NCBI GenBank assembly: GCA_024280755.1
Contig: JAJRPN010000004.1
Location: 1-64,000, forward strand
Length of the DNA: 64,000 nt
From: Planctomycetota bacterium
GTDB taxonomy: Bacteria > Planctomycetota > Phycisphaerae > Phycisphaerales > UBA1924
Reading direction: 5' to 3'
Below the pieces are notes generated by a model. That model had not been told where the DNA came from. It was given only the letters and a program-made list of their open reading frames with translations, and made no database searches. The stretch's first letter is position 1; every line of letters starts with the position of its first letter. The translations under genes and the position numbers were made by a program. Of the stretch, positions 1 through 64,000 are shown piece after piece.

Positions 1-150
1 AAAGCGCAAAAGCAGCCCGCTCGTCAAGCCCTGACCAAAGATTCAAGGCATGGACCCCTGCCCCAAGGTTCCACTTCTTCCTTGATCACCCACTTTGTGC
101 GCACAAACCCGTCCGCACAGTATTGAATACTCCTCTTTCCATAGAACTGA

Positions 151-1908
151 TCACCGCATCCGCGTCGCAAGCATCTCGGCAAGTTCGCCAGCAGGCATCC
201 CGTCGTGGGGGCATCCAACCGCAACGGGTTGTTGGGCAGAAACCCGATCCTTAAAGCGTTTGGCAGCCGTGATCACGGTCGAGTGGTTCGGACGCCCGAT
301 CGCATAGGCAATTTCTGGGAAGCTCTTGCTGGTGAGCTTGCGCGCCGTATGCACGATCAGCTCGCGGGCCATCACCACCTTCTTCTGACGCCCTTTGCCA
401 AACAGGTCCGATTTGGACACCATCATCTCGGTGCAGATCTTCCCAATAATCGTCTCAAGGGCGATCGGGCCCGTCGCTGTTTGCTCGTCGGTTCCATCCC
501 GAAGCGAGAGCGCCTTGCGGATATGGCACATAGTGGGGGTGCGTGATGATGTATGGGAGGTCTGGGCGAGTCGCCCATTCCCGCTGCCCTGATCCATCAG
601 CCGGGCCACCGCCTGAATCTGTAAGACCGCGCCTTCTAGATCGCGCACGGACGCGGGGTTGAGAGAACTGCCGTTCTTTGTTCCCATCCTGCCGATGCCG
701 ACTCGATCAACAATTGTCTGGATCGCAGCTGCATCAAGAAACACCCCGCGCTTCGATGCGATATGCGTCACCAACCGTCTCGCCAGCTCAACATCAGGTT
801 CGTCGATCTTGACGACCAACCCTGCGGAGAACCGAGAGGCGAGTGCTTGGTCGAGCCGAGCGATTTCGCGTGGGTGGGCATCCGATGCCAAAACAATCTT
901 ACAGCCACCAAGCGAGAGCGTGTTAAAGATCTGCAACAGCTCATGCTGCGTCGCCTGCTTGCCCGCCATCAGATGGATGTCATCAATGCAAAGCAGATCG
1001 AGCTCGCGATACTTCTTCTTAAACGCCTCGACGGATCGTGAGCGGATCGCGGTCACAAACCCGTTGGTGAACGCCTCACCCGTTGTATATCGCACCTTGC
1101 ATCCAGGGCGAAGCTGACGGGCATACTTGGTTGCACCACGCAACAGATGCGTTTTTCCAACCCCACACGACCCATGTACAAACACAGGCGGGCAATCAAG
1201 CCCGGATTGGATGACCTGTTTGACCGATTCAAAGGCAAGCCGATTCGAGGTGCCGATGAGGAAGTCGTTTAGCGATGGACAAGCCGGAAATCGGGCACCG
1301 CCACCCTTTGCTCCAGCGTTGCCCATAGGCTGATTGATCCGGTTGGCGAGGGGATGCGTGTTGATCGTTTCCGTGTTGGACTGGGCATCGCGCCCAGCAG
1401 CTGCGTTGCTCGTCTTTGGGGCCGAGTTGCGCGAGGCATCAACGGTATACACAATCTCAGGCTCAGTGGTCCCCATCGCAAACTGGGCTGCGATCCGTAA
1501 CGGTTCGCCCAATCGCCTTTCGATCATATCGAGTGTAAAGCGATCGCCCGCGATCAGTTCGATGGCACCATCTTGGTTCTGGGTCATCGTGACACTGCCC
1601 GAGAGATATCGGCGAACCCGGTTCTCGCCTTGGGTGTTGATCAGGTGTTCACGGATCTGTTGGCACACCTGGCTCGGGTTGGCGAGCGTCTTTGGTTCAT
1701 CCTGCGGCGTGTCGGTCATCAGTTGGGCATGCGTTAGCCGAAGGGGGCCTTGGTCTTTGCTCAAATCGTTTTCAATGCCCTGCTCGCGTCCGAACATCGA
1801 GCTGGTGCCTGCGATCTGCTCGTTTTCATTGGTGTGTCTTCTGTTGTCCAATACCGAGTTGTTTGAATCGTTCGTTGTGTGCTGCACGCTTGTTTGCCTC
1901 TTGGTCAT
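151..1908 (-). CDS. dnaA: Chromosomal replication initiator protein DnaA
   Basis: AAA+ domain with Walker A GSCGVGKTHLL, LDLLCIDDIHLM Walker B, and C-terminal domain IV signature GRPNHSTVI. The ORF track extends to 2001, but MTKRQTSVQ (start 1908) is a more plausible start. Confidence 0.96.
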   Translation of the reverse strand: MTKRQTSVQHTTNDSNNSVLDNRRHTNENEQIAGTSSMFGREQGIENDLSKDQGPLRLTHAQLMTDTPQDEPKTLANPSQVCQQIREHLINTQGENRVRRYLSGSVTMTQNQDGAIELIAGDRFTLDMIERRLGEPLRIAAQFAMGTTEPEIVYTVDASRNSAPKTSNAAAGRDAQSNTETINTHPLANRINQPMGNAGAKGGGARFPACPSLNDFLIGTSNRLAFESVKQVIQSGLDCPPVFVHGSCGVGKTHLLRGATKYARQLRPGCKVRYTTGEAFTNGFVTAIRSRSVEAFKKKYRELDLLCIDDIHLMAGKQATQHELLQIFNTLSLGGCKIVLASDAHPREIARLDQALASRFSAGLVVKIDEPDVELARRLVTHIASKRGVFLDAAAIQTIVDRVGIGRMGTKNGSSLNPASVRDLEGAVLQIQAVARLMDQGSGNGRLAQTSHTSSRTPTMCHIRKALSLRDGTDEQTATGPIALETIIGKICTEMMVSKSDLFGKGRQKKVVMARELIVHTARKLTSKSFPEIAYAIGRPNHSTVITAAKRFKDRVSAQQPVAVGCPHDGMPAGELAEMLATRMR

Positions 1909-2059
1909 CCAGGACCGCCCGAGTTGGTGATGCCTGCGCAATCCGATCGCGCACCATGCACACCTCCGGGCGAGCAATATAAAAAAATCATCCGAGTCCA
2001 TTCACGGTGCAGACTGATCGCGCCAAGTGAGCCAAATGCTCGCACACTCGTAGGTGGTG

Positions 2060-2400
2060 GTTGCAGAATTGTTTCGTAAAAAACAACTTGCGGTTGGGTT
2101 CTGAGCGTCCCCTCAGAAGTCTCGATAAGGCTCATTTTCAGAATCTTATTATGAGAACCCGGCGATCGAGTTTACATGCCTGTCAATCCTAACTGGCAAG
2201 AGAGAGCATAGAGACTTCAACCGTGTTTCGCAACCACAAGAACCATCACAACTCGACGATTTTGTCACTGATCTCGGTGGGTCATAGACTTAGGCGCACA
2301 AAGTTTTTTTCATCCACACACCACCCGAGTTATTCACATACCGCATGTAAAATGTGTACAACAAACTGATCCTTTGTTTTTCCTCTTTGCATCAACGCCC
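2060..2400. promoter_or_regulatory. Candidate oriC / DnaA-box cluster upstream of dnaA
   Basis: Intergenic region upstream of dnaA. TTATTCACA at 2330-2338 matches TTATNCACA exactly; TCATCCACA at 2310-2318 and TTGTACACA (minus strand, ~2349-2357) each have one mismatch. All three lie within ~50 bp. Confidence 0.6.
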
Positions 2401-2411
2401 TGGCAAACAAG

Positions 2412-3425
2412 TTAGCTCTTGGCAACGATCGGCGACACAAAACCGACACGCGCATCAAAGCGTTCAAAGCCCAACGATTCATAGATTTGGATCGCAGGTG
2501 AGTTTCGGCTATCAACCGCGCAGGTCACCTCGCTGATCCCGATCGGCCCGAGCATATCAATCGCGTAGGAAAGCACAGAACGCCCCAACCCAAGCCCACG
2601 AGCAATGGGAGAAACCCCCAGATACACAAGCTCGACGCTCTGAGTCTGCGGAATATGCGTCAACAAACAGCATCCCGCTGCGATTCCATCTTTGAAAATC
2701 AAATGCCAACGCGAAGCCTCAAACTCGCCTGTCGCTTTGTGCGACTCCACAACATCATCCATCGAACGCAACCCGCACAACTCAGGACAGTCGAGTGTCT
2801 GCTCATAGCTTCCTGCAAGGGCAGCGATCAACGCCAGATAATCCGAATCCAACGCACCAGGATCAAGCGTCCGCACCGCCCGTACCTCGATCCCGCTTGG
2901 CCAGCTCGGTGCGTCGGCGATCGGAGCCGTCTGCGAGATTGGTTTTCGCATATAATCAAGCTGACCAACACAAATCATCCCCGCATCGGTACATGCGCGA
3001 TGCGCCCAGGTATGTTCGGGTTCGATCAGTGTCTGGGCAAGGGCAACCTGATCGGGAGCCATCGCCTGCAAACCTGCTAAAGCCCCCTTGATTGATGCGC
3101 CGATCTCATCAACCTGTGTTTCAACATCGCCAAAGACCTGGGTATCTGCGTCAGGGTTCGACAAAAAGACCATCGCGGTTCGCCCAGATCCAAGCACCGC
3201 CAAAGTGACTTGGCGAACCCGTAAGGGCTTTTTGAGCAGCCCAGAAGCGGGTGGTTGCTCGATGACACCCCACATCAGATCCAAATCGATTCCATGTGCC
3301 GGGGCAGAGGCGACCAACCGTTTGGCTGCTTCTCGACGCCCTTTGGTCGCGACAAGACGCTCGGCAGCCGACAAACGCAAGGCGTGGGGGATCTGCTGGG
3401 CATGGATAATCGGTGTTTGTGACAT
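2412..3425 (-). CDS. GNAT family N-acetyltransferase
   Basis: C-terminal GNAT acetyl-CoA motif VYLGVSPIARGLGLGRSVLSYAID...VDSRNSPAIQIYESLGFERF. Start placed at MSQTPIIHAQQ. Confidence 0.85.
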   Translation of the reverse strand: MSQTPIIHAQQIPHALRLSAAERLVATKGRREAAKRLVASAPAHGIDLDLMWGVIEQPPASGLLKKPLRVRQVTLAVLGSGRTAMVFLSNPDADTQVFGDVETQVDEIGASIKGALAGLQAMAPDQVALAQTLIEPEHTWAHRACTDAGMICVGQLDYMRKPISQTAPIADAPSWPSGIEVRAVRTLDPGALDSDYLALIAALAGSYEQTLDCPELCGLRSMDDVVESHKATGEFEASRWHLIFKDGIAAGCCLLTHIPQTQSVELVYLGVSPIARGLGLGRSVLSYAIDMLGPIGISEVTCAVDSRNSPAIQIYESLGFERFDARVGFVSPIVAKS

Positions 3426-3618
3426 TGGCTCTACAGCGTAATAAAGGACTCTCAGCAGGCACAAGATGCGACGATTTTCTATGATAGTGAAGAATTGCTT
3501 CCCTCGCTGGGAACTTTGGCGGGTTGTAGACGAATACATTTGACGCTCGGTATTGATCGTCGTCGCGCATACACTACACTTATCACAGATCAGCCAGTTT
3601 AGACCTGACGGGATATTT

Positions 3619-4284
3619 ATGACCAACACTGCCAACAAGATCACATCAAAGCTCGGGCGTCTCACATTTGCTCTAGGAGCGATCGGTGCGACAAGCATTG
3701 CATTGCTTTCAACAAGCTCAACCCCCGTATATGCAGCTCCAGAACCCTCGCCTGTCGCCACACAGTGGGAGTTCACCTTTGAAGAAGGGGCCTTGCGTTT
3801 GGCATGGGTCGACGACGGCAACGGCGTGAATCCGTACTTCTATCTCACCTATCGCATTACCAACCACTGGGGCGGCGTCAAACTCTTCGCTCCAGATGTC
3901 CAACTGATGACAGATAATGTCAATGTCATCCGCTCAGGGCGTGATGTATCGAGTGGTGTCACCGCTGCCATTATGGAGCGATTGAACAATCCGTTGCTCG
4001 AATCACAGATCGAAATTGTCTCCAATGTCCTCGAAGGCGTCGAACACGCCCGCGATGGCGTGGTGATCTGGCCGGCCAAAGATCTCGAAGCAGATGAGGT
4101 CACCGTCTTCTTCGCAGGGCTCAGCGGCGAGTTCCAGTCCTATGTCGTCGGACGAGAGACACCAGATCCACACCGCTACAACCTCCGCAAGACCCTCATG
4201 CTCCGCTATTCCACCCCAGGTGAGATCGGACAGCAGGGCGATGCCCCGTTCGAGCAGGTAGAAAAACGCTGGGTCATGAGATAA
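3619..4284 (+). CDS. Secreted hypothetical protein
   Basis: ORF with N-terminal signal-like segment MTNTANKITSKLGRLTFALGAIGATSIALLSTSSTPVYAAPE; no family recognised. Confidence 0.7.
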   Translation: MTNTANKITSKLGRLTFALGAIGATSIALLSTSSTPVYAAPEPSPVATQWEFTFEEGALRLAWVDDGNGVNPYFYLTYRITNHWGGVKLFAPDVQLMTDNVNVIRSGRDVSSGVTAAIMERLNNPLLESQIEIVSNVLEGVEHARDGVVIWPAKDLEADEVTVFFAGLSGEFQSYVVGRETPDPHRYNLRKTLMLRYSTPGEIGQQGDAPFEQVEKRWVMR

Positions 4285-4486
4285 GAGGCGATAAGAGGCG
4301 GTTAGAGACTTGAATTGATCGAATTTCGGTTGTAAGCCCGCGTGGGAACAGAAATTACACTGGACGAATGACGATACTGGGCCTACGCTTGCCCCCGCAG
4401 CGAAGTTTCGTTGCTGAATAAAGAAACACCCGATTCGGTGCCTCCCTGTGAAGCACCAATGAATCAGAATGACGGAGATTTGTGTT

Positions 4487-4786
4487 ATGGCACATAAAAA
4501 GGGCCAAGGCTCAACCAAGAACGGTCGCGACTCCAACCCGCAGTATCGCGGAGTGAAGCTCTACGGCGGCGAATCGGCTAAGCCAGGATCAATCATCATC
4601 CGTCAGTGCGGAACAAAGTTCAAGCCTGGCTTCGGTGTTCGCATCGGCAAAGACGACACGCTTTACTCGGTGACGAGTGGCAAGGTTGTCTTCCAGAAGA
4701 ACGGCCGCGTGCATGTTGACCCATACGAGGTCGATGTCCCACGCCCACAGTGGCTCCGCGAATACCGCGCTGCCCACGCCAGCTAA
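4487..4786 (+). CDS. rpmA: 50S ribosomal protein L27 (bL27)
   Basis: [48 protein letters not shown] is the bL27 signature. Confidence 0.97.
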
Positions 4787-4809
4787 ATCAGCTGCAAACA
4801 AAGCATATA

Positions 4810-4840
4810 AAAACCGTCCGCATCTGCGGACGGTTTTTTT
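4810..4840 (+). terminator. Rho-independent terminator downstream of rpmA
   Basis: AAACCGTCCGCATCTGCGGACGGTTTTTTT hairpin plus T-tract. Confidence 0.9.
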
Positions 4841-4869
4841 AGATACATGTTTTTTACCCGGTGCTTTTC

Positions 4870-6219
4870 TTATGGGCATCCAGCACTGAATGCTTGAAGG
4901 AATGCAGAGATATCGAAGAAGTTGAGCAGCCCGTCGTTGGTAAAATCTGCGAGTAGGCTGGTTTTACTGAAGGCTTGGAGGAAGGCGGAGACATCGAAGA
5001 AGTTGAGGGCGATATCGTTGTTGAGGTCTGCGAGGCAACAGATATCGAAGGAATAGGTTGATCCAGAGTTTGAACCATTGTCATCGTCCAGAACGGAACC
5101 CACAACAACCTGGCAGCCATCAATCGCAACCGAGTGTCCAAACCAGTCTCCTTCTTCCCCGTCGCTGGGTGAAAGTGAGTTCAGGAGCATTTCGGTTTCA
5201 AGCGAGTAGAGGCGAGCACTGCCGACCATGATACCGAGAGGCATGTCGTAGCGTTGGCCAACCACAAGATTGTCGCCGTCGAGCGCGATTGCCAGATCAA
5301 AGTTTTCGCCTTGGGTGTGTTCTGGATAAATCTCATAAAGTTGTTCGCCCGTGTCGGTACGAAACACACAGACACGCCCTGTTTTCATAGTGTCAATCGT
5401 CTGGTACACCGTCGATACGACATAGTCTGGTCCTAACGCAAGCTCTGACCCGAGTGACTCATACGCTCCCTTATTAGGGCGAACAATCTTCATCAGTTGT
5501 TGGCCTGTTGACACATCGAATAGATAAATCGCCCCAGCACGATCGCCGTTACTGTCATGACCCGGAGCGCCGATTGCGACTATCCCATTATTCAAGGCGA
5601 CGGCACTCCCGAACTGATCCAGCGATTGGCCGTCGGAGGCAGTCAGCTTATAAATTTTAGATCCAAGTTGGGCATTGTATATATAGACCGATCCAGAGAA
5701 AAAACCGTGATCATCGTCTCCTCGAGCCCCGATCGCAATCAGGTCCGAGTCGATATCGACGGCATTTCCAAACCTGCCACTAAACGCACCATCACTTGGA
5801 GTGAGCTTAGAGATTTGTAACCCGGTTGCAGAATCGAATACATACGCTGCTCCCGAGTTGCTGTTCAAAGAATCGTGTTCTTCAGCACCAACGATAACCA
5901 AGCCTTTGTCTATCGCGATAGAATCAGCAAAGAAGTCATACGCATTGCCGTCGTTTGGGAGCAGTTTAAAGAGCTGTTTTCCTGTCAGCGCGTCGAAGAG
6001 ATATGCGGAGCCGCTTTGAATCCCATTATCACGGTCAGAACTGGAGCCAACAGCAATAATCCCACCATTGATATCCAGAGAGTCACTAAAAAAATCATCT
6101 GGTGAACCATCGTCCGCAATAGTTTTCCAATTTTCAGTGACACTTTGGCATTGAGCGATCCCCGTAAACACTGATATCAGCAAATAGATAATGGCTATGG
6201 TGTATTTTGCATCCCACAT
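4870..6219 (-). CDS. Secreted FG-GAP/beta-propeller repeat protein with C-terminal GC-type dockerin-like tail
   Basis: Repeats of the type 'KLTPSDGAFSGRFGNAVDIDSDLIAIGARGDDDHGFFSGSVYIYNAQLG'. C-terminus has two EF-hand-like units, ADLNNDIALNFFDVSAFLQAF and ADFTNDGLLNFFDISAFLQAFSAGCP. Start placed at MWDAKYT, which precedes a signal peptide. Confidence 0.85.
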   Translation of the reverse strand: MWDAKYTIAIIYLLISVFTGIAQCQSVTENWKTIADDGSPDDFFSDSLDINGGIIAVGSSSDRDNGIQSGSAYLFDALTGKQLFKLLPNDGNAYDFFADSIAIDKGLVIVGAEEHDSLNSNSGAAYVFDSATGLQISKLTPSDGAFSGRFGNAVDIDSDLIAIGARGDDDHGFFSGSVYIYNAQLGSKIYKLTASDGQSLDQFGSAVALNNGIVAIGAPGHDSNGDRAGAIYLFDVSTGQQLMKIVRPNKGAYESLGSELALGPDYVVSTVYQTIDTMKTGRVCVFRTDTGEQLYEIYPEHTQGENFDLAIALDGDNLVVGQRYDMPLGIMVGSARLYSLETEMLLNSLSPSDGEEGDWFGHSVAIDGCQVVVGSVLDDDNGSNSGSTYSFDICCLADLNNDIALNFFDVSAFLQAFSKTSLLADFTNDGLLNFFDISAFLQAFSAGCP

Positions 6220-6391
6220 TGTACAGCAAAGGGATAATAATTTGAACAGAATTGCCAATCCTGAGTAAAAAATTGAACGGCCATGTTTACCAATATCTAT
6301 GCTCCGTTACCTGGATTACTCACGGCTTTAGAATTTGTTTAGTCTATTGGATTTATATCGGGCATTGTTGCCAAAAAGGAACTCCAGACTC

Positions 6392-6622
6392 ATGCTCGAA
6401 CTGCGTCCAAACTGTGAGTGCTGTGATTGTAACCTGCCGCCGGAATCGGAGGCGGCGATGATCTGTAGCTTTGAATGCACCTTCTGTCGATCGTGTGTTG
6501 AGGGAGAACTCGCGGGAAAGTGTCCCAACTGTGGCGGCAACTTTGTGCCTCGCCCAATTCGCCCATTTGACAAGTTGGAGAAATATCCAGCTTCTACAAA
6601 GCGTGTGCATCGGAAGCAATGA
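6392..6622 (+). CDS. DUF1272-like small cysteine-rich protein
   Basis: MLELRPNCECCDCNLPPESEAAMICSFECTFCRSCVEGELAGKCPNCGGNFVPRP is a cysteine-rich zinc-binding pattern typical of DUF1272. Confidence 0.8.
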   Translation: MLELRPNCECCDCNLPPESEAAMICSFECTFCRSCVEGELAGKCPNCGGNFVPRPIRPFDKLEKYPASTKRVHRKQ

Positions 6623-6640
6623 GAATCAGAGCGGTTTGCA

Positions 6641-7438
6641 CTATGGATGATTATGAAAATCGTCTGATTCGCACTCTTCAGAATCGTCAAAGTTATAGGC
6701 GGGATAGGCATCGAGCGGGGTTGCGTCTGTTTTGGCTCCATCGATGGATGCAAAGTAAGCTGCATACTCTTTGATCGGAGTCAGCCCAACCGAGGCTCTC
6801 CGTTCGTCGATGTGTTCGAAGTCTTCAACGGGCACAGGGCGAAGAACACCTTCGTCGTCCATCATGAACTGGGTGCCGTAGATCTGAGGCTCCTGCTTAT
6901 TCATTAGGACTCGATCCGTGAGCATGGCAAACCGCATGCCGTCGGCTTGTGATTGTTCGACGAGTGGTTCCATGAGTTTGAGGATTTGCTCTTGGAACTC
7001 AGGTTGCGAATCAGTATGCTGAGCCAGCAGCCATGCGGCATCGGCTGCTTCTTTCCCGATCATGTCATAGCTCGGCCAGCCAAACTTTGCGATCATCGCC
7101 TTGAGCAGATCAGAAGATTCGTTATCAACGGTCCATAATGCGTCGAGCAAGTCTCGGCCAGGCTCTGGTGCTGAGGTTTCCTCATCGCCGTGAGGCTTGT
7201 GGTGAGAAAGAGATTTACTCAAGAGCGTACGCAGTTCTTGATCCCGCTGAACCTGATCAAGAAGCATGCTTTGTAGCTCGTTGAGATCTTTGATTTCGAT
7301 GTGCTTCGCTGAGGCATCTGAGTGGAGTGAATGCTCGGACATGTGCCAGGTTGGCTCATTCGTCTGTGCGCATGCAGAGGCTGATGCGAGAACGAAAAGT
7401 ACAGCGGTATTCGTCATAAGTGCTTTGTATACGGGCAT
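6641..7438 (-). CDS. Secreted protein, probable DUF6624-type domain
   Basis: Signal peptide MPVYKALMTNTAVLFVLASASACAQ; FGWPSYDMIGKEAADAAWLLAQHTDSQPEFQ...YGTQF..DDEGVLRPVPVEDFEHIDERRASVGL resembles DUF6624 proteins. Confidence 0.65.
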   Translation of the reverse strand: MPVYKALMTNTAVLFVLASASACAQTNEPTWHMSEHSLHSDASAKHIEIKDLNELQSMLLDQVQRDQELRTLLSKSLSHHKPHGDEETSAPEPGRDLLDALWTVDNESSDLLKAMIAKFGWPSYDMIGKEAADAAWLLAQHTDSQPEFQEQILKLMEPLVEQSQADGMRFAMLTDRVLMNKQEPQIYGTQFMMDDEGVLRPVPVEDFEHIDERRASVGLTPIKEYAAYFASIDGAKTDATPLDAYPAYNFDDSEECESDDFHNHP

Positions 7439-7558
7439 TGGAACTCCTGTGCATTTGATAGCATTCCGGTTTGATGTTCATGGAGATGCTCATCGAAGCA
7501 GGAGTGGTCACTGTTTTGTATGTTTATTGGAAAAAATCAACATGCCTTGGGCATTGAG

Positions 7559-9043
7559 CTATGGACAGCCATTGGCGAAGGCTTGCAAAAAAGCTGCGAT
7601 GTCGAAGAAGTTGAAGAGCCCGTCGTTGGTGAAGTCGGCGATCGGTTCGTTGGCAGCGAAGGTTTTTAGAAACTCAGAGATATCAAAGAAGTTGAGGGTT
7701 CCATCCGCGTCGAGATCTGCTCGGCAGGGCTGGGGGCCTTTGGTGATGGTGAAGTGATCGGAAATGATGCCTTGGTCATTGAGGAACGATGCGTCGAGCC
7801 TGGTGCCATTGACATCGATGATCATCGATCCGAGTTCAAGGTTTGTGATGGGCATGGCCGGGTGATTGGGCAAGTCGCCGGTGATCAGGCTGGCATTTCC
7901 TGCGACGACATAGACGGTGCCTTCATGGGGAGCAAGCCCGGCTGTGGGCTTGGCATAGACCCCGTCTCCATTTTCTTGGCCGTTGCCAGAGTCGATGTTC
8001 ATTGATGGGTTGAATGTGTTGGAAAGCCCATAGTGTCCATCGAGTAAGAGGGATCGTTCGTAGGAGTGGCTGTGCCCGCTGAGTACAAGGTCTACGCCAG
8101 CCGCTTCGAGTATGGGGTTTGCATTCTGGCGCATCTCGACCATCGCAGGCTCGTGGAGAAAATCATCCGAGTTATGCCCGTCGGAGTAGGGGGCGTTGTG
8201 CCAGAATGCGATGACCCAGGTTTGGGTCGTCGCTGCGAGATCATTGGCGAGCCATGTGAGCATTGGGTCATTGGTGCCTCGAAGGACATCGTGTGAGTTG
8301 AGTGATACAAAATGTACATTGGCATAGTCGAACGAGTAATAGGCTTGGGTGCCCGATGCAACCCCGCCGGCTTGCGCCTCGCGTGGGAGTGAGTAGATGT
8401 CGTAGTATGGCCCAGATTCAGTTTCAGAATCCGCGAAGATTCCATCGTGGTTGCCCATAGTCGGAGACATTGAGGTCGTGCGCAGGATCGATGGGTAGGC
8501 ATCGAAGACTGCTCGTTGATAATCGCCTTGCGATCCAACCCCATAGGCGTTGTCGCCGAGCATGATCCAGACATCTGCGGGGTTGTTGGCAGCGTGGTTA
8601 AGATAGGCATCGCGCACCGCACGCTGATCATCGCCTGCGATTCCAGAATCGCCAATGACCCAAATCCGAACCGGCTCGGCAGTGCCAGCCAGAGGGGATG
8701 TCTTGAGTGTGTGATCGGCATCGTCGCCAGCGAGTGTGAGTGTGCTTGTGCCGACGGAGTAGAAGTAGTGTGTGTTGGCTGCGAGCCCGGTGAGATTGAT
8801 GATGTGTTCTGTTGTGATCGTCGGATCATCGACAGCCATGCTCAGGTTCCCAACGCTCGTGCCAAACTCAACCCGGGAATCGGTTGGGGTATCTGTTTGC
8901 CAGCGGACGATGGTGCTGGTGGGTGTGACGAGTTGGAGGTATGGGCCTCGGACGATCGTGGGATCGCCCATTGCCAGAAGCGTTGACGCGAGCAAACTGA
9001 TACTGAGAGCAGCGAGAAACAAACTATTCGTGCGGATCCACAT
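7559..9043 (-). CDS. Secreted metallophosphoesterase (purple acid phosphatase-like) with C-terminal GC-type dockerin-like tail
   Basis: GDSGIAGDD, MLGDNAYG, MGNHDG and SGHSHSYER metallophosphoesterase motifs. N-terminal Fn3-like segment RGPYLQLVTPTSTIVRWQTD. C-terminus ADLDADGTLNFFDISEFLKTF...FNFFDIAAFLQAFANGCP. Confidence 0.88.
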   Translation of the reverse strand: MWIRTNSLFLAALSISLLASTLLAMGDPTIVRGPYLQLVTPTSTIVRWQTDTPTDSRVEFGTSVGNLSMAVDDPTITTEHIINLTGLAANTHYFYSVGTSTLTLAGDDADHTLKTSPLAGTAEPVRIWVIGDSGIAGDDQRAVRDAYLNHAANNPADVWIMLGDNAYGVGSQGDYQRAVFDAYPSILRTTSMSPTMGNHDGIFADSETESGPYYDIYSLPREAQAGGVASGTQAYYSFDYANVHFVSLNSHDVLRGTNDPMLTWLANDLAATTQTWVIAFWHNAPYSDGHNSDDFLHEPAMVEMRQNANPILEAAGVDLVLSGHSHSYERSLLLDGHYGLSNTFNPSMNIDSGNGQENGDGVYAKPTAGLAPHEGTVYVVAGNASLITGDLPNHPAMPITNLELGSMIIDVNGTRLDASFLNDQGIISDHFTITKGPQPCRADLDADGTLNFFDISEFLKTFAANEPIADFTNDGLFNFFDIAAFLQAFANGCP

Positions 9044-9179
9044 GGTTTATCCCGGTTATATGTTCGTGATCAATCAAGCCGAATGGCTCTGGTGGACTAT
9101 CCGCATCGCGATGGGGACGGTTCCATTTGAAAGCATCCAAGAGGTGATGGGGCATGAGTTGTGTCGGGCACATTTGCTC

Positions 9180-10049
9180 TTATTGATCGCATGCTCTGCG
9201 AATAGCCGCGGCCTGTGTGATCACCTGCTCGAAGTCATCAAAGTTCAACTGCGTTGCTCCGTCGGACCATGCTTCTTTGGGGTTTGGGTGGCACTCGACG
9301 AAGAGGGAATGCACGCCGATGGCGGTGGCGGCTTTGGCGAGTTGGAGGGCGCGGTCGGGTCGGCCTCCGGTTTGTTCGCCGGAACCTGGGAGCTGGGTGG
9401 AGTGGGTGACATCGAAGCAGACTGGCGGGGAGCCGAGATCGGTGAATGCGGAGCAGTCGAGTTCCATCATGTCGGCGATACCGATGAAGTCGTTGACGAG
9501 GCGGTGGTAGCCAAAGAATGTGCCTCGCTCGGTGAGCATGATGTTTTCGCATCCTGCTTCGGTGGCTTTGCGGATTGGACCAGCCATTTCGCCGGGCGAG
9601 AGGAACTGGCCTTTCTTGATGTTCAATCCACAGCCGTGCGTTTTGCATGCTTGGGCAGACGCGACGACCAGATCGGTTTGCCTGCACAGGAATGCCGGGA
9701 TTTGGATGAGATCAACGGTTGGGGCAATTGCCTCGGCTTGTTCTGGAGCATGGATGTCGGTGGTGGTGGGGACGCCGAGTTCTTGCTTGATGGCAGCGAA
9801 GTGTTCGAGCCCTTGCTCGATCCCGATTCCTCGCTTGGAGTTGATCGATGAACGGTTGGCTTTATCGAAGCTGGCTTTGAAAATAAAGGGGAGACCGGCG
9901 GCTTCGCAGACCGCTTTGCAGTGTTTTCCCACACTTATCCCCAATTCAAGCGATTCAAGAGTGCATGGCCCGGCGATAATGGCGAGTGGCTGGTTCAGGC
10001 CGATTTTGATGGAATCGACGGTGCAGAAACGATTGGAATCGGTGTTCAT
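9180..10049 (-). CDS. kdsA: 3-deoxy-8-phosphooctulonate synthase
   Basis: AIIAGPCTLESLELG, FKASFDKANRSSINSKRGIG, LIQIPAFLCRQTDL and FDVTHSTQLPG are characteristic KdsA motifs. Confidence 0.95.
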   Translation of the reverse strand: MNTDSNRFCTVDSIKIGLNQPLAIIAGPCTLESLELGISVGKHCKAVCEAAGLPFIFKASFDKANRSSINSKRGIGIEQGLEHFAAIKQELGVPTTTDIHAPEQAEAIAPTVDLIQIPAFLCRQTDLVVASAQACKTHGCGLNIKKGQFLSPGEMAGPIRKATEAGCENIMLTERGTFFGYHRLVNDFIGIADMMELDCSAFTDLGSPPVCFDVTHSTQLPGSGEQTGGRPDRALQLAKAATAIGVHSLFVECHPNPKEAWSDGATQLNFDDFEQVITQAAAIRRACDQ

Positions 10050-10323
10050 GCCAAAGATTAGGCGGGTAAAGGGGATTTTGAGGAAGAATTAAGAAAGAGC
10101 AGCGTATGAAAATGAGTGACTGTTCGGGTGGACAAAACTACCCATTGTGTCGCATAGTGTAATAAATAACACCAAAATGGGGAATAGTGGAGCATGTTGG
10201 TGGCTTTGGTGCTATTTTAGTCCTTACGCATGTTCCCTCTCGAGATCGTCCCCGAGCACGGAGTTTGCTATTCCCGGTTGATTCTCCACCCCGCCGTGAT
10301 TTTCAACTGAGGCAAATTTTGCT

Positions 10324-10376
10324 CGTCCCGCCAGGTTCCCTCCTTGGCGGGACGATCTCTTTTTGGGTTCCTTTAT
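10324..10376 (+). terminator. Hairpin plus T-rich tract (orphan terminator-like element)
   Basis: CGTCCCGCCAGGTTCCCTCCTTGGCGGGACG followed by ATCTCTTTTTGGG; no plus-strand CDS lies upstream. Confidence 0.55.
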
Positions 10377-10454
10377 TTCTGTGTGGTAGAGACAAATTTT
10401 CATTCGAGTTTGATTGCGTTCTTGTAGGTTGGGTGTCTATGCTCTGTGCGATCC

Positions 10455-10528
10455 GGGCGAGTAGCTCAGTTGGCTAGAGCGTTCGCCTTACACGCGAAAT
10501 GTCGTGGGTTCGAGTCCCTCCTCGCCTA
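10455..10528 (+). tRNA. tRNA-Val (anticodon TAC)
   Basis: GGGCGAG acceptor pairs with CTCGCCT. D-arm GCTC/GAGC, anticodon stem TTCGC-CTTACAC-GCGAA, T-loop TTCGAGT. Confidence 0.93.
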
Positions 10529-10769
10529 TTGCCCGGTATATGTAAGTTGTTTCTATGCCACTTGCAACGATTGAAATGGGGTTAGCAGCAATGCTGATCC
10601 CTTTTTTAATTGCGACTTTGTTGTCCTGAATAGCCGCCCTGAAAACTAAAAAATTGTGTTATGGGTAAATGTCCTTATGTGGTAGTGTGGGGTTTTACTC
10701 TAACGATCAAGTATCGGCCAAAATGGACTGGTTGAGGCTTGTCTACACAAAATGGAAAAGGGACGAGAT

Positions 10770-13700
10770 ATGAAAAGCAAGGCACTCATCGCGCTCGGGG
10801 TACTGTCGACAACATCATTGATAGCACACGCTGGCGGAGCAACGAGTTGGCTCAGCGCAGCCAATGGGGACTGGAATGTCGGAGCCAACTGGGACTCAGG
10901 AGTCGTGCCGGGGCTGAGCGACTCAGTGTTGCTTGGCCATGCAAGTGCGTACACGGTAACGATGCCTGCGAGCCAAACGATGGCCTCGCTGATGATTACG
11001 AATCCAGGAGTAGTGCTCAATACGGGCAATGCGACCACCCAAAGCATCGCGGGCGATTTTTTGAATAACGGCATGGTCGTTGTGAACTTTACCAGCAATA
11101 TTTCAATCACTTCATTGCAGTTTAATGCTGATACGATGCTTACGGGGTCTGGCTCCATTTTGCTCAACGCGCCAGCATTACGGGCACGCATTCTCACCGG
11201 TACAGGGTTTACATTTACGCAGGGGAGCGGGCACACGATCCGTGGGCAAGGCCGAATCGAAGGCGCCATGATCAATGACGGCACGGTGTCTTCAGATCTT
11301 GGGCTCACCATGACCCTGCAAATATTTGACAAAACAAACAACAGCATCATGCAGGCCATCAATGGATCGAACCTGGCGATCGCAGGTATTACAGTTCCGC
11401 AGGGGCTCGCGGGTGTGATTCGAGCCGACGGTGTTGGTTCGCGCGTCACTATTACTGGTTCGACGATCATGGGTGGTGCGATTGGTTCTATAAATGATGC
11501 CGATATTTCGATATCGGGTACAAGCGCAATCAATGGAGTGAGTGTGAGTGGTGAGATTGATGTGCAGAACGCGGCGACGCTTTCGGTAGCGGGCTCGCTT
11601 GATAACAGCGGGACGATCACGATCAACCCAACGGGTAATGTGTCGGCTACACAGATCGTTTTCAATGATTCAATGACCGTGAGCGGCAACGGGACTTTTA
11701 TACTTGCGTCACCTAACGCTCGGGCCCGAATCCAAACTGGAGTTGGGCAAACGGTGACGATGAATCCCATGCTCACGATCCTTGGGCAAGGGCGGATCGA
11801 AGCGAGCATGGTCAATAACGGTTTGATCCGTTCGGATACTGCTGAGATTCGAATGATCACCAATGACAAGACTAACAATGGAACGATGGAAGCCATCGGC
11901 GGCTCCGTGATGGAGTTGAGTGGGATTACTATCACTCAGGGCGGAGCAGGATTGATCTCCGCCGACGGAGTCGGATCGCAGATTGAACTCATCGGTTCAA
12001 CAGTTGATGGTGGCACCTTGCAATCGATCAATGGAGCCGATGTTACGATCGATTCATCGAGTACGCTCAACTCGGTGAACTTCACAGGCGATCTCAATAT
12101 CCAGAACGCTCAAACACTCACGGTGAATAATGCACTTACAAGCAATGGAACAATCACCATCAACCCAACGGGCAATATCTCGTCAACACAGATCCTGTTC
12201 AATGATACGATGACACTCGGGGGCACCGGCGAAATCGTTCTAGCATCGCCAGATTCGCGTGCCAGAGTTCAGACGAGCGTGGGGTCAGTGCTGACACTGC
12301 CCGCGACGCAGACGATTCGCGGCTTGGGTAGGATCGAAGCGGACATGATCAACAATGGAATTATTCGTTCTGATACTGGAAATGAGATTCGGTTGGTCAC
12401 GAACTCGAAGGTGAATAACTCGACGATAGAAGCCGTAAACGCTTCGAATATCGAAGTGAGTAGCATCACGATCGATCAGACTGGTGGAGGAGTTCTTTCG
12501 GCAAACGATGCCGGATCACAGATCGAGTTGCTCAGTGCGACGATTGAAGGCGGGATAATCTCTGCCGCGATCGGGGCGGATATCTCGATTGATGTATCGA
12601 GCATGCTTGATGGCGTGACGATTATCGGGAATGTGAATGTGCAGAATTCACGAACACTTACGATCGGTACATCGCTGACAAACGCGGGTGTGATTGAAGT
12701 GAATCCGACGGGGAATATATCAACAACGCAAATTTTGTTCAATGATTCGATGACAGTCGATGGCGTTGGTTCGATCAAACTCAGTTCACCCGGCGCGCGA
12801 GCTCGGATTCAGACTGCGGTTGACAAGACCGTGACGATGAGTTCGACGCAGACGATTCATGGGCAGGGGCAAATCGAGGCATCCATGATCAACAATGGGA
12901 TGATCACTTCTGATGTGCTGGGTGGGGAGATACGATTTACATTGAATGGAAAGACAAACAATGGTGTTATTCAGGCGAATAACGATTCAAATCTTGAGTT
13001 CAGTGCGGTAGTATTGACGCAAGGTGCAGTTGGGCAGATATTGGCCGATGGTGCTGGTTCGGAGATCGAACTGGCGAGCGCAACCATCTCTGGCGGCTCG
13101 CTGACTACAACAAATGGGGCGGATGTCTCGGTCAATTCATTGAGCGCGCTCGACGGAGTAAATTTCTCTGGATTACTCAACATCCCGAACGCATCAACGC
13201 TGGGGATTGCGTTTGGGACACTCAACAACGGTTTGATCGTGGTTAACGAGACTTCAAATATCAGCACCACGCAGCTTCGGTGGAATGAAGAGATGATTCT
13301 TGGGGGAAGCGGGACGATCCGACTCAATGCGCCGGGGGCACGGGCTAGGTTGATTGCTGGGCCGGGTGTTACACAAGGTGGGATTGGTTCCCAGCAACGC
13401 CTCGAAGGCATCGGGAGGATTGATCTTAATCTCATCAATGACGGCACCATTGCGCCAGGCTTGAGCATCGGCACCATGACTGCAACTCAACCCATCCTTT
13501 TCACAGGTATCGCTAGCTTTGAAGCAGAGGTCGATGCAGCATTTGGCGACTTGCTTGATAGCTCGTCAACCATTGAACTTCATGGCACGCTCGATGTGCT
13601 CTACATCAACGGCTTCGCTCCAACAGGTTTCTGGGCACGCACGATCATTGAAGGCTCAAACATCACCGGCAGTTTTGATGTGGTCAATGTGCCGGCGGCT

Positions 13701-13928
13701 CCGTTTGGATTGGTCACAAAGGTGTTGAATACAGGAACAGAGATTATTGTTGGGCAGACTTGTCCTGCGGATCAAAATATTGATGGGGTGCTCAACTTCT
13801 TCGATGTCTCGCGGTTCTTGGCCGACTTTGCAGCGATGGACCCCTCGGCGGATTTTACGGGCGATGGCGAGTTTAACTTCTTTGATATCTCGGCGTTCCT
13901 CGGGAGTTTCTCGGGTGGCTGTTCATAA
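10770..13928 (+). CDS. Large secreted repeat protein (beta-helix/autotransporter-passenger-like) with C-terminal GC-type dockerin-like tail
   Basis: Signal peptide MKSKALIALGVLSTTSLIAHAGG. Five copies of a ~180 aa unit (N-xT/S-GN-[IV]S-xTQ-x-x-FN-xxM...ARARIQT). C-terminus GVLNFFDVSRFLADFAAMDPSADFTGDGEFNFFDISAFLGSFSGGCS. Confidence 0.85.
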   Translation: MKSKALIALGVLSTTSLIAHAGGATSWLSAANGDWNVGANWDSGVVPGLSDSVLLGHASAYTVTMPASQTMASLMITNPGVVLNTGNATTQSIAGDFLNNGMVVVNFTSNISITSLQFNADTMLTGSGSILLNAPALRARILTGTGFTFTQGSGHTIRGQGRIEGAMINDGTVSSDLGLTMTLQIFDKTNNSIMQAINGSNLAIAGITVPQGLAGVIRADGVGSRVTITGSTIMGGAIGSINDADISISGTSAINGVSVSGEIDVQNAATLSVAGSLDNSGTITINPTGNVSATQIVFNDSMTVSGNGTFILASPNARARIQTGVGQTVTMNPMLTILGQGRIEASMVNNGLIRSDTAEIRMITNDKTNNGTMEAIGGSVMELSGITITQGGAGLISADGVGSQIELIGSTVDGGTLQSINGADVTIDSSSTLNSVNFTGDLNIQNAQTLTVNNALTSNGTITINPTGNISSTQILFNDTMTLGGTGEIVLASPDSRARVQTSVGSVLTLPATQTIRGLGRIEADMINNGIIRSDTGNEIRLVTNSKVNNSTIEAVNASNIEVSSITIDQTGGGVLSANDAGSQIELLSATIEGGIISAAIGADISIDVSSMLDGVTIIGNVNVQNSRTLTIGTSLTNAGVIEVNPTGNISTTQILFNDSMTVDGVGSIKLSSPGARARIQTAVDKTVTMSSTQTIHGQGQIEASMINNGMITSDVLGGEIRFTLNGKTNNGVIQANNDSNLEFSAVVLTQGAVGQILADGAGSEIELASATISGGSLTTTNGADVSVNSLSALDGVNFSGLLNIPNASTLGIAFGTLNNGLIVVNETSNISTTQLRWNEEMILGGSGTIRLNAPGARARLIAGPGVTQGGIGSQQRLEGIGRIDLNLINDGTIAPGLSIGTMTATQPILFTGIASFEAEVDAAFGDLLDSSSTIELHGTLDVLYINGFAPTGFWARTIIEGSNITGSFDVVNVPAAPFGLVTKVLNTGTEIIVGQTCPADQNIDGVLNFFDVSRFLADFAAMDPSADFTGDGEFNFFDISAFLGSFSGGCS
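11075..13390 (+). repeat. In-frame tandem repeats, period ~537-543 bp, five diverged copies
   Basis: The NPTGNxSxTQ-type anchor recurs near 11079, 11620, 12157, 12697 and 13240. Confidence 0.85.
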
Positions 13929-13990
13929 TCGGACGCGGCGCGGGATGTGAATGAACATTCGTTCGAGTGTAATTGAGCTTTTGTTATTCA

Positions 13991-14020
13991 TGAACCCGCA
14001 GGTTTGCGGGTTCATTTTTT
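13991..14020 (+). terminator. Rho-independent terminator
   Basis: TGAACCCGCAGGTTTGCGGGTTCATTTTTT. Confidence 0.88.
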
Positions 14021-14215
14021 GACCATATAGGCCTCAATGCGTTGGTGTGGCGACTATTGGCCGATTCGCATGGTGTCTATTGGCCATATGTTCTATTTGT
14101 GGAATAGTGATCGATGAAGCCTGTTTGTATGTGTGATTGAGTGTAGATTCTACATAGTATGTTCTTAGGTTGTTTCGGCTGGCACAAGTTGCAGATTGAA
14201 AGCAGGGTGATTGAT

Positions 14216-16666
14216 ATGGGATATGGGAATCGTTCGTTGGGTCGTGGGCTTTGTGTGGGTTTGTGTGTTGGTGCCGCGATGTGTTCGCCTCAGGCGTTTG
14301 GGCAGGTGCTCAATGAAGTCGCGGCGTTGGACTCTGGCGAGGGCCCCGCCCATGAACGCATGGGGAGAGTGATTGTCAGCGATAATGGGATTTTTGTGGT
14401 CACAGCGGGGAGTACTACACTTGTGTATGATTCAGCGACGGGAACAAAGTTGTTTGATCTTGTTCCCGACGATGCGGAATCAATCAGTGTGAGTTCTCTG
14501 GCAATTGATAACAACTTGATTGTGGTTGGCTCTTCGTTCGATTCAACCAATGGGACAAGGTCTGGTGCCGCGTATGTGTTTGATGCCACAACAGGGAGTC
14601 AGATTGTAAAGCTCTTGCCGAATGATTCCAATGCATTCGATGAGTTTGGTGTATCCGTTTCGATTTCAAATGGGATTGCTGTTGTAGGAGCTGGCCGAAA
14701 CAACAACCTCACAGGCACGGCGTTTCTTTTTGATGCGATCACTGGTCAGCAACTCTTTCAGCTTGTTGCAAGCAACGCGGATTTTACGGATTACTTTGGT
14801 GCAGCTGTAGCGATCAACGATGGTATTGTTGCGGTGAGTGCGCCAGGCACATCCGGTTTCCGAGGTGGCACCGTGTATCTGTTTGATGCCGCGACCGGGT
14901 TTGAGTTTGATATCATTCAACAAGGAGATCAAAGCGGATTTGAACAGCAGTTTGGCCAAAGGTTAGCGATCGACAACGGGTTGCTCGCAGTGGGAGTCCC
15001 TTTTGATGATGTCGTTGGGATTGGATCAGGTTCTGTGTATGTCTTTGATATGGCGACCGGAAATCAGATATCAAAGCTCGTTCCAAGTGATGGCCAGGCA
15101 CGCGATTTCTTTGGGGCTTCCATATCGATAGATGGGGGCATCGTTGTGGCCGGTGCGAGATCGGACGATGATCTTGGAGATGAGTCTGGATCAGCCTATA
15201 TCTTTGATGCGAATACTGGGGTACAGCTTTCAAAGCTGCTCGCAAATGACGGTTCGGCAGCACATTCTTTCGGGTCCGCGGTTTCGATTGATGGGGGTGT
15301 AATCGTTGTTGGCGCCAGCGGCGATAATGAAAACGGAGTCGGTGCTGGTTCGGTACATCTCTTCGATGCATTGGATGGGCTGCATATTCAAAAAATTATT
15401 CAATCCGGCGGAGCCATCGGCGATGAGTTCGGGACTTCAATCGCGATCTATGAGAATATTGTCGCGGTGGGTGCTGTTGAAGATCATGACGATGGTGCCG
15501 TTTCTGGATCGGTTTACCTGTTCGATCGCTTTACTGATACTCGGTTAGGAAAGCTTGTTCCATTCGATGGGGCACCGAGCGATCAGTTTGGTTCATCGGT
15601 CGGTATCGATAGCGCGTATGTAGCTGTGGGGGCTCCATTTGATGACGATCTTGGAATTGCATCTGGATCTGCGTATGTGTTTGACACGGCTACGCGTGAA
15701 CAGATTGTGAAGTTGCTTGCCGATGATGGGGCGATGTTCGATGGCTTTGGGATTTCAGTTGCATCGAGCAATGGGCTTGTTGCGGTTGGTGCGCCGGGCG
15801 ATGATGATCAAGGGAACGGCTCTGGCTCGGCGTATGTATTTGACACTGCCAGTGGCGTGCAGCTTTCGAAGTTGCTTGCAGATGATGGAGCCGCCAACGA
15901 TATCTTTGGGAATGTGATTGCGATTGACAACGGACTTGTGGTCGTTGGGGCAAGCGGCGATGGTGATCTGGGATCAAACTCTGGCTCGGCATATGTGTTT
16001 GATGCGATGACGGGTGTTCAGATCGCAAAGCTACTTCCAGATGACGGGGCAGCGTTGGACAAGTTTGGGGCTTCGGTTGCGATTTATGGCAGCGTTGTTG
16101 CTGTCGGTGCGACGGGAGATTCTGATCTTGGGGCCAACTCGGGTTCGGTCTATGTCTTTGATGCCAGTACTGGGACTCAGATCTTCAAACTACTTCCTGA
16201 TGATGGCGAAGCGGGAGACTTGTTCGGGCATTCGGTTTCGATATTGAATGATGCTGTTGTAGTGGGTGCTGTTGGGAATGATGAGAACGGGCTGGACGCG
16301 GGATCAGGTTATATCTTTGATTTGAAGACAGGTGATCAGATTCATAAACTGCTGCCTCGCATCGGGAGTGCGGGGGATCTTTTTGGGCAGTCGATTGCAG
16401 CAGAGGGGGATATCGTTGTTGTGGGGGCAACTCATACGGATCAGATTGGACAAAACTCTGGTTCGGCGTATGTGTTTGATTACTTCATTACAGCATGCGA
16501 AGCGGATTTGAATCGTGATGGAGAGCTCAACTTCTTTGATGTTTCAGCATTTTTATCTGCCTTTTCTACAGGCAACACATCCATTGCTGATTTGAATGGT
16601 GACGGTGTGCTCAACGCCTTTGATATCTCAGTATTTCTTTCATTGTTCAGCACAGGCTGTCCATGA
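14216..16666 (+). CDS. Secreted FG-GAP/beta-propeller repeat protein with C-terminal GC-type dockerin-like tail (paralog of the 4870-6219 CDS)
   Basis: Many ~51 aa units such as KLLPDDGAALDKFGASVAIYGSVVAVGATGDSDLGANSGSVYVFDASTGTQI. C-terminus ADLNRDGELNFFDVSAFLSAF...ADLNGDGVLNAFDISVFLSLFSTGCP. Confidence 0.88.
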   Translation: MGYGNRSLGRGLCVGLCVGAAMCSPQAFGQVLNEVAALDSGEGPAHERMGRVIVSDNGIFVVTAGSTTLVYDSATGTKLFDLVPDDAESISVSSLAIDNNLIVVGSSFDSTNGTRSGAAYVFDATTGSQIVKLLPNDSNAFDEFGVSVSISNGIAVVGAGRNNNLTGTAFLFDAITGQQLFQLVASNADFTDYFGAAVAINDGIVAVSAPGTSGFRGGTVYLFDAATGFEFDIIQQGDQSGFEQQFGQRLAIDNGLLAVGVPFDDVVGIGSGSVYVFDMATGNQISKLVPSDGQARDFFGASISIDGGIVVAGARSDDDLGDESGSAYIFDANTGVQLSKLLANDGSAAHSFGSAVSIDGGVIVVGASGDNENGVGAGSVHLFDALDGLHIQKIIQSGGAIGDEFGTSIAIYENIVAVGAVEDHDDGAVSGSVYLFDRFTDTRLGKLVPFDGAPSDQFGSSVGIDSAYVAVGAPFDDDLGIASGSAYVFDTATREQIVKLLADDGAMFDGFGISVASSNGLVAVGAPGDDDQGNGSGSAYVFDTASGVQLSKLLADDGAANDIFGNVIAIDNGLVVVGASGDGDLGSNSGSAYVFDAMTGVQIAKLLPDDGAALDKFGASVAIYGSVVAVGATGDSDLGANSGSVYVFDASTGTQIFKLLPDDGEAGDLFGHSVSILNDAVVVGAVGNDENGLDAGSGYIFDLKTGDQIHKLLPRIGSAGDLFGQSIAAEGDIVVVGATHTDQIGQNSGSAYVFDYFITACEADLNRDGELNFFDVSAFLSAFSTGNTSIADLNGDGVLNAFDISVFLSLFSTGCP

Positions 16667-16729
16667 TCGGAGGGTGGATATTGACGGGGATTGGGAAGGT
16701 GCGATATTGAATCCCTATGATTTGCCATC

Positions 16730-17980
16730 GTGAATCTGCTTGACCTGCTCTATATCCCGATCGGTGTGCTGGCATTGCCTGTGATTCTGCGCAAGAAGCG
16801 TGGCGGGTGGGATCAACGCTTTGGGCATGTGGAGCCGATGCTCAAGCGGCCTGCTGAGAGTTCGATCCGCGTTCGGGTGATGCTTCATGCGGTATCGGTG
16901 GGGGAGGTTAATGCGCTTCGTTCATTGGTGCCCGAGTTGGTGAAGCAGGCGGATGTGATTGTTTCGGTCACAACCGATACTGGGCTTAAGCAGGGGCAAG
17001 CATTGTTTGGTGAGATCGAAGCGGTTGATGTCGTTCGCTATCCGCTTGATTGTTCATGGATGGTCAAGCGGTTTCTTGATACGGTCAAACCCGATGTGGT
17101 CGGGCTGGTTGAGCTTGAGGTTTGGCCAAATTTTATTAAGCTGTGTTCAAAGCGTGGAATCCCGATCGGAATCATCAACGGCAGGCTCTCGGCGCGTTCG
17201 TATAAAGGATATCGCAAAGTTCGGTTTTTGCTCCGGTCAACCTTTGCTCGGCTGAGCTTTGCGTGTGTCCAAGATCAGGATTATCGTGATCGGATACAGG
17301 CAATGGGCATTGCGAGCGATCGGGTTTCGATTACTGGCTCGATGAAGTGGGACTCTGTCGATGCGTCAGTTCATTCCGAGCCTTCAGCCAAGGCGATCGA
17401 GATTGCGGATGCGATGGGGATTGATCGAAGCAAGTTGATCGTGGTTGCGGGGAGCACCGGTCCGGGTGAAGAGGCATTGCTGCACGAAGCGTGCCTTGAT
17501 GATGTGCAGTTGGTGATCGCGCCGAGAAAAACGGAACGGTTTGATGAAGCGGCACAAGCTGTCGAGGGGTGTGTTCGGCGGTCGGCCAATGAATGCAAGC
17601 CAGGATCGTCACGGTTTTTGCTCGATACGATCGGCGAGTTGTCTGCGATGTACGAACTTGCTGATGTGGTGGTGATCGGGCGATCGTTCTTCGATTTGTA
17701 CGGTTCTGACCCGATCGAGCCGGCAGCGTTGGGCAAGGCAGTGGTCATCGGCCCGGCGCATTCTGATTTTTTACAGGCGATGGGCGTATTGCTTGATGGC
17801 GATGCGATCCAAGTTGTTGATCGGCAAGAGCTTGGGACAGCAATCGTGCAACTGCTTGAGGATGAGGCACTTCGTCAGGCAATTGGTCAGCGGGCACGGG
17901 CATGTGTTTTGGGCCAGCAGGGGGCATCACAGAAGCATCTTGGGGTCTTGCTTGGGCATGCTGAATCTGGGTTGGTGTAA
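16730..17980 (+). CDS. waaA: 3-deoxy-D-manno-octulosonic acid transferase (Kdo transferase)
   Basis: HAVSVGEVNALRSLVPEL, VEVWPNFI-like LELEVWPNFIKLC, GRLSARSYKGYRK, GSTGPGEEALLHEA and AALGKAVVIGPAHSDF are WaaA/KdtA motifs. The start codon is not ATG in the raw sequence and is uncertain. Confidence 0.92.
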   Translation: MNLLDLLYIPIGVLALPVILRKKRGGWDQRFGHVEPMLKRPAESSIRVRVMLHAVSVGEVNALRSLVPELVKQADVIVSVTTDTGLKQGQALFGEIEAVDVVRYPLDCSWMVKRFLDTVKPDVVGLVELEVWPNFIKLCSKRGIPIGIINGRLSARSYKGYRKVRFLLRSTFARLSFACVQDQDYRDRIQAMGIASDRVSITGSMKWDSVDASVHSEPSAKAIEIADAMGIDRSKLIVVAGSTGPGEEALLHEACLDDVQLVIAPRKTERFDEAAQAVEGCVRRSANECKPGSSRFLLDTIGELSAMYELADVVVIGRSFFDLYGSDPIEPAALGKAVVIGPAHSDFLQAMGVLLDGDAIQVVDRQELGTAIVQLLEDEALRQAIGQRARACVLGQQGASQKHLGVLLGHAESGLV

Positions 17981-18099
17981 AAAACTCAGGAAATGCGTGC
18001 AGAACTCTTTACTGTGGGTTTGGAAAACACAAAGTTCAGGCATACTATGACTCTCTTGAGAACTCCCCGCATGTGCGAGCTTGCGGCGGTGTTTGATAT

Positions 18100-18172
18100 G
18101 GGAGAGTAGCTCAATCGGTAGAGCATCGGCCTTTTAAGCCGCAGGTTCAGAGTTCAAGTCTCTGCTCTCCTA
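18100..18172 (+). tRNA. tRNA-Lys (anticodon TTT)
   Basis: GGGAGAG acceptor pairs with CTCTCCT; anticodon loop CTTTTAA; T-loop TTCAAGT. Confidence 0.93.
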
Positions 18173-18240
18173 TTTTTCCCCTCTTTTTAACTGCTTGTTG
18201 AAGCTTTGTATGACCATCAACGGGCGACGGAGCCGCATCT

Positions 18241-21200
18241 GTGATCGACATGCCTATTCAAGAGGCCGATCTGTCGGCAATCGTCATTCATGCGAACTGG
18301 ACCCAGGGTGCATTGCATCTTTGGTGCGAGACCGGATCGCCCGCAAATGATGAACCAGTCCAGATTGATGGGGAAGCATCAAATTCTGCATTGCCGGTGC
18401 ATCCATTTGCTTGCCGTCCTGTTGGGATTCCAGGTGAGGATTCTTCGATCTCGTTGCGTTTGCCTTCGATTGATAGCCAGCCGATTCCAAGTTCGCCGAT
18501 GTCTCGGGTATCTGGGCGTGATACCGATGAGGATCATGCTGCGGTATTGGTTGAGATTCAGGTGCCAACGATCAAGATCGACGCGATCGATATCGGCAAT
18601 GTGCTTGAGTCACTCGTTGATCATGCGGATCATGATGAGGATCGCAAGCAGCGATATTCGATTGGCCCTGGGATTACCTACTTTGTGGCAGCTTCACGGC
18701 TGTCATCGCATTTGATGGCTGGTCATCGTGTGGTGCCGATGTTGTTGCAAGATGCGGAGGGTGAACTGACGGCCGCATGGCATCCTTGGCTTTCGGATGA
18801 TATGACGGCGAGCCGAGTTAATAAGTTGATTCTTTCGATGCCTGCAGCAGCTCGTGCGGCTGCCGATGAGCATGCACACGATGCTTGGAGTATGACGACT
18901 GAGTTCCTCGCCAATATCACCGATGCCCGATGCCGAGCGACGATGATTGTCGAAGACATGTTCGACACGGTCGAAGACGCTGACCCGGATGTTGATCCGC
19001 AGGTCGCATGGCTGCACGGTTTGCTCGATGACACAGAAGAAGTACCGAGTGTAACCGGTCAGCGTGCGGATATTGCTCGCAAGGTTCGCCGATGGATTTC
19101 CGAGCTTGAAGATCGCGGCGAATCGAGCGCATGGCGTTTCGGTATGCGTCTGGCGGAACCAATCGAAGAAGGGCTCCCAGCCGACATCGCCAAGCCGGAT
19201 GATACAGTTCTGTGGTCGATGAGTTTCTTCTTGCAGAGTGTGGATGACGAAGAGATTGTTCTTCGTGCATCTGATATCTGGTTGATTTCGCGTGAGCGGG
19301 TGGTGATTCAGGGCTTGACGCTTGAGAATCCACAAGAGCTTTTGATGGCCGAGCTTGGGCGTGCGAGTCGTCACTATAAGAAGCTCGAAGACGCGCTTGA
19401 TAGTGCAGAACCAATTGAAATTTTGCTTAACTCGCAAGAGGCGTATCAATTTTTACGCGAGATCAAACCGATTCTCGAAGAGCAGGGGTTTGCGGTCAAG
19501 AGCCCGCCTTGGTGGGAATCGCAGGCTGGTCGTTTGGGTGCTCGTTTGCAGATCGAGTCTGATCCAGCCGACATGCTTGGCGATGAGTCTGGTGATCCAG
19601 ATGCAGCGGGCCCAACACTCGGGCTCAACACACTTATTGGGTACCACTGGGAGATCGCGATCGGCGATACAACCCTCACGCTCAATGAGTTTGAGCAGCT
19701 TGCCCAGCAGAACGCGCCGCTTGTTCGCATCGGGGGCAAGTGGGTCGAGATTCGCCCGGAAGATGTCGAAAACGCGGTGAAGTTTATTGGTGAGAACCCC
19801 GGCGGCGAGATGGAACTCGGCGAAGCGATGCAGCTCGCATTGGCTTCAGATGCAGCACAAACCGGGCTTGCGGTGACTGGTGTCGAAGCGACCGGCTGGG
19901 TCGCATCGTTGCTCGGCGGCGATACCGGCGGCGCGTCGATCGAACTTCCTAAACTCGAAACACCAGAGACATTCCAAGGCACACTCCGCCCGTACCAGGC
20001 TCGTGGCATGAGCTGGATGGTCTTTATGGAACGCTTTGGATTTGGTGCTTGTCTTGCCGACGACATGGGTTTGGGTAAGACGATCCAGTTGTTGGCGTTG
20101 ATGATGTACGAGCGTCTTGAAGCGGGCGATGAAAAGGTCGGCCCAACGCTGATGATCGTTCCGATGTCGGTGATTGGTAACTGGGTGAAGGAAGCCGAGA
20201 AGTTCACGCCGAGCCTGACGGTGATGGTGCATCATGGGATCGATCGTGTTCAGGGCGAAGAGTTTACCAAGAAGGCGCAGGATTCGGATCTGATCTTGAC
20301 CACTTATGCACTGGCGCATCGTGATAACGATTTGATCAATACCGTCAACTGGAAACGAATGGTGCTTGATGAGGCGCAGTTTATCAAGAACCCCGCTGCG
20401 AAACAATCGCAGGCTGTGCGTGGGATCAAGGTCTCGCGCCGAATCGCGTTGACTGGTACGCCGGTGGAAAACAGGTTGTCCGAGCTGTGGTCGATTATGG
20501 ATTTCTTGAACCCGGGATACTTGGGCTCGGCGGGCAACTTCCGCAAGAAGTTCTCGCTTCCGATCGAGCGGCATCGAGATCAAAACAAGATGACCAAGCT
20601 CCGCACGATGGTGTCCCCATTCATCCTTCGGCGAGTCAAGACCGATCCAACCGTTGTGTCCGATCTGCCTCAGAAAATCGAGAGCAAGGAATGGTGCGCT
20701 CTTACGCCAGAACAGGCCAAGCTCTACGAAGGGTGCGTCCAGCGGATGCTCAACGATGTGGACGAATCCGAGGGGATCCATCGTCGTGGGTTGGTGCTTG
20801 CAGCACTTATCAAACTCAAGCAGATCTGTAACCATCCGGCGCAGATGCTCAAAGAGAATGACCCACAGTTTGGCATGGTCATCGATCCGATGCGATCGGG
20901 CAAGTGTGTTCGTTTGCTTGAGCAGGTTTCCGAACTGATCAGCGAGGGTGACCAGGCGTTGATCTTTACGCAGTTCCGTCAGATGGGGCACATTCTCAGC
21001 ACGATGTTGAGCAATGAACTTGGCAAGGATATTTTGTTCTTGCACGGCGGCACGCCTCAGGGTAAGCGTCAAAAGATGATCGATACTTTCCAAGAAGCGA
21101 CCGGCAAGAATCCGATTCTGTTGCTCTCGCTCAAGGCTGGTGGTGTGGGTTTGAACCTGACTGCTGCAACGCATGTGTTCCACTTTGACCGTTGGTGGAA

Positions 21201-21444
21201 CCCCGCGGTCGAGAACCAAGCGACCGACCGTGCGTATCGCATCGGGCAGACGCGGACTGTGCAGGTGCATAAGTATATTGTTCGAGGCACGCTCGAAGAA
21301 CGCATCGATGAGATGATCGAATCGAAGATCGAACTCGCTGAAAATATCATCGGGCACGGCGAGCGTTGGTTGACAGATCTTGGTACCGATAAACTCCGCG
21401 ATTTGTTGACACTGCGTGCCGACACGATTGCAGATGAAATGTGA
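18241..21444 (+). CDS. SNF2-family DEAD/DEAH-box helicase
   Basis: [98 protein letters not shown]: complete SNF2 motif set. Start is GTG (or ATG at 18250). Confidence 0.95.
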   Translation: [1067 protein letters not shown]

Positions 21445-21458
21445 AGGGAGGATGAGCC

Positions 21459-22649
21459 ATGAGTGATCAAAAAAATAATCCGTCAGATTCATCCGAACCC
21501 AAAGCCAAGAAGCTGAAGATCGATCCATTGGCTGCTCTCGAAAAAGCAGCGAAGGCATCGCCCAAAGAGATGGCAAAGAAGGCGTCATCAACAACCAAGA
21601 AGACCACCAAGAAACGCACAAAGAAGTCTGCCGAGAAGGTGCCACCGCCGCCGCCACCTCGTGAGGGGCGTGTGGTGAATGTCATCTCTACACCCACGAT
21701 CAGCGCATCGGTTCCGACTGCTCCCAAGCGGATCAAGCCTCAGTATGCGTCGTTCCGATCTTCGCGTAAATCCCTGGTGAATCCTCGCCGGGTCCGTGGC
21801 GGGGTCAAGCTCAAGCTCAAAGCGGGCGAGACACCAGCGAGTTGGATCACGCAGAGGCTGTTGCGTGTTGCCGAAACCGGCGCAGACAATATTATTTATA
21901 CCGATGGCATCGAATATGCTCGGCTTGGACAAACCAAACGCTTGACGATTGAGGATACGCTCTGCGAGGGAATTATCCAAGGTCGAAGCGATAAGCCGTA
22001 TACAACGACGCTCGGTCTCGATGAGTTTTGTGCTGAGTCGCAAGAGAAGATCATCGCAGCGATGGCCGATCAGGTTCGGTATGCAGCCAAGCTGCTCTCG
22101 GGTGAACTGCCGAGTAATATCGAAGATGTGTTTGCGCCGTTGGGGCTGAAGCTTTTTCCGGCCGAGCCTGAAGATTTCAAGCCTGTGTGTTCATGCCCAG
22201 ATTGGAAAGTCGATGAACCTTGGTGCAAGCACACCGTTTGTTTGACGGCGTTGCTCGCAGAAAAACTCGGCGATGATCCGATGATTATCTTTGGGCTTCG
22301 CGCGATGCCCGGGCAAGAGTTGATTGATGGGCTTCGCCAGAAGCGAGCCGCGGGCGTGCAAGGTCCTGGCCCTTCGCCGGTGCTTCATCAGCATGTGCCC
22401 GGCGTCTCGGATATCTCTTCGCCGCCCTTGGAAGATTCGATCAACTCGTTCTGGGATATCGGCGATGGCTTGGCCGAACTTGATACACCGATCGCACCGC
22501 CTGCGGTCAACTGTGTGCTGCTGCGTCGATTGGGCCCAAGCCCATTCGTCGATGGGCAGTTCCCATTGATCGGTCTGATGGCGACTTGTTACCAACTCAT
22601 CGGCGAAGCTGCGATGCAAGCCGAAGAAGAGCTTGGCGAGAGCGACTAA
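21459..22649 (+). CDS. SWIM zinc finger domain-containing protein
   Basis: CSCPDWKVDEPWCKHTVCLTALLAEKL matches the SWIM CxCx(n)CxH pattern; adjacent to the SNF2 helicase. Lys/Ala/Pro-rich N-terminus. Confidence 0.85.
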   Translation: MSDQKNNPSDSSEPKAKKLKIDPLAALEKAAKASPKEMAKKASSTTKKTTKKRTKKSAEKVPPPPPPREGRVVNVISTPTISASVPTAPKRIKPQYASFRSSRKSLVNPRRVRGGVKLKLKAGETPASWITQRLLRVAETGADNIIYTDGIEYARLGQTKRLTIEDTLCEGIIQGRSDKPYTTTLGLDEFCAESQEKIIAAMADQVRYAAKLLSGELPSNIEDVFAPLGLKLFPAEPEDFKPVCSCPDWKVDEPWCKHTVCLTALLAEKLGDDPMIIFGLRAMPGQELIDGLRQKRAAGVQGPGPSPVLHQHVPGVSDISSPPLEDSINSFWDIGDGLAELDTPIAPPAVNCVLLRRLGPSPFVDGQFPLIGLMATCYQLIGEAAMQAEEELGESD

Positions 22650-22685
22650 GCGTTCTTTGACGATTGCCAATTGATCATCCATACG

Positions 22686-22718
22686 AAAAAGCACCGCTCA
22701 AGAGCGGGGCTTTATTTT
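22686..22718 (+). terminator. Rho-independent terminator downstream of SWIM protein gene
   Basis: AAAGCACCGCTCAAGAGCGGGGCTTTATTTTT. Confidence 0.8.
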
Positions 22719-23314
22719 TGTATGAGGGTGATTGTTTGAGTTACGGGCAGCCGCAGTTGAAGGATGCCATGAAATGGGGTGTTGATTTTGAACCAGGAAC
22801 TGACCCTTGTTTATTGGGTGGAATCCGCTTTTATAAGGTGTTCAACCGGCAGGGAATCCCATTTGGTGTTTTTTATAGGAGATCGTGAGGCCTCTATGCG
22901 CGAAAAATAGAATCAGTTGACCAGAATCAGGAAACTGCATGGGCATTGTGTGTTGACCTGCCCCTTTGAGGGTCTAAACTTGGGTTCCAATAGCGGAGCC
23001 CGATGCGACGGATGCTGTTTATCAGTTGAGGCGCATCGATGGGTGTATTCGAGTAGTTTGGTGTGTGTTTGTATGCACGCATTGAACTACGCAGCCGAGT
23101 AGATCTCGCTCCAAGTTTGAAGCATGGTTTGATCATGACTTCTTGCGATAAGCTGCGGCTCTGCATGCCTTGATACTTTGGTGTCATGTGTGTTCTAGCC
23201 GTTGATGATGACGGATTGAACACCCGATGCGATCGAGAGATCGGATCTTGACACGGAGAACGAGCAACACGCGGATGTCTGAAAAGAGACGAGACAGATA
23301 GAATAAAAAAACAC

Positions 23315-23385
23315 TGCCCCATGGTGTAATGGTAGCACAGCTGGTTTTGATCCAGTCGGTCCAAGTTCAAATCTCGGTGGGGTAA
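23315..23385 (+). tRNA. tRNA-Gln (anticodon TTG)
   Basis: TGCCCCA acceptor pairs with TGGGGTA; anticodon arm GCTGG-TTTTGAT-CCAGT; T-loop TTCAAAT. Confidence 0.92.
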
Positions 23386-23434
23386 TTTTTCTTCTCTTTT
23401 CAATAAGTCAATCGCGGCGTTGCCAATCAATACG

Positions 23435-24235
23435 ATGGCAAGCACACCTCAAAAACTCGAAGCCATTATTCTTGCAGCTGGCAAAGGGACTCGGATGGAA
23501 TCCGATCTGCCCAAGGTGTGTCATCCTGTCGGCGGGCGTCCGATGGTGTGTGCGGTGGTTGAGGCATGTCTCGAAGCGGGCTGCACGCGTGTTGTTGTCG
23601 TGGTTGGCTACAAGCAAGAACTCGTCCGCGAAGCACTCGCTCGCTATGGGGATCTCGTTGAGTTCGCGGTTCAGCATGAACAACTCGGGACCGGGCACGC
23701 GGTGGTGAGTGCGGTCGATGCCTTCCCGCTCGATCAACGCGAGGGGACCGATGTCTTTGTCTTGTGCGGCGACGGCCCATTGATTCGCACTTCAACACTC
23801 GCAACGATGCTTGAAAAACATCAAACGACGGGGACAGATGCAACGCTGGCGACCAGTGTGATTGATGACCCAGATGGCTATGGACGGATTGTCCGCAATG
23901 CGGACAACGGGTTCGAGCGGATCATCGAGCAGAAAAATGCGAGCGATGATCAACTCAAGATCAATGAGGTGAACCCGAGTTATTACTGCCTCAATGCGCA
24001 TGCGATGTTCGAGGCGCTCAAAGGGCTTAATCGTAACGAGCTTACCGGCGAATATTACATCACCGATGTGTTTGAGCATCTGCTCAACTCAGGCAAAGGC
24101 GTCGAGGTCATCTCCGCTGTGCCAGCAGAAGATATCTTGAGCATCAATACGCTTGAGCATCTCGCACAAGTCGACGCGATTTATCGAAGCAGGAAATCAT
24201 CAGAAGCATCTTCCTCCACCGAAGGGACCGTGTAA
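23435..24235 (+). CDS. GlmU-like NTP transferase (UTP-sugar uridylyltransferase domain only)
   Basis: LEAIILAAGKGTRMESDLPKVCHPVGGRPMVCAVVEA...VQHEQLGTGHAVVSA...CGDGPLIR...NEVNPSYYCLNA...GEYYITDVFE: GlmU N-terminal domain. No left-handed beta-helix acetyltransferase domain follows. Confidence 0.88.
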   Translation: MASTPQKLEAIILAAGKGTRMESDLPKVCHPVGGRPMVCAVVEACLEAGCTRVVVVVGYKQELVREALARYGDLVEFAVQHEQLGTGHAVVSAVDAFPLDQREGTDVFVLCGDGPLIRTSTLATMLEKHQTTGTDATLATSVIDDPDGYGRIVRNADNGFERIIEQKNASDDQLKINEVNPSYYCLNAHAMFEALKGLNRNELTGEYYITDVFEHLLNSGKGVEVISAVPAEDILSINTLEHLAQVDAIYRSRKSSEASSSTEGTV

Positions 24236-25203
24236 TGGCCGAGATGAAAATATTTGCCGGACGCAACTCGAAAGACTTGGCGCATCGTATCTGCGCCGAG
24301 ATGGATATCGAACTTGGGCGTGCACGCACGAACCTCTTCCCCGATGGCGAAGTGTTTGTGAAGCTCGATGACGATGTTCGTGGTCGCGATTGCTATGTCG
24401 TGATCTCGACCTGTGATCCCGTTAATGACAACCTGATGGAACTCTTGGTGTTCTGCGATTGTCTTCGCCGGGCGAGTGCGAATACGGTGACGATGGTCAT
24501 GCCATACTATGGCTATGGCCGACAGGATCGTAAAGATGAAGGACGCGTGCCTATCACTGCCAAACTCGTTGCCAACCTGATCACGGCTTCCAATGCCGAC
24601 AGGGTGCTGGCGATGGATCTGCACGCTGCTCAGATTCAGGGATTCTTTGATATCCCGGTGGATCATCTCTCTGCGACACCAGTGTTCTTCGATTATTTCC
24701 AATCGATGCGCGATGAGCTTGGGGATCTGTGCCTGGTCTCGCCAGATGTCGGCAATGTCAAGGTGGCCGAGGCGATGGCCAACTTGCTCAATGCAGATCT
24801 TGCCATTATCAACAAACGCAGGCTCACCGGCGACACGATTAAGGTGGGGCATCTGATCGGCGATGTAAAGAACAAAACCGTGCTCATGTTCGATGACATG
24901 ATCTCAACCGGCGGCACCGTTATCGAAGCGGCGAAACTCGTTATGGAAGAGGGCGCGAACGATGTGATCTGTGCAGCTACCCACGCGGTGCTTGCTGGTC
25001 CAGCAATGGAACGGCTCGCTGCTTCACCGATCTCAAAGATCGTTGTGACCGACACGATCCCGGCTGGCGATCGGTGCGAACTGATCAAGGATAAGTTGGT
25101 TGTTTTGTCTGTCGGCGAGATGCTCGGGCAGGCGATTAAGCGAATTCACAACAACGAATCAATCAGCGAGCTCTTCGTACGCACCGCGGGTGCAAAGCGT
25201 TGA
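24235..25203 (+). CDS. prs: Ribose-phosphate pyrophosphokinase
   Basis: MKIFAGRNSKDLAHRICAEMDIELG, MPYYGYGRQDRKDEGRVPITAKLVANL, DLHAAQIQGFFDIPVDHLSATPV, MFDDMISTGGTVIEAAK. Shares 1 nt (TAATG) with the upstream gene. Confidence 0.97.
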   Translation: MAEMKIFAGRNSKDLAHRICAEMDIELGRARTNLFPDGEVFVKLDDDVRGRDCYVVISTCDPVNDNLMELLVFCDCLRRASANTVTMVMPYYGYGRQDRKDEGRVPITAKLVANLITASNADRVLAMDLHAAQIQGFFDIPVDHLSATPVFFDYFQSMRDELGDLCLVSPDVGNVKVAEAMANLLNADLAIINKRRLTGDTIKVGHLIGDVKNKTVLMFDDMISTGGTVIEAAKLVMEEGANDVICAATHAVLAGPAMERLAASPISKIVVTDTIPAGDRCELIKDKLVVLSVGEMLGQAIKRIHNNESISELFVRTAGAKR

Positions 25204-25282
25204 GCTTGTTGTTCAAGACACTGTAAAAAAGAGTAAAAAGTACAGAAAACAAAGAGTCATTTAAGATAAAGGAGAATTACAA

Positions 25283-25924
25283 ATGAGTGACACAACTACA
25301 GAGCTGAGCGCACAGTTGCGCGAGCGAACCGGGAGCCGATACTCCCAGCGTGTACGCAAGGCTGGCGGATTGCCAGCGGTTGTTTACGGGCACAAAGAAG
25401 AACCAGTCTCGATCACCGTCGATGCACACACCGCGATCGGTTACATCTCGAAGGGCGAGAAGGTATTCCACATGGATATCGCAGGCGCCAAGCAGTATGT
25501 GCTGCTCAAGGACTTGGGCTATGACTACCTCGGTACCAACATCATCCACGCCGACTTTGCTCGTGTAGATATGAACGAACGGGTAGACACCAAGGCACGC
25601 CTCAAGTTGGTAGGCGAAGCCGTCGGACTCAAGACAACTGGTGCGATCATGATGCACCCAATTACCGAGCTCCAACTCAACTGTACCGTCACCAACTTCC
25701 CAGATGATATTGTTGTCGATGTGTCAGACATGGAGGTCGGCGATGCGATTCACGCAAGTGATATCACGCTTCCAAAGGACACCATGGTTCTTCTTACTGA
25801 TCCGGGCGCGATTATCGCACAGATCGTGATGAAGGCTGTTCAGGAAGAAGAAGGCGAAGCTGCTGAGGTTGGTGCTGATGGCGCAACACCAGAGGTTATC
25901 GCAGAGAAGAAGGACGCTGAGTAA
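25283..25924 (+). CDS. rplY: 50S ribosomal protein L25 / general stress protein Ctc
   Basis: RERTGSRYSQRVRKAGGLPAVVYGHKEEPVSITVD...HADFARVDMNERV: L25/Ctc signature with long C-terminal TL5-like domain. Confidence 0.94.
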   Translation: MSDTTTELSAQLRERTGSRYSQRVRKAGGLPAVVYGHKEEPVSITVDAHTAIGYISKGEKVFHMDIAGAKQYVLLKDLGYDYLGTNIIHADFARVDMNERVDTKARLKLVGEAVGLKTTGAIMMHPITELQLNCTVTNFPDDIVVDVSDMEVGDAIHASDITLPKDTMVLLTDPGAIIAQIVMKAVQEEEGEAAEVGADGATPEVIAEKKDAE

Positions 25925-26628
25925 TGAAGCTGATTGTGGGACTTGGTAATCCTGGGGCACAATACGAGCAAACTCGGCACAACGCCGGGTTCATGGCTGT
26001 CGATCTGCTCGCCCAAAGGCACGCAAGTGGACAGATCCCCAAGAGCCGATTCCACGCGGTGACACTCGATGCGATCATCGGGACCGAGAAGGTGCTGCTG
26101 ATGAAACCGACCAAGTATATGAACTTGTCGGGGCAATCAGTGGGTGAAGCGATCCGCTTCTACAAGCTCGATCCAAACGAGGACCTTCTGGTGCTTGTTG
26201 ATGACATCGCATTGCCTGTTGGATTCATCCGTGTTCGCAAGAACGGATCCGCAGGCGGGCACAACGGGCTTTCAGACATCGATCGGCTCTTGGGTGGTGC
26301 AGACTACCCACGCATCCGTATCGGTGTTGGCAATGTTCCTAAATTCATGAACCAGGCCGACTGGGTCTTGAGTAAGTTCATGAAGGAGGAGCATGGTGAT
26401 GTCGATCGCAGCCTCAAAGCTGCTGCCGACGCCACCGAGTGCTTGCTCGGCGAGGGCATATCAAAGGCGATGAACGCTTTTAATACCAAACTCGTCAAGC
26501 CCAAGCCAGAGCCTAAGAAAGAGTCGCCAAACCAATCAGATTCAAACTCAGATACGAAATCGAACAAAGAAAACACATCGACTCAACCAGAGTCGAATAC
26601 CAAAATGGAGAATAAGAATGTCAACTGA
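25924..26628 (+). CDS. pth: Peptidyl-tRNA hydrolase
   Basis: MKLIVGLGNPGAQYEQTRHNAGFMAVDLLA, LMKPTKYMNLSGQSVGEAIRFYKLD, GSAGGHNGLSDI. C-terminal Ser/Asn/Lys-rich tail. Confidence 0.96.
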   Translation: MKLIVGLGNPGAQYEQTRHNAGFMAVDLLAQRHASGQIPKSRFHAVTLDAIIGTEKVLLMKPTKYMNLSGQSVGEAIRFYKLDPNEDLLVLVDDIALPVGFIRVRKNGSAGGHNGLSDIDRLLGGADYPRIRIGVGNVPKFMNQADWVLSKFMKEEHGDVDRSLKAAADATECLLGEGISKAMNAFNTKLVKPKPEPKKESPNQSDSNSDTKSNKENTSTQPESNTKMENKNVN

Positions 26629-27163
26629 AACAGAAGTACGCACCGGCGTATACGAGGCCATGTTCCTCGCAAGCCAGACGGCAGCCGCATCGTTCGGTGA
26701 TCTGATCGATCACATCAACTCACTCTTCGAGCGTGCAGACGCCGAGGTCATTTCGATGAAGAAGTGGGACGAGCGCCGTCTTGCCTACGAGATCGACAAG
26801 CAAAAACGAGGTGTGTATATCCTCGCCTACTTCAAGTGCCCGACCGACATGGTGCCTCACCTTGAGCGCGATGTTGTGATTTCCGACAAGCTCCTCCGCG
26901 TGCTCGTCACCTCGGCCGATCACCTGACGGCTGAAGAAATCGCAGGGTTCAACGATATGGACGGTCTCGCAACCGAAGCTAAGCTTAAGGCACAAGCCGG
27001 CGAAACCAAGGAAAGCGAAGGCTCCAAGAAGGTTCACTTGGGTGCTCCAGTTGCATCCGAAATGGCACCTGCCAAAGAAGAGCCTAAGGCTGAAGAAGCA
27101 CCAGCACCAGCTCCCGCTGCGGAAGCAGTTGCTGGTGACGCTGAGGAAAAAGCTGCTGAGTAA
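26618..27163 (+). CDS. rpsF: 30S ribosomal protein S6
   Basis: VYEAMFLAS...VISMKKWDERRLAYEIDKQKRGVYILAYFKCPTDMVPHLERDVVISDKLLRVLV. Ala/Glu/Pro-rich C-terminal extension. Confidence 0.93.
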   Translation: MSTETEVRTGVYEAMFLASQTAAASFGDLIDHINSLFERADAEVISMKKWDERRLAYEIDKQKRGVYILAYFKCPTDMVPHLERDVVISDKLLRVLVTSADHLTAEEIAGFNDMDGLATEAKLKAQAGETKESEGSKKVHLGAPVASEMAPAKEEPKAEEAPAPAPAAEAVAGDAEEKAAE

Positions 27164-27308
27164 TCAGCGTTGAATACGGCTTTGAATCCATATTGGGTTC
27201 AAAACCACTGAAAAACCAGCAGATTCCGCGTGCTTGCATGCGGAATCTGTTTGGTATTCTGCTACACTAGATCGGCTCGTCATATCGGCGGGTGGAATGG
27301 AGATACAG

Positions 27309-27827
27309 ATGGCAAGCTATAACAAAGTCATGCTCATGGGCAACCTGACCCGCGATGTTGAGATCAGGCACACATCAGGGAACACGATTGTGGGCAGTTT
27401 CGGGTTGGCGGTGAATCGAAAATACAAGACCCAGTCCGGTGAACAACGCGAAGAAGTCAACTTTATCGACTGCACCGCGTTTGGGCGAACCGCAGAGGTG
27501 ATGGCCCAGTATCTCGGTAAAGGCCGCCCGGTCTTTGTCGAGGGGCGACTCAAGTTTGATCAATGGGAAGACAAAAACGGCGGCGGCAAGCGATCTAAGC
27601 TTGGTGTAATCGTAGATAATTTTCAGTTCATCGATTCCAAAAGCGGCGGCGGCAACTCCGGCGGCGGAGACGGTGGGGGCGGATACGCCCGCTCAAACGC
27701 TGGTGGCGGCGGTGGAGGCAGCTATGGTGGTGACCAGAGCGGTGGTAACCAAGGTGGCGGGAATCAAGGCGGCGGGAATGGAAGCGGTGGTGGAGGCGAC
27801 TTCAACCACGACGATATCCCGTTCTAA
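27309..27827 (+). CDS. ssb: Single-stranded DNA-binding protein
   Basis: MASYNKVMLMGNLTRDVEIRHTSGNTIVGSFGLAVNRKYK...YLGKGRPVFVEGRLKFDQWED. Gly-rich linker ending in the acidic tip DDIPF. Confidence 0.97.
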   Translation: MASYNKVMLMGNLTRDVEIRHTSGNTIVGSFGLAVNRKYKTQSGEQREEVNFIDCTAFGRTAEVMAQYLGKGRPVFVEGRLKFDQWEDKNGGGKRSKLGVIVDNFQFIDSKSGGGNSGGGDGGGGYARSNAGGGGGGSYGGDQSGGNQGGGNQGGGNGSGGGGDFNHDDIPF

Positions 27828-27848
27828 AGCCGAATAAATTAGCTATTC

Positions 27849-27882
27849 AAGGAGCATTCCAAGCTGGAATGTCCTTTTTATT
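27849..27882 (+). terminator. Rho-independent terminator after ssb
   Basis: AGGAGCATTCCAAGCTGGAATGTCCTTTTT. Confidence 0.8.
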
Positions 27883-28064
27883 CGGCTGTAATTCATTGAG
27901 CAGCAATGGATAAGGACAAGGATGCCCGCCTACACTCTTCTCCCGAATGATCGCCATCAACTGGCATCGTCGGCACCTTTGTTGGGGCATCGCATCGTGC
28001 GTTGCTCCTTAACTTCTCTCAGACCGATTTGGTTTGAGACCAGGACAGCGAAAGGACCATATTT

Positions 28065-28643
28065 ATGGCACGCTCAGTAAAACTTCTCCTTACCGAAAAT
28101 GTAGACAACCTCGGAATCGTTGGTGATGTCGTCAATGTCCGCCTTGGTTTCGCGCGTAACTACCTCCTTCCGTTTAACTACGCAACCACCCCAAGCGATG
28201 AGCTCATCGCAGCACTCGCCGAGAAGCGTGCGGTTGCAGAGAAGGATGTTGCAGCACGCAGATCACAACGCGAAGATATGATCGGCAAGCTCAATGGCCA
28301 ACAACTCACACTCATCCGCGCTTGCAACGACCAAGGCCAACTCTACGGCTCAGTCACCCAGCAAGACATCGCCAACGCACTCAAAGAAGTTGGCTTCGTC
28401 GTCTCACCACGCGAAGTACGCCTCCCAACAACCATCAAGCGCATCGATGCGTTCGATATCCATATCAAGGTCGATTCAGATCTCGAAGCAGATATCAAGC
28501 TCTGGGTTGTTGCAGATCGTGAACTGGATCTTGATGAAAGCGATGAGATGGAGTTCGATAATGAAGGCGAGCTGATCGTGAAAGACAAGAAGGCTCCTGC
28601 ACCAGCTGCCGAGCCAGAAGCAGAAGCAGCCGCTGCTGAATAA
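28065..28643 (+). CDS. rplI: 50S ribosomal protein L9
   Basis: VKLLLTENVDNLGIVGDVVNVRLGFARNYLLPFNYATTPSDE: bL9 signature. Confidence 0.95.
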   Translation: MARSVKLLLTENVDNLGIVGDVVNVRLGFARNYLLPFNYATTPSDELIAALAEKRAVAEKDVAARRSQREDMIGKLNGQQLTLIRACNDQGQLYGSVTQQDIANALKEVGFVVSPREVRLPTTIKRIDAFDIHIKVDSDLEADIKLWVVADRELDLDESDEMEFDNEGELIVKDKKAPAPAAEPEAEAAAAE

Positions 28644-28669
28644 CCTATTCAACGAATCACAGATTCATG

Positions 28670-28696
28670 AACCGACCCAATGGGTCGGTTTTTTTA
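28670..28696 (+). terminator. Rho-independent terminator after rplI
   Basis: AACCGACCCAATGGGTCGGTTTTTTTA. Confidence 0.9.
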
Positions 28697-28723
28697 TGCG
28701 TTCACCGATGCAGGTCATTCAAT

Positions 28724-28750
28724 AAAAAAACGCCCCGCAGGGCGTTTGGA
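28724..28750 (-). terminator. Rho-independent terminator for minus-strand CvpA-like gene
   Basis: AAAAAACGCCCCGCAGGGCGTTT on the plus strand gives hairpin plus U-tract on the minus strand. Confidence 0.85.
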
Positions 28751-28774
28751 AATGAGATGGGTTCATCATTTAGA

Positions 28775-30559
28775 TCAGCCGCCGAGCGCTTCCATTGGCG
28801 GGTCAAACTCGGCGACGCCAAGATCGCCGATGGCGAAGTTGGTGATCATCACCTTGTTGGTGACGATGAAGAGCAGGACCAGCTTCTGGTCGCTTCTGCT
28901 TCGGCTCAGGTTCGGAGCATCTTCGAGCCCTGTGAGGGTTGAGCCTCTGGTATAGCGGGTTTCAAATGTTTTTGAGTCGGTATACTCATACCCAATCGCT
29001 TCGTACTCGTTGCCCTTGCTATCGATCAGCAAGAGTGGTTGATCGATCAAGGCTCCCTTGGCAGCTTCGGAGAACAAGCCAAAGTCTGACTCTTCGCTGA
29101 TATCGATACGAATCAAGACCTGCCCTTTGCTCACGGCATAGCGATCAACACGAAGATTCTTCGCTTGAGGCACATTCTTGCGTCCGACATCTTTCTTGAG
29201 ATCGAATGTGCCAACGCCATCAACAACTTCATTCTTTTCGTTGAGTGTTAATCCACGCTTGGCAACCTGTGATGACATCATTTGGCTGATTTTAAAGCTG
29301 CGATTGATAAAACCAGATTGGATGCTTGAGTCATAGACGATCATGTTGGTCGTATCGAGTTTGCGTGAAACCGATTCACCCTTGAGAATTGCGCCCGAGA
29401 GGATCACGCGATCACGCTCGGTGATGTTTGCATATTCGACCGGATCTGGCAGTGATGATGTGCTTACACGCACATTCTTCACATACATCGCAATCGGTGT
29501 GTAGCCGGTCGGGATGACATATTCAAAGCTCATCAGCACGCGAGACTTGCCCCCGACGGATGTGATGAAGATGTCATTGGCATCGAATCGCCAGCGTCCG
29601 AACATGTCTGCTTCTGAAGATTCAGATATCGCTGCGATCGGGAATGCTGTCATGGTGTTGCCGTCGGCGTCTTCGAGGAGCAAACGATATTGACCATTGG
29701 AAACAACCAACTGCCCGCCCTTCTTGCCTCGCTCTTTCGCGCCCGGTTCAAACTCGACGACAAAGCCTGCAAGGTGCCCCTTTGTGACACGCTCGGAGTT
29801 GATGTCGAGGTATTTTTGGGCTTCATCGTTGATTGAATCATTGAGGAGATCGGTGAGTGTTTCTGAGCCGTCGGTCGCGCCAACGGTGTAGGTTGCTTTG
29901 ACTTTAAAATCATCAGGGCTCACCGCGTTGCGTCCTGCGCCATCGCCGGGCGAAACGCGTGAAGCGAACCCGACGAGTTCGAGTTCTGGGTACCATTTTC
30001 CTAAAGACTCGTTGGTGCTCATTGTGCCGTTGGAGAGATGACGATACATCTTCGAGACGATAGTATCGACCGGAATCCAGAGTGTGTCGGCTTTGACCAA
30101 CGCGCCAGATCCTGTCGCACGATCAGTAGAATACCACAATGGCTGATAGCCCAAGAACCCGGTTGGTACACGCATCGAGCCAACCCCAAGGACAAGAATG
30201 CCACAAGAGATGACTGCGGTGGCAAGCCCACAGATCCCGCCGCCAGCGTAATCGATAACCTTCGAATTCGTAATGTTGCCCGAGACAAGTTTGTCAGTCG
30301 CAAATCGCAGCACCAAGAGTAAAATGACAAACGGCACGACCAGGCTAACACCCCAAGCGATGGATTCAATGAAAGACATGAACCCGCGTTCTGGGCTTGC
30401 CTTCACCAGCAGCATCGCCAGAGGCTCCCAGAAAGCAAACGCGATCGCACCGGCGGTGATCACGCAGAGCAGGTGCAAGAGCGAACTGAACATGCCTCGG
30501 ATCATCCACGCGTAGGTGACACCGAGTACAAAGATGATGATGATGACATTCATAATCAT
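28775..30559 (-). CDS. CvpA-like membrane protein with large C-terminal extracytoplasmic region
   Basis: N-terminal helices MIMNVIIIIFVLGVTYAWMIRGMFSSLLHLLCVITAGAIAFAFWEPLAMLL...VSLVVPFVILLLVLRFATDKLV...VIDYAGGGICGLATAVISCGILVLG resemble CvpA (PF02674-type). About 430 residues of unrecognised sequence follow. Confidence 0.7.
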   Translation of the reverse strand: MIMNVIIIIFVLGVTYAWMIRGMFSSLLHLLCVITAGAIAFAFWEPLAMLLVKASPERGFMSFIESIAWGVSLVVPFVILLLVLRFATDKLVSGNITNSKVIDYAGGGICGLATAVISCGILVLGVGSMRVPTGFLGYQPLWYSTDRATGSGALVKADTLWIPVDTIVSKMYRHLSNGTMSTNESLGKWYPELELVGFASRVSPGDGAGRNAVSPDDFKVKATYTVGATDGSETLTDLLNDSINDEAQKYLDINSERVTKGHLAGFVVEFEPGAKERGKKGGQLVVSNGQYRLLLEDADGNTMTAFPIAAISESSEADMFGRWRFDANDIFITSVGGKSRVLMSFEYVIPTGYTPIAMYVKNVRVSTSSLPDPVEYANITERDRVILSGAILKGESVSRKLDTTNMIVYDSSIQSGFINRSFKISQMMSSQVAKRGLTLNEKNEVVDGVGTFDLKKDVGRKNVPQAKNLRVDRYAVSKGQVLIRIDISEESDFGLFSEAAKGALIDQPLLLIDSKGNEYEAIGYEYTDSKTFETRYTRGSTLTGLEDAPNLSRSRSDQKLVLLFIVTNKVMITNFAIGDLGVAEFDPPMEALGG

Positions 30560-30677
30560 GAGGCTATTCTCCGTCGGACTCATGCTCGCACAGGTGTGCA
30601 TTGTGGCATGAGTTGTTCTTTGAGCTGATCGAGTGGGTCACTGATCAGGTTTGGATCTTCGGATCTCGCAAGGTGGT

Positions 30678-32444
30678 TTATGCCTGTGCGGGCTTTGGTG
30701 ATTTGGAAGATGAGGTCTTCGAACTCTTCTTCTTTGGTGGTGCGGTAATCCGCGAGACTTCTTCGATGCTGGTCATGCCTTCGACCGCCTTGCGAAGTGC
30801 TGTTTGCTGAACTGTCGGCAGGCTGCGTTTACGCATCGCGGTGCGAAGCCCGTTCCAGTTTTCCGCAGCAATCATCTTGCGTTCGTCGTCTTCAATCGGG
30901 AAGACACCAAAGCAACCAGTCTGCCCGATATACCCGACGCCATTACATACGGGGCAAACCTCGGGCTTGTTCCGAATGAGTACCTGCCCGCCTTTTTTAT
31001 GAAGTTGCTTGACCTTGTCAGCAGGCAAACCGAGCTTTTTGAGCATCTCAGGGGTTGGCTGATAGGCGACTTTACAGTTGCCACAGAGCATACGAATGAG
31101 TTTCTCGCCCACAACACCCTTGAGCCCTTTGGCGGCGAGTTTGGCATCGCCAACCGCACGGACATAGAGCTGAATCGCAGCGATCGCACTATCTGCCTTG
31201 AGCGAGAGGTACACCCGCGAGCGATCGAGATCGGCGATCGCAAGGTTCTTGCCCGTCGATGCGTCGGGTAAATCACAGATACCAACAACATCTGGATCTC
31301 GGCGAAGCGTCGAGCGGACAAGTGTTGCAAAGTCTGGGCCTTCGCTGGTCGCATCAAACAGGATTTGCTTAATACCCTCGACTTCATCTTCAAAATCATA
31401 CTCGATTGTTTGAATGTTTGAGGTATACGCATCGTGCAACTGAAGCAACGAGTACAGTGTCGTGGTTCGCCCGTTGTCGCTCGGGGCACCCAGAAGGACC
31501 ATGCCCTCTGTGGTTTCGGCCCAAGATTTGAGTTCAGCGAGTTGCTTGTCGAGCAAGCCAAGGTCTTTGGGAGCCCGGCGAACAGCTTCGCGTGGGTTGA
31601 AGACGATCGAGAGTACCATGCCGTTCTTTGAACCACTCGCCACCATCTTGAGGCTCATGTTCGAAATCTTTTCGCTCGAGATCGTGATGTATCCCGAGAG
31701 CTTGCGTCGGCGGTCTTCAACACTGAGCCCGGCAGCCTTTTTCCAGAAGTCAATAATCTGAATCGCATCAGCCTTGGCCAAAGGCTCGCCCGCTTGGCGG
31801 ACACCATCGACGAGCATCGAAGCTGCGTAGGTGCTTTCGTTGGCAGGGATGATATCGATCTGTGACGCGTGGGCGTTGTGCCCGTTGATGACCACTTCTT
31901 CCGCAGCGACACGCACCGCATAGGCAGTCGCTTCCTTATCTGGCGGCACAATCTTCATCTTGTTGGCACCAATGATCACAAGCTCTGAGTTGCCAAGTTT
32001 CTTTGCTTCTTTTTTATCGCTTCGTTTCTTAGCCGATTCCGAGAAATCGAGCCGAAGCTTTGCGTGCTCAGGAATGCGTTCGTCCTTGTTGGCAATAGCG
32101 ATGAATATCCCGATGTCGATCCCGAAGATGGCAACCAATCCAAAGAAGCCCGCTGCGAGGCCTGCGATCCCGTCAATTGGCAGCACAATCACAAACGCAA
32201 GGGCCGCAAAGGCAAAGATCATGTGGATCGCGTTCCACTTCTCTTGCCCAAGGAAGAACCGCTTGGCGTGTTTGTCAAGAACCGTCGAGATCATCCAAGC
32301 CCAGCCAAGGAATGGCAAGAGCAATAAGATCGCTTTCCACCACGAGACAAGCATGAAGGTTTCGCCAGCTGCCAGCGTAAAAGCTGAGCCAAGCGTGACT
32401 GAACCAATGGGTTCAGTAACTGAAATGAGTATGGAATCGAGCAC
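30678..32444 (-). CDS. Membrane-anchored GspE/PilB-like protein with degenerate ATPase motifs
   Basis: C-terminal T2SS/T4P ATPase-like region: LLGAPSDNGRTTTLYSLLQ (Walker A position), LRRDPDVVGICDLPDASTG (Walker B position), CGNCK...CPVCNGVGYIGQTGCFGVFPIEDDERKMIA (zinc-binding region). N-terminus has 2-3 predicted TM helices. Confidence 0.75.
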   Translation of the reverse strand: MLDSILISVTEPIGSVTLGSAFTLAAGETFMLVSWWKAILLLLPFLGWAWMISTVLDKHAKRFFLGQEKWNAIHMIFAFAALAFVIVLPIDGIAGLAAGFFGLVAIFGIDIGIFIAIANKDERIPEHAKLRLDFSESAKKRSDKKEAKKLGNSELVIIGANKMKIVPPDKEATAYAVRVAAEEVVINGHNAHASQIDIIPANESTYAASMLVDGVRQAGEPLAKADAIQIIDFWKKAAGLSVEDRRRKLSGYITISSEKISNMSLKMVASGSKNGMVLSIVFNPREAVRRAPKDLGLLDKQLAELKSWAETTEGMVLLGAPSDNGRTTTLYSLLQLHDAYTSNIQTIEYDFEDEVEGIKQILFDATSEGPDFATLVRSTLRRDPDVVGICDLPDASTGKNLAIADLDRSRVYLSLKADSAIAAIQLYVRAVGDAKLAAKGLKGVVGEKLIRMLCGNCKVAYQPTPEMLKKLGLPADKVKQLHKKGGQVLIRNKPEVCPVCNGVGYIGQTGCFGVFPIEDDERKMIAAENWNGLRTAMRKRSLPTVQQTALRKAVEGMTSIEEVSRITAPPKKKSSKTSSSKSPKPAQA

Positions 32445-32676
32445 CGTCGTATCCTCTCCAAAGGTCGTTCATATCCGAGAGCATCTGGCTCACGGCAATA
32501 ACTATCAGAATCATCTTACAAACCCAAGCCGAGCAGGAATCGCTCCAGTAGCGTTTGATGTCACCCATTGTAGAGGCTCTCGCCTCCATAAGCATGCGTC
32601 AACCTCGTCGATCACTGTCCAATCCGGTTCGGATCATGAACGGGTAAGCACAATAAGCGAGAAATCAATCAGCCAA

Positions 32677-33834
32677 CTAGGCAAACTTCTTGAGCTTCAT
32701 CTGAAGCTCATCGACATTTGGCGAAGATTCGATCGCCGTCCGCATGTGGATGTACTCTTCTTCAACCAAACGCACGAGCGAATCGTTGAAGTCGATCATC
32801 CCGATGGTCTGGGCTTCAATCGAGTTGAGCACTTCACGCAGGTCGCCTTCGCGCTCGTCGAGAATGTACTTCTTGACCACGCCGTTGTTGATCAAAATTT
32901 CGAGTGCAGGGATACGGAAGATGTTTTCGTGAAGCGTCGGGAGTAGCTTCTGATACACAAATGCCCGCATCTGGAAGGCCAAGATTTTCCGAACCTGATC
33001 GACTTCTTCTTGTGGGAACAAGCCGTAGATTCGAGAGAAGGTCTGGGTGGTTGACGAAGCATGGATCGTACCAAAGACCAGGTGACCCGTTTCGGCAGCA
33101 TGCAGTGCGGCTTCAAAGGTTTCCTGGTCACGCATTTCACCGATCAACACCACATCAGGGTTCTCACGAACCAACGCACGCAATCCGGTTTTAAAGTCCA
33201 AGCAATCAAGCCCGATTTCGCGCTGGTTGATGGTTGATTTTTTATCTTCAAAGATGTATTCAATCGGATCTTCGAGCGTCAAGATATGCACACTCTTGCG
33301 TGCGTTGATGTAGTCGATCATTGATGCGATGGTGGTGGATTTACCCGAACCTGTTACGCCGCAGAGCAGCACAATACCCTGAGGCTGCATCGCCACATCC
33401 GACATGATCTCCGGCAGGTACAACCCCTCGAAGGGAAGGATCTCTGAAGTAATGTTTCTTGCAGCAACCGAGATAGTGCCTCGCGCTTGAAACAGGTTTA
33501 CACGGAAGCGATGCTTGGCGTCGTAGTTGTACGCGAAGTCGACCGAGCCGAACTTGTGAAGATCTTTCATTTGTTCTTCGGTCAAGATCTCTACGGCGAT
33601 CTTGAAAAACTCTTCTGCGGAGACCGGATCGACATCCATCGACTTGAGTACGCCTCGCATGCGGATCTTTGGTTTTTGATTCGATTTCATGATCAAGTCG
33701 GATGCACCGAACTTGATGGTTGCTTTGAGGAAGTCGCCCCAGCGTGTGGCGTGCGGGTCCTTCTTGGTGATGGTCGGATCAAGATCGCAATGTCCTGCGG
33801 ATGCAGTTGAAGAGGGGGCGTCGTTCACACTCAT
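32677..33834 (-). CDS. pilT: Type IV pilus retraction-type ATPase PilT
   Basis: GVTGSGKSTTIASMIDYIN, ILTLEDPIEY, RENPDVVLIGEMRDQETFEAALHAAETGHLVFGTIHASS: intact PilT motifs. Confidence 0.93.
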   Translation of the reverse strand: MSVNDAPSSTASAGHCDLDPTITKKDPHATRWGDFLKATIKFGASDLIMKSNQKPKIRMRGVLKSMDVDPVSAEEFFKIAVEILTEEQMKDLHKFGSVDFAYNYDAKHRFRVNLFQARGTISVAARNITSEILPFEGLYLPEIMSDVAMQPQGIVLLCGVTGSGKSTTIASMIDYINARKSVHILTLEDPIEYIFEDKKSTINQREIGLDCLDFKTGLRALVRENPDVVLIGEMRDQETFEAALHAAETGHLVFGTIHASSTTQTFSRIYGLFPQEEVDQVRKILAFQMRAFVYQKLLPTLHENIFRIPALEILINNGVVKKYILDEREGDLREVLNSIEAQTIGMIDFNDSLVRLVEEEYIHMRTAIESSPNVDELQMKLKKFA

Positions 33835-34146
33835 TGTTGAAAAATCCTTGTCTATCTATTGGGCCAGACGGTCCTAGCCGAGACACACAGAAAAGCGTGC
33901 CCGTGGGTGAAGCCATCATTCTATACGCCTCGAACCGGCAAGCCTTGCGTTGAGGCGAAGGTCGATGCTTTGGAATGAGGATATTTCGTCCAACCGGCAT
34001 CGAGTGATGCCTGTGCCTTCTGTTCGTGAACACCAACTCCCCGGTTCCGTCAAGACGCATTGATCTCAAGGAAAGCTGAGTTGAACGCCAGATGATCAAC
34101 CAATGTCAAAGTGGGGGGGCCAAACAAAGAGGAGCCGATCAATAAA

Positions 34147-34173
34147 AAAGCGGGTCCATTGTTGGACCCGCTT
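34147..34173 (-). terminator. Rho-independent terminator after the sigma factor gene
   Basis: AAGCGGGTCCATTGTTGGACCCGCTT preceded by AAAAA on the plus strand (U-tract on minus). Confidence 0.88.
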
Positions 34174-34194
34174 GAGAGCTTACTGATTGACGGT

Positions 34195-35247
34195 TTACTT
34201 CGCCCCGACCGGCTCGGCCTCGTCGACGGTGCCAAGGAAGTTGGCTTCGAGTTCGACGCGAATTTTTTCCATCGCCTTATTCTGGATCTGACGGACGCGT
34301 TCTTTGGTCACGCCGATGATCTGCCCGACCTGTTCGAGGGTCATGGGTTTCTCCATGCCTCCGGTTTCGAGCCCAAAGCGATGCTCAAGGACAGTGCGTT
34401 CGACATCTGAGAGATCCGCACGGTTGGCGACGACGATCTCACGGACTTCTGATGCGGTATCCTTCTCGAAGTCGGCCCGTTTAGTTTCGAGGAAGTTGGA
34501 CTTCTCGAGTTTCGGGTCGAAATCTGTTGGGAACCGCTGACGGTACTTGCTCAGCTTCATGCCCTGGCGTGAGAACGCTTTGAGGATGGCGCGACAGGCA
34601 TAGGTCGAGAACTTAAACCCTCGCCCAGCATCAAACTTGTCGACCGCACGCAAGAGCGCCATGTTACCTTCAGAAACAAGATCAGCAAAGTCGACTTCGC
34701 TCATCCGTGTCCGCTTGGCCATCGCCAAGACGAGCGCCAAGTTCGTTTCTGCAATCTGTTCGCGGATGCGTTCGGACTTGCGGAACCAGTGCAAAAGCTG
34801 GTCGGCCTGCTCTGGGGTTGGCTTCTTCTCGGGGCGTGCCCAAGCTTCCATCTGAAGCTTATATACACGATACCGCGAGTAGTTAAACTGATGGAACAGC
34901 ACGCGTTCTTCAGCACCTGTGAGGATCACCTGCTGCGAAGATTTCACCGTACGCGTCCGAGTAATCGATGAAATGTCATCCATCACCGGATGATACCAGG
35001 TGGTATCAGGCAAGGCGATATCTGGTGCATCATCGTAAATGTTCTGCTCGGCATCTTCTTCGTAGAAGACTTCTGAGTCGATAAAATCTTGCTCTTTGAC
35101 AAGGATCTGGGTCAGAAGACGCTCGTCCTCGTGAGAGAGCTGACGCGCGGTTTTGCCCGCGCGGGTGGATGTACGCGAAACCCCTACGCGATGCCTGCGT
35201 CGCATCTGCTCAAGGGGGCTCGGGTTGTTGCTCGTTGCTTGCATCAT
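34195..35247 (-). CDS. RNA polymerase sigma-70 family factor (RpoD-like)
   Basis: DLVSEGNMALLRAVDKFDAGRGFKFSTYACRAILKAFSRQ (region 2) and ERTVLEHRFGLETGGMEKPMTLEQVGQIIGVTKERVRQIQNKAMEKIR (region 4). Confidence 0.92.
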   Translation of the reverse strand: MMQATSNNPSPLEQMRRRHRVGVSRTSTRAGKTARQLSHEDERLLTQILVKEQDFIDSEVFYEEDAEQNIYDDAPDIALPDTTWYHPVMDDISSITRTRTVKSSQQVILTGAEERVLFHQFNYSRYRVYKLQMEAWARPEKKPTPEQADQLLHWFRKSERIREQIAETNLALVLAMAKRTRMSEVDFADLVSEGNMALLRAVDKFDAGRGFKFSTYACRAILKAFSRQGMKLSKYRQRFPTDFDPKLEKSNFLETKRADFEKDTASEVREIVVANRADLSDVERTVLEHRFGLETGGMEKPMTLEQVGQIIGVTKERVRQIQNKAMEKIRVELEANFLGTVDEAEPVGAK

Positions 35248-36364
35248 GCCTTCTCCAACCGCTACGATCCTGCAGCGGCTTATTGTGTTTCTCAACACAT
35301 TGTTTTCATACACACCTGTTTGCTCAAAGATATTCATCCATTGGGCTGATCGGCGTGTGATTGACTTGTCCAGGATGCCTCAAAGAGAAACACCCAACCG
35401 TCGACAACCATCCAGATCCAAATTAACCTTGCGTTGCATCTTGCACAACCGGCTTTGAATCAATCAAGTTGTCTCTCAATCCTCAATCCGATGCCCGAAA
35501 AAGACATCAAACCGGGAATCAATCCCATTTCCTACATGTGATTACCACGCACATCCGGTGTGCGTGGGTACGACGGCTGCTTGAGTTGGCCGATTCTTTG
35601 TTGGCCAGGTGTCGATAGGATGATGATGGATGCGAAAATCGCACCATCGGAAGTCATCACGACGCGTTCTGGACCATGTATGGGCCTCAAGCGGTTTGGC
35701 AGGGGTTTCCCCCTCCATATTTGAAGTGCATGTCGTTGTGGATGAACCTCTGCTCGTTCACCTGCACTCACTCCTAAGAGATACGAGGGAAGGTGGCAAA
35801 AAGTTTCGATTCAGACCACTGAAACGCACAAATTCTTCAATTGTCAGCCGAAAACTTGCGTTGCCGACTAGATGATTTGTCTGATCCGTAGGGGCTTTTG
35901 CTCATTCCATGACGAAACTTCGTCAAAGCCTGAGAATCGGCCCGTGCAATCACACCAACTCATCGCGACACTTCCGTGGTCAAGTTCAGATCATGGAAAA
36001 CTCTCGAACAGAGAACAACCAAGTCTGATGCGGGCGTCGTCCTTGGCGACCGCGGCGGAGGTGGGGCGTTTGCTGACGGTTGACGCCCGATAATATCGAG
36101 CCTAGTGTCGTCCGCCAGCCAACCTTTGGCTTGACATCGTCGCGCCGTCGGTTTGCCTTTATCCGGGCCGCCAGTATACACAATTCCCATGCAAGTGGCA
36201 ACAAGCAACTCGCAATTGAGACCCAAACCTGACAAGTTTGTGAAAATTAGGGCTTTATGTCCATATTGGACGGCAATGTTCACATTTCATCCACAATTCT
36301 GAACAGCATGACGCCCCCAAACAGGGTGCTGGTATCAGATCCATCACACACGAAAGTCGACACC

Positions 36365-36988
36365 ATGCCATTTGAACTCCCCGATCTCCCATACGCATAT
36401 GACGCCCTTGAGCCTCACTTTGACGCTCGGACCATGGAAATCCATCACACCAAACACCACGCCGGCTACATCGCCAAAGCCAACGCGGCCCTCGCGGGCA
36501 CCGAATGGGAAGGCAAGTGCTATGGCGAGATCCTCTCACGCATCAAAATACTCCCAGAAGATCTCCAAACAGCCGTCCAGAACAATGTTGGTGGCCACGC
36601 AAACCATTCACTTTTCTGGACGATCCTCGCCCCAGCCGGCAACGGCGGCGGCGGCGAGCCAACCGGCGAACTCGCAGAAGCAATCAACAACTCCTTTGGC
36701 TCATTCGAAGAGTTCAAAGCCAAGTTCGCCGAGCAGGCAGCAACCCGCTTTGGCTCTGGCTGGGCATGGGTAGGCGTTGACGGCCCGCTCAAACTTCATG
36801 TCGGCTCAACACCAAACCAGAACTCCCCGATCACCTTTGGCCACAAGCCAATCCTCGGACTCGATGTCTGGGAGCACGCCTACTACCTCAACTACCAGAA
36901 CCGTCGCCCAGACTACATCAACGCATTCTGGAATATCGTGAACTGGGACCAGGTCTCCAAGAACTACGAACAGTGGAAGGGCGAATAA
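36365..36988 (+). CDS. Superoxide dismutase (Fe/Mn family)
   Basis: [43 protein letters not shown]...[12 protein letters not shown]...[31 protein letters not shown]. Confidence 0.96.
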
Positions 36989-37014
36989 GCCTTTCGCCAA
37001 TGTCTCATTTTCCC

Positions 37015-37041
37015 ATAACACAGGCGTCCTGCCTGTGTTAT
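37015..37041 (+). terminator. Perfect 11-bp-stem hairpin downstream of superoxide dismutase gene
   Basis: ATAACACAGGC-GTCCT-GCCTGTGTTAT followed by TTAATTT. Confidence 0.75.
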
Positions 37042-37065
37042 TTAATTTACCCAATGGAAATCTTG

Positions 37066-37273
37066 CCCCTCCCTGCGCCCCGCGGGGAGGTGGCTGCGCA
37101 GCAGACGGAGGGGTGTCTTCTCTTGCTCAGCGTCATCAAGAAAGAAAATGCACCAAGACACCCCTCCGTCTCACTTCGTTCGACACCTCCCCGCGGGGCG
37201 CAGGGAGGGACAAAGAAAAGACCCCCTCCGTCACGCTGCGCGTGCCACCTTCTCCACAAGCGTGGGGGAGGTG
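37066..37273. repeat. REP/BIME-like inverted repeat cluster (GC-rich family A)
   Basis: CCCCTCCCTGCGCCCCGCGGGGAGGTGGC...CAGACGGAGGGGTGTCTTC (37066-37120) faces AAGACACCCCTCCGTCTCACTTCGTTCGACACCTCCCCGCGGGGCGCAGGGAGGG (37155-37209). A third partial copy ACCCCCTCCGTCACGCTGCGCGTGCCACCTTCTCCACAAGCGTGGGGGAGGTG lies at ~37221-37273. Confidence 0.88.
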
Positions 37274-37283
37274 AACGATTGGC

Positions 37284-37372
37284 GGGTGCCACGGCTTGAC
37301 CGTCTTCGGCAAGCCGTGTCTTGAGGCAGTTTGAAGAGCACGGCTTGCCCTTCGGGTCAAGCCGTGGCACCC
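37284..37372. repeat. BIME-like paired palindromes (family B, GGGTGCCACGGCTTG)
   Basis: GGGTGCCACGGCTTGACCGTCTTCGGCAAGCCGTG (37284-37318) and inverted CACGGCTTGCCCTTCGGGTCAAGCCGTGGCACCC (37339-37372), 20 bp apart. Each arm is itself palindromic (CACGGCTTG...CAAGCCGTG). Confidence 0.9.
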
Positions 37373-37395
37373 GATCGGTCGGCGTAGTATTCCCT

Positions 37396-37947
37396 GTGAA
37401 TAAGAAGAACATCCTCCTGACCATCTGGCTCCTGCTCCCGATCACGATTGTGTCTTTGCTGATGGTCTGGATTTTCTATTCGCTCGACAAAGATCGTTTG
37501 ATGGATGACGCTGTGCCGTATGGTGCGGGTGCGGGCGATACCGGCAATGCCAACGCGATCGGCGAATGGCTCGCCGGGAACGATGCAGATCAGATCTCCC
37601 TCGCCGTCAAAGCCAGACGAGAAGGGGTGGCGATCGATCCGCGCGAATGGCCGGGTGGGATTGATTTGCGTGTGCAAATTATTGAAATCGGAAAAATTCA
37701 GAAGGATTGGTATCTGGAACTTCGGAGTGATGCTGGAGCGGAGATGGTTCTTGTTCAGGCAGGGCCTTCGATCAATGGTTGGTATTCCATAGTGCTTTCA
37801 CACGAGCAAGTCAGCGGCGCAACCGTTTGGCTCGGCGAGGGTGCAGATAATGTAGGACAGCGTCAATATATCAAATCCCAAGTTCCCGATCCAAATCTTC
37901 AAACTACAGACCCGATGGCAGTTGAAACAACATGGAAATCGCCTTGA
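37396..37947 (+). CDS. Hypothetical membrane-anchored protein
   Basis: GTG start then NKKNILLTIWLLLPITIVSLLMVWIFYSLDKDRL (one TM). No family recognised. Confidence 0.7.
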   Translation: MNKKNILLTIWLLLPITIVSLLMVWIFYSLDKDRLMDDAVPYGAGAGDTGNANAIGEWLAGNDADQISLAVKARREGVAIDPREWPGGIDLRVQIIEIGKIQKDWYLELRSDAGAEMVLVQAGPSINGWYSIVLSHEQVSGATVWLGEGADNVGQRQYIKSQVPDPNLQTTDPMAVETTWKSP

Positions 37948-38441
37948 GAGTTCTGAGCCGAAAAATCTATCGTGCGTTTCCTGAACTCGATCAGTTTGAC
38001 GATCGTGTATGCAAGATGTATATCAAGCAAGCGAGAGCATTACACAACTCATGGAGAGGCGCGATCCTTGTGGTGGCGTCAGTGTTTGTTGCGGGAATAG
38101 CTTGGATTATTGTTTCGTTCTTTTTAGCTCGGTTGCTGAACTATTTGCAGACGGGTGACCGATTTGAAGTTGCCGGTGTATTGTTCATCATGACTGGATT
38201 CATTTGGTTTCCAGGACTGATCGCATTGCATATCCGCGACCGTTGGTTGCTCGCTTGTATACAAAAACAAATCCGCACGGCAGCTTGCGGTGCTTGTGGC
38301 TACTCATTGCTTGGGCTTGAGATCGTGATGTATAACAACAAACAGGCAGTGAAATGTCCAGAATGCGGTGAGCAAACAATACTCGCTCAATGGGGGCTAT
38401 CCGCAGCCGACATCGACCCAACACTTCTCACCAAAACTTAA
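37932..38441 (+). CDS. Hypothetical membrane protein with C-terminal zinc-ribbon-like motif
   Basis: Two TM segments; CGACGYSLLGLE...KCPECGE (CxxC...CxxC). Overlaps the upstream ORF by 16 nt. Confidence 0.7.
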   Translation: MEIALRVLSRKIYRAFPELDQFDDRVCKMYIKQARALHNSWRGAILVVASVFVAGIAWIIVSFFLARLLNYLQTGDRFEVAGVLFIMTGFIWFPGLIALHIRDRWLLACIQKQIRTAACGACGYSLLGLEIVMYNNKQAVKCPECGEQTILAQWGLSAADIDPTLLTKT

Positions 38442-39776
38442 TCAAATATCCATCACACGCAGGTGCTTAAAACTCGCCCCAAGCACATCGCGGCTCTTGG
38501 CACCCATCCACTTATCAAGCACCTCGGCATATACACTGCGGAAGTCCGCCGTATATTTCAGATCACCGTTATCGAGATTGGTCAGCGATGGGTGGCGAGA
38601 ATGGAACCCGCCTTTGACATTGGGTCCGAACATAAACATCGGTGCTGCCGTGCCATGATCTGTGCCGTTGGATGCGTTTTGTCCGACGCGCCTTCCGAAC
38701 TCACTAAAGCACATGGTGGTGACGCGTGTGTCGTTGCCTTGGGCTTTGAGGTCTTTCTGGAAGGCACGGATCGCAGCGGAGAACTGCCCGATCAATCGTG
38801 TGTGTGTGCCGGTTTGGTTGGCGTGGGTGTCGAAGCTGCCGATCGATGCGTAGTACACGCGGGTCTTCATGCCCGCGCGGATCATCGATCCGATCATGCT
38901 CATCTGCTTGGCGAAACCAGTCCCCGGATACTTCACCAAAGGCTTGGCCGCGACGGCATTACGAATAGTCTCCGATGCAATCCGTGCGTCCATCGCAGTT
39001 CGTAACAAGAACGCATTGTTTGAATCATCGGGGTGATGCTCGTTGGCCGAGTCGGTCAGGTTCTGGTGGTGATCGATAATATCTTTGGCATATCGTCCGC
39101 CCGCCCATTCAAAGAGCGTGGGGGACTCGAACGACACGGGCATCATGTGCCGACCGGTCAGTACGAGCGGTGCCTGTCGTCCGATCGCGATCGGAGGCTC
39201 GAACTTGTGCGATCCATCGGGCGTGCCGCTCTCGCCTTTGCCATAGCCGCAACATTGGGCGTCGATATATTTCCCGATCCACCCGTCGCCGGTGCCGGTG
39301 GTGTCTGCGGTGTGCCAGATATCTGTCGATGTAAAGTGCGATCGGTTTGGGTTGGGATACCCAACGCCTTGGACGATGGCGCATTCCCCTTCGTCATAGA
39401 GTTCGCGGATGCCGGTCATCGCGCTGTTGAGGGCAAGATCTCCTGAGCCGCGGTGTCCGTTTTTGCTTAAAATATGCAGGTTATTGGCGTTGAGCCCGAT
39501 CGACGGGCGCAAGCGGTGGTAGGTATCATCGCGGAAGGGGATGACGGTATTGAGCCCGTCGTTGCCGCCGGAGAGTTGGATGATGATCAGGATATTGTCT
39601 TCGTTTACACCAGGGATCGAGCTGAGCCCGAGTTCGGGCTTCGGCATGGCGAGCGCGGACGATTGGATAAACGCCGGCACGGTGAGCGCAGCCGACGCGA
39701 GGACCACCGAAGATTGCATAAACGCCCGGCGTGTATACGCGTGGGTGTCATCAGGGTTATTGTGTAGATTGATCAT
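38442..39776 (-). CDS. DUF1501 domain-containing protein
   Basis: TAT-like start RRAFMQSSVVLASAALTVPAF; LIIIQLSGGNDGLNTVIPFRDD...MCFSEFGRRVGQNASNGTDHGTAAPMFMFGPNVKGG. Confidence 0.93.
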   Translation of the reverse strand: MINLHNNPDDTHAYTRRAFMQSSVVLASAALTVPAFIQSSALAMPKPELGLSSIPGVNEDNILIIIQLSGGNDGLNTVIPFRDDTYHRLRPSIGLNANNLHILSKNGHRGSGDLALNSAMTGIRELYDEGECAIVQGVGYPNPNRSHFTSTDIWHTADTTGTGDGWIGKYIDAQCCGYGKGESGTPDGSHKFEPPIAIGRQAPLVLTGRHMMPVSFESPTLFEWAGGRYAKDIIDHHQNLTDSANEHHPDDSNNAFLLRTAMDARIASETIRNAVAAKPLVKYPGTGFAKQMSMIGSMIRAGMKTRVYYASIGSFDTHANQTGTHTRLIGQFSAAIRAFQKDLKAQGNDTRVTTMCFSEFGRRVGQNASNGTDHGTAAPMFMFGPNVKGGFHSRHPSLTNLDNGDLKYTADFRSVYAEVLDKWMGAKSRDVLGASFKHLRVMDI

Positions 39777-39812
39777 GGCATCTCCAATGTGTTGGTCGGT
39801 CGCATTCGATCA

Positions 39813-41369
39813 TTAGCAAAGTTGGTATTCAGGCATGGAGGTAATCAGCACCAGCATGGTGGTGATGCCCTTGGCGGAGTTGGGTTTGTCGACCTTGTTT
39901 GCAGCATCAACAAGCTGGGCAGCGGCGCCCTCTGGGCGATATCCAAGCGTGAGATCGAGCAGCTCGTTGGCGATGAGTTCCGCAGGCGGATTGCTCCCTA
40001 GGCGTGGGTCGTTCATAGAAGCGACAAGCCGGGTCGGGTCGTACCGATTCGTATCAACATAGCGTTGCTTGGTGAGGTGCCCGGTGAGCATATAGACCAA
40101 TGTATTCTGGCGAACAAAGAGTGTTGAAGTGTTGATCCAACTGCGCCCGCCGTCCCAGCCTTTGACACTCGGAGGCATAAACATGCTCTGCCCCATCGAG
40201 TCCATCGCTTCGGTTAAAATACTCATGTTCCGTGTCGGCACATTGAGCGTGCGGATCGCGCCAACAAGCAGTTCTGCCGGGCTTTTGATTTTATTGCCCA
40301 TCACCGATGGGTCATAAAAATGTCGACTCAGGAACAGTTTGCGAAGCACTGGCTTGAGCTCATACCGCTCATTTTGAAGCATCGTGCTTAGGCTGCGGAC
40401 GACTTTGCGCTCCACGCCTTTGAGCGTTCTTGCGTCGGTCGAAATATCGGCAACAAAGAACTTGTAGAGCTTGGCACAGATAAACGGAGCGCACGCGGGC
40501 GAGAACAAAATCGCGTTGACAAAGCCATCGCCATCAAAGTTGCCACGCATGCCAAGCACATTTTTCGAGTTGTTGTCATGCGCGTTTTTGTTGTAGATGA
40601 AGGCGTCATCTTTGAAGGTAAACCCGGTGAGTGCTTTGGCGCCGTCTTTGATGTCTCGCTCGGTGTAGTTGCCTTCGCCAAGTGAGAAGAGTTCCATAAT
40701 CTCGCGGGCAAAGTTTTCGTTTGGGCTCGATTTTCGATTCTGGTTGTTATTGAGATACCTGAGCATTGCCGGGTCTCGGACGATCCCGCGGAGCAGCTCG
40801 GCAAAGTTGCCAAGCGCGTTGGCACGGAGCATTCGGTCTTGAGAATACATGTGATACGAATCTTGAACCACACGGAACCCCGTTGCGAAGTGCCCATGCC
40901 AGAAGAGCGTGAGTTTTTCTTCGAGCGGGCGCGGGGTTTGGATCATCCGCGTGATCCACCAGCGTTGGATCTGTCGCATTTGTGATCGATCGAGGCGTTG
41001 GGCTTTTTGACGCTTTGATCGGATCTGTGCAAGGGCGTTCTCGTCGCCGACCTGTTTGGCGCGGGTGTATTCTCGTTTTTCTGCCTCGTTGCGTGGGCGG
41101 ATGATGCTGCTATCGAACTTGGTCCGTGGATCTGCTTCTGCGGGGATCTCGTGATAATCTAAGAGCAGATCAACCGCAGCTTCGGGTCCCCATTTGACCA
41201 GGGCGCGAATCTGTTCGTCAGTGCCTCCAAAGCCCGCGCGGAGAAGCAGGTGTCTGGCTTGTGGATAACCAAAGTCCTCGTCACGGATCTGTGTCAACGA
41301 GCTTTCGACGCGTTGAGGCTGAGATGTTTTCGAACTCGTCTCGCTTATCTCGTTTGTCATGCCTGTCAT
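39813..41369 (-). CDS. DUF1800 domain-containing protein
   Basis: ARHLLLRAGFGGTDEQIRAL...MIQTPRPLEEKLTLFWHGHFATGF...NENFAREIMELFSLGEGNYTERDIKDGAKALTGF: DUF1800 signature, paired with DUF1501. Confidence 0.93.
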   Translation of the reverse strand: MTGMTNEISETSSKTSQPQRVESSLTQIRDEDFGYPQARHLLLRAGFGGTDEQIRALVKWGPEAAVDLLLDYHEIPAEADPRTKFDSSIIRPRNEAEKREYTRAKQVGDENALAQIRSKRQKAQRLDRSQMRQIQRWWITRMIQTPRPLEEKLTLFWHGHFATGFRVVQDSYHMYSQDRMLRANALGNFAELLRGIVRDPAMLRYLNNNQNRKSSPNENFAREIMELFSLGEGNYTERDIKDGAKALTGFTFKDDAFIYNKNAHDNNSKNVLGMRGNFDGDGFVNAILFSPACAPFICAKLYKFFVADISTDARTLKGVERKVVRSLSTMLQNERYELKPVLRKLFLSRHFYDPSVMGNKIKSPAELLVGAIRTLNVPTRNMSILTEAMDSMGQSMFMPPSVKGWDGGRSWINTSTLFVRQNTLVYMLTGHLTKQRYVDTNRYDPTRLVASMNDPRLGSNPPAELIANELLDLTLGYRPEGAAAQLVDAANKVDKPNSAKGITTMLVLITSMPEYQLC

Positions 41370-41513
41370 GAGTTACTCCGCCAGCTGATTCAAAGAGCAA
41401 TAGGTACACAAACTTAACGCACAGAACATGAGGCTATTGCATCAATAGGGCCATACGCATGGATACCCGTCTATGTTACTGATACAGATCTCTTGGGATT
41501 CGTACTGACGAGA

Positions 41514-42908
41514 TTACCGGATCTTGGGCTTGTTTGCCAGCCGAATCACCCAAACAAGCGCCCCAACAGCTGCGGCCAACACCAAAGCCCCCACAAGGTG
41601 ATGGACAGTCGTGATCATCGCAGTTGATTCGATCGGGGCTGCTTGGGCAAGGTCCTCAGAGGTTGGCAGAGCGGGCGCATCGTCGCCCTCCCATGCCATA
41701 CCGAGGACGGCAAAACCGAGCGCGAATTGAAGCACGACCAAGCCATGCAATATCGCACCATACGGGCGAATCGATTTGCCAGATGGATGGGCCTTGCCGG
41801 TACGCATGCACATGGCGCCGCCCATGATAACGATCAGCATGGTGATAAAGGCGAATCCCATATGGGCCATCATCGCATGCCCAGAGTTGAGATGGCGAGT
41901 GACGGCTCCCAGGCAAAGCTGGACGACCAATGTGACGACCATTATCAGGATGATCATCCGTCCTCGCTTGGCAGCAGCGATGGTCTCTTCGCTCGGATCG
42001 GCGTTGGTCCATTTGTCAGAAATGATGATCGCTGTGGATAACGCGACTGCAAAGACGAGTTGGGCAAAGATCCCATGCACGATCGCAAAGAAGGTGCTTT
42101 GTTCCGCGACCCGGATAATGCCCATGTATCCTTGGGCTGCGACTGCAACGAAGAGTGCAACGGTGAGGATCTTGGGAAGCTTTCGGCTTTCGCCCATCAA
42201 TACCCGGATCATCAATACAAGGGTAGTAATTCCTACAAGCGTACCAAAGAGGCGGTGGGAGTGTTCGAGGAAGATCCGAGGCTCGGCCATGAGCTTGAGC
42301 GGGAACAGGACAGAGATCGCGCCATAAGTCGTTACTGCATCAGGAACTGCAAGTCCTGAATCAGTGCTGGTGACCGCTCCGCCCACCGCAATGAGGGGGA
42401 GGTAGGTGAGTGCGGTGATCCATGCAAAGCGAGAACGCCAAGTCGTTGTAGATACAGTTGATACGGCTTCATTTTTGCCGGCAGCAAGGCTGGCGATGAG
42501 CCCCACGATAATCGAGAGGATCAGCGATCCAATGACGACCATCGCAGCATTGGGTGCCAGCGTGTTGGCCTGATCACTCATCTCGGCGGTGGTCTCGGGC
42601 TGAACAACGATGTTGGAGCCAAGAATCAATAGATTGATGAGCCCGGTGAAGAAGCCACCAATCGCGCCGGCTTTGAGTCGGTTCGATGGAGCAATGCCTC
42701 GGGTCCAGAGCATGGTGATCACAAAGAGAGGCACCATTAAGATTGGTACCGCAATCGAAGAATCCACATTCACCCCTGGCATGTGCAAGAGCCAGGCAAC
42801 CATCCACATGACGGTCGCGCTTGCAAACCCGATGGTGATCGCCGCCCCCCATATTCCGGTAGGTGAGTTGAGGGCGGGTCCATTTGACGGAAGTCCTTGA
42901 TTGGTCAT
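41514..42908 (-). CDS. ctaA: COX15/CtaA family heme A synthase
   Basis: Multi-TM; GGAVTSTDSGLAVPDAVTTYG, EHSHRLFGTLVGITTLVLM, GYMGIIRV, HGIFAQLVFA, LGAVTRHLNSGHAMMAHMGFAF. Confidence 0.88.
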   Translation of the reverse strand: MTNQGLPSNGPALNSPTGIWGAAITIGFASATVMWMVAWLLHMPGVNVDSSIAVPILMVPLFVITMLWTRGIAPSNRLKAGAIGGFFTGLINLLILGSNIVVQPETTAEMSDQANTLAPNAAMVVIGSLILSIIVGLIASLAAGKNEAVSTVSTTTWRSRFAWITALTYLPLIAVGGAVTSTDSGLAVPDAVTTYGAISVLFPLKLMAEPRIFLEHSHRLFGTLVGITTLVLMIRVLMGESRKLPKILTVALFVAVAAQGYMGIIRVAEQSTFFAIVHGIFAQLVFAVALSTAIIISDKWTNADPSEETIAAAKRGRMIILIMVVTLVVQLCLGAVTRHLNSGHAMMAHMGFAFITMLIVIMGGAMCMRTGKAHPSGKSIRPYGAILHGLVVLQFALGFAVLGMAWEGDDAPALPTSEDLAQAAPIESTAMITTVHHLVGALVLAAAVGALVWVIRLANKPKIR

Positions 42909-43188
42909 GCTTTGAAGCTTTCTTTTGAGGTGTCCCGTATATAGATGACACTGAGTCGCAGTTATGATTTCTTGTGTAGTCGTTCTTGTCGTTGGTAGTG
43001 TATGCGAAAACGAACAAAATTTCGGCCCAACAGCACAACATACTACGGTTAAGGATGCTAGGCTTGGCGCACTTGTTGGCGTTTACCTGTTTTTTTGGTA
43101 TCGCTGTTTTGGTCCCTGTACTCAGTATCTGCCTCTTGTGCAGCTCTACGCTGGAGTATTCGACTTGAAACCTATTTTTCCGAAGTGG

Positions 43189-43902
43189 ATGAACTCGGTG
43201 CCGACCCTTTTATTTGTGGTCGTGCATAGTGGTGTCATCGTTGTGATCGCAGGACTCTGGTATTACGCCACGCCCAAATTTTGGGAAGTGGGCTATATGC
43301 CGATTCAACCAGGCAATGGTTTTAACCACCAGATCCATGCGGGCAAACTCGGGCTTGATTGCCGATATTGTCACACACATGTCGAAGAATCATGGCGAGC
43401 CAATGTGCCCGCTGTCAGCACCTGTATGGGATGTCACGCAGAGAACAAGCTCAATGTTGAACCGGGCTTCGCTTCGGCGACCGACGACAAAGTGCAGTTC
43501 ATCCGCGATGCCTACGCAACCGACAGTCCGATTCAATGGCGCAAGGTTCATGTTGTTCCTGACTACGCCAACTTCCCGCACAACGCACATATCAATGCGG
43601 GCGTGAGTTGCTTCTCGTGTCATGGGCAGATCCAAGCGATGCCTGTGGTTGCCCAAGAGAAATCACTCTCGATGGGATGGTGTCTTGATTGTCACCGAAA
43701 CCCTGCGGAGAACTTGGTGCCTAAGGACAAGGTGACAGATTTGTACTGGGTGCAGACCCAGTGGTTCAACACGCTTGATGAAGCGGGCATACTTGTTCCC
43801 CAGCCAGCAGAGAAGCGCGTGCATGATGGACAGACCCCAGATCAACTCGCTGCGACACTTCAACGCAATCCGCCTTTGTATTGTGCAGCTTGTCACTACT
43901 AA
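43189..43902 (+). CDS. actA: Alternative Complex III subunit ActA (multiheme cytochrome c)
   Basis: Five CxxCH motifs: CRYCH, CMGCH, CFSCH, CLDCH, CAACH. FNHQIHAGKLGLDCRYCHTHVE is typical of ActA. Start uncertain (the ORF track extends to 42964). Confidence 0.88.
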   Translation: MNSVPTLLFVVVHSGVIVVIAGLWYYATPKFWEVGYMPIQPGNGFNHQIHAGKLGLDCRYCHTHVEESWRANVPAVSTCMGCHAENKLNVEPGFASATDDKVQFIRDAYATDSPIQWRKVHVVPDYANFPHNAHINAGVSCFSCHGQIQAMPVVAQEKSLSMGWCLDCHRNPAENLVPKDKVTDLYWVQTQWFNTLDEAGILVPQPAEKRVHDGQTPDQLAATLQRNPPLYCAACHY

Positions 43903-43998
43903 AACGGTCATCGTGAAATCAGAGCGAATCAAAACGATTTAGATCACCAGATTGAGTACACGACACATACCAAGGTATGTGATTAAAGAGACGCAACC

Positions 43999-46900
43999 AT
44001 GAGCAACCTCGATCAATGCCCTTCGACGAAGGAAACAACCGAGACTTCACCTACGCAGGCTGTTGATACAGTTGAGATGGGTCAGGTCAGCGGGAAGAAG
44101 TACTGGCGATCACTCGAAGAGTACACCGGCACCAAAGAGTTCACTGAGTTTGTGCATCGTGAGTTCCCCAAGGGCGCTTCGATGCTCGGCGAGGCGACTC
44201 GCCGAAACTTTGTCAAGATTATGGGGGCGGGCTTTGCGATTGCTGGTGTTGCCACCATGCCAGGTTGTCGGCGTCCAGATCGCAAGATTCTGCCCTATTC
44301 AAAGAATGTTCCCGAAGACATCATCCCAGGCAAAGCGTTGTACTACACGACTGCACTCGCCCTTCCCGGTGGCGGCGTTGAAGGCCTGCTGGTCGAAACA
44401 CACACCGGACGCCCAACCAAGGTTGAAGGCAACCCGCTTCACCCAAACAACCAGGGTAAAACCAGTGCCTACGCCCAGGCATCTGTCCTTGGGCTTTACG
44501 ATCCAGATCGGCTCAAGTTCCCGGTTTACAACAACCCAACGCGGGGCAAGATCGATGCGACCTGGGACGACTTTAACCTCTGGCAAGAATCACACTTTAC
44601 CAAGTTCGATGCTAACAAGGGCAGCGGGCTCGCGTTCATCGTTGATAAAAAATCAAGCCCAACACGCCAACGCCTGATCAACGCGATCAAGGCTCGCTGG
44701 ACCAAGGCAACAGTTGTCTACTGGAACCCGGCAGAATCTCACGGGGCAATCGAAGGCTCGAAGTTGGCATTTGGTTCGCCTTATGCAGTCAGCTATGACT
44801 TCACCAGCGCAAAGCGTGTGGTGTCGATCGATGCAGATTTCATGAGCGTTGGCCCAGAAGCCCTCAAAAATGCTCGCACATTCGCAAGCACGCGCAAGGT
44901 ACTCAAAGGGCATGACCCGATGTCGCGTTTGTACGCGATCGAGTCCAAACCAACAGCTGCCGGTTCATTGGCGGATCACCGTTTCCGTGTGTCGCCATCC
45001 GAGATGCACAACTTCACGGTTGCACTCGCCAAAGCAGTGTTCTCGCACACCGGCGTGAATGCGACCGGGTTGCCAGACACAACAGTCACCGGGATGACTC
45101 ACAAAGACATCGCCGAGATCGCCAAAGACTTGGCCGATCATCATGGACACGCAGTTGTTGTGCCAAGCGATGATCTGAGCAGCGAAGACTGGGCATTGTG
45201 CATGGCGATGAACTCTGCGCTCGGTGCGATGGGTCATCAGATCACAGTCAATCGCATGGCTTCTGAGCTTTCGGGCAACGCCAATGCAGAGCTGAGCGCA
45301 CTCACCAACGAACTCAACGCGGGTCATATCGACACACTCGTCACGATTGATTCCAACCCTGTCTATGACGCACCGGGTTCACTTGGCTTCGCAGCTGCAT
45401 TTGCCAAGGCAAAGACCACCATCACGCTGTGCGTGGGGATGTCCGAAACCGAGCATGTCTCAACATGGTCACTCAACGGCACGCACTATCTCGAACAGTG
45501 GGGTGATGTCGCATCAAACGATGGCACGGTTTCGATTGTGCAACCAATGATTGCGCCGTTGTACGAACCAGCCCATTCTGATATCGAGTTCCTCGCAACA
45601 TTGGCGGGCGAATCGCAGGCTGAAGGCTATGCGATTGTTCGTGAATCATGGGAACTGATGGGCAATGGCTCGATCGGCACCGAGGGCTTTGATCGCTCAT
45701 GGAGGCGTGCATTGCACGATGGCATGCAGGCGGGCAAGGACAGTTCGGTTGCGGGCAGTGTCTCGATGACCAAGGTGCTCATGGCGGCTGCACGCAGCCA
45801 TGCGAATCATGCACCCGGTCCAGATTCGATGGATGTGGTGTTCTATACCTCGAACAACAACAACGGGCAATGCGCCAATAACGGGTGGCTCCAAGAGCTT
45901 CCAGAGTTTGGCCCGTCGGTTGTTTGGGATAACCCAATATTGATGAGCCCGAACACCGCCAGAGACCTTGGCGTATTGCCAGAGCATTCATGGCAGGACG
46001 AGTTCAACCCTTACACCAAGCAGCAGATGCCTCAGGCACAAAAGATCACTGTGACGCTCGATGGTCAAGCAATGACAGGTGCTGCTTGGATCTTGCCGGG
46101 CATGGCTGACAATACTCTGGCGGTGAAGCTTGGGTACGGCCGTGAGTTCGTTGGCAAGGTTGGCTACAGCGTTGGTCACAACACCTACGCGATCAAACCC
46201 GCAAACACCGGCATGGTGACGCGCGGTGCGAGTATCAAGAAAGCTGGCGGAACCTACACCATCGCCTCGACCCAGAACCACTGGTCGCTCGAAGGGCGTC
46301 ACTCGCTCGTTCGCGCGATGGACAAAACATGGTGGGACAAATACGGCGACGAGAAGATTGATGTTCCAGACATCATCTACGGCAAAACAACCTCAACACT
46401 CAACGCTGCCGAACGCATTGGTGAGCTTGGGCATACACCAGCCAATATCAGCATCTACAAGAATCCACTCAACGATTCATACGAAGATCCAGACCCATCA
46501 AACACGCACACCAACGAGGCTTTGAATCGTGAGGTTCCGCCTCGCTATGCCCAAGGCCCGCAGTGGGGGATGTCGATCGACATGAACTCGTGTATGGGCT
46601 GTAATGTCTGTACCATCGCGTGTCAGAGCGAGAACAACATTCCGATCGTGGGCAAGAGCGAGGTTGCTAAGGGCCGCGAGATGCAGTGGATCCGTATGGA
46701 CCGCTACTTCGTCGGCGATGATCTCAACAACCCAGACGAGATGCTGATCCAACCAGTCGCATGTGTGCATTGTGAAAACGCGCCATGTGAAACGGTCTGC
46801 CCGGTCAACGCAACAGTTCACGGCGATGAAGGCACGAATGATATGGCGTACAACCGATGTATCGGTACACGCTATTGTGCGAACAACTGTCCGTACAAGG

Positions 46901-47613
46901 TGCGTCGATTCAACTTCTTCGACTACGGCGTTGTGAAGTTCAATGGCGGGCTCAACCCGAAGTATACTTCGGTCAAAGCCGACGAGTTGTTCGAGAAGAC
47001 CATCGCCAAGGATCGCACATTCAACCAGAACTTCATCCCGCCTCGCCTTCGCAAGAAGCTCGACGAGATATCCAAGATGCAGTTCAACCCAGATGTCACG
47101 GTTCGCAGCCGAGGCGTGATGGAAAAATGTTCGTTCTGTATCCAGCGCATCCATCAAGCACGCCAAGATGTCAAAATCGCAGGGATGTGGACCGAGAACG
47201 ATCAGGTCGGCCCGATCCCCGACGGGTTCTTCAATGTCGCTTGTCAGCAGGCGTGTCCGAGTGATGCGATCAGCTTTGGCGATATCCTCGATCCGCATTC
47301 ACGCGTGAGCGAAGAGCGTGATTCTGGGCGAAGCTATCTGTTGTTGGGCTATCTCAACACGCGTCCACGCACCACCTACATGATGCGTGTTCGCAACCCG
47401 AACCCGGCGATCCGTCCCATCGAGAGTGATCCGATGAGTCATGGTTCACATGATTCGGGTCATGATTCTGGTCATGATGGCGGGCATGAAACACAACCAA
47501 GCGATGGTCATGGCGATGCAGGTGGTGCTGAAACCCACGGCTCGGCATACATCGATCGTGCAAAGCAGTATTTCGATCAGGGATATTCGATGAGTCTGAA
47601 GGTGCTCTCATGA
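43999..47613 (+). CDS. actB: Alternative Complex III subunit ActB (molybdopterin-oxidoreductase-like/Fe-S fusion)
   Basis: N-terminal YWRSLEEYTGTKEFTEFVHREFPKGAS...RRNFVKIMGAGFAIAGVATMPGCRRP. C-terminal ferredoxin part CMGCNVCTIACQSENN, CVHCENAPCETVCPVNA, CANNCPYKVRRFNFFDY, CSFCIQRI. Confidence 0.95.
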   Translation: MSNLDQCPSTKETTETSPTQAVDTVEMGQVSGKKYWRSLEEYTGTKEFTEFVHREFPKGASMLGEATRRNFVKIMGAGFAIAGVATMPGCRRPDRKILPYSKNVPEDIIPGKALYYTTALALPGGGVEGLLVETHTGRPTKVEGNPLHPNNQGKTSAYAQASVLGLYDPDRLKFPVYNNPTRGKIDATWDDFNLWQESHFTKFDANKGSGLAFIVDKKSSPTRQRLINAIKARWTKATVVYWNPAESHGAIEGSKLAFGSPYAVSYDFTSAKRVVSIDADFMSVGPEALKNARTFASTRKVLKGHDPMSRLYAIESKPTAAGSLADHRFRVSPSEMHNFTVALAKAVFSHTGVNATGLPDTTVTGMTHKDIAEIAKDLADHHGHAVVVPSDDLSSEDWALCMAMNSALGAMGHQITVNRMASELSGNANAELSALTNELNAGHIDTLVTIDSNPVYDAPGSLGFAAAFAKAKTTITLCVGMSETEHVSTWSLNGTHYLEQWGDVASNDGTVSIVQPMIAPLYEPAHSDIEFLATLAGESQAEGYAIVRESWELMGNGSIGTEGFDRSWRRALHDGMQAGKDSSVAGSVSMTKVLMAAARSHANHAPGPDSMDVVFYTSNNNNGQCANNGWLQELPEFGPSVVWDNPILMSPNTARDLGVLPEHSWQDEFNPYTKQQMPQAQKITVTLDGQAMTGAAWILPGMADNTLAVKLGYGREFVGKVGYSVGHNTYAIKPANTGMVTRGASIKKAGGTYTIASTQNHWSLEGRHSLVRAMDKTWWDKYGDEKIDVPDIIYGKTTSTLNAAERIGELGHTPANISIYKNPLNDSYEDPDPSNTHTNEALNREVPPRYAQGPQWGMSIDMNSCMGCNVCTIACQSENNIPIVGKSEVAKGREMQWIRMDRYFVGDDLNNPDEMLIQPVACVHCENAPCETVCPVNATVHGDEGTNDMAYNRCIGTRYCANNCPYKVRRFNFFDYGVVKFNGGLNPKYTSVKADELFEKTIAKDRTFNQNFIPPRLRKKLDEISKMQFNPDVTVRSRGVMEKCSFCIQRIHQARQDVKIAGMWTENDQVGPIPDGFFNVACQQACPSDAISFGDILDPHSRVSEERDSGRSYLLLGYLNTRPRTTYMMRVRNPNPAIRPIESDPMSHGSHDSGHDSGHDGGHETQPSDGHGDAGGAETHGSAYIDRAKQYFDQGYSMSLKVLS

Positions 47614-47674
47614 TGAGCCGTCCAAATGAGATTTCATCAGAGTTCACGCTTCAGTCAGCGGAGTTGATACAGCA

Positions 47675-49252
47675 ATGAGTGATACACATCCTGACCAAAC
47701 CATCGCGCTTCAAGCTTCGGGCATCGCCTCGGTGCAGCCTGTCGCTCGTCGTCAACCGATTATCCCGGGTACCAAAGACGATGGCACGCTCTCCGAAGAT
47801 CCAACGCTTCGCGCACCGCTCGTTCTCGGCGATCGTTCTTTTAGCGAAGTCACCGACATCGTTTGTGGATACGCCGAAGCACCAATGCCAAAGATCTGGC
47901 TCACTGCATTCACCATTGCAGCATCTGTTGCGGGGATCGCCAATGTGATGATCTTGTATCTGATCATCACTGGCGTCGGTGTGTGGGGGCTCAACAACCA
48001 GGTCGACTGGGCGTGGGACATCACCAACTTCGTGTTCTGGATTGGTATCGGTCACGCCGGTACATTGATCTCTGCGATTCTGTGTCTGCTCAAGCAGAAC
48101 TGGCGAACCGCGGTGAACCGAGCTGCTGAAGCGATGACGATCTTCGCAGTGATCTGTGCGGGTATCTTCCCGGGTATCCATGTTGGTCGTGCCTGGATGG
48201 CATGGTTCTTGGCACCTGTGCCAAACTCCAACGGCATCTGGCCAAACTTCCGATCACCACTGCTCTGGGATGTGTTCGCGGTCTCGACCTATGCGACCGT
48301 GTCATTGCTCTTCTGGTACATGGGCATGATTCCTGATGTTGCGACACTTCGCGACCGTGCAACCCTTCGCTTGCATAAGGGTGTATCACGCGGATTCAAA
48401 ATGCCAATGCCTCTGGGCGATGGTCTCGCACTCGGGTTTATGCCCAAGCCCGACCAGATCCGTGTGTTGGCCTATGGCGTCATGGCATTGGGCTGGAGAT
48501 TCTCATCTCGCCATTGGCATCGTTATGAAAAAGCATACTTGATGCTCGCGGGCATCTCGACACCGCTGGTATTGTCGGTTCACTCGATCGTTTCGTTCGA
48601 CTTTGCGACCTCGGTCATCCCGGGCTGGCATACAACCATCTTCCCGCCATACTTTGTGGCTGGTGCGGTGTTTGGTGGCTTTGCGATGGTGCTCTGGCTC
48701 TTGATCCCGCTCCGCTTGTTCCTTCCAAACTTCTCTGACCTGCTCACGCTGCGTCACCTTGAGAACATGTCCAAGATCATTTTGCTCACCGGCACGATGG
48801 TCGGGTTCGCCTACTCGATGGAGTTCTTCATGGCTTGGTATGGAGCCAACGAATACGAGTTTGCTGTCTTTGCCAACAACCGTGTGAACCCCGCCAAGGC
48901 ACCCTACTGGTGGGCGTATTGGACAATGATTATCTGTAATGTGGGCTTCCCGCAGGTATTCTGGTTCCGCAAGATGCGTCAGAACCCGTTGGTGATCTGG
49001 ATTGTTGCTTCGGCCGTCACCGTTGGTATGTGGTTCGAACGCTTTGTGATTATCGTGACCTCGATCCATCGTGCGTTCTTGCCGGGCGAGTGGCACATGT
49101 TCTTCCCAACCTGGGTCGATATTTTGACCTTCGTCGGCTCGTGCGGGATCTTCATGACCCTGTTCTTGTTGTTCCTCAAGTTCCTCCCGATATTCGCGTT
49201 GTCCGAACTCAAAATCGTGATGCCGCAGTCTCATACGGATGACCACCACTAA
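47675..49252 (+). CDS. actC: Alternative Complex III subunit ActC (NrfD/PsrC-like)
   Basis: Multi-[65 protein letters not shown]. Confidence 0.95.
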
Positions 49253-49268
49253 GAAAGGGGAGACCGAC

Positions 49269-49904
49269 ATGGATATGAAATCAATCATGAATGATGCAAA
49301 GTCTCAAGGCTCGATCTACTTCCCGATGTTTTTTCCAAAGCCCGCTCCCAAGTTTGTGAGCGAGTCAGGCAACGCGGTCTATGGCATTGTCGCCGAGTTC
49401 TCCGAGACCCCAAAGGTCTTTCGCGCAGCCAAGAAGGTACGCGATGCGGGCTATTCCAAATGGGATGTCCATACACCATTCCCGATCCATGATATGGAAG
49501 AAGCAATGGGGATAAAAACAACCAAGCTACCTTTGATGGCGGGTGGCGCAGCGATTGTTGGTGTAGGCATTGCGATCCTGCTCCAGTGGGGAACGACCGA
49601 TTGGTTGTACCCGACATTGGTTCAAGGAAAGCCGTTTGACGCTTGGCAGCCGTTTGTACCCATTATGTTCGAGCTGGGTATTTTGCTCACCGCGTTCATG
49701 TGTATCTTCGGCATGCTCGCGCTCAACGGGCTTCCAAGATTCCATCATCCGCTTTTCTCCCATGAACGCTTCTATCGCGTGGGCAACGATCGGTTCTTTA
49801 TTGCAATCGAAGCCATCGATCCAAACTTTGATCCGATCAAAACCAAGAAGCTGCTCGAAGAAGCCGGCGGCACAGACATCACACTCATCGAAGATGTGGA
49901 CTAA
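49269..49904 (+). CDS. actD: Alternative Complex III subunit ActD (DUF3341)
   Basis: VYGIVAEFSETPKVFRAAKKVRDAGYSKWDVHTPFPIHDMEEAMGIKTTKLP. Confidence 0.92.
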   Translation: MDMKSIMNDAKSQGSIYFPMFFPKPAPKFVSESGNAVYGIVAEFSETPKVFRAAKKVRDAGYSKWDVHTPFPIHDMEEAMGIKTTKLPLMAGGAAIVGVGIAILLQWGTTDWLYPTLVQGKPFDAWQPFVPIMFELGILLTAFMCIFGMLALNGLPRFHHPLFSHERFYRVGNDRFFIAIEAIDPNFDPIKTKKLLEEAGGTDITLIEDVD

Positions 49905-49972
49905 CACAGTTTCGATTCAATACAAACCATAGCGATTCAATCGTTCGAACATACAGACCAACAGGATTCAGC

Positions 49973-50785
49973 ATGATCCAAGCAGGCAACACAACCAAGT
50001 CGATGATCCGAAGAGCACTCATGTGTTCGCTCGGGCTCGTTGTACTGGGCGCAGCACTCGGCGGGTGTCGGGGCGATCGCACCGATAAACCACCGCATCA
50101 GTTCTTCCCAGGCATGGACGACCAACCCAAGCTCAAAGCACAGAGCGAGTCCAAGTTCTTTGAAGACGGACATTCCCAACGATTGCCAGTCGATGGCGTC
50201 GTTGCGTTCGGTTCAGACTCTGTCATTCCATCGGGTCATGCCGAGTGGATTGATGGATACGCCAAAGACCGCGATGACATGCTCAAGGCAGACGAGACCT
50301 ACTACTTTGGGCTCGTATCGGGTTCTGCGGATCAAGAAACACCAGCATATGTTCAACGCATGCCGATCGAGGTCACCCAAGAACTTATCGAACGCGGGCA
50401 AGAACGGTTCAACATCTATTGCTCGATGTGTCATGGCTATGACGGACTGGGCAACGACTCGGGCACCGTTGGGAAGCTGATGAATGTTCGCCCGATTAAT
50501 CTGCTCGATGATAAGTACCGCGATCGCGCTGGCGATGTCGGTTCCGACGGATACCTCTTCCACATCATCCGTGACGGGCTCTGGTCACCCGACGGCACCA
50601 ACCGCATGCCTGCGTATGGACATGCAGTCGACGAGCAAGACGCTTGGGCAATCGTTGCCTATATCCGCACGCTTCAAACAGCATTCGATGCCAAAGGGCG
50701 TCGGCTTGGGCAAGTAGATGTTCCAATGAGCGAGCGACAGATCGCAAGCAATGATCAAAGTGCAAGCATCGGGGGTGACAAATGA
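49973..50785 (+). CDS. actE: Alternative Complex III subunit ActE (lipoprotein cytochrome c)
   Basis: Lipobox-like LGAALGGCRGD; RGQERFNIYCSMCHGYDGLGNDSG; MPAYGHAVDEQDAWAIVAYIRTLQ. Confidence 0.92.
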   Translation: MIQAGNTTKSMIRRALMCSLGLVVLGAALGGCRGDRTDKPPHQFFPGMDDQPKLKAQSESKFFEDGHSQRLPVDGVVAFGSDSVIPSGHAEWIDGYAKDRDDMLKADETYYFGLVSGSADQETPAYVQRMPIEVTQELIERGQERFNIYCSMCHGYDGLGNDSGTVGKLMNVRPINLLDDKYRDRAGDVGSDGYLFHIIRDGLWSPDGTNRMPAYGHAVDEQDAWAIVAYIRTLQTAFDAKGRRLGQVDVPMSERQIASNDQSASIGGDK

Positions 50786-52098
50786 GTCAGATCGCTGCCA
50801 ATAAACCTGCACCAGATATCACAGGCATGCAAGAAGCCGACTGGCAAGCACGCCTCGATAAAATCGCATCCGATCCACGGATGAATGAAGACAACACAAC
50901 AATCTCAGCAGCCAGTGTTCGCAAAGCAGCGATGCTGATGTTGATCATTGGTGCGGTTGGTATTCTCGTAACCCTCATCGGTGCGGTCTCGATCAACTTC
51001 CGCCATGCACTTGGCGCGTTTGAAGTCGGCGTGTTTACCGCGTTGGCGATCTCGCTGGGTTCGCTCTTCTGGATCTTGGTCTTCCATTCGCTCAATGCGA
51101 GCTGGCCGATCACTTTGCGTCGTCAGTTCGAGAACATTGCATCGACCATCTGGGTCCCGGTGATCATGATTGTCATCGTGGCATTGATCGAAGTGACTCA
51201 GGGCGGCGTGCTGCTCACATGGCTCGATCGCAGCGGCGGCTACAACCACCTGCTTGATGTCAAAGCGCCCTACCTCAATGCACCATTCTTCATGGTCCGC
51301 ATCTTGATCTATGCAATGATCTGGATCGGCATCTCGCATATATTACTCAAATGGTCACGCAAAAGCGATGAGACCGGCGATCGTACATTGGGACGCAAGG
51401 CCCGGTTCCTTTCAGGTGCAGGCATTCCGCTCTTCGCACTCTCCACCGCATTCGCATCGTTCGATTTCTTGATGTCGCTCGATTACCGATTCTTCTCGAC
51501 CATGTGGGGCGTCTACTACTTCGCTTCGTGTGGTTTGGCTTCGCTCTCGGCGGTCGCGATCGTTGCTACCTTGCTCCGCAAAGCGGGCAAGCTCGATGGT
51601 TTGGTTACCGAGGAACACTTCCATGACCTTGGCAAACTCATCTTCGCGTTTGTCGTGTTCTGGGCGTACATCTCCTTCTCGCAATATTTCCTGATCTGGT
51701 ATTCGAATATCCCAGAAGAAACCATGTGGTATATCAGCCGACAGCAGCACGGTTGGCAGTGGTTGTTCGTCACCATGACGATCGGTCACTTCGCCCTCCC
51801 GTTCTTGCTTTTGATCTGGCGAAAAACCAAACGCACCACCATGCTCTTGTGTGGGATGGGCATCTACTTGCTTGTTATGGTCGTGCTTGATATGGTCTGG
51901 ATTATCCGCCCGATGGTGTATCTCAACACCACCGCGACCGATCCAGGTCTCGCCGGGATTTGGCTTGATATCGCAGGGGTGGTTGGCGTCTTAGGAATCT
52001 TTGGCGGGGTCGTTGCCCTCAAGATCCCAAAGAGCCCATTGCTCCCACTCAAGGATCCCATGCTCCACGAGTGTCTGCATCACAAAAATTATGTTTAA
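50782..52098 (+). CDS. actF: Alternative Complex III subunit ActF (quinol:cytochrome c oxidoreductase membrane subunit)
   Basis: Multi-TM; HALGAFEVGVFTALAISLGSLFWILVFHSLNASWPITLRRQFENIAS; FAFVVFWAYISFSQYFLIWYSNIPEETMWY. Confidence 0.93.
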   Translation: MSQIAANKPAPDITGMQEADWQARLDKIASDPRMNEDNTTISAASVRKAAMLMLIIGAVGILVTLIGAVSINFRHALGAFEVGVFTALAISLGSLFWILVFHSLNASWPITLRRQFENIASTIWVPVIMIVIVALIEVTQGGVLLTWLDRSGGYNHLLDVKAPYLNAPFFMVRILIYAMIWIGISHILLKWSRKSDETGDRTLGRKARFLSGAGIPLFALSTAFASFDFLMSLDYRFFSTMWGVYYFASCGLASLSAVAIVATLLRKAGKLDGLVTEEHFHDLGKLIFAFVVFWAYISFSQYFLIWYSNIPEETMWYISRQQHGWQWLFVTMTIGHFALPFLLLIWRKTKRTTMLLCGMGIYLLVMVVLDMVWIIRPMVYLNTTATDPGLAGIWLDIAGVVGVLGIFGGVVALKIPKSPLLPLKDPMLHECLHHKNYV

Positions 52099-52221
52099 AA
52101 GTACTATGTTTAAAAAGAGTAAACGAAACAGTTCATCTGGGCATGCCAACGATGCCCAGCACAAAACAAACACTTTCAGATTTGGGAATGATCCCACTGA
52201 CCAACCCGGGAGGGTACAGCG

Positions 52222-52542
52222 ATGAGCGCTGACGAAAACGGACACGACAACTGGCACCAGCATTCTGCAGAAGAAGGTGCACCCCAAGGCGAGCATACCG
52301 CACAAGCAAGCGCAAAGGCGATGGGTCTCACCATCATCTTTATGACGCTCGGCGTGCTGTTTGTCATCATCGTTCTGGTGGTCTACTTCCAGAACTACAT
52401 GAGCAACTACAAAGCCATGATCAATGAAACCACCGATGCAGCAGCAGCCGCGTCGGTCTATCGCGATACCCAACTCGCTTCGATCAGCGCACCAGTAGAT
52501 GCAGCAATGGCCAAGGTGATCGCAGACTACGCCAAAGATTGA
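52222..52542 (+). CDS. Small single-TM protein in the ACIII/oxidase cluster
   Basis: One TM helix TIIFMTLGVLFVIIVLVVYFQNYM; lies between actF and the SCO gene. Confidence 0.7.
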   Translation: MSADENGHDNWHQHSAEEGAPQGEHTAQASAKAMGLTIIFMTLGVLFVIIVLVVYFQNYMSNYKAMINETTDAAAAASVYRDTQLASISAPVDAAMAKVIADYAKD

Positions 52543-52558
52543 TTGAACTCAACACACT

Positions 52559-53518
52559 ATGAACAAGCCTGTGCAGACCAACTTGATGATCATGCTCCTC
52601 GCTCTAGCGAGTGTGCTGTCGATCGCTCCGGTTGCCAATGCACAACGCCTGCTCGAACGCTCAGAGGTCAAAGATCTCAATGGCGTAGAGGTCACCGAAC
52701 ATCTGGGCAACCATGTCCCACTCGACGCGACCTTCACCAACTCCCAGGGTGAAGAGATTGTGTTTGGCAAATACTTCGATGACGAAACACCCGTCATTTT
52801 GGTCATGGTGTATTACGAATGTCCAGTGGTGTGCCCGGTCGTGCTTTCGCAGCTGACCACATCGCTCAATAAGCTCAACTACACCGCTGGCGATGACTTC
52901 CGGCTGTTAGTTGTGAGCTTCGATGACACCGAGACCACCTCGATGGCATTGGGCGAACGAACCAACTTCCTCGGCGAGTACAACAAGGGCACTACGCCTG
53001 AAGCACTCGAAGGGATCGAGTTCCATACGGGCGATGCACTCAATATTCGACGATTGGTCAACTCGATCGGGTTCGGATTCAATCCGCTCGATAATGGCGA
53101 CTTCTCGCATCCAATCTCGCTGATGATCTTGTCGCCAAAGGGCAAGGTCACGCGATATATGTATGGCTTTGACTATCCGCCTCAGGAACTCAAACTTTCA
53201 TTGCTTGATGCGTCCCAAGGCAAGATTGCTGATAGCCTGGGCGATCGCCTGCTCCATTTCTGCTACCGGTTCGATCCATTGGCCGGTTCATATTCCATCC
53301 AAGCATTCCGTGTGATGCAAGTGGGGGCGCTGCTGACAGTGCTTTTCATCATCATCGGGCTCACCATATTGTTTATGGGCGATCGTGTTCGCCGAAAGCT
53401 GTACCTTGCCAAAGAGCAAGAGACAGCGGACGACTCTGACGACCATTCCAACGATTCACATTCATCGAACTCCCACCCCGGCTCGTTCGCCGGGGCACAT
53501 ACAGGTCCTGTGTCATGA
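52559..53518 (+). CDS. SCO1/SenC family copper chaperone-like protein with C-terminal TM and His-rich tail
   Basis: ILVMVYYECPVVCPVVLSQLTTSLN (CxxxC), LLVVSFDDTET; C-terminal TM VMQVGALLTVLFIIIGLTILFMGDRVRRKLYLA then DDHSNDSHSSNSHPG. Confidence 0.88.
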   Translation: MNKPVQTNLMIMLLALASVLSIAPVANAQRLLERSEVKDLNGVEVTEHLGNHVPLDATFTNSQGEEIVFGKYFDDETPVILVMVYYECPVVCPVVLSQLTTSLNKLNYTAGDDFRLLVVSFDDTETTSMALGERTNFLGEYNKGTTPEALEGIEFHTGDALNIRRLVNSIGFGFNPLDNGDFSHPISLMILSPKGKVTRYMYGFDYPPQELKLSLLDASQGKIADSLGDRLLHFCYRFDPLAGSYSIQAFRVMQVGALLTVLFIIIGLTILFMGDRVRRKLYLAKEQETADDSDDHSNDSHSSNSHPGSFAGAHTGPVS

Positions 53519-54705
53519 TGCAAACGCTTGCAAGCGCACAACCCGATATTCTCCAGAAGATGTTCTTCGGCGATACCCCCGCTCCCTCAGAAGCGGCGGC
53601 TTGGTCCGATGGTCTCTTCCTGATGATCACTTGGTTCTCGATCTTCTTCTTTGTCGTACTGATGACATTGATGGTGGTCTTTGTAATCAAGTACCGTCGA
53701 CGCCCAGGTGTGCCCGCTCAACCGAGCCCGCACCACAATCTCCACATCGAGATTCTCTGGACCGTCATCCCATCGGCAAGCATGCTCGTGATGTTCGTCT
53801 ATGGGTTCTGGGGCTACTCCTACAAGCTTGTCTCCCCAGACAATGCCCTCGAGTTAAAAATTCAAGGCTCGAAGTGGTCATGGATCGCTACCTATCCAAA
53901 TGGTGCATCATCGCCCGAGACCCAAGCACTCTCTAAGGTTGTCGACAACGAGAATCATGTCGTCACCCAAGGCAAAGAATACCCGATCTTCTATGTTCCA
54001 GAAGATACCGATATCAAACTCCGCATGATGTCTACCGATGTGATCCATTCATTCTGGATTCCTGAGTTTCGCACAAAGATGGATGTCATTCCTAACCGCT
54101 ACACCGGCTTCGGGTTCCGTACTCCCAAGCTCAACGCGGACGAAACAGTTGTGTTTCATGATGCAGAAGCAAACAGAGACACAATTATCGCAGGGCGTGA
54201 TATGTGGGTGTTCTGCGCCGAATATTGTGGCGACGATCACTCACGCATGGCGGCGACGCTCCGCATCGTGACACGCGAAGTCTACGACCAGAAAATGGCC
54301 GATTGGAGTGTTCAACTCTCACCAATCGACGCGGGCAAGAAGATCTGGACACAGATTTGTAAGAGCTGTCACGAAGTCGACGGCACACGCCTGGTCGGTC
54401 CAACCTGGAACTCGGTCAAGAACGGTGACGGGCAGTTCGGGTATGGGTACGAAGCCGAACTCGTCGATGGCTCAACCGCCATGCGTGACGCGAACTACTA
54501 TCGCGAATCTATCCTCGATCCAAACGCAAAGGTTGTCAAGGGCTTCGCCCCTGCGATGTCAAGCTATCAGGGCCAGCTCTCTGATGAAGACATCGACAAC
54601 CTTATCGTATACATCCAGTCGCTCTCAGATCGCGATCCAAACGCAAGTGAGAACACAGATTCAGACACTGATTCAGCAAATGAAGAAGCCGGGAGTGATT
54701 CATGA
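53515..54705 (+). CDS. coxB: Cytochrome c oxidase subunit II with fused cytochrome c domain
   Basis: CuA site [32 protein letters not shown]-terminal [17 protein letters not shown]. Confidence 0.95.
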
Positions 54706-56492
54706 GTACGCCTGACACACACGCAGGACACCACGACGAGGGGTCATATCTCTCCGGGCCTCCCGGGATGATTGCCCGGATCTGGCAGTGGGCATCGACC
54801 GTCGATCACAAAAAGATCGGGGTTATGTACCTCTTCGCGGTTCTCTTTATGTTCTTCCTCGGCGGCATGTCCGCGATCGCTGTTCGCTACGAACTCCTCG
54901 ATCCCATCCGTACACAAACCACCGAAATAGTTAACGCGGCTGGCGATATCGAAACCATCACCGTGACCACCGGCGAGGGGCTCAAAGAACTTCTCGGCGC
55001 AGTAGGGCTTGGCGATGGCTTGACCGGATCACAGATCTACAACCGTGCGTTTACACTTCACGGTGCGATCATGGTCTTCATGTTTATCATCCCTGCGATC
55101 CCCGCAGCCTTGGGCAACTTCTTCTTGCCCATCATGCTCGGTGCTAAGGATGTCGCCTTTCCAAGGCTCAACCTGATGAGTTGGTATATCTATCTCTTCG
55201 GGTGTACCTTCGGCGTGTTATCCATCTTGCTCGGGGGCATCGATACCGGGTGGACCTTCTATACACCCTATTCAACCACGACCGATGCCGACCATTGGCG
55301 TGTGGTCTTGATGGTGATGGCCGCGTTCATTCTCGGATTTTCATCAATTCTTACCGGCTTGAACTTCGTCGTCACGGTCCACAAACTGCGGGCACCGGGG
55401 ATGGGTTGGTTCGATATGCCTTTGATGATCTGGGCGTTGTATGCGACCTCGATTATCCAAGTCTTGGCAACCCCAGTGATTGGGATTACCCTCTTGCTGT
55501 TGGTCTTTGAACGCTTGTTCCATATTGGTATCTTCGATCCCGCACTCGGCGGCGATCCGGTTTTGTACCAGCACTTCTTCTGGTTCTATTCGCATCCGGT
55601 GGTCTATGTGATGATCCTCCCAGGCATGGGTATCATCTCGGAGATCCTCGCGGTTCATTCTCGCAAGCACATCTTCGGGTATCGCGCTATTGCATTCTCG
55701 TCGCTGGGCATCGCGGGCGTGTCGTTCCTCGTTTGGGGTCACCATATCTTTACCGCGATGGGTGAGCTCGCTGCGATCTTGTTCTCGGGGCTGACCTTCT
55801 TAGTCGCGATTCCGACAGCGATCAAGATGTTCAACTGGATCGCAACGCTCTATAAGAGTTCGATTGTCATCAATACGCCGATGATGTATGCGTTGATGTT
55901 CCTCTTTACCTTCTCGATCGGTGGACTCACCGGGTTGCCTTTGGCAACCTTGGCGACCGATCTGCATCTCCATGATTCGTACTATGTCGTCGCACATTTC
56001 CACTATGTGATGATGGGCGGCACCGTTATCGCATTCATGGGCGGGATCCATCATTGGTGGCCAAAGATGTTCGGCAAGATGTACTCAGAAAATGGCGCGA
56101 TGCTTGGCGCTGCGTTTGTCTTCGTTGGCTTCAACTTGACCTTCTTTACGCAGTTCTTCCTTGGTACCCAAGGCATGCCTCGACGATACGCGAACTATGT
56201 CGATGAGTTCCAGTTCTTGCATCAACTCTCGACCTACGGCTCGTGGATTTTGCTTGTTGGTTTCTTGATCCATCTCGGTGTATTTATTGCATCACTGATG
56301 GCAGGCGAAAAAGCACCCGCTAACCCATGGGGTGGTTTGACACTCGAATGGGAATGTGAATCACCACCAATCGAGCACAACTTCCACCATGAACCAATCC
56401 TCAAGCACGGCCCATATGACTTTGAAACCGTCGTTCCGCCTCACTGTGATCCGAAGGATTACCCGCTCCCCGAGAACCCAGGCAAACACTGA
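54702..56492 (+). CDS. coxA: Cytochrome c oxidase subunit I
   Basis: [79 protein letters not shown]. Confidence 0.97.
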
Positions 56493-56557
56493 CCCCCGAT
56501 TCCGATTGATCTTTGAGAACAGGTCTTCCCAGACAGGTTTCGATAAGGGACATAACA

Positions 56558-57259
56558 ATGACCATGATTGATACAGACATCTCAGGCGTGCCGGCACGCA
56601 TCTTGCAAAGCCCAAAGCACTGGCGCAACCGCAAGCACGAATCGCACTGGCGCTCAGGCGATGAAGAGTTTGACGCGGCCAAGTTTGGTATGTGGCTCTT
56701 CCTCTCTACCGAAGTCTTGCTCTTCGCAGGGATCTTCTGTGGCTACGCGATCTTCCGAATGCTCTATCCAGAAGCATGGGCCAATGGCTCACACTATCTC
56801 GATTGGCGTATGGGCGCAGCAAACACCGCGGTGCTTTTGTTTTCGTCATGGACTGCTGCCAACGCTGTTCGTCTTGCTCAACTTGACAAACAGTTCTGGC
56901 TAAAAATCAATCTGATCATCACGATCATCTGTGCATTGCTGTTTGTTTTTATCAAGTTTAAATTTGAATACATGGCCAAGCTCCCTGTTGGTAAAGCACC
57001 GGGGACATTCTTCTCGTATCCATACGCCCAGGATGTTCATGAGCCGCTCTGGTGGTCGTTGTACTATGTCGGCACCGGCATCCACGCGTTCCATGTTATT
57101 GTCGGAGCGATTCTCTTTGGTGTCGTGCTTTGGTACGCTCACCGCCATCAGTCCTACGGCCCAACCCAGTATACGCTCGTCGAGAACTCTGCCCTCTATT
57201 GGCATATTGTCGACCTGATCTGGATCTTCCTCTTCCCGCTTCTGTACCTCATCCACTAA
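56558..57259 (+). CDS. coxC: Cytochrome c oxidase subunit III
   Basis: FGMWLFLSTEVLLFAGIFCGYAIFR; YVGTGIHAFHVIVGAILFGVVLW; YWHIVDLIWIFLFPLLYLIH. Confidence 0.95.
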   Translation: MTMIDTDISGVPARILQSPKHWRNRKHESHWRSGDEEFDAAKFGMWLFLSTEVLLFAGIFCGYAIFRMLYPEAWANGSHYLDWRMGAANTAVLLFSSWTAANAVRLAQLDKQFWLKINLIITIICALLFVFIKFKFEYMAKLPVGKAPGTFFSYPYAQDVHEPLWWSLYYVGTGIHAFHVIVGAILFGVVLWYAHRHQSYGPTQYTLVENSALYWHIVDLIWIFLFPLLYLIH

Positions 57260-57313
57260 TCTGATTTTGATTTCGTGATTGATTACTGATTTACTCTCAC
57301 CAGAGAACATGCC

Positions 57314-58120
57314 ATGAGCCAAGACACCACAACACCATCAAACGACCTAGGTTGGGATCCAACCGATCCGCACGGGATCAATCCGCATGACGACGCACAT
57401 GAGGGGCACTTTGTTGCCGATTGGCGCATGCAAATCGGGATCCTTGCGCTCTTGTTGTTTTTCACGCTGATGACGGTCGGGTTCTACAACCTTGAACAAT
57501 GGATTGAATCATCGTTCCAGATCATGCTTCCCAAGTGGATCAACATTGCAGGCGCGATGTCGATCGCTACGGTCAAGGCATTGCTTGTTGCAGCATTCTT
57601 CATGCAACTCAAGTATGACAAAGCACTCAATACCTTTGTCATGCTCTTCTGTCTCTTCTGTGTTGGACTCTTCCTCACCTTCACGATGATTGATCTGGGT
57701 TCACGAGGCTGGATCGACCCAGCCAGGGCTCCGCAGATCACGGCTGGCGGCACAGGCGTCGGGCTTAATAGTGCTTCAGCAGACAAAAACTTCTCGATCA
57801 TCATCAGCCCAAAGGTAAACACCGGCGGCATGAGCATGGTTCACTATGCCCGATTGAACGGCAACAAAAATAAACACGGGCTGCTCTACTACCGCGATAA
57901 CGATGACGAAGCAACCTTCTGGGAACACTTCTACAGCGGGCACGCAACGCATCAAGATGCACTCGACGAGCATAACTTCTTCGAGCAACTCGGATATGGG
58001 TACCATGCTGCAACATCGAGTGCCAATGCTTCACATCCTCGTCACGGCTTGACCCCTGGGCTCTTCTCAGATGTCGATCCGGCAGCACACACAACCGAAT
58101 CGAATGGCAATGACCACTGA
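57314..58120 (+). CDS. Cytochrome c oxidase subunit IV-like protein with ~120-150 aa C-terminal extension
   Basis: Three TM segments with INIAGAMSIATVKALLVAAFFMQLKYDKALNTFVMLFCLFCVGLFLTFTMIDLGSR (COX4_pro/CtaF-like), then an unrecognised soluble region. Confidence 0.8.
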   Translation: MSQDTTTPSNDLGWDPTDPHGINPHDDAHEGHFVADWRMQIGILALLLFFTLMTVGFYNLEQWIESSFQIMLPKWINIAGAMSIATVKALLVAAFFMQLKYDKALNTFVMLFCLFCVGLFLTFTMIDLGSRGWIDPARAPQITAGGTGVGLNSASADKNFSIIISPKVNTGGMSMVHYARLNGNKNKHGLLYYRDNDDEATFWEHFYSGHATHQDALDEHNFFEQLGYGYHAATSSANASHPRHGLTPGLFSDVDPAAHTTESNGNDH

Positions 58121-59021
58121 TACGACCACTGATACGACCACTGATACGACCACTGATACGACAAGTACGCACACCCCCAAAGAGAGCAGACGCACTTGGT
58201 GGATCTTGGTCGTAGTGTCGATCGCTTTGATTGTTATCTCGGGTATCTCGCTTGCGCAGCGCATCGCTCACTACAACGAAGCAAACGACCATTCGCTGTT
58301 CGCATATATCCAAGCGACCAGCCCAAGTTTCACATTCGCTGGTCGAGATATTAGAGTTGTCGAAGATACGATTGATGAAAAAGATGTCGTCCGTATCACC
58401 TACGGCGAGCAAGAGCTCGTGCTTGATGTCGCTATCCCGCCATTGCAACCGCTCCCAGAACTCTACGAACGCCATCAGGATTGGCTGACCATCTCGCTGT
58501 TCGCAGATCGCGCGGGCATGTCGATGGAAGAGTTCCAGCAACAACTCAAAACTGATCAAATCAAACCAAGGTTCGGTGTCATCACCCGAACCCCATTTGG
58601 TCTGGATCGACTCGAAGCACCAAATCATGAGAACCTCGAGCAGAAACAGAACTGGGGCAATGGCGAGATACGATCCGATGTGGCAAGGTACGATTGCTAC
58701 GAGTTTCTCCGCGATGGCACCGTTACCCACGAGATCAAACGACACCCCGAGAGCGGGTCCAGTCTTCTACGCAGGCAGAACTATGCCAAACTCAAGGGCG
58801 AACCCATCCCTCAACGAAGAGAAGATGAACTCCAGGAATACACATGGCAGTATGGCGCAGCCCTCAAAGTCATGGCTCGTGCGCCCGCAATCACCATGGA
58901 AAGACAAGCACTCACCGTCGCCGGGTGGACACTGCCCGCGACGGCAACCGGGTTCTTGATGCTCTTGGTTTCGTTCTTCTTCGCCATCGCGCCGCCAAGG
59001 ACTGCATCGAAGCTGAACTGA
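58104..59021 (+). CDS. Hypothetical membrane protein at end of oxidase operon
   Basis: N-terminal TDTT repeats, TM WWILVVVSIALIVISGISLAQRI, C-terminal TM ATATGFLMLLVSFFFAIAPP. Start within the upstream gene is uncertain. Confidence 0.7.
   Translation: MAMTTDTTTDTTTDTTTDTTSTHTPKESRRTWWILVVVSIALIVISGISLAQRIAHYNEANDHSLFAYIQATSPSFTFAGRDIRVVEDTIDEKDVVRITYGEQELVLDVAIPPLQPLPELYERHQDWLTISLFADRAGMSMEEFQQQLKTDQIKPRFGVITRTPFGLDRLEAPNHENLEQKQNWGNGEIRSDVARYDCYEFLRDGTVTHEIKRHPESGSSLLRRQNYAKLKGEPIPQRREDELQEYTWQYGAALKVMARAPAITMERQALTVAGWTLPATATGFLMLLVSFFFAIAPPRTASKLN
58113..58160 (+). repeat. Perfect 12-bp tandem repeat, 4 copies
   Basis: (ACCACTGATACG)x4. Confidence 0.97.
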
Positions 59022-59041
59022 GTTTGCTCTGAACAAAACAA

Positions 59042-59078
59042 TAAAAAAACCGCGTGACCCATGTGCCACGCGGTTTGT
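59042..59078. terminator. Rho-independent terminator, possibly bidirectional
   Basis: AAAAAACCGCGTGACCCATGTGCCACGCGGTTTGTTTGT between convergent genes. Confidence 0.85.
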
Positions 59079-59096
59079 TTGTATCGAATGAATCGT

Positions 59097-59978
59097 TTAC
59101 TTGGTCGGATCAATCTTCGGACGAGTGATCTTTACCGGTGCCGGTTGTGCTGCTGCCGGTTGAGCAGATGATGCAGAATCTACGCCTGTGTTTGTCGAAG
59201 GCACAAGGAAGATCTCAACTCGGCGGTTGGCCTTGGTGCCTTTGCCCTTGTTGTTGGAAACCAGCGGGCGATTTTCGCCCCAGCCAGTCACCGACATCCT
59301 GTTCCAATCAACACCCGATTGTCCGAGTGCAGCTCGTACTGCGATCGCGCGATGGGCAGAGAGGTGCATGTTTGATGGGTGACGCTTTTTCGTGTTCGAG
59401 CTTGGGCGTTCGTTGTCAGTATGCCCAACAATCTGGATGTCATACTGACCAGCCGAGCCTGAGTTGAGAACATCGGCAAGCTTCTTGAGCGAATCGCCAG
59501 CGGATGCCTGGACCGAATCTGAACCGGACCCAAAGGTCATGTCCGAAACGAAACGGAGCATCCCGTGATCTGCGTCATAGTTGATGATGCCAGGGTATTG
59601 GCTGGCAAGATCAGACAATGCTCGATCGGTCGCAGCATCAAGATGCACGATCTGAAGCGAGTTCATCCGGTCTTCGAGGTTGATGAATGAGCTTTGTGAG
59701 TTGGCCAATGCGCCGCGGAGCGTTGAGTTCTCAGATTGCAGCCGAGAGATCACGCCCTGTGCATCGCCAGCCGAACCTTGGAGCTGGGTGTTGGTTGATT
59801 CGGCCGAGCCAACAATGTTGGTGAGCTCTTGGTTCTGGCTCCGCAGCGACATGTTGGTCTCGTAGAGCTTGTCGAACTCCTGCTGACTGACACACCCGGT
59901 GGTCAATCCCGCAGCTGCGATCAGAACGGCGCTCAGGGCAACTTTGCGTCCTGGCATGGTGAAGTTGGTGATTTTCAT
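59097..59978 (-). CDS. OmpA family protein (peptidoglycan-binding C-terminal domain)
   Basis: Lipobox-like LIAAAGLTTGCVSQ; coiled region; IQIVGHTDNERPSS...HLSAHRAIAVRAALGQSGVDWNRMSVTGWGENRPLVSNNKGKGTKANRRVEIFLVP. Confidence 0.94.
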   Translation of the reverse strand: MKITNFTMPGRKVALSAVLIAAAGLTTGCVSQQEFDKLYETNMSLRSQNQELTNIVGSAESTNTQLQGSAGDAQGVISRLQSENSTLRGALANSQSSFINLEDRMNSLQIVHLDAATDRALSDLASQYPGIINYDADHGMLRFVSDMTFGSGSDSVQASAGDSLKKLADVLNSGSAGQYDIQIVGHTDNERPSSNTKKRHPSNMHLSAHRAIAVRAALGQSGVDWNRMSVTGWGENRPLVSNNKGKGTKANRRVEIFLVPSTNTGVDSASSAQPAAAQPAPVKITRPKIDPTK

Positions 59979-60129
59979 AGTCTGCTCCTGGTCTACTTTG
60001 ACACTCGCCAGTCGGCCGAGTGTTGGGTTGTTTGTCCGTTGCGATGATATCAGGATGATATCGTATTGAGTAGATCTCGGCGGGCAAACATCACCCTTAT
60101 TGTGCTTTCATGCCGTACAATCTGCGCCT

Positions 60130-61563
60130 ATGCCAATCAACACCCCGTCATCACCCGCTCAACGGGTTTCCTACCAAATAGATGCGCTCGTGCATCAAAA
60201 TCTGTCAACATCTTCATCTGTTTCAGGGACTTCACCCCACATCCTTCGGCTCAACGCTACTGCCATCGCGTGCCCGGCTTCTGGAGTGATCGAATCCGCC
60301 TCCCTCTTGCTCAAGTCCACACCAACCGGGTTCGAGATTGTCGGCTTTGGAACACACGAAGAGATCAATGCCAAGATCGAATCCGGGCAGCTTCCAAAGC
60401 AGATGCTCGAACTCACCCTCCGCGATCGCCTCCTCATGCCCGCCCTTGTCAACGCCCATACCCATCTCGATCTGACACACATCGGCCCAGTCGCCCATGA
60501 CCCAAACGAAGGCTTCGTGAAATGGATCGATCACATCCGAACCAACCGCAAGCAAGAAGACATCGACATCCGCCAGGCTGTCCGATTGGGCATCCAAGCT
60601 TCTCTTGCTGGCGGCACCATCGCAGTGGGGGATATCGCCGGCGCACCCAGCGGCCGAATCACCGACGCACCGGCCCACGAACTTGCAGCATCTCCAATGC
60701 TCGGCACCTCCTATATCGAGTTCTTTGGCATCGGCAAAACCGAAGAATCAGTCATCGAAAAAATCGAGCACTACCTCACCAACACCCACCCCCAATCACT
60801 CGAAGCCCTCAAACACACCGGCGTCACCATCGGGTTCCAACCACACGCCCCGTACACCGTTGGGTTGCCTGTCTATCAACAGATCACCACCATCGCCAAG
60901 CAGCATGGCATGCCCTTAAGCACGCACCTCGCCGAGACCTCCGAAGAACACGAGTTCATCGCCAAAGGCACCGGCCCGCAGCGCACATTCCTCGAACGCT
61001 TCGGCGTCTGGAAAAGCTCCATCCTCGACCACATCGCCAAAGACAACCACCCCGTCGAACACCTCGCCAATGTCCTCAAGCAATCGCCATACCTTGTCGC
61101 CCATATCAATGATGCAACAGATGCCGCGATCGAAACCCTCGCCGCGACCAATACCTCCGTCGCCTACTGCCCAAGAGGCTCCGCCTACTTCGGAGCCGAC
61201 CAACACTTCGACCCACACCGCTACCAAGACATGCTCGCCAGCGGCGTCAATGTGTGTCTTGGCACCGACTCGATCGTCAACCTCGACACCCCTGGCCGAA
61301 TCTCCATCCTCGACGAGATGCGATTCCTCCATCGCCGTGACGGTACCGACCCCAAACGCCTCCTCCAAATGGCCACCACCAATGGTGCCCGTGCCTTAGG
61401 ACTCGATGATTCCGGCTTTACTCTTGCGGTAGGCAATCACCCATTGGGCTTGATTGCCGTACCGATCGAAGCGGGGGGGCAAGATTCATGGGCAGGTGCC
61501 ATGCAAAGTAACGAGCCGCCGGAGTGGGTGTTTGGGCGAGAGAAAGAGACCCAATTTGCCTAG
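60130..61563 (+). CDS. Amidohydrolase family protein (cytosine/adenosine deaminase-like)
   Basis: LLMPALVNAHTHLDLTHIG; LSTHLAETSEEHEFI; VAYCPRGSAYFGADQH...VNVCLGTDSIVNLDTPGRISILDEMRF. Confidence 0.9.
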   Translation: MPINTPSSPAQRVSYQIDALVHQNLSTSSSVSGTSPHILRLNATAIACPASGVIESASLLLKSTPTGFEIVGFGTHEEINAKIESGQLPKQMLELTLRDRLLMPALVNAHTHLDLTHIGPVAHDPNEGFVKWIDHIRTNRKQEDIDIRQAVRLGIQASLAGGTIAVGDIAGAPSGRITDAPAHELAASPMLGTSYIEFFGIGKTEESVIEKIEHYLTNTHPQSLEALKHTGVTIGFQPHAPYTVGLPVYQQITTIAKQHGMPLSTHLAETSEEHEFIAKGTGPQRTFLERFGVWKSSILDHIAKDNHPVEHLANVLKQSPYLVAHINDATDAAIETLAATNTSVAYCPRGSAYFGADQHFDPHRYQDMLASGVNVCLGTDSIVNLDTPGRISILDEMRFLHRRDGTDPKRLLQMATTNGARALGLDDSGFTLAVGNHPLGLIAVPIEAGGQDSWAGAMQSNEPPEWVFGREKETQFA

Positions 61564-61726
61564 ATTGCCATTTTGGATATCAGATTCCTGCATCCAATCC
61601 CGCCCGCATGCGAAAAGATCAAGAGAAGGGCTTTGTATTCCCGAATGAGTTTGTAGGGATACCCTTCGTCGGCCAGATTCCGTGCATATCGTTTCATGCA
61701 CGAAAAAAGCCCAGTGAGTGTGTGTT

Positions 61727-62158
61727 ATGAGCAGTGAAGTACAAATCGATCTCAAGGATATCATGGATCAAGCTGGCGGCTATTCGCCCGCGTGCTTCGG
61801 ATTTATCCGCGATGGGCTTGCACACACCGTCGAGATGGTCCACGGCAACCCCGCAGACCAAACCATGCTCGAACTCGGACTCGTCGAAGATTCCCGCCAT
61901 GTCTGTGGCCGAGAGCTTTGCATCGGGCTGAAGGACTACGCCATCGACCGCTACGGCATGCTCGCCAAGTCCGTCCTCAACAAGTGGGGCATCCACTACA
62001 CCCGCGACTTCGGCAACATTATCTTCGCGATGGTCGACGCTGGTTTGATGCGAACGACTGATGAAGACAGCATTGAAGATTTCGACGCGATCTTTGAGTT
62101 CGACGATGTCTTCTCTGATCCCGCAAGAACCACCCGCCCGGTGATTCTCGAATCCTAA
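61727..62158 (+). CDS. Minf_1886-like conserved hypothetical protein (PVC-group)
   Basis: YSPACFGFIRDGLAHTVEMVHG...HVCGRELCIGLKDYAIDRYGMLAKSVLNKWGIHYTRDFGNIIFAMVDAGLMRTTDEDSIEDF matches my recollection of this family. Confidence 0.8.
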   Translation: MSSEVQIDLKDIMDQAGGYSPACFGFIRDGLAHTVEMVHGNPADQTMLELGLVEDSRHVCGRELCIGLKDYAIDRYGMLAKSVLNKWGIHYTRDFGNIIFAMVDAGLMRTTDEDSIEDFDAIFEFDDVFSDPARTTRPVILES

Positions 62159-62260
62159 CGGATCTTCCTTCTGGTGAGATTGATTTTTCTGGTGGGATGG
62201 GCTTCCAGCCCGTCTTTCTCCGTCATCATGTCTGACGGCTTGTATTTTTCTATACGAACT

Positions 62261-62422
62261 CGCCTCCCCCGGGCCTCCGGGGGAGGTGCCGAACGAAGTG
62301 AGGCGGAGGGGGTCTTCTCTTTTCTTCCCGTTGTCTATTGCCCACTGCCAATTGCCTTCTTCAAGAAAGCCCCCCTCCGACCGCGAAGACGCGGCCACCT
62401 CCCCCGGAAGCCCGGGGGAGGC
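62261..62422. repeat. REP/BIME-like inverted repeat (family A, second locus)
   Basis: CGCCTCCCCCGGGCCTCCGGGGGAGGTGCCGAACGAAGTGAGGCGGAGGGGGTCTTC (62261-62317) faces AAGAAAGCCCCCCTCCGACCGCGAAGACGCGGCCACCTCCCCCGGAAGCCCGGGGGAGGCG (62363-62423). Confidence 0.88.
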
Positions 62423-62523
62423 GAAAGAAGTTATTCTTGCGGCGAATACAAATGGTAAATATGCCTTGTTTCCTCAGTCACATCATCACACAACAATTCT
62501 CCTTCCGTGCTATGCTTATCGCA

Positions 62524-63845
62524 TGGCTGATCAAAAAACAAACGACACCAAATCATCGCCCGCCTGGGCCTCATTGCACCTCTGGCACATGCAGCCCGTC
62601 CGCGATGTCCTCCTCGGGCTCGGCATCTTCGCCATCTTCCTGATCGGCCAAAAGATTTCGGTTGTCACCGTGCCTTTGCTCATCGCGATTTTGCTGGCGT
62701 ATCTTTTTGAACCCGTCATCGTGTGGCTGATGAAGAAGTTTAAGCTCTCTCGCCGAACATCGGTCATCGGGATCATCGCCGGCATGATCGTGTTCGTCGG
62801 GCTACCCGCCGTCATCGGCTCCGCCTTTGCGGTTGGGCAGTTGGTCACCATTGGTACCACAACCGTTGACAACATCGGGCATGTGTATCATGCGCGCAAT
62901 GGGACCGAAGAAGAAGCCGCCGAGTATCTCCGCACCCAGATCGACCCGACCGCCAAGGTTGCGACTCCCACCCTCGATAAGGCCGGGAAAGCAATCAAGC
63001 CCCAGCGTTCCAAGGCCGACAACTGGATTTGGATCGAACAGCAGATCCGTAAATCCCAAACCAAGGATAACGCCTTTGGCAAAGCCTGCAACACCGCGAT
63101 CGAATGGGTCACCCTCAATAGCGATCGAGTCGCCGAGACGGCAGCCGGCGTTGGTTTCGGTGCAGCCAATACAATCCTGTCGATGATCGGTGCCATCTTC
63201 GGGCTCGGATTTATGGCCTTCATCACCGCATTCTTTTTCTTCTTCACCGCAACCGAATGGGTCGGGCTTCAGCAGTTCGGATCAAAAATGCTCCCTGATA
63301 AAAACCGAGGCAACATCATCATCCTGTTCGTAAAGTTCGATCAGGTGATCTCCGGGTTTATTCGAGGCCGAATCACGATCGCTTTCATCCAAGCCATTAT
63401 TTTCTCGATCGGTTTCTTTGTCATCGGGGTCCCTGGTGCTTTCATCCTTGGGCCGATCGTTGCGTTTTTATCAATCGTTCCCTATCTCGCACTCGTCGGC
63501 GTGCCCATCGCGGTCTCGCTGCTGTGGCTTCAAAGCTACGGCGGGTTCCGAGGCGAAATCTGGTGGGTCATCGGCGCACCAACCCTGCTCTACTTCCTCG
63601 GACAAGCCATCGACGATTATGTCCTCACCCCAAAGATTCAAGGCAAAAGCACAGGCATGGATACCCCGACCATCCTGTTCGCATCCCTCGCCGGCGGTGC
63701 CCTCTTCGGCATCTTCGGCATGCTGATCGCTATCCCGATCGCCGCGTGCGTGAAGATCCTCATCCAAGAAATCTTTTGGCCCAAGTTCAAAGATTGGGCC
63801 GAAGGACGGGCCGCCGATCCATTGCCAATTGACAGCGAATCATGA
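62524..63845 (+). CDS. AI-2E family transporter (TqsA/PerM-like)
   Basis: Multi-TM; VVTVPLLIAILLAYLFEPVIVWLMKKFKLSRRTSVIGI...FVIGVPGAFILGPIVAFLSIVPYLALVGVPIAV...LLYFLGQAIDDYVLTPKIQG. Start at MADQKTND; the ORF track runs upstream into the palindromic repeat. Confidence 0.92.
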
Positions 63846-63846
63846 T

Positions 63847-63999
63847 TCAGGATTTCGTGTCTCGAAAGATCAATCGTCGTTTGCTGAATGCAAACTCGGC
63901 AACAAAGACCCCGCTGTAGAGCACCCCGATCGAATAGAGGGTGTCTCGTTCGTTCTGCCACATATAACTCATGAGCAGACCGATTGTGACAACCACTAC
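63847..63999 (-). CDS. 3'-terminal fragment of a membrane protein gene truncated by the window edge
   Basis: Minus-strand reading frame open to the window edge: VVVTIGLLMSYMWQNERDTLYSIGVLYSGVFVAEFAFSKRRLIFRDTKS*. Absent from the ORF track, probably because the 5' end is outside the window. Confidence 0.6.
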   Translation of the reverse strand, partial: VVVVTIGLLMSYMWQNERDTLYSIGVLYSGVFVAEFAFSKRRLIFRDTKS

Positions 64000-64000
64000 G

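Follow-up and report, generated by a model that had tools for sequence, protein, structure and literature searches.

The ATPases PilT and PilU retract type IVa pili. PilT is the classical retraction motor, with AIRNLIRE as its retraction motif, and PilU is a partner ATPase that depends on PilT. PilB and GspE, the related extension-type ATPases, combine an N2D domain and a RecA-like core with a tetrad of zinc cysteines. CvpA proteins (Colicin_V family) possess a four-helix membrane domain, which MarP-like proteins carry together with a periplasmic domain. CvpA mutants are sensitive to deoxycholate and a role in export has been suggested (PMC6705877). Our search of the open-access literature revealed neither a described motor partner for the CvpA family nor a description of the gene trio considered here, in which relatives of PilT, GspE and CvpA are encoded side by side.

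Organization of the locus

Our analysis considered a window of 64,000 nucleotides, this being the whole stretch of DNA under study. Among its ORFs, pilT, a GspE-like gene and a CvpA-like gene (the latter two named gspX and cvpX here) are consecutive and co-oriented on the minus strand and are followed by a terminator:

32677 to 33834, minus strand: pilT, encoding a predicted dedicated PilT-clade ATPase (386 bits against pilT_fam, clade, motifs)
30678 to 32444, minus strand: gspX, encoding a predicted pseudo-ATPase of PilB/GspE fold with three transmembrane helices (T2SSE match of 117 bits, fold, orthologues)
28775 to 30559, minus strand: cvpX, encoding a CvpA-like domain with four transmembrane helices and a long beta-rich domain (Colicin_V match, model)
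28728 to 28747, minus strand: intrinsic terminator 3' of cvpX (8-bp stem and T run)

The coordinates and strand that a first-pass annotation had given for the three ORFs were confirmed, and the terminator that it had placed at about 28724-28750 was found on the minus strand at 28747-28728. The intergenic gaps are 232 bp between pilT and gspX and 118 bp between gspX and cvpX, with the second gap being 76 bp if cvpX starts at an alternative ATG at 30601. An independent promoter for each gene, which had been named as a finding that would speak against a common unit, was not seen, as scanning of both gaps gave no promoter-like site on the minus strand in either.

The trio is flanked by rplI/ssb and by a sigma factor gene, as judged from the adjoining ORFs. 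The earlier statement that no pilus genes lie next to the trio holds for PilC on a wide scale, since a profile search of the genome found no PilC gene on the trio's contig; for secretin, pilin and prepilin peptidase, it was judged from the adjoining ORFs. No T2SSE gene besides gspX was found within the 64-kb window, and PADLOC returned no meaningful defence match.

A dedicated PilT

The PilT of the trio scores 386 bits against the NCBIfam model pilT_fam (TIGR01420), for which the cut-off is 319, and is thus a member of the PilT/PilU family. Walker A (GVTGSGKST), the Asp box, Walker B and the His box are all intact, so that the description of this gene as an intact pilT was borne out. Two segments deserve separate mention:

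33334 to 33360, minus strand: PilT Walker A GVTGSGKST, the lysine of which is present in every trio PilT examined
32848 to 32880, minus strand: VVKKYILDERE, a diverged segment where the AIRNLIRE retraction motif would be expected (alignment with the other PilTs of the genome)

In this alignment, the trio PilT does not match AIRNLIRE, while the other PilTs of the genome present AVRNLIREN or AIANLIRDN at the same place, near-canonical forms being found in those of contigs C20 and C37. In the tree, the trio PilTs, in which this segment is diverged, group together in a separate clade apart from pilus-type PilTs; the PilT beside pilB on C20 and the PilT beside pilC on C37 both fall outside this clade. 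By its clade and motifs, the trio PilT is thus a dedicated form. It has the family membership and all catalytic motifs of the PilT/PilU retraction ATPases but differs from them in its separate clade, in its diverged AIRNLIRE segment and in being paired with GspX and CvpX rather than with PilC or PilB.

Several other PilTs were noted along the way. In the first tree, the nearest PilT to the trio clade was a fourth paralogue of the same genome, on contig C14 (L224, L270); it stands alone near a gene for an NtrC-type regulator and is uninformative. PilTs scoring near the trio clade and found without gspX or cvp occur in many other families (L278-L288, L293-L297), some of them near an FHA-domain-like gene. 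At L289-L292, PilT is followed by a variant gspX slot, being a GspE with one apparent membrane segment in f57 and, in two f74 genera, a GspE with no membrane segment and a degenerate Walker A.

GspX, a membrane-bound pseudo-ATPase

GspX begins with a GTG codon, and its first ~30 residues are poorly conserved. The T2SSE match of 117 bits places it among PilB/GspE-like proteins, although it falls far under the GspE/PilB equivalog cut-offs (155 vs 630 and 131 vs 676 bits). The AlphaFold model (mean pLDDT 90.5) presents three long hydrophobic helices followed by a PilB fold, and superimposes on PilF/PilB chains with a TM-score of 0.85 to the target. The following features were located:

32085 to 32342, minus strand: predicted transmembrane helices of GspX, residues 35-62, 67-87 and 92-120 (AlphaFold helices and charge bias)
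31458 to 31490, minus strand: degenerate Walker A GAPSDNGRTTT, with the lysine absent in 67/67 sequences
30945 to 31085, minus strand: zinc-type cysteines C454, C457, C497 and C500, kept in 67/67 sequences

Over 67 sequences, the K+R values per segment are 0.04, 3.9, 0.22 and 8.5, which gives a predicted N-out, C-in topology with the ATPase fold in the cytoplasm. The GspX helices of the outgroups inspected come after N-termini resembling signal peptides, which fits the N-out assignment.

The Walker A lysine and the His-box histidine are both lost in all 67 sequences. As compared to the nearest relative, dN/dS is 0.048 for pilT, 0.070 for gspX and 0.070 for cvpX. Judged from these values and motifs, GspX is a selected pseudo-ATPase under strong purifying selection. 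It shares the N2D domain, RecA-like core and zinc cysteine tetrad of PilB and GspE, yet differs in its three N-terminal transmembrane helices, in having no PilC partner gene and, in this lineage, in the loss of the Walker A lysine and His box.

Loss of catalysis in the gspX slot

The gspX slot holds an intact ATPase in families f32, f40, f54, f101 and f102 and lacks one in Phycisphaerae-type genomes (the class of the window), f74, f83, f100 and f95; these codes stand for families, and the distribution covered lies within one phylum. The first-pass description of the GspE-like partner as catalytically dead is therefore correct for this lineage, where the lysine and histidine are found in 0/67 sequences, but not as an intrinsic state of the gene, given the intact outgroup families. 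In the PilT tree, f32, f101, f74, f83 and f100 form one clade (100/99) with f74, f83 and f100 nested inside (96/93), which implies that catalysis was lost at least twice. This count relies on the PilT tree, as the gspX tree, in which the degenerate clade reaches 51/70 and a rival grouping has an AU p of 0.39, does not contradict the PilT tree and does not settle the matter by itself. The PilT motifs are intact throughout, while catalysis in the gspX slot is lost. Such repeated losses beside an intact PilT suggest that GspX can do without hydrolysing ATP and that the role it has retained is a structural one.

CvpX

The Colicin_V domain (PF02674) matches residues 5-131 of CvpX with 28.9 bits by hmmscan, just under the cut-off of 29.3, and with 32.3 bits in the genome search, over that cut-off. 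Of 71 sequences, 60 match Colicin_V at an E-value of 0.01. The model (pLDDT 90.6) adds ~460 mostly beta-rich residues beyond the CvpA-like domain, in agreement with the first-pass report of a long CvpA-like third gene:

30167 to 30547, minus strand: CvpA-like four-helix membrane domain (model and Colicin_V match)
28778 to 30166, minus strand: beta-rich domain, probably extracytoplasmic (model, charge bias)

The charge bias weakly suggests that the C-terminal domain faces outward. A Foldseek search of CvpX against the PDB gave nothing significant, so that CvpX has the four-helix domain of CvpA but extends it with a beta-rich part that has no significant match among solved structures. MarP-like proteins likewise carry a large domain after the four helices, but no serine protease domain was found by Pfam matching in CvpX or its homologues. 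According to a profile search, CvpX is the sole CvpA protein of the genome.

Conservation of the trio

The gspX and cvpX genes are adjacent in 40/40 genera of the family (75/75 named genomes), with no separation seen anywhere in the family, while pilT and gspX are adjacent in 31/39 genera (55/71 named genomes). The outer neighbours are less well kept, namely cvpX-rplI in 22/39 and pilT-sigma factor in 15/31 genera of the family. In the about a fifth of the family where pilT is non-adjacent, six genomes were found to contain a trio-type PilT elsewhere. A gspX orthologue, well apart from PilB paralogues, is present in about 60/61 family genomes, and the gspX membrane domain in 41/41 sampled genomes of the class. 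The pilT-gspX-cvp order is found again in other families of the order, with gaps that go down to 2-26 bp, and also in those of the class. Several families elsewhere in this planctomycete phylum share it, often with a short CvpA-type protein as the product of the third gene; in f32 genomes, pilT is often elsewhere. As the arrangement recurs in dozens of genera, it is more than chance, and the trio is a real and old unit. The neighbourhood comparison proposed by the first-pass annotation thus showed a trio kept far outside the source genome, with its order retained despite changed flanks.

Two further candidates were considered. Directly 5' of the pilT of the trio, many of the phylum's families carry hisF (L072, L074, L076, L077, L083, L092, L093, L095, L096, L097 and L098), which is absent from this place in the window; as a fourth part of the trio, it was set aside as a housekeeping neighbour. 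An apparent gspX-cvpX fusion at L052/L146 is an artefact, since the 1222-residue ORF starting from gspX crosses cvpX in the wrong frame.

A proposed single complex and its alternatives

With no pilus genes recognized among the adjoining ORFs, the trio probably encodes an undescribed envelope machine. We infer the physical interaction and function of PilT, GspX and CvpX from gene order and sequence. Our leading reading, held tentatively at just under an even chance, is that the three make up a single complex of the envelope, with its origin in the motor family of type IV pili. PilT would be its only ATP-hydrolysing part. GspX would serve as a membrane-embedded, non-hydrolysing scaffold, probably an oligomeric ring, docking PilT at the inner membrane in place of the PilC and PilB of a pilus. 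CvpX, which combines four helices with an outward beta domain, would be the membrane part acted on by PilT-driven conformational change, and the complex would build no pilus of its own. The fuller proposal, i.e. a pilus-less envelope motor in which PilT drives a CvpA-family protein through a PilB-derived membrane ring whose ATPase activity was repeatedly given up, is possible yet rather doubtful. PilT relatives without gspX in other families, and the fraction of the family in which PilT is non-adjacent, count against a single complex.

The main rival is that the trio is an accessory of ordinary type IV pili, with GspX tethering or regulating a special PilT at the pilus base, PilT acting as a second retraction motor and CvpX as an envelope coupling factor. 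The genome-wide check for pilus genes cut both ways: while none of the six PilC proteins of the source genome is encoded on the trio contig, the genome contains several pilB-pilC sets away from the trio, as well as pilT, which leaves room for such a role. Also, 20/20 genomes surveyed for PilT-family genes have pilB-type or pilus-type PilT genes in addition. The family identity of PilT and the precedent of PilU fit as well. However, the search of the source genome showed no pilus-motor gene next to the trio, the PilT clade is dedicated with a diverged AIRNLIRE segment, and two other PilTs of the genome adjoin PilB or PilC instead. We regard this rival as unlikely on balance, though a serious contender.

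Conserved order without functional linkage, with three separate envelope genes kept side by side through chance or constraints on genome organization, is improbable. In the outgroups, hisF is an equally old neighbour of pilT with no obvious functional link, so that long-lived order need not mean common function; the gaps of 118-232 bp in the window and the displaced pilT of f32 genomes point the same way. Against this, hisF is gone from the window and from the mapped family loci while the trio stays, and the family-wide adjacency of gspX and cvpX and the short gaps in other families of the order argue for linkage.

A CvpA-type solute exporter or channel, with PilT and GspX as energising or gating subunits, is very improbable, since, to our knowledge, CvpA elsewhere functions without PilT or GspE gene neighbours, and the long beta domain is absent from typical CvpA. 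That CvpX is the only CvpA of the genome would favour this option, as would the proposal of CvpA as an exporter of a few substrates, e.g. deoxycholate (PMC6705877). That the trio is what is left of a decaying operon for type II secretion or pili, as the lost catalytic residues of GspX might suggest, is hardly credible, being already contradicted by purifying selection (dN/dS about 0.07) and by retention in each of the 41 class genomes sampled.

Implications

If the reading as one complex is true, type IV pilus motors would extend to use without a pilin or platform protein, and an extension-type ATPase would have been converted repeatedly into a membrane scaffold. CvpA, which is widespread and of a mechanism that is not established, would be tied to a defined motor, with PilT-GspX as the motor partner for the CvpA family.
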